Assembly: GCA_903893135.1 (NCBI GenBank)
Contig: CAITLA010000054.1
Location: 1 to 32,388, forward strand
From: an uncultured Syntrophaceae bacterium
GTDB lineage: Bacteria > Desulfobacterota > Syntrophia > Syntrophales > UBA2185
Direction of reading: 5' to 3'
DNA length: 32,388 nucleotides
The notes beneath the pieces are model-generated. The model was given only the letters and a program-made list of their open reading frames with translations. It searched no databases and was not told where the DNA came from. The translations under genes were made by a program, and so were the position numbers. Below, in pieces: positions 1 through 32,388 of the stretch; position 1 is the stretch's first letter, and every line of letters starts with the position of its first letter.

Positions 1-1842
1 ATCAAGCGCTGGTTCATAAACCAGATGAAGGAACTCGTGGAGCTTGAGGAGAAGATCAGCCAGTATCGCAGGGAGAAACTGCCCGACGACCTTCTGCTGC
101 AGGCAAAGAGGGACGGCTTCTCAGATCGTTACCTTGCCATGCTCCTCAATGTTCCTGAAGAGACTATAAGGCAGCGGCGCCTGGACCTTGGGCTTGGCCA
201 GAGATGGGAGCCCGTGCCGGTGAGCGGAGTGGAAGACGCTGCTTATTATTACTCAACCTACAATGCCCCGGATAAAGTCGGTGTAAGCGACCGCAGGAAG
301 ATTATGGTCCTGGGTGGCGGACCAAATCGAATCGGCCAGGGGATCGAGTTCGATTACTGCTGCGTTCATGCGGCCTTTGCCCTCCGCGACGAGGGCTACG
401 AGTCTATCATGGTGAACTGCAACCCGGAGACCGTATCCACAGACTTCGATACCTCGGACAAACTTTACTTCGAGCCCCTTACCGTGGAGGACGTGCTCTC
501 CATTTACGAGAAGGAAAAACCCGAGGGTGTTATCGTTCAATTCGGGGGCCAGACACCTCTGAATATTGCGAACGAGCTCCATCAGGCGGGCGTTAAGATC
601 ATAGGGACTTCCCCGGAGACAATCGATCTTGCCGAAGACCGCGACCGCTTTCGCCAGATGATGAAGAAGCTCGGCATCCCTATGCCGGAATCAGGAATGG
701 CAAGTACCATCGAGGAAGCTATCCAGATTGCCGCGAAAATCGGCTATCCCCTCATGGTGCGTCCCTCCTATGTTCTCGGCGGGCGGGGCATGGAGGTGGT
801 TCACGACGAACAGATGCTCAAGCGTTACGTGGCCGCGGCTGTAGGAGTGACGCCGGAGCGCCCCATCCTCATAGATAGGTTTCTGGAAAACGCCATCGAG
901 GCCGAGGCGGATGCGATTTCTGACGGGACCGATGCTTTCGTTCCCGCGGTGATGGAGCACATCGAGCTTGCCGGAATTCATTCGGGCGATTCGGCTTGTG
1001 TAATTCCGCCAATCAGTATTCCCGTGCGGCATATCGATACCATCCGCGACTACACGAAGAAGATCGCTGTGGAATTTAATGTCGTGGGTCTCATGAATAT
1101 CCAGTATGCCATTGCAAACGATGTGGTCTACATACTGGAAGCCAACCCAAGGGCATCCAGAACCGTGCCCCTCGTATCCAAAGTCTGCAACATTTCCATG
1201 GCACGTATTGCCACTCAGATCATGCTGGGGAAGAAACTCGCCGACCTGAATCTCAAAGAACGGTCGTTCAGACACTTCGGCGTTAAGGAAGCTGTCTTTC
1301 CCTTCAATATGTTCCCTGAGGTGGACCCGGTCCTGGGGCCGGAGATGCGATCCACCGGGGAGGTTCTGGGGCTTGCCGATTCTTTCGGTCTTGCCTTCTA
1401 TAAAGCAGAGGAGGCAGCCCAGCAGTCCCTTCCGAATGACGGAACGGTGCTGATCACTGTGGACGATAAGGACAAGGGGGGTGTATTCGAGGTAGCACGG
1501 GAATTCCAGCGACTTGGTTTCAAGATCAAGGCAACCGAGGGGACACACCAGTTCCTTCTGCAAAGCGGGATTACGGCTGAGACCATTCTCAAGATGCATG
1601 AGGGTCGGCCAAATATCGTTGATGGAATTATGAACAGGGAGATCCAACTTGTCATCAACACGCCTAGCGGGAGGCTCGGCAAGTACGACGATTCTTATAT
1701 CCGGAAAAGCGCGATCAAATATAAAATCCCCTACATTACGACAATCGCCGCGGCCGTTGCGGCTGCCAAGGGTATCGCAGCAAACCGTGAGGGACGCGGC
1801 CGTGCCAAATCTCTCCAGAGTTACCATGCGGAAATCAAGTGA
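1..1842 (+). CDS. carB: Carbamoyl-phosphate synthase large subunit, 5'-truncated by window edge
   Basis: CarB uses ammonia, bicarbonate and two ATP to make carbamoyl phosphate for pyrimidines and arginine. The frame is open from base 1 (IKRWFINQ...) and no start is present, so about 613 C-terminal residues of a roughly 1070-residue protein are seen. They cover the end of the oligomerisation domain, the second ATP-grasp half (GGGPNRIGQGIEFDY near residue 98, then FGGQTPLN and EANPRASRTVPLVSK) and the C-terminal MGS-like allosteric domain (GTVLITVDDKDKGG, then INTPSG, the usual nucleotide-effector loop). It ends in TGA and converges on the leftward transglycosylase gene 65 bases away; I saw no strong hairpin between them. 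The true start lies outside the window. Identification is secure from the domain order and signature motifs. Confidence 0.97.
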   Translation: MKRWFINQMKELVELEEKISQYRREKLPDDLLLQAKRDGFSDRYLAMLLNVPEETIRQRRLDLGLGQRWEPVPVSGVEDAAYYYSTYNAPDKVGVSDRRKIMVLGGGPNRIGQGIEFDYCCVHAAFALRDEGYESIMVNCNPETVSTDFDTSDKLYFEPLTVEDVLSIYEKEKPEGVIVQFGGQTPLNIANELHQAGVKIIGTSPETIDLAEDRDRFRQMMKKLGIPMPESGMASTIEEAIQIAAKIGYPLMVRPSYVLGGRGMEVVHDEQMLKRYVAAAVGVTPERPILIDRFLENAIEAEADAISDGTDAFVPAVMEHIELAGIHSGDSACVIPPISIPVRHIDTIRDYTKKIAVEFNVVGLMNIQYAIANDVVYILEANPRASRTVPLVSKVCNISMARIATQIMLGKKLADLNLKERSFRHFGVKEAVFPFNMFPEVDPVLGPEMRSTGEVLGLADSFGLAFYKAEEAAQQSLPNDGTVLITVDDKDKGGVFEVAREFQRLGFKIKATEGTHQFLLQSGITAETILKMHEGRPNIVDGIMNREIQLVINTPSGRLGKYDDSYIRKSAIKYKIPYITTIAAAVAAAKGIAANREGRGRAKSLQSYHAEIK

Positions 1843-1907
1843 TAAATGAAATGAAGATGGAAAGGTGAAGTTTCTAAAGAAAGATAGGGTGAAGGAAGCT
1901 CATCATA

Positions 1908-2480
1908 TCAAATAATGAACCGGGCGACTCGTCTGATTTTCCAGATATAGTCCATCGTTTCAGGGTCGAATCCATTGTTCAATCTGTTTCCCACTTCACC
2001 TGGGCCAAGGTTATAGGCTGCCAAAGCCAGTTCCCTATCCTTAAATTTTTTGAGCAACATCTTATAGTATTTTGTCCCGGCCTTAAGGTTATTTATGGGA
2101 CCTTCGACATCATCAAAACCCATTTCCTTGCCTGTCTCTCGTTTAACCCCCATCAGGCCTACCGCGCCGGCGCTGGACTCGGCATTCTCATCAGTCAAAG
2201 ACTCGACAATGGCAATAGCCTTGATATCTTCCGGGCAAGCGTAATACTTTCTTGAAATCTGCTCGATTTGACTGCCATATTTTTTTTCTATAATCTCAGC
2301 CAATCTGCGAATCTCTTCATCCGTGGCCCATACTACAGATTTCAGTATGGCCTTATCTACTCTATTGTCACGGGCTTGTTGATATAAAGGGGTTCCCCCT
2401 ATAAATCTGTATTCGCAGTTCAGGGCTATTGTAAGAATAATAGCGATAGCCGCGAAAAGAGAAATTGAAAGTTTGTGCAT
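1908..2480 (-). CDS. Small membrane-anchored lytic transglycosylase (SLT domain)
   Basis: This is a predicted peptidoglycan lytic transglycosylase of the soluble-lytic-transglycosylase (goose-lysozyme-like) fold, 190 residues. Residues 1-20 form a hydrophobic anchor or signal with no good lipobox, so the enzyme should act in the periplasm. The catalytic Glu is probably E93 in AIAIVES, followed by GAVGLMGV (about 105-112) and ALAAYNLGPGEV. Two motifs are degenerate: the family norm GLMQ is GLMG, and the usual MPxT stretch is VKRETG. The ATG at 2478-2480 was chosen because GGAGGAG lies 8 bases upstream; the frame stays open 22 codons further without a better signal. The gene lies downstream of the cold-shock gene but behind a strong terminator, so it is probably transcribed alone. 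Substrate and partners cannot be told from the sequence. Confidence 0.8.
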   Translation of the reverse strand: MHKLSISLFAAIAIILTIALNCEYRFIGGTPLYQQARDNRVDKAILKSVVWATDEEIRRLAEIIEKKYGSQIEQISRKYYACPEDIKAIAIVESLTDENAESSAGAVGLMGVKRETGKEMGFDDVEGPINNLKAGTKYYKMLLKKFKDRELALAAYNLGPGEVGNRLNNGFDPETMDYIWKIRRVARFII

Positions 2481-2564
2481 GATTTGCTCTCCTCCAAAAC
2501 AAGCCTTAACTGGCATACACGGTGATGAATTATTAATAGTACACATAGTTTCTTATAAAGGAAA

Positions 2565-2602
2565 AGGCACTCCTCTATAGTTGCCTATAGACTGGAGTGC
2601 CT
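2565..2602 (-). terminator. Intrinsic terminator downstream of the cold-shock gene, probably bidirectional
   Basis: AGGCACTCC (2565-2573) pairs perfectly with GGAGTGCCT (2594-2602). An inner CTATAG/CTATAG stem (2575-2580/2585-2590) closes a TTGC loop. Read leftward the stem is followed by TTTTCCTTT, so it terminates the cold-shock transcript. Read rightward it is followed by CTCTTTTTTTT, so it could also work on the other strand. Confidence 0.88.
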
Positions 2603-2626
2603 CTCTTTTTTTTGGCAATGGTGCTT

Positions 2627-2827
2627 TTACAGGGCTTTCACATTGTCTGCTGCCGGGCCTTTCTTGCCCTGCGCAACATCAAAGCTGACGCGCTGACCTT
2701 CATGCAACGTCTTGAAACCCTCGGCTTGAATTGCGCTGTGATGAACAAACACATCACCACCGTCATCCTTTTCGATGAATCCGAAGCCTTTCTGCTCATT
2801 AAACCACTTTACTTTACCTTCTGCCAT
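2627..2827 (-). CDS. Cold-shock domain protein (CspA family)
   Basis: A single cold-shock domain of 66 residues, the usual family size, which binds single-stranded RNA and DNA and melts RNA structure. Both RNA-binding motifs are present: KGFGFIE (RNP1, about residues 13-19) and VFVHHSAI (RNP2, about 26-33). The start is the ATG at 2825-2827, with AGGAGG 9 bases upstream in the leader. A frame extending further upstream runs through the leader hairpins and is not coding. A promoter-like element at 2998-3026 would give a 5' leader of about 160 nt, and that leader contains a complete intrinsic terminator (2883-2921). This makes self-regulated readthrough possible, because CspA-family proteins can act as antiterminators. 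Which member of the family it corresponds to cannot be told. Confidence 0.95.
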
Positions 2828-2882
2828 CGTTTGAATCCTCCTTTCTAAAAATTTTCTCAAAGTCGGATTGCAGCTTTGACAG

Positions 2883-2921
2883 AAAAAAAAAGGCCACCAA
2901 GACCTAAAGGGCATGGTGGCC
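2883..2921 (-). terminator. Intrinsic terminator inside the cold-shock gene leader (attenuator, sRNA end or mtnA terminator)
   Basis: Read leftward, GGCCACCA (2921-2914) pairs with TGGTGGCC (2899-2892) across a 14-base loop and is followed by nine T (2891-2883). It lies only about 55 bases before the cold-shock ATG and downstream of a promoter-like element. The region 2828-3153 otherwise holds no gene that I can support. Confidence 0.85.
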
Positions 2922-2959
2922 AACCTTTGCACTTCAATATGTCTGCTCCAACTTCTACT

Positions 2960-2984
2960 GTACCCTATCACTACTGAAGGGTAC
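2960..2984 (-). other. Leader hairpin, 7-bp perfect inverted repeat
   Basis: GTACCCT (2960-2966) and AGGGTAC (2978-2984) form a perfect stem with an 11-base loop. It would sit at the very 5' end of an RNA started from the promoter-like element at 2998-3026, a position often taken by stabilising hairpins. No known RNA family is recognised. Confidence 0.6.
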
Positions 2985-2997
2985 AAATGTTAGAGTT

Positions 2998-3026
2998 AAT
3001 CTAATACGACGCAAGCTCAAAGTCAA
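2998..3026 (-). promoter_or_regulatory. Sigma-70-like promoter for the cold-shock leader
   Basis: Read leftward: TTGACT (3026-3021), a 17-base spacer, then TAGATT (3003-2998). The -35 matches 5 of 6 and the -10 matches 4 of 6. Predicted transcription starts near 2990. Confidence 0.5.
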
Positions 3027-3153
3027 GGTTTATTTTACTTTTTTCAATATGCCAAAGTTTCTTGAACAGACTAAATAATATTAATCTTCATCCATATAAT
3101 TGGAATCACTGCATCTCTCAGTATGATCCAACCTTGAGAATTCAGCTCTTTCA

Positions 3154-4209
3154 TCATTTTTTAAGATGCCGTGCTATTTTTCCAATGCCTTCCTGATAAG
3201 GGGGGAAGACAACACCTGCTTCGGTTACAATAGCAGTGATATAGCGATTTGGAGTAACATCAAAGGCTGGGTTATAAACCTGCACCCCCTCGGGCGCCAC
3301 TCTTATTCCCCGGATGGTTGTGATCTCCTCCGCGTTTCTTTCCTCAATGGGAATCTCATCGCCATTCTTAATCGATATGTCTATCGTCGATAAAGGAGCT
3401 GCCACATAAAAAGGAATGTTATGCTCTTTGGCCAGGACAGCGAGGGAATACGTTCCGATCTTGTTTGCCACATCACCGTTGGCGGCGATCCGGTCCGCCC
3501 CGACGATTACCTTGCTGATCTTTCCCTGTTTCATCAAGAACCCGGCCATGCTGTCTGTGATCAGTGTCGCCGGTATATTATCCTTCTTCAGTTCCCAGGC
3601 TGTCAGCCTTGCACCCTGGAGCACCGGTCTTGTTTCGTTGACAAAGACATGAAGCCTTTTCCCTTCTTCGCTGGCGGCTCTGATCACGCCCAGTGCCGTC
3701 CCGTAACCGGCCGTAGCCAGGGCGCCGGCATTGCAGTGGGTCAGTATCTTGTCACCGTCCTCCATCAGAAACCTCCCCTGCATGCCCATTTCCCTGTTTA
3801 TGGCGATATCCTCCTCACAGATGCGGATGGCTTCCTCCACAAGAACCCGCTTGATCTGGTCAGGAGAGCCCGACAGCGCTTCGTCGAACCTCTTTTTCAT
3901 CCTCTCTATGGCCCAGAAGAGATTCCTTGCCGTGGGGCGGGTCCGGGAAAACTGATCACAGATTTCATAAAACGAGAGCTTGAAGTCTTCTTTCGATGAA
4001 GTGGCAAGATGGAGCGCGCCGAGTGCGATGCCCATAGCAGCAGCTACTCCGATTGCCGGGGCGCCGCGGACGGTCAGGTCTTTAATTGCCGTAATGACAT
4101 CCTTATAATCAGTAAACTTCAGGTGGCGCTCTTCATGGGGAAGGGCCTTTTGGTCGATCATGACGACCGCATCATCTTTCCAGAAAATCGTCCTGATGGC
4201 ACTGTCCAT
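3154..4209 (-). CDS. mtnA: S-methyl-5-thioribose-1-phosphate isomerase
   Basis: MtnA converts methylthioribose 1-phosphate to methylthioribulose 1-phosphate in methionine salvage; the fold is shared with eIF2B-alpha. At 351 residues the length is normal. Visible signatures are [15 protein letters not shown] (about residue 47 on), [20 protein letters not shown] with the catalytic Cys, and [19 protein letters not shown] with the catalytic Asp. The ATG at 4207-4209 has only a distant GAGGG upstream. It is the last gene of a leftward run, 133 bases after gatB; an AT-rich weak hairpin lies in that gap, so separate transcription is possible. No other mtn genes are nearby, so the downstream salvage route cannot be judged here. 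In some bacteria this enzyme works in a methylthioadenosine shunt instead of full salvage. Confidence 0.93.
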
Positions 4210-4342
4210 CTTATAAGTTTTCCCTCTGGAGGTAGAAACAAGATTGCTTCGTCACTTCGCTCCCATCGGTATATTGATCACAACTGCAAAATGCGAAAAA
4301 AGATTATGAGCCCCGCTGAATCTCTTCTGAGAAATCTTATGA

Positions 4343-5776
4343 TTAAGGCCCCGCCAACATTTTTTTTAGGAGCTCATTGATGAGTTGCGGATTGGCCTTC
4401 CCCTCCGTTGCTTTCATTACCTGACCTACAAAATAGCCAAAAAGCTTCTCTTTACCATCCCGGTACTGCTCCACCTGTGCCGTATTCGCTGCCAGGACGT
4501 CCTCAATGGTTTTCGTGATCGCAGCCTCATCGGTAATCTGAATCATGCCCTTCTCTACAATAATCGTCTTCGGCGGCTTGCCGGTCCTGTACATCTCTTC
4601 AATAATATCCTTGGCCATCTTACCGCTGATGGTTCCATCTTCTATGAGCTGAATCATCTCCGCGAGCGATTTGGGTAGAATGGGACATTCCTTAATGTCC
4701 CGCTTTTCCTCGTTGAGGAATCGGAGGATGTCCCCCATGACCCAGTTGCTCGCCGCCTTCGGTTTCCCAGAGAGCTTGGCTACATTCTCGAAGTAGCCGG
4801 CAGTCCCACGGCTCCCCGTCAAGACGCCGGCGTCATAGGAAGGGAGCTGATAATCTCTGATAAACCGCTCGCGTTTCTCCAGAGGAAGTTCAGGGAGGCC
4901 GCTTCTGACCTTCTCTATCCATGCCTCATCCGTTACTATCGGAACGAGATCGGGATCGGGAAAATATCGGTAATCGTGGGCCTCTTCTTTTCCCCGCATG
5001 GATAGGGTAACCCCCTGTGCATCGTCCCACAGCCTACTTTCCTGGATAACCTCCTGGCCGCTCTCCAGGATATACTGCTGCCGCTTGATTTCATACTCCA
5101 GGGCACGCTGGACATTCCTAAAGGAATTCATATTTTTCAGTTCTGTCCGTGTACCGAAAGCTTTCTCTCCTCTTGGCCTGATGGATACATTGGCATCACA
5201 GCGGAAGCTCCCCTCTTCCATGTTCCCGTCACAGATCTCCAGATAAACGAGTATTTCGTGCAGCCTCCTCAGATAGGCGGAGGCCTCTTCTGCGCTTCTC
5301 ATATCCGGATCGCTGACAATCTCAATGAGCGGCACGCCCGTCCTGTTCAGGTCCACGTAACTCGACGGCAAATGCTCATCGTGAATCATTTTGCCTGCAT
5401 CTTCCTCCATGTGAATCCGCGTTATGCCGATTCTCTTTTTTTCTTCGTTCTGTTCAATATCGATATATCCATGTTCGGAAAGAGGCTGGGCATACTGGGA
5501 AATCTGATACCCTTTGGGGAGGTCAGGATAGAAATAGTTTTTCCTCGCAAAGGTGCATATCTCGTTAATCTGACAATTAGTCGCCAGTGCCATTTTCATT
5601 GCGTACTCGACGACCTTCCTGTTCAGAACGGGCAGGACACCGGGCATACCGATGCATACGGGACAGGTGTGGGTATTGGGCACGGCCCCAAAAACAGTAG
5701 AGCAGGTGCAGAATATTTTTGACTCCGTAAGGAGTTGGGCATGAACCTCCAGCCCGATTACCGGTTCATATGCCAT
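4343..5776 (-). CDS. gatB: Asp/Glu-tRNA amidotransferase subunit B
   Basis: GatB binds mischarged Glu-tRNA(Gln) or Asp-tRNA(Asn), phosphorylates the acyl group and receives ammonia from GatA. The protein has 477 residues, full length. It opens with [11 protein letters not shown] and carries the zinc-site pattern FCTCS...[11 protein letters not shown] (about residues 22-45). Next come the [18 protein letters not shown] motif and the C-terminal helical and YqeY-type tail that contacts the tRNA elbow. Its ATG overlaps the gatA stop in an ATGA arrangement at 5776, which implies translational coupling in the order gatC-gatA-gatB. A complete GatCAB suggests that glutaminyl- or asparaginyl-tRNA is made indirectly. 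Confidence 0.97.
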
Positions 5777-7233
5777 CAGAGATTTGGTCTCCTCTGCTTT
5801 AGGTTTGCATGCTTTTCAAATGCAGAGGCAATTTGAATTAATTTCCCTTCTGCAAAATGTCCCGCCAGAAACTGGGCGCCTATGGGGAGTCCTTGCCGCG
5901 TGAACCCGCACGGTACAGATATACCCGGTATGCCTGCCAGGTTTGTTGATATGGTGAATATATCAGAGAGGTACATCTGCAGGGGATCGTCCATTTTTTC
6001 CCCGATTTTGAAGGCAGGAGTGGGGGATGTTGGGGTCAGGATCACATCGCAATCTTTAAATGCCTCTTCAAAATCCTGCTTAATCAGTGCCCTCACCTGT
6101 GAAGCCTTCTTATAGTAAGCATCGTAATAGCCGGAAGACAATGCGTACGTCCCTATCATTATCCGCCTTTTTACCTCCGCCCCGAAACCGGCGGAACGTG
6201 TCTTCTTGTACATATCCAGAAGGTCCCTGCAGTCTTCTGCCCGGAATCCGTATTTTACCCCGTCATATCGGGCAAGATTGGAACTCGCCTCCGCGGGGGC
6301 AATGATATAGTACACGGCCAGGCAGTATTCCGTATGTGGGAGCGATATCTCGACACACGTTGCTCCCAGTCCCTCGATGGCCTTCATGGCTCTGCTCATA
6401 GCCTCCGTTACCTCCGGGTCAATGCCTTTTATGAAGTACTCCTTCGGAATCCCCACTTTGCAGCCATCAATCCCCCGTGAGAGAAATGCCGTGTAATCGG
6501 GTACGTCCAGGGGAACAGACGTAGACTCCCTCGGATCACATCCGGCAATAACATTCATCATGATGGCGCAGTCTTCAACGTCTTTTGTAAAAGGACCAAT
6601 CTGATCCAGGGAGGAGGCAAAGGCGATGAGGCCATACCGTGATACCCTTCCATACGTTGGTTTCATTCCCACAACACCGCACAAAGCAGCAGGCTGTCTT
6701 ATGGAGCCACCTGTATCGGAACCGATTGCGGCTATGCACTCATCAGCGGCCACAGCAGCAGCGGACCCGCCGCTCGACCCGCCGGGTATCCTGTCGAGGG
6801 ACCAGGGATTTTTGGTTATCCCAAAATATGAGGTCTCCGTAGATGAACCCATGGCGAATTCATCCATGTTCGTCTTGCCGGTGAACACTGCGCCGGCTTC
6901 CTTCAATTTCTCCACCACTGTGGCATCGTACGGCGGGATAAAGTTGTACAGGATGCGGGATCCGCACGTCGTCAAGAAACCCTTCGTGCAGACGATATCC
7001 TTGAGGGCGATGGGTATGCCCGTAAGCGCCCGGATGTTTCCTTCTCTGATACTGTGGTCTGCCTTGGCGGCCTCCTCAAATGCATATTCCTTCATGAGGG
7101 AAATATATGCATGAACACTGCCTTCTACAGCATCAATCCTTTTGAACACGGATTTAACTATGTCTGAGGAATTTACCTTCCCAGACCTGATTAGTTTCTG
7201 CAACTCGTGAATCGTTAACTGATGGAGTTCCAT
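5776..7233 (-). CDS. gatA: Asp/Glu-tRNA amidotransferase subunit A
   Basis: GatA is the amidase-family subunit that hydrolyses glutamine and channels ammonia to GatB. The 485-residue length is typical. The Ser-cisSer-Lys catalytic set is visible: Lys in [10 protein letters not shown], and the glycine/serine-rich amidase signature [14 protein letters not shown] followed by [16 protein letters not shown]. The C-terminal half keeps [17 protein letters not shown] and the end motif PIGAQFLAG. It begins 12 bases after gatC and overlaps gatB by the ATGA at 5776, so the three subunits are made from one message. Nothing in the sequence looks degraded. Confidence 0.97.
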
Positions 7234-7245
7234 GCGGCCCCTACG

Positions 7246-7536
7246 CTATTCTATAACTTTCGGTACCCGGAAAAACGGGCCTCTCGCTTCCGGGGCATTG
7301 GACAGGGAATGTTCATGGCTGAGAGAATCTTTGACAGTATCGCCCCTGAAGGCATTCTGAAGGGCAATGGCATGACTCATTGGTTCGATGCCCGCTGTAT
7401 CAACCTCATTCAGCTTATCCATATACATCAGTATATCGTTTAGCTGTGAGGTAAATTTCACCTTTTCTTCTTCGCTGAAATCGAGCCTCGCCAGATGAGC
7501 TACGTGCTCAACTTCTTTTTTTGTAATCTTCAACAC
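7246..7536 (-). CDS. gatC: Asp/Glu-tRNA amidotransferase subunit C
   Basis: GatC is the small belt-like subunit that stabilises the GatA-GatB interface. At 96 residues it matches the family. It shows the normal N-terminal pattern ITKKEVEHVAHLARLDFSEEE, a central helix with LNDILMYMDKLNEVDT, GIEPMSHA, and the C-terminal tail APEARGPFFRVPKVIE that inserts into GatA. It sits 25 bases after the stop of the upstream deacetylase-like gene and 12 bases before gatA. All four genes therefore look like one leftward operon. Confidence 0.96.
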   Translation of the reverse strand: MLKITKKEVEHVAHLARLDFSEEEKVKFTSQLNDILMYMDKLNEVDTAGIEPMSHAIALQNAFRGDTVKDSLSHEHSLSNAPEARGPFFRVPKVIE

Positions 7537-7561
7537 CGTATCCTCATAACTACAAAAAAAC

Positions 7562-8617
7562 TCACAACAGCCGCCAGTAAGGATTTATCTGATCAATGAC
7601 CTTCTTGATGACTGGATCCGTATTGCTGTCTGCCTCATTTGCAATTCGATCAAGCTCATCATCCGTCACATGTGTGCCGTCCTTCATTTCGATAAGTGTC
7701 GCTTTTATCGACTCTGCAAGGCCGCTGATATGATACCCGCCTTCAAGGGTTGCAACCACTTTTCCACCGCAGCACTGATCGGCAATATCCATCAGCATGC
7801 GGGTCAGACAGGCAAACCCGGGGGGCGTCACTTTCATTCCTCCCAGGGGGTCCTTATAATAAGGGTCGAACCCGGCCGAGATAAGGACCAGATCGGGCTT
7901 AAACTTCATGGAGACGGGGCAGATAATTTTTCTGAAAATCTTGACATACTGAGCGTTATCCGTACCGGGTCTCAAGGGCACATTGACATTGTACCCGATA
8001 CCTTTCCCACGCCCGATTTCTTCTATGGCTCCCGTACCCGGATAATATGGATACTGGTGCGTTGAAAAATACAAAACCCTCGGATCCTCATAGAATTGCG
8101 CCTGGGTGCCGTTGCCGTGGTGTAGATCCCAGTCGACGATCAGAATCCTCTCCATCTTGTGCTTGGAAATAGCATGCATGGCGCCTATGGCGACATTATT
8201 GAACAGGCAGAAGCCAGCCGCATTTGATACTCCCGCGTGATGTCCGGGAGGTCTGACAAGGGCAAAGGCATTGTCAACTTCGCCGGATACAACGCTGTCT
8301 ATGGCGTTAAACAGCCCTCCCACCGCCAGCTTTGCAACATCATATGATTCCGGTGTGGCTGCCGTATCGGGATCAAGGGGAACAAATATCTTCCCCGCAG
8401 TACTAGCCACAAGATTTATATAGGAAAGAGAATGAATCATTCCAATCTCTTCATGGGTGGCATAACGCGGTTCAATTTCGACAAAGTGTCCGGCCATATC
8501 AGGGGTTTCAAGCATAGCGTAGGTCGCTCCAAGCCTCTGTGGCGATTCGGGATGTCCAAATCCGGCGTCATGCCTTAAATACCTTTCATCCTTAACAATA
8601 CCCGTTTTTCGAGACAT
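7562..8617 (-). CDS. Class II histone-deacetylase-fold hydrolase (acetoin-utilisation/amidohydrolase type)
   Basis: A 351-residue zinc hydrolase of the arginase/deacetylase superfamily. All active-site elements are visible: the HPESPQR entry motif (22-28), RPPGHHA with the His pair H126/H127, VDWDLHHGNGTQ with zinc ligands D164 and H166, SAGFDP with D251, and LEGGY with the transition-state Tyr295. It is expected to be catalytically active. Bacterial members remove acetyl or longer acyl groups from lysines, polyamines or small amides, and the substrate cannot be chosen from sequence. Its position as the first gene of the gatCAB operon is unusual and may tie deacylation to translation; this is only context. 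The ATG at 8615-8617 has a modest AGGGATGG upstream, so the start is slightly uncertain. Confidence 0.88.
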   Translation of the reverse strand: MSRKTGIVKDERYLRHDAGFGHPESPQRLGATYAMLETPDMAGHFVEIEPRYATHEEIGMIHSLSYINLVASTAGKIFVPLDPDTAATPESYDVAKLAVGGLFNAIDSVVSGEVDNAFALVRPPGHHAGVSNAAGFCLFNNVAIGAMHAISKHKMERILIVDWDLHHGNGTQAQFYEDPRVLYFSTHQYPYYPGTGAIEEIGRGKGIGYNVNVPLRPGTDNAQYVKIFRKIICPVSMKFKPDLVLISAGFDPYYKDPLGGMKVTPPGFACLTRMLMDIADQCCGGKVVATLEGGYHISGLAESIKATLIEMKDGTHVTDDELDRIANEADSNTDPVIKKVIDQINPYWRLL

Positions 8618-8690
8618 TGGTCACCATCCCTGGAAGGGTTTTTCTACACAGGCTCAAGCTATTAGCACAAAAGCAATGAGAACGCAAAAA

Positions 8691-8730
8691 TTTTCCAAGC
8701 GTGGTGACGGCATTCTCTGTTTTTGGAAAA
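8691..8730. repeat. 8-bp inverted repeat abutting the tat promoter
   Basis: TTTTCCAA (8691-8698) and TTGGAAAA (8723-8730) are perfect inverted copies 24 bases apart. They end three bases before the -35 of the rightward tat promoter, within the divergent space between the deacetylase-like gene and tatA/B. They could be an operator or an RNA stem. No regulator is recognised. Confidence 0.5.
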
Positions 8731-8733
8731 ACA

Positions 8734-8761
8734 TTGACAAATGCATAAATCTATATATATT
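8734..8761 (+). promoter_or_regulatory. Sigma-70 promoter for the tat operon
   Basis: A perfect TTGACA at 8734-8739, a 16-base spacer, and TATATT (5 of 6) at 8756-8761. It places the start of transcription near 8768, ahead of the tatA/B ATG at 8798. It also argues against an earlier in-frame ATG at 8741, which would lie inside the promoter. Confidence 0.82.
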
Positions 8762-8797
8762 CAAGGCGCTTTAGCGAATAATAAAGAGGTTGAAATC

Positions 8798-9115
8798 ATG
8801 TTCGGCATCGGTTTGCCTGAGCTCATCGTAATAGCAATTATCGCATTGCTCGTCGTGGGTCCCAAGAAGCTGCCAGACCTTGCAAAATCCCTGGGCAAAG
8901 GCTTCTCCGAATTTCGCAGGGCGACCGATGATGTAACGGAAAACATCAAGCAAACGCTGCGGCCGGATGATGTTAAAAAAGAAGTCAATGACTTTGAAGA
9001 TTCACTGCTGTATGGTAAGAGCAATGACCAGGATGACCATAAGTCCTCTCCGCCAGGCGGAGAGGAAAGAAGAGAAAACCCCCACAAAGATTCCACCTTT
9101 AAAGCTCAATCTTGA
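8798..9115 (+). CDS. tatA: Twin-arginine translocase TatA/TatB family subunit
   Basis: A single-span Tat component of 105 residues. It has a short N-terminal transmembrane helix (GIGLPELIVIAIIALLVVG, about 3-21), the hinge GPKKLPDLAKSLGKG, then an amphipathic helix (FSEFRRATDDVTENIKQTL) and a charged, Pro/Gly/Lys-rich tail. A Glu sits at position 8, a residue important in TatB and some bifunctional TatA proteins, so the TatA or TatB role is not settled. No second copy is in the window. The ATG at 8798 has AGAGG 9 bases upstream and follows the strong promoter at 8734-8761. It heads an operon with tatC, which starts 53 bases downstream, and the penicillin-binding protein gene. Confidence 0.93.
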   Translation: MFGIGLPELIVIAIIALLVVGPKKLPDLAKSLGKGFSEFRRATDDVTENIKQTLRPDDVKKEVNDFEDSLLYGKSNDQDDHKSSPPGGEERRENPHKDSTFKAQS

Positions 9116-9168
9116 CTTCACACATCGACAAAGAATTCATTTTAAGAGGAGCCGCTGATAACTAATCT

Positions 9169-9939
9169 ATGGAAGATCCTGTAGAAGAAAAAATGCCCTT
9201 TACCTCTCATCTGGAAGAATTACGGACCAGAATCATCCGCATAATCATTGCAGCAGCTATCGGTTTTGGCGTCTGCTGGTATTTTAAGGAATGGCTTTTT
9301 CAGATCATTACAAGACCTCTGCACCAGGTCCTGCCCCCAAACAGCTTTATGATATATACCAGCCTGCCAGAGGCGTTTTTTAACTACATGAAAATCTCTT
9401 TCTATGCGTCCCTTTTTCTTATAAGCCCCTACATACTTTATCAACTGTGGAAATTCATCTCACCCGGTCTCTATAAGTCAGAGAAAAAATATATGTTTCC
9501 GTTCGTTATCTCTTCTACGATTCTGTTTATCTGCGGCATACTGTTCGGATATTATCTTGCCCTTCCTCCGGCATTCAGCTTTTTTGTGGAATTTTCGTCA
9601 GACTTTCTCAAACCCATGTTTTCAATGCGTGAGTATCTTTCCCTCTCCCTGAAGCTCCTGCTTGCGTTTGGTGTGTCCTTTGAACTCCCTGTTGTTATCT
9701 TTTTCTTAGCCAGAATCGGTGTTGTAAATTCAAAAATGTTGTCGCGAAACAGGCGTTACGCCATCCTTATAATATTTATCGCTGCTGCCATCCTGACGCC
9801 TTCCCCTGATGCACTAACCCAGATTATCATGGCTGTCCCCTTGATGGGTCTTTATGAGATTGGTATAATCGTGTCCAAATTAGCCGAAAAGAAACGCCCC
9901 AAAGCAGAAGATTTGAAAGACGATCAAAAGGAAATATGA
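9169..9939 (+). CDS. tatC: Twin-arginine translocase subunit TatC
   Basis: TatC is the multi-span receptor for twin-arginine signal peptides. The 256-residue protein has the diagnostic cytoplasmic start PFTSHLEELRTRI (about residues 10-22), then six hydrophobic segments. The conserved LLLAFGVSFELPVVIFFLARIG block carries the functionally important F-ELPV residues. The C-terminus is a charged cytoplasmic tail. An in-frame stop at 9163-9165 fixes the ATG at 9169 as the earliest start. The nearest Shine-Dalgarno-like AAGAGGAG is about 17 bases away, longer than usual, so translation may be modest. The last four bases overlap the start of the next gene (ATGA), which couples it to the penicillin-binding protein. 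Confidence 0.97.
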   Translation: MEDPVEEKMPFTSHLEELRTRIIRIIIAAAIGFGVCWYFKEWLFQIITRPLHQVLPPNSFMIYTSLPEAFFNYMKISFYASLFLISPYILYQLWKFISPGLYKSEKKYMFPFVISSTILFICGILFGYYLALPPAFSFFVEFSSDFLKPMFSMREYLSLSLKLLLAFGVSFELPVVIFFLARIGVVNSKMLSRNRRYAILIIFIAAAILTPSPDALTQIIMAVPLMGLYEIGIIVSKLAEKKRPKAEDLKDDQKEI

Positions 9940-11978
9940 GACGTAAAGACAAAAAAGCTCACCTTAAACACTCCCGTATGGGCATAGTATTGTTGATAGC
10001 CACACTGTGCTTTCTCATTCTGACAATTATAGTAGGCGGTATCTTGTACTATGTCCTTCACCAGGAATTGCCCAGCATTGCAGCCTTAAAGGACTACCGT
10101 CCCAGCATCGCAACGCGGGTGTACGCAGACAATAATGAACTAATCGATGAATTTTTCATGGAAGATAGAAAAATCATTAAGCTGTCCGAAGTTCCAAAGG
10201 TGGTCATTCAGGCCTTCGTGGCCGCGGAAGATGCGAGATTTTATCAGCATACTGGCTTCGATTTGGTGAGCATGACAAGGGCTTTTTATAAGAATATCGA
10301 AGCCGGTCGCATAGTTCAGGGAGGAAGCACCATAACACAGCAGGTGGCTAAATCCCTGTATCTGTCTTCGGAAAGAAGCTACGTGAGAAAAATCAAGGAG
10401 GCCATCCTGGCCTATAAGATTGACAAGTATCTTTCCAAAGACGAAATCATGAACTTATACCTCAACCACATATATTTAGGGCACGGCACTTACGGCATTG
10501 AGGCAGCATCACAAGGATATTTTGGAAAAAGCGCTAGAAATCTGAACCTCGTTGAAGCCTCACTCCTGGCCGGTCTTCCCAAGGCGCCCAGCAGCTATTC
10601 TCCTTTCCTCCATCTTGACAAGGCTCGCCAGAGACAGGCATACGTGCTTGAGAGGATGGTCGAAGACGAATATATCACCGCGGCAGAGAAAGAGCGGGCC
10701 CTTGCAGCGCCCATAATCCTCAAGTCCATCAGACCTAAAGAAAAAATTGCCCCTTACTTTGTCGAAAACATTCGCAAATACATTATGGAAAAATACGGGA
10801 GCGACGTACTGTACAAAGAAGGTCTTGAGGTTTTTACTACCCTTAACATAGAAATGCAGAAAGCGGCAAGGGACGCCGTGGAAAGAGGCCTTCAAGAATT
10901 GGAAGAACGGGAGAAATATGAGAAGGGGCTCGTTCAGGGGGCTCTTCTCTGTATGGATGTGAAGACCGGTGCTATCACGGCTATGGTCGGGGGCAGGGAT
11001 TTCAAAAAGAGTGAATTCAACCGTGCCACCCAGTCACGGAGGCAGCCGGGATCAGCATTTAAGCCATTTATATACACAGCCGCTTTCGACAAGGGCATGA
11101 CGCCATCAACACGGATTCTGGATGCCCCCATTGTCTATGAGGACAGAGCCTCGCCAGACGGTCTCTGGAAACCAAGAAACTTTGACGGGAAATTCAATGG
11201 GCCGACCACCCTTAGAAGTGCCCTCGTGCAGTCAAGGAATATCATTACGATAAAGGTTCTCCAGGAGATTGGGGTCGATTATGCCGCCGCATATGCTACG
11301 AATATGGGGATAACTTCTCCTCTGTCAAGGACTCTATCCCTGGCACTGGGGACATCGGGCGTCACCCTTCAGGAAATGGTCAGGGGATACGGCGTCCTGG
11401 CAAACCAGGGCAAACGGGTCGTTCCTTTCTTCATCAGGAAAATCGTTGATCGAACAGGTCATATCTTTGAAGAGGCCCAGGTAAAAAGCGAGGATGTTAT
11501 CGATTCCCGAATAGCATTTATGACATCCTATGTAATGCAAGATGTCGTGGAAAGCGGAACGGGGAGACGGGTAAAGAGCATCGGCAGGCCTGTTGCAGGC
11601 AAAACGGGAACGACAGATGATACGAGAGATGCCTGGTTCATAGGCTTTACGCCGTCTCTGGTGGCAGGGGTATGGGTTGGTTTTGACCAGGAAAGCTCCC
11701 TCGGCAGAGAAGAAGTGGGGGGCAGGGCTGCAGCGCCCATATGGCTCTATTTTATGGAAAAAGCCCTGCAAGGCAGGGCCAGGGAAGTTTTTCCCGTCCC
11801 GGACGGAATTGTTTTCATCAAGGTAGACCCTCACACGGGTATTCCGGCGACACGGTCGACCCAGGATGCCATATTCGAGAGCTTTCTCGAGGGTACCACA
11901 GGGACTCGTGCAGTACCCATAGAAATTAAGGAGGCGCAGGAGGAAACCAACGGACGCGATAAGGACAGTCCCCGTTAA
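9936..11978 (+). CDS. Class A penicillin-binding protein (PBP1A type), glycosyltransferase plus transpeptidase
   Basis: A bifunctional peptidoglycan synthase of 680 residues. A cytoplasmic basic start is followed by one transmembrane span (about 16-40). The GT51 glycosyltransferase domain has catalytic Glu98 in AAEDARFYQHTGFD and GGSTITQQ at 129-136. The transpeptidase domain has the active Ser373 and Lys376 in QPGSAFKPF, the SRN motif in VQSRNIITIKV, and KTG at 556-558. At 680 residues it is shorter than E. coli PBP1A (about 850), consistent with lack of the inserted OB-like domain. Its ATG overlaps the tatC stop. No clear terminator follows, but a new promoter begins 22 bases after its stop. 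The Tat pairing may be incidental. Confidence 0.95.
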   Translation: MRRKDKKAHLKHSRMGIVLLIATLCFLILTIIVGGILYYVLHQELPSIAALKDYRPSIATRVYADNNELIDEFFMEDRKIIKLSEVPKVVIQAFVAAEDARFYQHTGFDLVSMTRAFYKNIEAGRIVQGGSTITQQVAKSLYLSSERSYVRKIKEAILAYKIDKYLSKDEIMNLYLNHIYLGHGTYGIEAASQGYFGKSARNLNLVEASLLAGLPKAPSSYSPFLHLDKARQRQAYVLERMVEDEYITAAEKERALAAPIILKSIRPKEKIAPYFVENIRKYIMEKYGSDVLYKEGLEVFTTLNIEMQKAARDAVERGLQELEEREKYEKGLVQGALLCMDVKTGAITAMVGGRDFKKSEFNRATQSRRQPGSAFKPFIYTAAFDKGMTPSTRILDAPIVYEDRASPDGLWKPRNFDGKFNGPTTLRSALVQSRNIITIKVLQEIGVDYAAAYATNMGITSPLSRTLSLALGTSGVTLQEMVRGYGVLANQGKRVVPFFIRKIVDRTGHIFEEAQVKSEDVIDSRIAFMTSYVMQDVVESGTGRRVKSIGRPVAGKTGTTDDTRDAWFIGFTPSLVAGVWVGFDQESSLGREEVGGRAAAPIWLYFMEKALQGRAREVFPVPDGIVFIKVDPHTGIPATRSTQDAIFESFLEGTTGTRAVPIEIKEAQEETNGRDKDSPR

Positions 11979-11999
11979 AGACAGTAGCCCAAAAATTAC

Positions 12000-12027
12000 T
12001 TGACAAATCTAACTTTTGGTATAAGAT
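12000..12027 (+). promoter_or_regulatory. Promoter of the first ilv operon
   Basis: A perfect TTGACA at 12000-12005 is followed after 16 bases by TAAGAT (12022-12027). An overlapping TATAAG gives a better -10 hexamer but a 14-base spacer. Transcription would start near 12034, just before the leader peptide. Confidence 0.65.
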
Positions 12028-12060
12028 CAGGTCAGTAAATTACTTAATAAGGGCAAGCAA

Positions 12061-12150
12061 ATGACCCGTCACAGCCTGAGCAACAATATGCCTATCGTAG
12101 CCGTAGTAGTAGTATCTGTACTTCGGGGGACCGCTGCTCGGTTTCTGTGA
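12061..12150 (+). CDS. Val/Leu-rich leader peptide of the ilvB1 operon (attenuator sensor)
   Basis: An open frame of 29 codons between the promoter and ilvB1. It contains MPIVAVVVVSVL at residues 10-21, with six Val (every one GTA), one Ile and three Leu in total. AAGGG lies 7 bases before the ATG at 12061, and an internal in-frame ATG at 12088 is an alternative start. The peptide resembles in design the E. coli ilvB leader (ivbL), which has a run of Val codons plus Leu and no Ile. Starvation for Val-tRNA would stall ribosomes at 12097-12120. Bases 12124-12134, just after the control codons, can pair with 12175-12184 and so break the terminator stem that follows. Confidence 0.85.
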   Translation: MTRHSLSNNMPIVAVVVVSVLRGTAARFL

Positions 12151-12170
12151 TTGAATGACATAGAACTAAG

Positions 12171-12202
12171 AGCCGCGGGCCCCGCTAACCCGCGGCTTTT
12201 TT
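12171..12202 (+). terminator. Attenuator terminator of the ilvB1 operon
   Basis: AGCCGCGGG (12171-12179) pairs perfectly with CCCGCGGCT (12189-12197) across a 9-base loop and runs into six T. A competing antiterminator is visible. CGGGG (12124-12128) pairs with CCCCG (12180-12184), and CCGC (12131-12134) pairs with GCGG (12175-12178). These nine GC pairs would occupy the left arm of the terminator. Confidence 0.88.
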
Positions 12203-12211
12203 GTGCTTATG

Positions 12212-12250
12212 AAGCCGCTGTGCAGATGAACTGGCGGCTTTTCTGTTTTC
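12212..12250 (+). terminator. Second, weaker hairpin with T-rich tail before ilvB1
   Basis: AAGCCGC (12212-12218) pairs with GCGGCTT (12234-12240), followed by TTCTGTTTTC. Its left arm is also complementary to the right arm of the preceding terminator (GCGGCTT, 12192-12198), so the two hairpins can rearrange. It ends 19 bases before ilvB1. Confidence 0.55.
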
Positions 12251-12269
12251 TGAATAGCAAGGAGCAAAT

Positions 12270-13943
12270 ATGGAAACCATTGGCGCAGATATAGTTATAC
12301 AAATCTTAAGAGAAGAAGGTGTTGATGTAATCTTCGGATACCCGGGGGCAAACACCCTACCCATTCATGACCGGTTGATAAACAGCCAGGTCCGTCATTA
12401 CCTCATGCGACACGAACAGGCAGCAGCTCATGCTGCTGACGGCTACGCGCGTGCTACCGGCAAAGTAGGCGTCTGCATCGCCACGTCTGGGCCCGGGGCT
12501 ACCAATCTGGTGACAGGTATTGCCACGGCCTTCATGGACTCAACACCCATGGTCGCCCTTACGGCACAGGTGAGCACGAGCCTCCTGGGACATGACGCCT
12601 TCCAGGAGACGGACATCATCGGGATAACATTGCCTATCACAAAACACAGTTACCAGGTGCATGATGTGAATAATCTTGCAGCAACACTGAGGCAGGCATT
12701 TGAACTCGCCACGACTGGCAGGCCGGGTCCGGTCTTAGTGGATATCCCCCGCGACATTCTCTCCTCGAAATGCCAACCGGCAGAAAAACAAGCGGAACCC
12801 GTGCTGAAGATAAACAACAAGGCTTCGGAAGATCACGAACAGCTGGAGAAAATTGCCAAGACATTGAATCAGAGTGAAAGACCTATCCTCATCATCGGAG
12901 GAGGAGTTAAACTTAGCAATGCCTTTCGCCTGATCCGCGAGCTTATAGAAAGGGCGAAGATCCCCTTCGTTACAACGATGATGGGCATCGGTTCCGTAGA
13001 TTCCGTTAATGGATACAGCCTGGGATTGATAGGAACACACGGGAATGAACTGGCAAACCGGATGGTGCATCAATGCGATTTTATTCTGGCCATAGGTACA
13101 CGCTTCTCAGATCGCAGTACAGCACTTATTGAAGAATTCGCGCCTCTGGCGAAAATTGCCCAGATCGATATCGATCCCACCTCAATCGGCAAGAGCATCA
13201 AGATTAATCTGCCGTACGTCGGTGATATTCGTGATGCCCTTACGGCGTTGCTGCCCCTCGTTGACGAGAAGGAAAAGTCGGAGTGGCTACAGAGGATCCA
13301 GGCGGAGCGTGAAGCCATTGACGATAAAGTCGCTGACACCGGGTGCGGACAGGCGGGAGATTTTATTCGGATGGTACAGGAGGCCATGCCTATCGAAACA
13401 ACGGTGACTGCGGATGTGGGATTGAACCAGATATGGACAGTGCGCACCTGGCAGGCACGCAGCCCCCGCAGTCTCATTACGAGCGGCGGCATGGGTACAA
13501 TGGGATTCAGCCTGCCCGCCGCGATCGGCGCCAAGGTCGGCACTCCGGAGAGGGCAGTCGTCGCTATCACAGGCGACGGAGGATTCTATATGAACATCCA
13601 GGAACTGGCTACTATCGGCTACTACAATTTACCAATAAAGATTGTCGTCATCAATAACGGCCATCTGGGGATGATCCGCCAGATTCAGGATCTTTTTTAC
13701 AATGCCCGCTTTACCTCTATTGATTTGGGAAGCAAGGTTGATTTTGTGACGGTTGCCCGGGGGTTCGGTATCCCGGGGAGCAAGGTTGCCGTGGATAGAG
13801 ATCCAAAGGCGGGCATCGAAGCTATGGTTAAAGCCGATGGCCCGTACCTGCTGGAAGCCGTTGTTGATCCGGAAAACTATGTATACCCCATCATACCGCC
13901 GGGATGCTCGAATATCGAGATGATGTACGACAGACTTGACTGA
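12270..13943 (+). CDS. ilvB: Acetohydroxyacid synthase catalytic subunit 1, Trp-lacking variant
   Basis: A ThDP- and FAD-type AHAS large subunit of 557 residues. It condenses pyruvate with pyruvate (to Val/Leu) or 2-ketobutyrate (to Ile). The FGYPGANTLP start, the catalytic-Glu motif MRHEQAAAHAADGYAR and the ThDP motif GDGGFYMNIQELATIGYYNLPIKIVVINN are intact. The substrate-pocket motif is LGMIRQIQDLFY. Ile472 replaces the Trp of RQWQ that confers 2-ketobutyrate preference, whereas Met is kept. E. coli AHAS I likewise lacks this Trp (HQQQ). The usual RFDDR is RFSDR. AAGGAG lies 5 bases before the ATG. The gene follows a Val/Leu leader attenuator and is paired with its own small subunit 23 bases downstream. 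I infer mainly acetolactate formation. A catabolic synthase is less likely given the adjacent ACT subunit. Confidence 0.93.
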   Translation: METIGADIVIQILREEGVDVIFGYPGANTLPIHDRLINSQVRHYLMRHEQAAAHAADGYARATGKVGVCIATSGPGATNLVTGIATAFMDSTPMVALTAQVSTSLLGHDAFQETDIIGITLPITKHSYQVHDVNNLAATLRQAFELATTGRPGPVLVDIPRDILSSKCQPAEKQAEPVLKINNKASEDHEQLEKIAKTLNQSERPILIIGGGVKLSNAFRLIRELIERAKIPFVTTMMGIGSVDSVNGYSLGLIGTHGNELANRMVHQCDFILAIGTRFSDRSTALIEEFAPLAKIAQIDIDPTSIGKSIKINLPYVGDIRDALTALLPLVDEKEKSEWLQRIQAEREAIDDKVADTGCGQAGDFIRMVQEAMPIETTVTADVGLNQIWTVRTWQARSPRSLITSGGMGTMGFSLPAAIGAKVGTPERAVVAITGDGGFYMNIQELATIGYYNLPIKIVVINNGHLGMIRQIQDLFYNARFTSIDLGSKVDFVTVARGFGIPGSKVAVDRDPKAGIEAMVKADGPYLLEAVVDPENYVYPIIPPGCSNIEMMYDRLD

Positions 13944-13966
13944 AAAATAACTGCGGAGGATCTACC

Positions 13967-14479
13967 ATGTTAAGAAAAGTGCGCGAACAGGAACAGACCA
14001 TTTCCATTCTGGTCAACAATCAGCCGGGCGTGCTGTCCCGTGTGGGAGGTGTGTTTGGCCGCCATGGATACAACATCAAGAGCCTCTGCGTGGCAGAAAC
14101 GACGAACCCCGACGTTTCGAGAATTACCCTGACCAGTGAATCGGATCCTGATTTTACTGAAAAGATAAAAAAACAGCTGGACAAGCTGGTAGATATAATC
14201 GATGTCTCCGATGTCTCTGGACAGGCCTACATTCAGAGAGAGTTAATGATGATTGGCGTTACTGTCAAAGAGGGGGCATATTCGGAGATCATGCGGGCAA
14301 TTGAACTGTTCGGCTGCAGAATCGTCACCATGACAACGGATTATTTCATCCTGGAATTGACTGGCCAGCCGGATGAAACAGCAGCATTCCTGAAATTCTT
14401 CCAGTTATTCGGTGTGGAAGAAATAAATAGAACCGGGTCAATTGCTATTGAGAGAACGAAGCCCAAAAGAAAAATCTAG
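13967..14479 (+). CDS. ilvN: Acetohydroxyacid synthase regulatory subunit 1 (ACT domain)
   Basis: The small AHAS subunit, 170 residues, stimulates the catalytic subunit and mediates feedback inhibition, usually by valine. The N-terminal ACT domain reads ISILVNNQPGVLSRVGGVFGRHGYNIKSL. The effector-site Gly21 (Gly14 of E. coli IlvH) and Asn36 (Asn29) are both kept, so valine binding is expected to be normal. The C-terminal second ACT-like half follows (REMM-like RELMMIGVTVKEG, then RTGSIAIER). GGAGG lies 8 bases before the ATG at 13967. It pairs with ilvB1 by position and ends about 20 bases before the promoter of the second ilv operon. The contrast with IlvH2, which has Asp at the Gly position, is informative. 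Confidence 0.95.
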   Translation: MLRKVREQEQTISILVNNQPGVLSRVGGVFGRHGYNIKSLCVAETTNPDVSRITLTSESDPDFTEKIKKQLDKLVDIIDVSDVSGQAYIQRELMMIGVTVKEGAYSEIMRAIELFGCRIVTMTTDYFILELTGQPDETAAFLKFFQLFGVEEINRTGSIAIERTKPKRKI

Positions 14480-14497
14480 AAAAATTATAAAATATTC

Positions 14498-14526
14498 TTG
14501 ACAATATTATGGGAGGCTGTTAAGAA
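14498..14526 (+). promoter_or_regulatory. Promoter of the second ilv operon
   Basis: A perfect TTGACA at 14498-14503 has a weak -10 TAAGAA after 17 bases (14521-14526). The first ilv promoter also has a perfect -35 and a TAAGAT-type -10, so the two may share control. Transcription would start near 14533. Confidence 0.5.
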
Positions 14527-14554
14527 GATCACTAAAGTGAGGAATGATAACTAT

Positions 14555-14632
14555 ATGGACGCGTTTAACATCGCAAACATCGTCATAATTATTATCGGGA
14601 TAATCATTCCCTTCCATAGGGGGGCTGGATGA
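14555..14632 (+). CDS. Ile-rich leader peptide of the ilvB2 operon (attenuator sensor)
   Basis: An open frame of 25 codons containing NIVIIIIGIIIP at residues 8-19. Nine of 25 residues are Ile (ATC, ATT and ATA mixed), one is Val and none is Leu. GAGGA lies 11 bases before the ATG at 14555. The frame stops at TGA 14630-14632, about 30 bases before a strong terminator. Ribosomes stalled at the Ile codons (14570-14608) would leave 14634-14641 free. That stretch can pair with 14656-14659 and 14667-14670 and so block the left arm of the terminator. A ribosome at the stop codon would cover it. The design matches a classical amino-acid attenuator tuned to isoleucine. Confidence 0.85.
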   Translation: MDAFNIANIVIIIIGIIIPFHRGAG

Positions 14633-14662
14633 TGGTTTGCGCTTAGTACATAGTTCGCAGTT

Positions 14663-14699
14663 AAAAAACCGTTACCAGCCAAAGGTAACGGTTTTTTTT
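14663..14699 (+). terminator. Attenuator terminator of the ilvB2 operon
   Basis: AACCGTTACC (14667-14676) pairs with GGTAACGGTT (14684-14693) across the loop AGCCAAA, and flanking A and T runs extend the stem to 14 bp (14663-14697). The T run is eight long (14692-14699). A weaker alternative stem (GGTT with AACC, TGCG with CGCA) upstream would compete with it. Confidence 0.9.
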
Positions 14700-14710
14700 G
14701 GAGAAATGTC

Positions 14711-14759
14711 CCTGCAGGTGTTAAGCGGGGAAAGTCCCCGTCCTCACCTTCCATGCAGG
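14711..14759 (+). other. Nested stem structure in the ilvB2 leader
   Basis: Three nested perfect stems are visible: CCTGCA/TGCAGG (14711-14716/14754-14759), GGTG/CACC (14717-14720/14745-14748) and CGGGGA/TCCCCG (14726-14731/14735-14740). There is no T run, so it is not a terminator. It lies after the attenuator and about 45 bases before the ilvB2 start. It may be an mRNA-stability or processing element. Confidence 0.5.
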
Positions 14760-14805
14760 TGGAGGACACTGGAGGAGGGGATTCATAACAAGGGGGTAGA
14801 GAAAA

Positions 14806-16494
14806 GTGAAGTTAACGGGAGCACAGGTTCTTTTTAATGCTTTGGAACAGGAGAAAGTTGATACCATCTTTGGTTTTCCGGGTGGAGCCGTGCTCGACAT
14901 TTTTGATGAGCTGTACAGAAGGAAAATCAAGAACATTTTAGTGCGGCATGAACAGGGCGCCATTCACGCAGCCGACGGATATGCCAGGGTTTCCGGCAAG
15001 GTCGGTGTATGCCTGGTTACGTCAGGTCCCGGAGCAACCAACACGGTTACCGGTATCGCCAATGCGTTCATGGATTCCATCCCTGTCGTCGTGCTGACAG
15101 GTCAGGTGGCGACCTCTTTGATTGGCGGCGACGCCTTCCAGGAAGTGGACATCACCGGTATTACAAGGCCATGCACGAAGCATAATTTTCTGGTCAGGCG
15201 GATTGACGACCTGGGACGCATCGTCAGGGAGGCTTTTGACATTGCCCGGGGAGGACGCCCCGGTCCGGTCCTGATTGACATTCCCAAGGATATTACACGG
15301 TCTCTCATAGAGGATACTGATGTATCCTGGACATCAAGTCTTTCTAATAACAACCAGAAGGCTTCTATCGAAGATGCATGTGCGAAGGCCCTCGACATGA
15401 TCAGGAAAGCTGAAAGACCGCTCATAATCTCAGGTGGCGGTGTGTTGCTCGGGCGTGCGCCCGATGAGTTGAGAGCTTTCGTAAAAATGCTTAACGTGCC
15501 CATTACCTCGACCCTTATGGGGATCGGGGCGTTTCCCGCTTCCGACCCCCACTGGCTCGGTATGCCGGGGATGCATGGCACATATTATGCCAACATGGCA
15601 ATCAGTCATTGCGACCTCTTAATCGCCTTGGGTGTCCGGTTTGATGATCGGGTCACTTCAAAGCTTGACGCCTTTGCGCCCCACGCCAAGGTCCTTCACA
15701 TCGACATTGACCCTGCGTCCATCGATAAATTTGTAAAGACGCATCTGTCGATCGCAAGCGATTGCAAGCCCGTGTTGCAGCTTCTCAATAAGTGGATAGG
15801 CGACGATAGTTTTGTAATCCCTGAAAAACAAACGAAGGCATGGCTCGATCAGATTGACCAGTGGAAAAAGTTTGCCCCTATGACATACTGCCAGACTGAC
15901 AAAATCAAGCCTCAATTTGTCGTTGAGACACTTTATCGTCTCACGGAAGGAAAAGCGATCATCGCGACAGAAGTGGGGCAGAACCAGATGTGGGCAGCAC
16001 AATTTTATCATTTCGATTACCCTTATTCATGGATTACGTCGGGCGGGTTGGGAACAATGGGTTATGGATTTCCGGCTGCCATCGGCGCGCAGGTTGCGCG
16101 TCCTGACAAGGTCGTCGTAGATATTGCCGGAGATGGAAGTATCCAGATGAACATTCAGGAACTGGCAACGGCTGTTAATTATGACCTTCCCGTTAAGATA
16201 GTCATTCTCAACAACGGATTTTTAGGCATGGTTCGCCAATGGCAGGAACTATTCTACGGAAAGCGTTATTCCCAAAGCAATATATCCAATGTGCCTGACT
16301 TTGTGAAACTTGCCGAGGCTTACGGCGCTGTGGGCCTGCGGGCGACACGCCCCGAAGAGGTGGAGACCACATTAAGGAAGGGTCTTGATACTCCAAAGAC
16401 GGTCGTAATGGATTTCCATGTCGAACCCGAGGAGGGTGTATACCCCATGGTTACACCAGGCGCGGCGATCACAGATATGGTCTTAAGCAAATAG
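14806..16494 (+). CDS. ilvB: Acetohydroxyacid synthase catalytic subunit 2, canonical
   Basis: A second AHAS large subunit, 562 residues. It has FGFPGGAVLDIFD, the catalytic-Glu motif VRHEQGAIHAADGYAR, RFDDRVT, and the ThDP motif GDGSIQMNIQELATAVNYDLPVKIVILNN. The substrate motif LGMVRQWQELFY keeps Trp479, the residue that makes AHAS prefer 2-ketobutyrate as second substrate, so this isozyme should supply isoleucine efficiently. The start is GTG at 14806 with AGGGGG 9 bases upstream. It heads the block ilvB2-ilvH2-ilvC-ilvD behind an Ile-rich leader attenuator. Clear divergence from IlvB1 across the whole length indicates an old paralogue pair, not a recent tandem duplication. Confidence 0.96.
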   Translation: MKLTGAQVLFNALEQEKVDTIFGFPGGAVLDIFDELYRRKIKNILVRHEQGAIHAADGYARVSGKVGVCLVTSGPGATNTVTGIANAFMDSIPVVVLTGQVATSLIGGDAFQEVDITGITRPCTKHNFLVRRIDDLGRIVREAFDIARGGRPGPVLIDIPKDITRSLIEDTDVSWTSSLSNNNQKASIEDACAKALDMIRKAERPLIISGGGVLLGRAPDELRAFVKMLNVPITSTLMGIGAFPASDPHWLGMPGMHGTYYANMAISHCDLLIALGVRFDDRVTSKLDAFAPHAKVLHIDIDPASIDKFVKTHLSIASDCKPVLQLLNKWIGDDSFVIPEKQTKAWLDQIDQWKKFAPMTYCQTDKIKPQFVVETLYRLTEGKAIIATEVGQNQMWAAQFYHFDYPYSWITSGGLGTMGYGFPAAIGAQVARPDKVVVDIAGDGSIQMNIQELATAVNYDLPVKIVILNNGFLGMVRQWQELFYGKRYSQSNISNVPDFVKLAEAYGAVGLRATRPEEVETTLRKGLDTPKTVVMDFHVEPEEGVYPMVTPGAAITDMVLSK

Positions 16495-16538
16495 GATAGA
16501 CTGGAATATATCAAATTTATTGTGAGGTGAACGAGCTT

Positions 16539-17024
16539 ATGGAAGTAAAAGAGAATACCATTTCCATCTTGGTAAATAACAGACCCGATGTTCTGGCCAG
16601 GATCGCGGGAACATTCAGTGGCCGCGGGTTCAATATCGAAAGTATCTCGGCAAATATCACGAGAAATCCTGAAATTACCAGGATCATTGTTACAACACTC
16701 GGTTCCAGGGAAACCGTCATCAAACTTGAAAAGCAGCTTTCGAAGATCATCGATGTCCTTGAAGTGAAGGATTTGACGCGTGTCAATGCGGCCTGCCGGG
16801 AAATGGTTCTGGTGAGGATGAAGCTAACCGATGCAAATCACATGAAAATCATGCAGACTGTTGACACCCTTAAGTGGAAGATTGTAAGAATGGATGCTGA
16901 CACCTGCATACTGGAAGTAACAGGCGGCAAAAAGGAAATCGATGATGCCCTGGCTCTTTTAGACACAATGGGCATGGATGATTTTACAAGAACGGGGGTT
17001 GTCGCCCTGGAGCGTCAGAAATAG
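16539..17024 (+). CDS. ilvH: Acetohydroxyacid synthase regulatory subunit 2, Gly-to-Asp at effector site
   Basis: An ACT-domain AHAS small subunit of 161 residues. The ATG at 16539 is chosen because GAGGTGA lies 8 bases before it; an in-frame GTG at 16527 falls inside that ribosome-binding site. The first ACT domain reads TISILVNNRPDVLARIAGTFSGRGFNIES. At the position of E. coli IlvH Gly14 it has Asp17 (GAT, 16587-16589), while the effector Asn is kept. The Gly14Asp change in E. coli IlvH gives valine-resistant AHAS III. I infer that this subunit activates IlvB2 but responds poorly to valine. The C-terminal half (REMVLVRMKL..., RTGVVALERQ) is normal. ilvC follows after 79 bases. Confidence 0.94.
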   Translation: MEVKENTISILVNNRPDVLARIAGTFSGRGFNIESISANITRNPEITRIIVTTLGSRETVIKLEKQLSKIIDVLEVKDLTRVNAACREMVLVRMKLTDANHMKIMQTVDTLKWKIVRMDADTCILEVTGGKKEIDDALALLDTMGMDDFTRTGVVALERQK

Positions 17025-17103
17025 TCGCAAATCAGGAGTTTCCAGAGTGCACACCCCACAATACTATTGATCATTCAATTCATAACAATGAGGAGGTACT
17101 AAT

Positions 17104-18150
17104 ATGCCTAAAATCAACATCGGCGGGGTCATGGAAGAGGTTGTCACATCCGAGGAGTTTACCCTCGAAAAGGCGCGTAAGGCGCTCAAGAATGAAATTG
17201 TTGCCGTCATCGGCTACGGTGTGCAGGGACGCGGTCAGGCCCTAAACATGAGGGATAACGGAATCCGCTGCATCGTCGGTGAAGGAGACTTCAACTGGCA
17301 AAAGGCGATTGATGAAGGCTTCAAGCCAGGCGAGACGCTTTTCCCACCAATAGAAGCTGCCAAGCGCGGCACAATTATTCAGTACCTGATGTCCGATGCG
17401 GGTCAGAAGGCCATGTGGCCGGAACTCAAGCCTACCCTGACAAAAGGAAAGGCCATCTATTTTTCTCATGGCTTCTCCATCGTTTATAAAGATCAGACCG
17501 GTGTGATCCCTCCATCCGACATCGATGTTATTCTGGTAGCCCCAAAAGGCGCCGGCCGCACGGTGCGCGACAATTTTCTTGCCGGAAGCGGCATTAATTC
17601 CAGTTACGCCGTTTTCCAGGACGCCACAGGAAAGGCCATGGAAAGGACCCTCGCCGTAGGTATTGCCATAGGATCTGGGTATCTGTTCCCCACCACCTTT
17701 GAACAGGAAGTTTACAGCGACCTCACAGGTGAACGTGGCGTCCTCATGGGTTGTCTGGCCGGCGTCCTCGAAGCACAGTATAATGTTCTACGCAAGCATG
17801 GACACAGCCCCAGTGAAGCCTTCAATGAAACCGTGGAGGAATTGACGCAGAGCCTCATGCCGCTCGTCGCGCAAAACGGCATGGACTGGATGTACGCCAA
17901 TTGCAGTACAACTGCCCAGAGGGGCGCCTTGGACTGGAAAAACAGGTTCCGTGACGCTGTAGCGCCTGTCTTCGACGAATTATATGACAGAGTGGCGTCC
18001 GGTAAGGAAACCGCCATTGTCCTGGAAGTCAACTCTGCCCCCGATTACAGGGAGAAACTGCAGAAGGAACTCGATACCATGAAAAACAGCGAGATGTGGC
18101 AGGCAGGTGCCATGGTTCGTGCACTGAGGCCGGAACGGAGAAAGAAGTAG
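17104..18150 (+). CDS. ilvC: Ketol-acid reductoisomerase, class I, with atypical cofactor loop
   Basis: KARI isomerises and reduces acetolactate or acetohydroxybutyrate, the second step of Val/Leu/Ile synthesis, using Mg and NAD(P)H. The 348 residues match the short class I form. The Rossmann motif is [19 protein letters not shown] (about 35-53). The following cofactor-specificity loop reads [11 protein letters not shown]. It is shorter than the common GLRPGSxSW pattern, lacks its Arg and Ser, and carries Glu60 and Asp62. Acidic residues here repel the 2'-phosphate of NADPH, so NADH use is likely. [23 protein letters not shown], and the metal-site [14 protein letters not shown] are intact. 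GAGGAGGT precedes the ATG. It is followed by ilvD after 80 bases. Confidence 0.95.
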
Positions 18151-18230
18151 GGAATGACTTAACCGGGCCGGCGTTGCGATACCAATGCTCTGCGCATACC
18201 GCGCATTGCAGAACACACAAGGAGGAAAGC

Positions 18231-19892
18231 ATGCGAAGCGACCTGATGAAAAAAGGGCTTGAACGGGCGCCCCACAGATCCCTGTTCAAAGCCATGGGGT
18301 ATACGGATGAAGAAATTGCACAGCCCTTGATAGGCGTTGTGAATTCCGCCAATGAAATCATACCCGGCCACATTCATTTAGACCTTATAACCGCAGACGT
18401 AAAATCAGGCATCCGCATGGCAGGCGGAACGCCTGTCGAATTCCCCGTCATCGGCGTTTGCGACGGGATTGCCATGGGACATACAGGCATGAAATACTCC
18501 CTTGCCAGCCGGGAGCTCATTGCCGATTCCATTGAGGTCATGGCTATGGCCCATCCCTTCGATGCCCTGGTTATGATCCCCAACTGCGACAAGATAATCC
18601 CCGGGATGTTGATGGCGGCGCTTCGCCTGAACATCCCTACCATTTTCATCAGCGGCGGTCCTATGATGGCGGGAACACTGGAAGGTAAGACGGTTGATCT
18701 CATCAGCGTCTTCGAAGGTGTGGGAAAGGTGAAATCTCGCCAGATGACGGAGCAATATCTCAAGGCCTTGGAAGACTGTGCCTGCCCGGGCTGTGGATCA
18801 TGCTCTGGCATGTACACGGCAAATTCCATGAACTGCGTCACCGAGGCCCTTGGTCTCGGTCTGCCCGGAAATGGCACCATACCTGCCGTCCAGGCGGCCC
18901 GGCGGCGTCTGGCAAAGCAGGCCGGCAGAAAGATCATGGAACTCCTCAAGAAAGATATCCGTCCGCGGAAAATCGCCACGCTTTCGGCCTTTAAGAATGC
19001 CATCGCCGTGGACATGGCCCTGGGATGTTCGACCAATACGGTCCTCCATATCCCCGCCATTGCCCACGAAGCGGGAATTAAACTGGACCTCGACCTGTTT
19101 AATGAGATCAGTAAGAAGACCCCTAATCTCTGCAAGCTAAGCCCTGCGGGGCAACACCATTTGGAAGACCTGGACATGGCGGGTGGTGTCCAGGCTGTGA
19201 TGAAGCAAATCAGTCAGCTCGGCGTCATTGACCTGAAAGCCTTGACCGTTACGGGCCAGGCGGTAGGTGTAAATATGAAAGGAGCTGCGGTGTTAAATAG
19301 CGACGTCATCCGGCCGCTTAACAATCCTTATACGAAGGAAGGTGGTATTGCTATCCTCAGAGGAAATCTGGCCCCCGATGGCGCCGTCGTCAAGCAGTCC
19401 GCTGTTGCGGAAAAAATGCTCGTAAATCACGGCCGGGCCCGCGTCTTCGACTCCGAGGAGAATGCCATAGCCTCTATCCTCGGCAGAAAGATCAAACCGG
19501 GCGACATCGTCGTCATCCGCTATGAAGGGCCGAAAGGAGGACCGGGCATGCGCGAGATGTTAGCGCCGACATCGGTCATCGCCGGTATGGGACTCGATAC
19601 GACGGTGTCTCTCCTGACTGATGGAAGGTTCAGCGGCGGAACCCGCGGGGCGGCTATCGGACACATCTCTCCGGAAGCAGCCGAGGGAGGCCCCATAGCT
19701 CTTGTCAAGGAAGGCGACACCATCACCATCAATATCCCGAAGAAAACAATTACCCTGAATGTCAGCCCGGAAGAATTGAAGAAAAGACAGGCTAAATTCA
19801 AACCGCGGCCACCGGCGGTTAAAAGCGGCTATCTGGTCCGGTATGCCAGATTGGTTACCTCCGCAAGCACGGGCGCCATTTTGAAAGACTGA
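18231..19892 (+). CDS. ilvD: Dihydroxyacid dehydratase
   Basis: IlvD dehydrates the dihydroxy acids from KARI to 2-keto acids, the last common step of branched-chain synthesis. The 553-residue protein shows [25 protein letters not shown], the iron-sulfur Cys motifs [10 protein letters not shown] (Cys119) and [18 protein letters not shown], and a C-terminal swivelling domain with [11 protein letters not shown]. The early motif is PGHIHL as in E. coli IlvD, not PCNxHL, which suggests the oxygen-labile [4Fe-4S] type. That would suit an anaerobe. The ATG at 18231 is chosen because AAGGAGG precedes it by 6 bases. The frame is open upstream to 18096, but that part overlaps the ilvC end. An 18-bp hairpin lies 35 bases downstream. 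Confidence 0.97.
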
Positions 19893-19927
19893 CAATCACA
19901 TCTTCACCTCAACCTGTCTCACGAAAA

Positions 19928-19970
19928 AAGGAAAGAGCGTCCATTAACATAAAATGGACGCTCTTTCCTT
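19928..19970 (-). terminator. Terminator between convergent ilvD and the acyltransferase gene
   Basis: A perfect 18-bp stem (19928-19945 with 19953-19970) closes a 7-base loop. Read leftward it is followed by a run of T (19927-19922), so it mainly ends the leftward LPS-core transcript. Read rightward the tail is CAAGTT, so any effect on the ilv message is weaker. Confidence 0.88.
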
Positions 19971-20010
19971 CAAGTTAGTGAATTGGGTTGGAGTGTAAAT
20001 TCCTATAACG

Positions 20011-20946
20011 TCATGACCCGGTGAAGGCGCTCCTATACTTTTCATCCAGGAGCTTGTTGATATTTTCCATGACAATTCTTGTCACCTCTTCGAATTGTCT
20101 CTTGTACTTCAGCTGTGATTCCTTGGAAAAAAGCTTGAACGGTTCTTCAATCGCGAATTCCCGCAACTGATTGTCCAGAGAGAGAGGCTCCCCCACGCGA
20201 TAGACGATCTGCCCGCTTTTCGCAAAGGGCAGGCTTCCTGTATATAACTGATCCGAATTGTTACAACCGACGGGAATGATCTTTTTCCCTGTGGATAATG
20301 CAATCTGTGCAACTCCTGTTCTTCCTTCACCCAACTGGGTGCCTCTCGTACCTTCAGGGAAAATGATGAGGTTGAGTTTTTTTTCAGAGAGCGCCGTCCT
20401 GCTCAATTCCGCCACGCGCTCCATAATGAGATCATAGTAGCCCCTTACAAAATCAACAAACTGCGCCCCTAATGCATTGAGCGCCTCTGACGCCTTCTTG
20501 GGGTAGGCTTCAACACTTTCATATCTGCCGTCAATGATATCTTTAATGGCCCTGTAGACATTCTTGTCGGGTCGCTGTTTGAATTTCTTCCTGTAAAATT
20601 CCTCGATTAAATAACCCATGGAGGGGACGGGAATGAGACAACACAGGTCAAGTCCTTTGGCAAGCAGGGCATTTCTGTAATACTTGCCCTTCACCCAGAC
20701 CGTTGCATATGAAAAACATTTCATACTCCAGAGTTTATACTGGAAAGGCCAGTAGTTGAAGCGATCCGTGTGATTCATCGCAAAAATCACATTCTCGTCC
20801 CGTGGAATACGCTCGATATTTTCGATCTGGATATCAACGTTAGCGAAAATACGGTAATTGGGAAACAGCAATAAAGAGGCCACGAGCTGCTGACCCAGGG
20901 GTGAGGTTGCCAGTTTGATCTTCTTCAAATAATCAAGATCTATCAT
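20011..20946 (-). CDS. PlsC-like lysophospholipid/glycerolipid acyltransferase, variant HX4N motif
   Basis: A 311-residue LPLAT-superfamily acyltransferase. The FPEGTRG substrate motif is clear at 196-202. The catalytic His is probably His59 in FAMNHTDRFNYW. The charge-relay Asp of HX4D is Asn64, although Asp61 is two residues from the His and might substitute. About 130 residues separate the two motifs, more than in compact PlsC, and include a likely membrane-associated helix. The gene overlaps kdsB by ATGA (20943-20946) and ends the leftward LPS-core operon. This suggests an acyl transfer to a lipid A precursor or phospholipid, not necessarily lysophosphatidate. The acceptor cannot be told. 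Confidence 0.8.
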   Translation of the reverse strand: MIDLDYLKKIKLATSPLGQQLVASLLLFPNYRIFANVDIQIENIERIPRDENVIFAMNHTDRFNYWPFQYKLWSMKCFSYATVWVKGKYYRNALLAKGLDLCCLIPVPSMGYLIEEFYRKKFKQRPDKNVYRAIKDIIDGRYESVEAYPKKASEALNALGAQFVDFVRGYYDLIMERVAELSRTALSEKKLNLIIFPEGTRGTQLGEGRTGVAQIALSTGKKIIPVGCNNSDQLYTGSLPFAKSGQIVYRVGEPLSLDNQLREFAIEEPFKLFSKESQLKYKRQFEEVTRIVMENINKLLDEKYRSAFTGS

Positions 20947-21707
20947 TCTTGCTTCCTTTTTTGCGACTTCCCCTTCGCTTCGAGGAGGCGCCTCGCCCTC
21001 TCCAGTTCCTGGCGGGTATCAACCTCCACGGAGTCGTAAGCTGTCTCTACAACCTTGATCCTGTATCCGTGCTCGATGGCTCTCAGCTGCTCAAGGGCTT
21101 CCAGCTTCTCAAGATTACCTTCAGGGAGTTCGGTAAACTTTTTCAGAAATTCCCTTCTGTATGCATAAATGCCGTGGTGCTTGTAATATGACGCCTTTGC
21201 GCCCCTGCCTCTTACGTACGGGATTGTTGCCCGGGAAAAGTAGATGGCGAAGTGGTCGCGATCAAAAACGACCTTTACCGCGTTTGGGTGGCTAACCTCT
21301 TCTTCCCTCACAATTTTATATATCAGGGTGGACATGGGAATGGCTGTGTCATCCAAGAGCGGCTTTGCCACCTCGTCAATCTGCGAAGGTTCGAAGAGGG
21401 GTTGATCACCCTGAATATTAACCACAATATCTGAATCCTCGATATCAAGGCGAGAAACTGCTTCGGCTATGCGGTCTGTCCCCGACCTGTGTGTCGCCGC
21501 TGTCATAATGGCACGACCCCCGAATCCTTCAACAGCCGCAACGATCCGTTCATCATCCGTCGCCACAGCGGCAAAGGATAAGGTATGGGCCTTCAACACC
21601 CGTTCGTATACGTGCTGGATCATCGGTTTGCCCAAGAGATCAGCAAGTACCTTCCCTGGAAAGCGAGTGGAATCATATCGGGCAGGAATGATGCAGATAA
21701 CTTTCAT
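20943..21707 (-). CDS. kdsB: 3-deoxy-manno-octulosonate cytidylyltransferase (CMP-Kdo synthetase)
   Basis: KdsB activates Kdo with CTP to CMP-Kdo for the LPS inner core. At 254 residues it is full length. It starts with IIPARYDSTRFPGKVLADLLGKPM, followed by VATDDERI, THRSGTDRIAEA and VVNIQGDQPLFEP with the metal-binding Asp, then HHGIYAYRREFL. It overlaps hldD upstream and the acyltransferase downstream by ATGA junctions, so it is tightly coupled in the cluster. Because putative kdnB and kdnA sit two genes upstream, its real substrate may be Kdo8N, as reported for the Shewanella enzyme of the same family. The sequence alone does not decide between Kdo and Kdo8N. Confidence 0.95.
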   Translation of the reverse strand: MKVICIIPARYDSTRFPGKVLADLLGKPMIQHVYERVLKAHTLSFAAVATDDERIVAAVEGFGGRAIMTAATHRSGTDRIAEAVSRLDIEDSDIVVNIQGDQPLFEPSQIDEVAKPLLDDTAIPMSTLIYKIVREEEVSHPNAVKVVFDRDHFAIYFSRATIPYVRGRGAKASYYKHHGIYAYRREFLKKFTELPEGNLEKLEALEQLRAIEHGYRIKVVETAYDSVEVDTRQELERARRLLEAKGKSQKRKQE

Positions 21708-22675
21708 AGATGACGATCAGGTTTTTGCAAATAGTTTACGACGTAGTCATAAACAGCCTCTTCTAAAGGACGAACGTTAACCGGGCAGCCTGTTGCACGG
21801 AGTTTGTCCATTTTTGCCTCCGTCAGATACTGGTACTGATCACGTATCTCCGGCGGCATGTCGAAATACTCTATAATGGGTTTCATCTTCATGGCCAAAA
21901 AAAGGGCTTGGATCAGGTCATTCCATGTACGGGATTTGCCTGTCCCTAAGTTGAAGATGCCATTTATCTCGGGATGTTCAAAGAGCCACCACATGACATC
22001 AACACAATCTTTGACGTAGACAAAATCACGCATCTGGCCACCATCTTTGTATTCAGTCTTATGAGATTTGAAGAGCCGAACCTTCCCTGTGTCCCTGATC
22101 TGTTCAAAGGCTTTATGCACAACGCTCCTCATGTCACCCTTATGGTACTCATTGGGACCAAAGACGTTGAAAAACTTTATACCCACGACCTGCTTTTCCA
22201 CTTGCTGACGCAGCACCCAAAGGTCGAAGGCCTGTTTCGAGTACCCATACATATTCATGGGGCGAAGCGTCGCTGTTACAGAACTGTCATCGGAAAATCC
22301 CTGAGAGCCATCGCCATACGAGGCAGCCGAACTTGCATAGATAAAGCGTATATTGTTCGGCAGTGCCCACTCTGCCAGCCGGCACGTATAGTGGTAGTTA
22401 TTATCCATCAAGTAATCTGCATTACGTTCCGTTGTGGACGAACACGCCCCCATGTGGATGATTGCCCGTGGCGTGAAGGGCACCTGTTCGTTACGGATCA
22501 TCCTGAGGAAAACATCTTTGTGTATGTACTCAACGTAACGCAGGTTCACCAAGTTCTTCCACTTGTCCGACTCTCCCAGTTCATCAACAATTAAGATGTC
22601 ATCGATACCTTCTGTATTAAGTTTCCAGATAAAGGCGCTCCCGATGAATCCGGCGCCACCGGTGACGATAATCAT
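21704..22675 (-). CDS. hldD: ADP-L-glycero-D-manno-heptose 6-epimerase
   Basis: HldD (RfaD) is an extended short-chain dehydrogenase that makes the L-glycero heptose donor for the LPS inner core. The 323 residues begin with the NADP-binding TGGAGFIGSAF (about 5-15). Then come IIHMGACSSTTE, YASSAASYGDG and the YGYSKQAFD catalytic Tyr/Lys pair, and a sugar-binding GQMRDFVYVKD. GGGAGAGGG precedes the ATG at 22675. It starts 12 bases after the aminotransferase gene and overlaps kdsB by ATGA. It shows that the cell builds a heptose-containing core. No other hld genes are in the window. Confidence 0.96.
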   Translation of the reverse strand: MIIVTGGAGFIGSAFIWKLNTEGIDDILIVDELGESDKWKNLVNLRYVEYIHKDVFLRMIRNEQVPFTPRAIIHMGACSSTTERNADYLMDNNYHYTCRLAEWALPNNIRFIYASSAASYGDGSQGFSDDSSVTATLRPMNMYGYSKQAFDLWVLRQQVEKQVVGIKFFNVFGPNEYHKGDMRSVVHKAFEQIRDTGKVRLFKSHKTEYKDGGQMRDFVYVKDCVDVMWWLFEHPEINGIFNLGTGKSRTWNDLIQALFLAMKMKPIIEYFDMPPEIRDQYQYLTEAKMDKLRATGCPVNVRPLEEAVYDYVVNYLQKPDRHL

Positions 22676-22687
22676 AAAACCCTCTCC

Positions 22688-23890
22688 CTATAGACTCTTT
22701 GCCGCTTTCTCAATACCCTCTTTGATCTTCGCAAATTTTTCTCCGGGCATCCTCACTGATATATTCATGACCAGAGTCCGTCCAAGGATATCCTCCGCCC
22801 GGGGTATGGTCGATCTGTCGTAGTTAGCCTTTCCCTTGTACGATGGGTCTGCGAAAGGATATTTCTTCGAGTTTGCTGTTGACCGCGCCAGAAAATGCTC
22901 CCAGTTGGGAAGATAATGCCAGAGATTCTTCTTGAAGCAGACCGTATCAACCCCTTCGCCGCTTAAGGCCTTCTGAAACCGCGCTGCCGTATCTTCATCC
23001 GGCAGATTGAATGCCAGAAATGTTGCCGTATCTCCATCAGGGTCCGGGATGTCCCTGAATTTAATGCCCCTGATTTTGCTAAGGACATCTTTCACAGCCT
23101 GCTTATTTTTTTTCTGTTCTTCTATAATAGTATCGAGCTTCCTTAGCTGGGCAAGGCCAAGGGCGCCCTGAAGTTCGTTCATCCGGTAATTGAATCCCAG
23201 TATCGTCCGCCCCTCAATGGCCCTGCTGACACTGGGGTTATGGTCATGACCGTGATCGTGGTACCACTCGGCACGGAGGTAGAAATCTTTATTATCAGTC
23301 AGTACCATTCCTCCTTCGCCGGTGGTAAGGGTTTTATAATAGTCAAAACTGAAGATACCCATATCACCGAACGTGCCCAGCTTTTTCCCGTGATAGCTTC
23401 CACCGGTAGCCTGCGCATTGTCTTCGAGGACGAGGAGTTTATTTTTTCTCGCTACCGCCATGATCTTGTCGATATGCGCCGGCGCACCGCACATGTGTAC
23501 AGGAATGACAGCCTTCGTGTAGGGCGTTATCCTCTTTTCTATATCGCCGGGATCCATGTTCAGGGTCTCATCGATGTCAGACGCGACGGGAATCGCTCCG
23601 ACTTCCAACACCGCCTCATACGTTGCAATGAACGTAAAGGCCGGCACGATTACCTCATCCCCCGGTCCCACATCCATAGCCGCAAGGGCCACCCTGAGTG
23701 CCGTGGACCCGGATGTAACACCAAGGGCGAACTTTGCCTGACAGTAGCGTGCGAAGGCCTCTTCAAATTCACGTACCTTAAAGACCCCTTTTCTCTCCTT
23801 GTCAAAACCGTATCTCATAAGAATGCCCGTTTCCATGACATCCATGATTTCTTTCATCTCTTCTTTTCCAATCAGTTCCGCACCTGCCAT
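22688..23890 (-). CDS. kdnA: DegT/DnrJ/EryC1-type sugar aminotransferase, putative KdnA
   Basis: A PLP-dependent sugar aminotransferase of 400 residues. The PLP-site elements are GSTALR (61-66), the PLP-nitrogen Asp157 in VLEDNAQATG, and the Schiff-base Lys186 in FSFDYYKTLTTGEGGM. The ATG at 23888-23890 is chosen for its GGAGG 7 bases upstream; a start 13 codons earlier has no such signal. It follows an iron-type alcohol dehydrogenase gene and precedes hldD and kdsB. In Shewanella the pair KdnB (Fe-type dehydrogenase oxidising Kdo C8) and KdnA (PLP aminotransferase) makes 8-amino-Kdo next to KdsB. The same set here makes KdnA the best guess. A perosamine-type or other nucleotide-sugar aminotransferase remains possible. 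Confidence 0.68.
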   Translation of the reverse strand: MAGAELIGKEEMKEIMDVMETGILMRYGFDKERKGVFKVREFEEAFARYCQAKFALGVTSGSTALRVALAAMDVGPGDEVIVPAFTFIATYEAVLEVGAIPVASDIDETLNMDPGDIEKRITPYTKAVIPVHMCGAPAHIDKIMAVARKNKLLVLEDNAQATGGSYHGKKLGTFGDMGIFSFDYYKTLTTGEGGMVLTDNKDFYLRAEWYHDHGHDHNPSVSRAIEGRTILGFNYRMNELQGALGLAQLRKLDTIIEEQKKNKQAVKDVLSKIRGIKFRDIPDPDGDTATFLAFNLPDEDTAARFQKALSGEGVDTVCFKKNLWHYLPNWEHFLARSTANSKKYPFADPSYKGKANYDRSTIPRAEDILGRTLVMNISVRMPGEKFAKIKEGIEKAAKSL

Positions 23891-23982
23891 ATAACTACCT
23901 CCAGTCGCTACGTTCCTTCGAAATGACACATTTGATCAGTTCTAAACAGATATATCAAAAAGATACTCGGCGGATGTTCCCT

Positions 23983-25143
23983 TTAGTATGCCTCTCCATA
24001 TATATCTATGGCATCCTCTATGGTTAATTTCCGGGGATTGTTCTCCAAAGGCCGGAGAACCGTCATGGCCTCCTCGGCAAGCTCAGGCAGCGCCTCCTCA
24101 GGTATATTCAAATCCTCCAGGGTAGTGTAGATGCCGCAGTCTTCAATCAGTGTTTGTACCGCTTCTACGGCCATGAACGCCGCTTCGCGGAGGGGCAGAG
24201 TATCTATCACCTCTCCCATCGTTTCCGCTATGACGGCAAATTTTTCGAGAGCACCCGGCAGATTGAAAGCCATTACATGTGGAAGCATGATGGTGTTGGC
24301 GAGACCATGAGAGACACCGTATTTCCCGCCAAGGGGATAGGAGAGGGAATGAACAGCGCCAACCCCGGCATTGGCAAGGCCTAAGCCCGCATAAAGACTT
24401 CCCAGAAGCACATTCCCCCTCGCCTCCACGTTGTTGCCGGCATGTACACATGTCCGGAGGTTCGACGAAATCAAATAAATCGCCTCTAGGGAAATCAACT
24501 CACTCATAGGCGAGGCATTAATTGATGTGTAGGATTCTATGGCGTGACAGAGGGCATCTATTCCCGTTGATGCCGTGGAAACAGCAGGGAGAGAAAGTGT
24601 GAGGGTCGGATCAAGGATAGCAAGCTCAGGATAAAGGTACGGGCTGTTCATGCCTTCTTTTTTCTTCAGGTTCTGCCTGACAAAAACAGCCGTAAAGGTA
24701 ACCTCGCTGCCCGTTCCCGCCGTTGTAGGGATCATAATTTTGGGGAGCCCGGGTCCGGGCACTTTGTTCAGCCCCAAATAATCCTTTGCCCTGCCGTTAT
24801 TGGCTGCCAGAACGGCAATGGCCTTTGCCACATCCATGGCGCTTCCGCCGCCGATACCCACGACGACATCACATTTCCCCTTCTGAGCGGCTTTGACTCC
24901 CTCATCGGCTACCTCAAGCCTTGGCTCGGCTTCAACCTTCTGGTCGAACAGGGTCGCCTTCAAACCGCCGTCACCAAGGATATCTAAAACCTTCCCCTTG
25001 AGGTCTGTCTTGGCCAGATTCCTATCAAGAACAACGAGGGGACGGGTCGCCTTCAATTCGCGAATGTGTTCTGCGAGAGTCTCTAAGGTACCGTTGCCAA
25101 AGACAATTTTCTTAGCCCCCGTGAAGGAGAAGTTTTTGTACAT
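23983..25143 (-). CDS. kdnB: Iron-containing alcohol dehydrogenase, putative KdnB
   Basis: A group III (Fe-type) alcohol dehydrogenase of 386 residues. The N-terminal nucleotide-binding half has GIGGGSAMDVAKAIA (about 96-110) and TTAGTGSE (140-147). The C-terminal half has the metal ligands Asp196 and His200 (GIDALCHAIES), His265 and His279 (SHGLANTIMLPH). The ATG at 25141-25143 is chosen because GGGGGTG lies just upstream; a longer frame starting at 25167 lacks a ribosome site. Its 92-base spacing to the aminotransferase and the nearby hldD-kdsB suggest oxidation of Kdo C8 to an aldehyde for amination (KdnB). The family is broad, so ordinary alcohol or butanol dehydrogenase activity cannot be excluded from sequence alone. 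Confidence 0.7.
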   Translation of the reverse strand: MYKNFSFTGAKKIVFGNGTLETLAEHIRELKATRPLVVLDRNLAKTDLKGKVLDILGDGGLKATLFDQKVEAEPRLEVADEGVKAAQKGKCDVVVGIGGGSAMDVAKAIAVLAANNGRAKDYLGLNKVPGPGLPKIMIPTTAGTGSEVTFTAVFVRQNLKKKEGMNSPYLYPELAILDPTLTLSLPAVSTASTGIDALCHAIESYTSINASPMSELISLEAIYLISSNLRTCVHAGNNVEARGNVLLGSLYAGLGLANAGVGAVHSLSYPLGGKYGVSHGLANTIMLPHVMAFNLPGALEKFAVIAETMGEVIDTLPLREAAFMAVEAVQTLIEDCGIYTTLEDLNIPEEALPELAEEAMTVLRPLENNPRKLTIEDAIDIYGEAY

Positions 25144-25195
25144 GATTGCACCCCCATGGAATTTCAATGAGTAATAAGTTTCTGTCGAGGGAAAG

Positions 25196-25933
25196 TCAAG
25201 TCTTTTTGTTTTTCATATACCACTCCAACTGCCGGCAGAGACCCCTGATAATCTTGACTTCCTTGGAAAAGAGATTTGTCCTCCCAAGGAAGCGGCGGAT
25301 GTGCATCATCCAGAATTCGGGGTTCTCCGGATTCAGAAAACCGATCTTCATCAATAACCCCTTCATATGATCATACATCCCTTCGAGCTCTGCCGATGCG
25401 GCCAGACGGGATGTAAATGCCTCCATGGGCTCCATATGGGATACGAATATCTCGTAGCAGAGGATCATGGCCGCATGCGAAAGATTGATGGACTTGTTAT
25501 GTTTGGATGTGGGTATGGTTACCAACAGGTGGCAGAACCTCAGATCATCATTCGACAATCCCGTATCCTCCGGTCCGATGAGCAGGGCCACTTTATTATC
25601 CTGGGATATATCCACGAGACGTGCCGCCATCTCCCTGGGAGAAACAACAGGACCTCTTGCGGAGCCCCTTCTTGATGTGGTTCCGACAATATAGTGAAAC
25701 CGCGCCAAGGCCTCATCCAACCTGTCGAAATGCTGAATGCGATCCACAATTCCGGCAGCAAAATGGGTGGCCATCTGCCTCATCTCCTCGAGAGCAAGGT
25801 CTCTGTTCCCCACGACAGAGATTTTCTCAATCCCCATATTCCTCGCACACCTCGCCACGGACCCGACATTCCCCGGATATTTCGGCTTGTTCAGAACGAT
25901 GGTGATATTTTCAGTTTTTGCTCTCACATGCAT
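25196..25933 (-). CDS. SPOUT RNA 2'-O-methyltransferase, TrmJ-like
   Basis: A 245-residue SPOUT (SpoU) family methyltransferase. Motif 1 is LNKPKYPGNVGSVARCARNMG (about 14-34), typical of 2'-O-ribose methylases. The SAM-binding knot is LLIGPEDTGLSNDDLRFC and TIPTSKHNKSINLSHAAMI. The order and the C-terminal helical extension best fit TrmJ, which modifies residue 32 of tRNA anticodon loops with SAM as donor. E. coli TrmJ has GRERVGL where this has GPEDTGL. Ribosomal RNA targets are possible. The ATG at 25931-25933 has weak upstream signals, so the start may be slightly wrong. It lies 52 bases before the kdnB-like gene and may share its promoter. Confidence 0.82.
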   Translation of the reverse strand: MHVRAKTENITIVLNKPKYPGNVGSVARCARNMGIEKISVVGNRDLALEEMRQMATHFAAGIVDRIQHFDRLDEALARFHYIVGTTSRRGSARGPVVSPREMAARLVDISQDNKVALLIGPEDTGLSNDDLRFCHLLVTIPTSKHNKSINLSHAAMILCYEIFVSHMEPMEAFTSRLAASAELEGMYDHMKGLLMKIGFLNPENPEFWMMHIRRFLGRTNLFSKEVKIIRGLCRQLEWYMKNKKT

Positions 25934-26099
25934 CTTCCATCTCGCTCTGTTGCATTTATTAGATATTGGATATTATTTCTACCAAAAAATTGCATTCCCA
26001 TCATAGTTTAAACACCTCTCTTAATGATTCAGAGAAATTCGTTCGAGAACAGAATAAGAAAATATTGACATAGAGGGCTGCCTCTGAAAGAAGTATAAA

Positions 26100-26768
26100 A
26101 TGGAAAAGGAGTTATCCCAAATACTTTCCGAAGCTGCAAATGCAATGGGAATAGCCCTTGGAAAGGGCGAGTTTTCCCTGTTTGCGGCCTATTACGGGGA
26201 ACTTCTTGCCTGGAACAACAAGATCAATTTAGTTTCTGTAAAATCAGACCGTGACATAATAATAAAACATTTCATTGACTCTCTGACGCTGTTGCCATAT
26301 ATTAAAGATAGCACCTGTAGGGTTCTCGATATCGGCTCAGGAGCCGGATTCCCCGGTATCCCTTTAAAGATCGCTGTAAATTCACTGAAGGTCTTCCTCC
26401 TAGAGTCATCACGCAAAAAAACGTCTTTTCTAAAGCATGTGATCCGCAGTTTGGACCTCACAGATGCCGTGGTCATCCACAACCGGGCTGAATTTCTGAT
26501 GGAAGACGAAACCTGCAGAGCTTTTTTTCAGATCGTCACATCGAGGGCTACATTTAAACTGCCAGAATTCCTCCGGATGGGCGCATTCTTTCTCGCCCCG
26601 AAAGGTTCCTTAATAGCGATGAAAGGGAAAATATCTGATCAAGAACTAACGGAAGCCGCCGAGATGTCTCATAGTCTGGGATTAGAATATATAGAAAGCC
26701 ATGATTTGACGTTACCCATAACCGGTGATTTTCGACGAATTATCATTTACAAAAAACTTGCTCTATAA
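26100..26768 (+). CDS. rsmG: 16S rRNA (guanine-527-N7)-methyltransferase
   Basis: RsmG methylates G527 of 16S rRNA using SAM. The 222 residues show the N-terminal LLAWNNKINLVSVKSDRDIIIKHFIDSL block and the SAM motif VLDIGSGAGFPGIPLKI (about 76-92). The FQIVTSRATFKLPEFL motif near 140-155 replaces the common SRAxxxL form. The ATG at 26100 directly follows GTATAAA and has no clear Shine-Dalgarno, but the N-terminus is of the expected length. It heads the origin block rsmG-parA-parB-dnaA, a conserved order near bacterial origins. Confidence 0.93.
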   Translation: MEKELSQILSEAANAMGIALGKGEFSLFAAYYGELLAWNNKINLVSVKSDRDIIIKHFIDSLTLLPYIKDSTCRVLDIGSGAGFPGIPLKIAVNSLKVFLLESSRKKTSFLKHVIRSLDLTDAVVIHNRAEFLMEDETCRAFFQIVTSRATFKLPEFLRMGAFFLAPKGSLIAMKGKISDQELTEAAEMSHSLGLEYIESHDLTLPITGDFRRIIIYKKLAL

Positions 26769-26858
26769 GGCAAATATTCCTTCTAAACAGTTCCGGTTTG
26801 TGTTATCGTTTCCTCAAAATTTACGTCTCAAAGCGCTGTGTGTGTGTTCTGTTAAATC

Positions 26859-27629
26859 ATGCGTAAAATCATATGTATAGCCAATCAAAAAGGCGGGGTC
26901 GGCAAGACAACGACTGCCATTAATCTTGCCGCAACTCTGGCGGCGGCGGAAAAGAGAACCCTGCTCATCGACTGCGACTCTCAGGGCAACGCGTCGAGCG
27001 GCATGGGCATAGACAAGGAAACCATCAACAAGAAAAATCTTTATCATTCCCTCATTGGCAAGGTTCCCTTAAAAGATGTGATTGTTGGCACCCAGTTGCC
27101 CTGCCTTGATGTGATACCTGCCAACCAGGACCTGATAGGGATCGAGGTTGAGTTTGTAAGTCTTGAAGACAGGGAAAAAAAACTCCGCGATCTGTTAAAG
27201 AATCTTGATGTTGCGTACGACTATGTCATCATCGATTGTCCTCCGTCTCTCGGATTCTTGACGGTAAATGCGCTTGTTGCTTCTGATTCCGTGATAATCC
27301 CTCTACAGTGTGAATATTTTGCTATGGAGGGCCTCGGATATTTACTCAATACAGTCAAGCTGGTTAAGGCAAGGCTGAATCCCTCCTTATCCCTGGGAGG
27401 CATTCTGCTCACCATGTTTGATACGCGAAATTCGCTATCCCACAGGGTAAGTGAGGATGTGAGAAAGCATTTGGGGGGGAAAGTTTTTGACACGATTATA
27501 CCCAGGAATGTCAGGTTATCTGAAAGCCCGAGTCATGGTCTCCCCATCATTCTCTATGATATAAAATCCCGCGGTGCTGTTTCCTACATGGCCCTCGCTC
27601 GAGAAATCCTGGTCAACGGGAGGATTTAG
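26859..27629 (+). CDS. parA: Chromosome-partitioning ATPase ParA (Soj)
   Basis: ParA is the deviant-Walker ATPase that moves ParB-bound origins. The 256 residues have the deviant Walker A KGGVGKTTTAINLAA (about 11-25), LLIDCDSQGNASSGMG (Walker A'), DYVIIDCPPSLGFLTVNAL (Walker B, near 119-137) and a C-terminal DNA-binding surface. The short N-terminus is that of the chromosomal (Soj) class, not plasmid ParA. An in-frame TAA at 26853-26855 fixes the ATG at 26859. No Shine-Dalgarno is visible (GTTCTGTTAAATC precedes it), so the start may be leaderless or of weak initiation. parB follows with no gap. Confidence 0.95.
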   Translation: MRKIICIANQKGGVGKTTTAINLAATLAAAEKRTLLIDCDSQGNASSGMGIDKETINKKNLYHSLIGKVPLKDVIVGTQLPCLDVIPANQDLIGIEVEFVSLEDREKKLRDLLKNLDVAYDYVIIDCPPSLGFLTVNALVASDSVIIPLQCEYFAMEGLGYLLNTVKLVKARLNPSLSLGGILLTMFDTRNSLSHRVSEDVRKHLGGKVFDTIIPRNVRLSESPSHGLPIILYDIKSRGAVSYMALAREILVNGRI

Positions 27630-28502
27630 ATGCAGCCAAAAAGTTCCCTCGGCAAGGGGCTCGGGGCTTTGTTTCCCGACCTGCTTGATAGTGTCAGCGC
27701 AAGGCCTTCGTACATCGTATGCGGAATTGAAGAGCTTTCCCCCAATCGATTTCAGGCCCGCAAGGATTTCAACGACAGGGAGCAGAAAAGGCTTGTCACA
27801 TCCATAAAGAAGAACGGTATTATTCAGCCCATTGTCGCGCGCAGATCCGATACGGGCTATGAGATCATAGCGGGGGAGCGCAGATGGAGAGCCGCTCAGG
27901 AAGCGGGCCTCAAAGAAGTGCCAGTTATTATCAGAGAGGCTCCCGACGCAACGGCGGCAGAATTGTCTCTCATGGAAAACCTTCTGCGCGAAAATTTGAA
28001 TCCCCTTGAAGAGGCAGATGCCTACCAGACGCTGATCAATAAATTCGGCCTGTCGCAGGAGGAGCTCTCTTCCAGGGTAGGGAAGGATCGCTCAACTATT
28101 GCCAACACGATAAGGTTGCTTAAACTGCCCCGGGAAATTAAGTCAGCCCTGAGCAGCAAAACTATTACTCCCGGGCATGCGAGAGCCATCCTCATGCTCG
28201 ATTCGCCGGGAGAGCAGATTAAATTCCTCAATGTCATCATGAGGAAGGCTCTCAGCGTAAGAGAAACAGAAACCCTGATTCAAAAACTGAAAAAAGTGCC
28301 TTCGGAAAAGAAGGCCAAGAAAAAGGACCCGTTCCTTCGCGATCTTGAAAGAGAACTATCATCGAAGTTAATGACAGAAATTCATATTCATCAGCGCAAA
28401 AACAAAGGGTCTATAGATATCAAGTTTAAGACGGCAGAAGAACTGAATCGACTTGTGACAATGCTCTTGAATGTCACCGACAGTAAACGGATTTCCAGGT
28501 AA
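27630..28502 (+). CDS. parB: Chromosome-partitioning protein ParB (Spo0J)
   Basis: ParB binds parS sites near the origin and acts as a CTP-dependent sliding clamp. The 290 residues have the N-terminal KGLGALFPD Soj-interacting peptide and the CTP-binding GERRWRAAQEAGLKEVPVIIRE. The catalytic-type ENLLRENLNPLEEADAYQ and the helix-turn-helix LSQEELSSRVGKDRSTIANTIRLL follow. The C-terminal dimerisation region is shorter. The ATG directly follows the parA TAG, with GGGAGG 7 bases upstream. By eye I found no TGTTTCACGTGAAACA-like parS in the window. The next feature is a DnaA-box pair before dnaA. Confidence 0.96.
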   Translation: MQPKSSLGKGLGALFPDLLDSVSARPSYIVCGIEELSPNRFQARKDFNDREQKRLVTSIKKNGIIQPIVARRSDTGYEIIAGERRWRAAQEAGLKEVPVIIREAPDATAAELSLMENLLRENLNPLEEADAYQTLINKFGLSQEELSSRVGKDRSTIANTIRLLKLPREIKSALSSKTITPGHARAILMLDSPGEQIKFLNVIMRKALSVRETETLIQKLKKVPSEKKAKKKDPFLRDLERELSSKLMTEIHIHQRKNKGSIDIKFKTAEELNRLVTMLLNVTDSKRISR

Positions 28503-28508
28503 ATTTAT

Positions 28509-28528
28509 TTATCAACATGTGTTGATAA
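28509..28528. promoter_or_regulatory. Inverted pair of DnaA boxes upstream of dnaA
   Basis: TTATCAACA (28509-28517) and TGTTGATAA (28520-28528) are inverted copies 2 bases apart. Each is one base off the E. coli consensus TTATCCACA. They lie 24 bases before dnaA, where they may autoregulate dnaA and form the upstream part of a bipartite origin. Confidence 0.82.
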
Positions 28529-28551
28529 CATTGTTTATAGGGTAAGCTGCT

Positions 28552-29907
28552 TTGGACATGCTTTGGGAAAAAAGTCTTCAAATCATTAAAGAAAAGGTCA
28601 GTCCGCAAAACTTCGAGACATGGATTAGGCCCATCAAAATGTCTTCCCTGGAGGGGAACAATGTGACCTTGAATGTTCCCAATAAGTTTTTCAAAGACTG
28701 GCTTATAGAAAACTACCAATATGTCATCAAGGAGGCCATCGCTAAAATAGCGGGAATCGACCTGAAAGTGGACCTTCAAATCGGCCAGGAAATCAAGAAA
28801 AGCCAAGCCTCAGTTCGCCGTCATGGAGAACACCATGAAAAGGCACGCTCTCAGAGTAAGCGTGTCCGCTCAGGCATTAATCAGTCATTGAATCCTCATT
28901 ACAGTTTTGAAAGATTTGTAGTAGGACCGTGCAACCAATTCGCTCATGCGGCATCCGTATCTGTAGCGGAACAGCCTGCCAAGAATTATAATCCCCTCTT
29001 TATCTATGGCGGTGTCGGTTTGGGAAAAACACACCTGCTTAATGCAATCGGGCTTCGCGCGCTTTCGCGCCATCCGAACATGAACGTTGTGTATGTCTCC
29101 GCAGAAGAGTTCATGAACGAATTGATCAACTCAATTAGGTATGACAGGATGCCGAAGTTCAGGGAGAAATACAGAAATATTGACTGTCTTCTGATCGACG
29201 ACATTCAGTTTGTTGCCGGGAAGGAAAAGACCCAGGAGGAATTTTTTCATACATTTAATACCCTCCACGATTCAGGCAAACAGATCGTCGTCTCGAGTGA
29301 TAAGTTCCCCAAAGACATACCGAACATGGAAGACAGGTTACGTTCACGGTTTGAGTGGGGCCTTATCGCCGATATTCATCCCCCGGAGATTGAGACAAAA
29401 ATCGCTATCCTGGAAAAAAAGGCACAGGAAAATAATATGGTTCTGCCAACTAATGTGGCCCACTATGTAGCATCCCAGGTGGAATCAAACATAAGGGAAC
29501 TTGAGGGTTATCTCATAAGAATTTCCGCTTTTTCCTCTCTAACAGGTAAAGAAATCGATATAAACCTTACCAAAGAGGTCTTAAAAAAGATTCTCAAGAG
29601 GATTGAAAGGGAAGAAGTCACGATTGAAGAAATTATAAAAACTATAGCCGCTAAACTTAATGTAAAGATATCGGATATCAAATCGCAGAAGAAGAATAAA
29701 AATATTGTATTTGCACGGCAGATTGCCATGTATCTTGCGAGAAGATTGACGGCCTTATCGTTCCCTGACATCGGGGATAAAGTAGGCGGACGGGATCATT
29801 CTACTGTTATTTATGCCAACAATAAAATGAAAAATGTCTGTGAAGCGGATAAAAATATTAAAAAAATCATCCAGGACATTGAGGACTCATTGCAACAGAG
29901 GGGTTAA
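28552..29907 (+). CDS. dnaA: Chromosomal replication initiator DnaA
   Basis: DnaA binds DnaA boxes and opens the origin. The 451 residues show domain I at the start (WEKSLQIIKEKVSPQNFETWIRP), a short variable linker (about 85-110), and the AAA+ domain. This has Walker A GGVGLGKT (about 153-160) and Walker B CLLIDDIQF, followed by sensor motifs. Domain IV has the helix-turn-helix signature VGGRDHSTVIYANNKM. The chosen TTG at 28552 has AGGG 9 bases upstream; an ATG at 28558 is an alternative that shortens the protein by two residues. The DnaA boxes on both sides of the gene suggest self-control. Confidence 0.96.
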   Translation: MDMLWEKSLQIIKEKVSPQNFETWIRPIKMSSLEGNNVTLNVPNKFFKDWLIENYQYVIKEAIAKIAGIDLKVDLQIGQEIKKSQASVRRHGEHHEKARSQSKRVRSGINQSLNPHYSFERFVVGPCNQFAHAASVSVAEQPAKNYNPLFIYGGVGLGKTHLLNAIGLRALSRHPNMNVVYVSAEEFMNELINSIRYDRMPKFREKYRNIDCLLIDDIQFVAGKEKTQEEFFHTFNTLHDSGKQIVVSSDKFPKDIPNMEDRLRSRFEWGLIADIHPPEIETKIAILEKKAQENNMVLPTNVAHYVASQVESNIRELEGYLIRISAFSSLTGKEIDINLTKEVLKKILKRIEREEVTIEEIIKTIAAKLNVKISDIKSQKKNKNIVFARQIAMYLARRLTALSFPDIGDKVGGRDHSTVIYANNKMKNVCEADKNIKKIIQDIEDSLQQRG

Positions 29908-30061
29908 TAACTTTTGTTATCACAGGTTATCAACAGTTGTTTTTGCTCTATGTTTGCAGGACGATTTAGATAAAGATATCTATGAACAATCGTAACAGGG
30001 ACTATTACTATTACTATCTATTATATAATAATATAACTTAAGATATAGGGAGGGTCTGGTA
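29908..30061 (+). other. Putative oriC: DnaA box, DnaA-trio-like run and AT-rich unwinding region
   Basis: The dnaA-dnaN gap contains TTATCAACA (29927-29935), the same box sequence as before dnaA. About 65 bases later, CTATTACTATTACTA (30002-30016) reads on the bottom strand as alternating TAG/TAA triplets. This is the DnaA-trio pattern described for bacterial origins, here in the order and strand expected relative to the box. It leads into an AT-rich tract (about 30001-30042) that could be the unwinding element. Together with 28509-28528 it suggests a bipartite origin around dnaA. A GGGAGGG ribosome site for dnaN follows. Function is inferred. Confidence 0.7.
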
Positions 30062-31186
30062 ATGAAATTTAGTATACAAAGGGAATCTTTTTTAGAAGGT
30101 ATTCAAAAGACGCTCAGTATCGTCGAGAAAAAAACGACCATGCCGATCCTCAATAACGTTCTCATCAGGGCGGAAAAAAACAAAATCACAATTGTGGCGA
30201 CCGATAGGGAGATAGGATTGGTAGCAGACTATGAAGCGGAAATCTTAGATAAAGGTGATGTTACTGTTTCTGCAAGAAAACTGTATGAAATGATCAGAGA
30301 GATCGAAGGTGATACTGTTCAGTTTGAAGCAAACGAGAACCACAGGGTAACACTGACCTCTCAGAAAATAATCTATAAAATACCCGGCTTACCGGCAGAT
30401 GACTTTCCCAGTGTCGCCGATGACCGCAGTGAATTGAATTTTTATAAAATCAAAGGGCAATTGATTGAGAGATTAATTCGTAAGACATCCTTTGCCATGT
30501 CGGCTGATGAAATGAGGAAGAATTTAAATGGTGTCTTCTTTGAAACTATAGATGATGGCGGCAAGAATAAACTGCGCATGATCGCAACGGATGGTCATCG
30601 CCTGGCCATGGCTAATGTGGACACAGAGGGGACACCGTTCCTGCAGATGGAAAAGGGAGTGATAATTCCCAGAAAGGGATTGGGTGAAATCAGAAGGCTC
30701 ATTGAAGATGCACCGGAGGAAATATTTTTAGGGGTGCGCCAGGGAATGTGCATCATCAGAACGGACAGCACCATGCTAAGGGTTAGCCTGGTAGATGCGG
30801 ATTATCCGGACTATAAGCGGGTTATACCCACGGAGAAGGGAGTCCTGGTGCAATTCGATAAGGATGCGATCCTGCATGCCTTAAGAAGGATGAGTGTTAT
30901 ATCAAGCGAAAGGTACAGCGGAGTAATCATTAAATTAGAGAAGGGCAGAATGGTGCTGGAATCGGCAAATCCGGATGTGGGAGAAGCCAAAGATGAGATT
31001 GAAGTCGACTATCATGACAAGGAGTTTTCCGTAGGCTACAACGTCAAATATTTAATTGATGCAATAGAAGTAATCGACGAGAAAACGCTTATCTTTGAAA
31101 TTGGAGCGGGCATGAAACCGGGTGTTATAAGACCTGCCGAGAAGGATGATTATCTGTGTATTGTAATGCCGCTGAAGATTCAATAA
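30062..31186 (+). CDS. dnaN: DNA polymerase III sliding clamp (beta subunit)
   Basis: DnaN is the ring-shaped clamp that tethers replicative polymerase. The 374 residues match the family. The three clamp folds include the start MKFSIQRESFLEGIQKTLSIVEKKTTMPILNNVLI, the central RKNLNGVFFE and MIATDGHRLAMA stretch, and the C-terminal VGYNVKYLIDAIE ending in YLCIVMPLKIQ, which contains the peptide-binding pocket. GGGAGGG lies 8 bases before the ATG. The putative oriC lies just upstream, and gyrB follows after a hairpin repeat. Confidence 0.97.
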   Translation: MKFSIQRESFLEGIQKTLSIVEKKTTMPILNNVLIRAEKNKITIVATDREIGLVADYEAEILDKGDVTVSARKLYEMIREIEGDTVQFEANENHRVTLTSQKIIYKIPGLPADDFPSVADDRSELNFYKIKGQLIERLIRKTSFAMSADEMRKNLNGVFFETIDDGGKNKLRMIATDGHRLAMANVDTEGTPFLQMEKGVIIPRKGLGEIRRLIEDAPEEIFLGVRQGMCIIRTDSTMLRVSLVDADYPDYKRVIPTEKGVLVQFDKDAILHALRRMSVISSERYSGVIIKLEKGRMVLESANPDVGEAKDEIEVDYHDKEFSVGYNVKYLIDAIEVIDEKTLIFEIGAGMKPGVIRPAEKDDYLCIVMPLKIQ

Positions 31187-31195
31187 ATGGCATTG

Positions 31196-31271
31196 CGTCA
31201 TCGCGAGGCGGCGAGCGCCGTGGCAATCTCGGAGACTGCCGCGTCGGGCCACAGCCCTCCTCGCAGTGACG
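31196..31271. repeat. REP/MITE-like palindromic repeat between dnaN and gyrB
   Basis: The ends CGTCATCGCGAGG (31196-31208) and CCTCGCAGTGACG (31259-31271) are imperfect inverted copies (11 of 13). The GC-rich core includes GGCAATCTCGGAGACTGCC, a near-perfect hairpin. The element resembles a hairpin repeat family with ends like GTCATTGCGAGG that is dispersed in many unrelated bacterial genomes. The only copy seen here is this one, so its dispersal is an inference. It is not coding. Confidence 0.7.
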
Positions 31272-31317
31272 AAGAGTAGTAAGGTGTTTTGGAAAAAGTG
31301 GAAGGAATAGGGAAATC

Positions 31318-32388
31318 ATGACAGAACAGTACGGGGCAGACAGTATAAAAGTTCTGGAGGGTCTTGAAGCCGTTCGCAAGAGACCCGCCATGTACATAGG
31401 CAGTACCGGGAAAGATGGTCTGCACCATCTGGTATACGAGGTTGTCGATAACAGCGTCGATGAAGCAGCTGCGGGCTTTTGCGATACGATAGACGTCCGC
31501 GTCCGGGCCGATAACAGCATCATGGTGGATGACAACGGCCGTGGAATTCCCGTGGACATGCATAAGGAAGAGGGAATTCCGGCGGCTCAGGTTGTTCTAA
31601 CCAAGCTTCACTCCGGTGCGAAATTCTCCAACGAAAGCTACAAAATTTCCGGCGGACTGCACGGTGTCGGAGTTTCCGTCGTCAATGCCCTTTCATCATA
31701 CCTCGAGCTGGAAGTAAGAAGGGAAGGGAAGGTTTACAGGCAGTCTTACTCGAGGGGCGAGCCCACGAGCGAGTTGGAAGTCGTGGGGAAGACGAGGGGC
31801 CGGGGAACAAAGGTCACCTTCAAGCCCGATGACGAGATATTCGAGGAAGTTGAGTTCAGTTTCGATGTCCTTTCCAACCGTCTCCGCGAAATGGCCTTCC
31901 TGAACAAGGGACTCAAAATAATCCTGACGGATGAACGAGACGGCAAGAAGAGCGAATTCTTGTACAAGGGCGGGATCGTATCCTTCGTGGAGTATATTAA
32001 CCGCAACAAGGGGGTCCTCCACAAGAAGCCGATATATTTTGATGGCGAGAAGGAAGATTGTTATGTGGAGGTCGCCCTCCAATATAACGATACGTACGCA
32101 GAGGGCATCTTTTCCTATGTAAACAGCATCAACACTACGGAAGGCGGAACGCACTTAAGCGGCCTGAAGTCCGCCCTGACCAGGGCAATCAATAATTACG
32201 CGGCCAACAACAACCTCATCAAAAACGGAAAAGATTCCATCAAGGGCGAAGACGTCCGGGAGGGGCTCTCCTGCGTAATTAGCCTCAAGCTGAAGGAGCC
32301 CCAGTTTGAGGGGCAGACCAAGACCAAGCTGGGGAACAGCGAGGTGAAGGGACAAGTCGAGGGTATCGTCTACGACAAGCTGGGGAGC
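31318..32388 (+). CDS. gyrB: DNA gyrase subunit B, 3'-truncated by window edge
   Basis: GyrB is the ATPase subunit of gyrase, which introduces negative supercoils. The first 357 residues are present and remain open to the last base. The GHKL ATPase domain is intact: RKRPAMYIGSTGKDGLHHLVYEVVDNSVDEA with the catalytic Glu, DDNGRGIPVD, and GGLHGVGVSVVNALS. The transducer domain continues through NTTEGGTHLSGL and QFEGQTKTKLGN near the window end. The ATG at 31318 has AGGG 6 bases upstream. The TOPRIM domain and C-terminus are outside the window. Its place after dnaN is typical of origin regions. Confidence 0.97.
   Translation, partial: MTEQYGADSIKVLEGLEAVRKRPAMYIGSTGKDGLHHLVYEVVDNSVDEAAAGFCDTIDVRVRADNSIMVDDNGRGIPVDMHKEEGIPAAQVVLTKLHSGAKFSNESYKISGGLHGVGVSVVNALSSYLELEVRREGKVYRQSYSRGEPTSELEVVGKTRGRGTKVTFKPDDEIFEEVEFSFDVLSNRLREMAFLNKGLKIILTDERDGKKSEFLYKGGIVSFVEYINRNKGVLHKKPIYFDGEKEDCYVEVALQYNDTYAEGIFSYVNSINTTEGGTHLSGLKSALTRAINNYAANNNLIKNGKDSIKGEDVREGLSCVISLKLKEPQFEGQTKTKLGNSEVKGQVEGIVYDKLGS

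Follow-up and report, generated by a model that had tools for sequence, protein, structure and literature searches.

Do the two AHAS modules that adjoin each other in an uncultured bacterium related to Syntrophus share one task, or do they serve different branched-chain amino acids under separate control? The window, the whole stretch of 32,388 nucleotides that was analysed, carries both modules at 12000-19892, where leader 1, ilvB1-ilvN1, leader 2 and ilvB2-ilvH2-ilvC-ilvD follow one another on the + strand. We consider the best explanation, at a probability of about 0.7, to be two adjoining transcription units, each under a ribosome-mediated attenuator, which would split the AHAS labour between valine/leucine and isoleucine. 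Attenuators and AHAS isozymes are themselves classical. All elements of the block were found where the initial annotation had placed them, the large subunits passing TIGR00118 and the small subunits TIGR00119. The features are as follows:

9936-11978, + strand: penicillin-binding protein (PBP) 1A-family gene (TIGR02074, 664 bits), 5′ of the Val-type leader
12000-12027, + strand: putative sigma-70 promoter of module 1 (TTGACA, 16 nt, TAAGAT; 10/12 in the consensus scan)
12061-12150, + strand: leader peptide 1, Val-rich, C-terminal GTAARFL (conservation strong, shuffles weak)
12126-12183, + strand: predicted antiterminator 1 (12126-12139 pairs with 12170-12183; inner hairpin 12143-12165)
12171-12202, + strand: predicted attenuator terminator 1 with T run (RNAfold -21.7 kcal/mol for 12160-12205)
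12270-13943, + strand: ilvB1, AHAS large subunit with Ile instead of the specificity Trp (LGMIRQIQ; TIGR00118, 663.5 bits)
13967-14479, + strand: ilvN1, two-domain AHAS small subunit with the valine-site Gly (NNQPGVLSR; TIGR00119, 163.6 bits)
14498-14503, + strand: TTGACA, putative -35 of module 2, read by eye, with no good -10 after it and absent from the scan list
14555-14632, + strand: leader peptide 2, Ile-rich, conserved (shuffles 0/2000; alternative GTG start at 14537)
14623-14680, + strand: predicted antiterminator 2 (14623-14637 with 14667-14680; RNAfold -22.5 kcal/mol for 14622-14684, terminator 3′ arm not yet made)
14667-14699, + strand: predicted attenuator terminator 2 with T run (RNAfold -18.9 kcal/mol for 14655-14705)
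14806-16494, + strand: ilvB2, AHAS large subunit with the specificity Trp (LGMVRQWQ; TIGR00118, 805.5 bits)
16539-17024, + strand: ilvH2, two-domain AHAS small subunit with Asp at the valine-site Gly (NNRPDVLAR; TIGR00119, 126.1 bits; GTG at 16527 a possible start)
17104-18150, + strand: ilvC (TIGR00465)
18231-19892, + strand: ilvD (TIGR00110, 800.7 bits)

The promoter scan returned 12 sites in the real sequence versus 7.2 in shuffles, and an Rfam scan of the window gave no family at the gathering score.

The two leader peptides spell different amino acids. Leader 1 encodes the 29 residues MTRHSLSNNMPIVAVVVVSVLRGTAARFL, with a run that holds six Val and one Leu, and two more Leu outside the run. 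It was equalled by 62 of 2000 dinucleotide shuffles and ranked fourth, tied with three others, among the window's 685 short ORFs; leader 1 is convincing through conservation, its own statistics being weak. The leader had first been read as Val/Leu. The Val part of that description stands, and the Leu part was overstated: leader 1 is a Val leader with slight Leu content, and a third leader, which is Leu-rich, precedes leuA in the same genome. We infer that leucine is read mainly by the leuA leader. Leader 2, MDAFNIANIVIIIIGIIIPFHRGAG, contains nine Ile and one Val. No equally I/V/L-rich ORF arose in 2000 dinucleotide shuffles of the region, and leader 2 ranked first among the short ORFs of the window.

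Downstream of each leader lies a predicted terminator whose 5′ arm can alternatively pair with the end of the leader ORF. For leader 1, the minimum-energy fold was the antiterminator when the RNA was free from 12118 or 12124, and the terminator when it was free from 12112 and from 12130 onward. For leader 2, the terminator was lower in energy from every start tried once its 3′ arm was present; therefore, switching at leader 2 must be kinetic. Across six leader 2 sequences the cut-off consensus fold retained 105 of 108 pair cells of the antiterminator, and compensatory changes were found at one pair in the terminator fold and at none in the antiterminator fold. With a run of product codons, a terminator and an exclusive antiterminator that uses the end of the leader ORF, both leaders fit the predicted architecture of a ribosome-mediated attenuator.

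This architecture recurs throughout the order. A hairpin with a T run lay within 170 nt past the leader stop in 121 of 125 best upstream ORFs, compared with 43 of 300 random stretches. In 105 of these 121 at least five bases of the terminator 5′ arm could pair with the end of the leader ORF when the 3′ arm was absent; the mean pairing was 8.9 bases, versus 4.5 when the upstream part was base-shuffled. Leaders 5′ of ilvB1 contained 0-3 Ile versus 6-13 Val plus Leu in 44 of 49 rows. The proposed search for the same pair of leaders in relatives showed matching leaders conserved through the order. In a family of four genomes without an internal leader, a single combined leader carries 5-6 Ile plus Val and Leu.

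The enzymes differ at the residues expected to set substrate preference and feedback, the meanings of which we took from PMC5727371, section 3.3. Among full-length large subunits (>450 aa), the specificity Trp was present in 79 of 79 readable IlvB2 sequences of the order, and IlvB1 had Ile, Met or Leu at this position in 49 of 49 (G052 counted twice). The pairing of leader codons with the specificity residue, as originally described for the two modules, is thus conserved through the order. Small subunits were located by pattern, which failed for 4 of the 81 IlvB2 rows and for 3 of the 49 IlvB1 rows. IlvN1 kept the valine-site Gly in 46 of 46 located, and the residue was Asp in 77 of 77 located IlvH2 (L167, an AHAS from a genome of the order that is 55% identical to IlvB2 and has the small-subunit Gly, was excluded from the IlvB2 class by identity). 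IlvN1 has 170 aa, of which residues 9-164 match TIGR00119; IlvH2 has 161 aa and aligns to 2f1f over 7-159 and to 2fgc over 2-159. It speaks against the two-unit explanation that genomes with ilvB2 alone also have this Asp, which would deprive their sole AHAS of enzyme-level valine control.

Does this Asp belong to the division of labour? The initial annotation had counted it as part of the two-isozyme design, and that part does not hold, since in genomes with ilvB2 as the only isozyme found Asp was equally present, in 44 of 44 located IlvH2. As a marker of the two-isozyme state the residue was therefore rejected. We take its position to be that of the conserved small-subunit Gly that, when changed, renders E. 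coli AHAS III insensitive to valine and that is missing from the valine-insensitive AHAS II (PMC5727371), so that IlvB2H2 probably escapes shutdown by valine. An alternative, unlikely but the hardiest of those considered, is that the Asp leaves valine control intact, the isoleucine module still being inhibited by valine or another effector and the feedback being undivided. In its favour is the Asp of the ilvB2-only genomes, in which valine would have no enzyme-level brake if the only AHAS found did not respond to it. The Gly retained in all located IlvN1 speaks against it, as do its presence in the small subunits examined from the same phylum outside the order (18 of 18) and the two E. coli precedents, although that these concern the same Gly is our reading.

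Phylogeny, a check that the initial annotation had proposed, also separates the two large subunits. A quick tree, which gave long-branch warnings, put IlvB1 and IlvB2 in clades of their own (SH-aLRT 100 and 99), and full-length pairs share about 41-46% identity; a recent tandem duplication of IlvB2 as the source of IlvB1 was rejected on these grounds. IlvB2 was placed in the same region of the tree as IlvI. IlvB1 formed its own clade (support 100), and E. coli IlvB was a long branch in an open fork, subject to a long-branch warning. The best solved relative of IlvB1 is the AHAS isozyme 1 large subunit, 6lpi.

As ilvC occurs as a single copy over the family cut-off in the genome, valine and leucine flux here runs through the isoleucine module. 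The placement of ilvC-ilvD under the Ile leader, pointed out previously, is borne out in this genome; as a fixed design it fails, because in family f14 ilvC is placed 3′ of ilvB1-ilvN1. In that family no ilvC or ilvD was seen in the few kb fetched 3′ of ilvB2-ilvH2. The genome also holds a third AHAS-like large-subunit gene marginally over the TIGR00118 cut-off. Isoleucine probably starts from citramalate, as TIGR00977 was over the cut-off (two frames) and TIGR01127 had no match over the cut-off in the genome.

Taken together, the split into two attenuated units would work as follows. When charging of valyl-tRNA is low, the ribosome would stall in leader 1, the antiterminator would form and ilvB1N1 would be made. 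Low charging of isoleucyl-tRNA would likewise stall the ribosome in leader 2, favour its antiterminator and allow ilvB2H2CD to be made. Lacking the Trp, IlvB1 should show little preference for 2-ketobutyrate over pyruvate and hence would mainly supply valine and leucine, and IlvN1, which keeps the Gly, would convey the feedback by valine. IlvB2, with the Trp, would prefer 2-ketobutyrate and serve isoleucine, and leucine would be sensed apart, at leuA. Over the order, the codons before ilvB2 would tend to match the isozymes present: mostly a mixed Val/Ile/Leu leader if ilvB2 is the sole AHAS found, and an Ile leader if the genome also has ilvB1N1, which frequently occupies the position next to the old leader.

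The distribution of leaders over the order bears on this scheme. Isozyme classes were assigned by hand from the matches listed, which stop short of the weaker ones, so that partial genes of an isozyme scored as missing may have escaped notice; on this basis, the leader before ilvB2 was Ile-dominated in 28 of 29 labelled rows from two-isozyme genomes and mixed Val/Ile/Leu in 36 of 43 genomes where only ilvB2 was found. The exceptions are seven ilvB2-only genomes with Ile-dominated leaders (G041, G057, G089, G091, G106, G119, G134) and the two-isozyme G044, with a Val-type leader before ilvB2. Thirteen genomes had ilvB1 only among the matches listed, with a Val/Leu leader where readable and no Trp enzyme. 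Nine of the 81 rows of the leader table are unlabelled (G030, G055, G056, G069, G071, G082, G090, G139, G142), of which G055, G056, G139 and G142 were removed by hand because their best ORF was unconvincing as a leader. By eye, G056 has a weaker mixed leader with GGIISPL, and leader 2 of G030 contains a run of N, the terminator being intact. The 900 nt that precede each large-subunit gene were also compared for a relative of the PBP gene. In two-isozyme genomes, 23 of 39 ilvB1 rows had one, as against 0 of 37 ilvB2 rows; in ilvB2-only genomes, it stood before ilvB2 in 19 of 46 rows. The counts of 23 and 19 are lowered by short upstream stretches.

Attenuator codons thus tend to track the isozyme set, with few independent switches, and the link is non-significant once relatedness is allowed for. 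On the B2 tree, four leader changes and six changes in ilvB1 presence suffice, and among independent pairs 0-2 agree (mean 1.5 of 6) and 0 disagree, which puts significance out of reach. This leaves some room, slightly less than for intact valine control, for a purely phylogenetic pattern in which an Ile leader and ilvB1 coincide by chance in some clades and are missing from others, with no functional coupling. Arguing for coupling instead, the ilvB2-only genomes G047, G048 and G063, with mixed leaders, are nested among genomes that have both isozymes, and the combined leader occurs in the family that lacks an internal one; G041, which lies in the same region of the tree as those three, runs the other way. 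Improbable, finally, is a division by carbon supply rather than end product, with IlvB1N1 serving at high flux or low pyruvate, as has been suggested for E. coli AHAS I, and leaders that merely tune: the sequence match of IlvB1 to isozyme 1, the nearest solved structure, both lacking the Trp, and the thirteen genomes with ilvB1 only among the matches listed favour it, but it predicts no leader split, and the Val/Leu leaders of ilvB1 and Ile leaders of adjoining ilvB2 show one.

Comparable known systems include the three AHAS isozymes of E. coli. E. coli ilvBN (AHAS I) likewise has a Val-rich leader, IvbL (32 residues, compared with 29 here), lacks the specificity Trp (Gln in E. coli, Ile here) and keeps the small-subunit Gly. 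Its small subunit, however, has 96 aa and one domain, unlike the two-domain IlvN1, and in the tree IlvB1 forms a clade apart, with E. coli IlvB in an open fork. AHAS II, encoded in ilvGMEDA, resembles IlvB2H2 in its specificity Trp and in the loss of the valine-site Gly to an acidic residue (Glu in IlvM, which reads NPETLERV, and Asp in IlvH2). It differs in its short one-domain small subunit, in the placement of IlvB2 with IlvI and in its leader, IlvL, which carries Ile, Val and Leu. AHAS III (ilvIH) shares with module 2 that part of the tree and a two-domain small subunit of the same length class, but IlvH has the Gly where IlvH2 has Asp, and ilvIH is under Lrp control without a leader. The ilv attenuators of Corynebacterium ilvBNC and Staphylococcus similarly place branched-chain residues in a short ORF 5′ of the operon, but apparently with a single leader per ilv operon (PMC10272879, PMC11857589, PMC5794164). 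The main text of PMC2965389 mentions neither ilv nor Syntrophus. The titles and abstract openings searched described no paired AHAS attenuators in this order, the subscription literature, perhaps including Vitreschak 2004, reportedly a survey of proteobacterial attenuators, lying mostly outside that search.

For the order as a whole, we give even odds to a broader reading: that the amino acid spelled by the attenuator is rewritten as the isozyme set changes. The leader on the PBP side would be read by the adjoining AHAS, as mixed Val/Ile/Leu if that enzyme is alone and as Val/Leu if the isoleucine branch is left to a second AHAS with an Ile leader of its own, and the order-wide Asp of IlvH2 would free the isoleucine-type enzyme from valine feedback. 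How control adapts as enzymes specialise is mostly argued from individual cases. Since this order offers genomes with either enzyme, with both, or with both in one unit, and since the regulatory codons are legible in the DNA, the question becomes directly testable here. In addition, a natural Asp in all located members, at a residue known from valine-resistant enzymes, provides a clean enzyme test.

The window is on contig G000:C54 of a metagenome-assembled genome; its closest named records are bins of Syntrophaceae, Syntrophus and Syntrophales, and the order is therefore called Syntrophales here. The locus lies on the + strand throughout and carries two modules of the enzyme AHAS, each behind its own leader:

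12000-19892, + strand: whole locus, in the order Val-rich leader, ilvB1, ilvN1, Ile-rich leader, ilvB2, ilvH2, ilvC, ilvD
12061-12150, + strand: leader 1, Val-rich, ahead of ilvB1-ilvN1 (module 1)
14555-14632, + strand: leader 2, Ile-rich, ahead of ilvB2-ilvH2-ilvC-ilvD (module 2)

IlvB1 and IlvB2, the large subunits, both scored above the curated TIGR00118 cut-off; IlvN1 and IlvH2, the small subunits, did so for TIGR00119. The specificity (Trp) site of the large subunit reads LGMIRQIQ in IlvB1 versus LGMVRQWQ in IlvB2, and the valine site of the small subunit NNQPGVLSR in IlvN1 versus NNRPDVLAR in IlvH2. The initial annotation had proposed two AHAS modules with each leader matched to the Trp-site residue, and this arrangement is present in the window and kept in relatives. 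The genome has one ilvC above the family cut-off, and it lies behind the Ile leader; valine and leucine would therefore rely on a gene controlled by isoleucine. The proposed placement of ilvC-ilvD under the Ile leader is seen in this genome, but not in family f14 of the order, where ilvC is placed after ilvB1-ilvN1. The f14 ilvB2-ilvH2 pairs (L185-L191) stand behind an Ile leader, with no ilvC or ilvD near them on the stretch fetched; L186 gave no match to IlvH2. The genome of the window also holds a third AHAS-like large-subunit gene (L210:3214-5025, G000:C67; TIGR00118 543 versus a cut-off of 538.35 bits) with a cysteine-containing insert and no small subunit within the 6.8 kb fetched. Similar matches occur in G032, G034 and G035.

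The Ile leader was equalled by none of 2000 shuffles and ranked first among the 685 short ORFs of the window, while the Val leader was reached by 62 of 2000 shuffles and shared fourth place. The Ile leader is beyond chance; the Val leader is not striking alone, yet relatives have a counterpart, a Val/Leu-rich ORF ahead of ilvB1. Of the 49 ilvB1 rows, 44 had a best 14-residue upstream stretch with 0-3 Ile versus 6-13 Val plus Leu, the other five being G078, with a candidate leader farther upstream, and four combined-leader genomes of family f19. The search for the leader pair in relatives, as the initial annotation had suggested, also found an Ile-dominated leader ahead of ilvB2 in 28 of 29 labelled rows from two-isozyme genomes.

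Among 119 sampled genomes of the order, ilvB1 was read in 53 and ilvB2 in 93: 40 carry both, 53 ilvB2 only, 13 ilvB1 only and 13 neither. Trp was present in all 79 readable IlvB2; of the 81 sequences, one is masked and another truncated at the site. The corresponding IlvB1 residue was Ile, Met or Leu in 49/49. The valine site was Gly in all 46 located IlvN1 and Asp in all 77 located IlvH2, of which two-isozyme genomes supplied 33 and ilvB2-only genomes 44. Asp thus does not mark the two-isozyme state, and the Asp-bearing IlvH2 had to be dropped as part of a two-module design, since the ilvB2-only genomes carry it equally. L167, a less closely related AHAS from the order (55% to IlvB2, Gly in its small subunit), was kept outside the IlvB2 class. 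The best 20 loci of a phylum search comprised the window and 19 loci outside the order. At 18 of those 19 loci a small subunit could be located, and all 18 have Gly; the Asp therefore probably dates from the order's ancestor or close to it. No clear branched-chain leader was judged present among these 18 loci; L223 comes nearest, with a short upstream ORF (335-419 nt) that contains VVVVL. Outside the order, the top match to IlvB1 in the phylum sample (L214, G271) carries Phe in place of the Trp and is preceded by a Val/Leu-rich short ORF; no small subunit was found on the stretch fetched. Gastranaerophilales-type AHAS (L045-L048, L051-L053) also have Phe (one row Leu) at this site, though placed in another clade. 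One genome, G049, has two IlvB2-type genes (L124, L150), each with a Val-rich leader ahead.

The Trp of the large subunit is a key position for 2-ketobutyrate: AHAS I, with Gln in its place, shows no preference, AHAS II loses its preference when the residue is changed to Leu, and AHAS III becomes valine-insensitive when a conserved small-subunit Gly is changed (PMC5727371). That Gly is numbered in the alignment of the cited paper, and its equation with the Gly of PGVLSR is our reading. The valine-insensitive enzyme of E. coli has Glu at this position of IlvM. From these roles we infer that module 1 would serve valine and leucine and be subject to valine feedback, and that module 2 would serve isoleucine free of this feedback. 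Citramalate synthase scored above its family cut-off in the genome, split over two frames in this assembly (L206:1213-2810, G000:C130; a single open frame in G032, G033, G034 and G037), and the one threonine deaminase family searched gave no match over its cut-off. Thus, 2-ketobutyrate is probably also derived from pyruvate.

A leader label was obtained for 72 of 81 ilvB2 rows. Two-isozyme genomes had 28 Ile-dominated leaders and one mixed leader (G044), ilvB2-only genomes 36 mixed Val/Ile/Leu and 7 Ile-dominated (Fisher p 2.5e-12, with rows taken as independent although related). The tree required four leader changes. It yields six independent pairs, among which 0-2 (mean 1.5) agreed and none disagreed, a number that cannot reach significance. 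Leader type thus tends to go with isozyme set across the order, although the relatedness-aware pairs cannot reach significance. In ilvB1-only genomes the leader was of the Val/Leu type wherever readable (12 rows), and no Trp enzyme was found among the matches listed. In four f19 genomes ilvB2 directly follows ilvN1 with too little space for an internal leader, and the single leader has 5-6 Ile plus Val and Leu; G055, G071 and G082 have both pairs on one contig, and the G090 contig begins in ilvN1, 84 nt before ilvB2. A penicillin-binding protein 1A-family gene lies at most 900 nt before ilvB1 in 23/39 rows of two-isozyme genomes, and before ilvB2 in 19/46 rows of ilvB2-only versus 0/37 rows of two-isozyme genomes. 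From this gene order, a single regulatory slot seems to have passed from one AHAS gene to another.

The Ile-dominated exceptions among ilvB2-only genomes are G041, G057, G089, G091, G106, G119 and G134. G089 is borderline (4 Ile versus 3 Val); G091, G106, G119 and G134 belong to genera whose other members carry ilvB1, and a possible explanation is that ilvB1 is missing through an assembly gap. G044 has both isozymes, yet the leader ahead of its ilvB2 is of the Val type; ilvB1 and ilvB2 of this genome are placed in differing parts of their trees, which fits a recent transfer or a mixed bin. It has two ilvC-ilvD sets, one behind each AHAS pair (L049, L198).

Leucine would be read mainly at a third leader. 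A Leu-rich leader ORF with the conserved tail RRPSFLGNP, or near it, precedes leuA in the genome of the window, and it is recorded at these loci:

L205 and L208: loci of the Leu-rich leader ORF of leuA

Of the family's eight leuA loci, seven have it and the remaining one is cut; at three of the seven a different ORF had the higher score, and the tail decided which was taken as the leader.

Terminators 1 and 2, the attenuator hairpins after leaders 1 and 2, have predicted energies of -21.7 and -18.9 kcal/mol. When leader 1 RNA is free from 12118 or 12124, which would be the state of a ribosome waiting on Val codons, the best predicted fold is the antiterminator, with three four-pair helices; when free from 12112, or from 12130 onward, it is the terminator. 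In leader 2 the predicted antiterminator pairs 14623-14637 with 14667-14680 (-22.5 kcal/mol prior to the terminator 3′ arm). With this arm present the terminator is the lower predicted fold from every start tried, so the choice must fall during transcription. Across the order, 121/125 best upstream ORFs have a terminator-like hairpin within 170 nt past the leader stop, defined as -8 kcal/mol or lower followed by four or more T, versus 43/300 random stretches of the loci. In 105 of the 121, the leader-ORF end pairs with five or more bases of the 5′ arm once the 3′ arm is left out. This pairing averages 8.9 versus 4.5 after base-by-base shuffling of the upstream part, and the shuffled mean reaches 5 in 43/121. 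Among six leader-2 sequences, the full fold shows a single compensatory pair and the antiterminator fold shows none. In a same-genus genome (L005, G030) the ilvN1-ilvB2 gap has N within leader 2 and an intact terminator.

By sequence search, which is not a sister placement in a tree, the solved structure closest to IlvB1 is the large subunit of AHAS isozyme 1, which matches E. coli IlvB in sequence. Unlike AHAS I, however, IlvB1 has a two-domain small subunit as its partner. Module 2 resembles AHAS II by residues, but its tree position and the length of its small subunit put it on the AHAS III side, and neither module is assigned to AHAS I or AHAS II. Titles and abstract beginnings among the listed matches from the open-licence literature did not describe the regulatory pattern across the order. 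The arrangement is real, well conserved and built of known parts.
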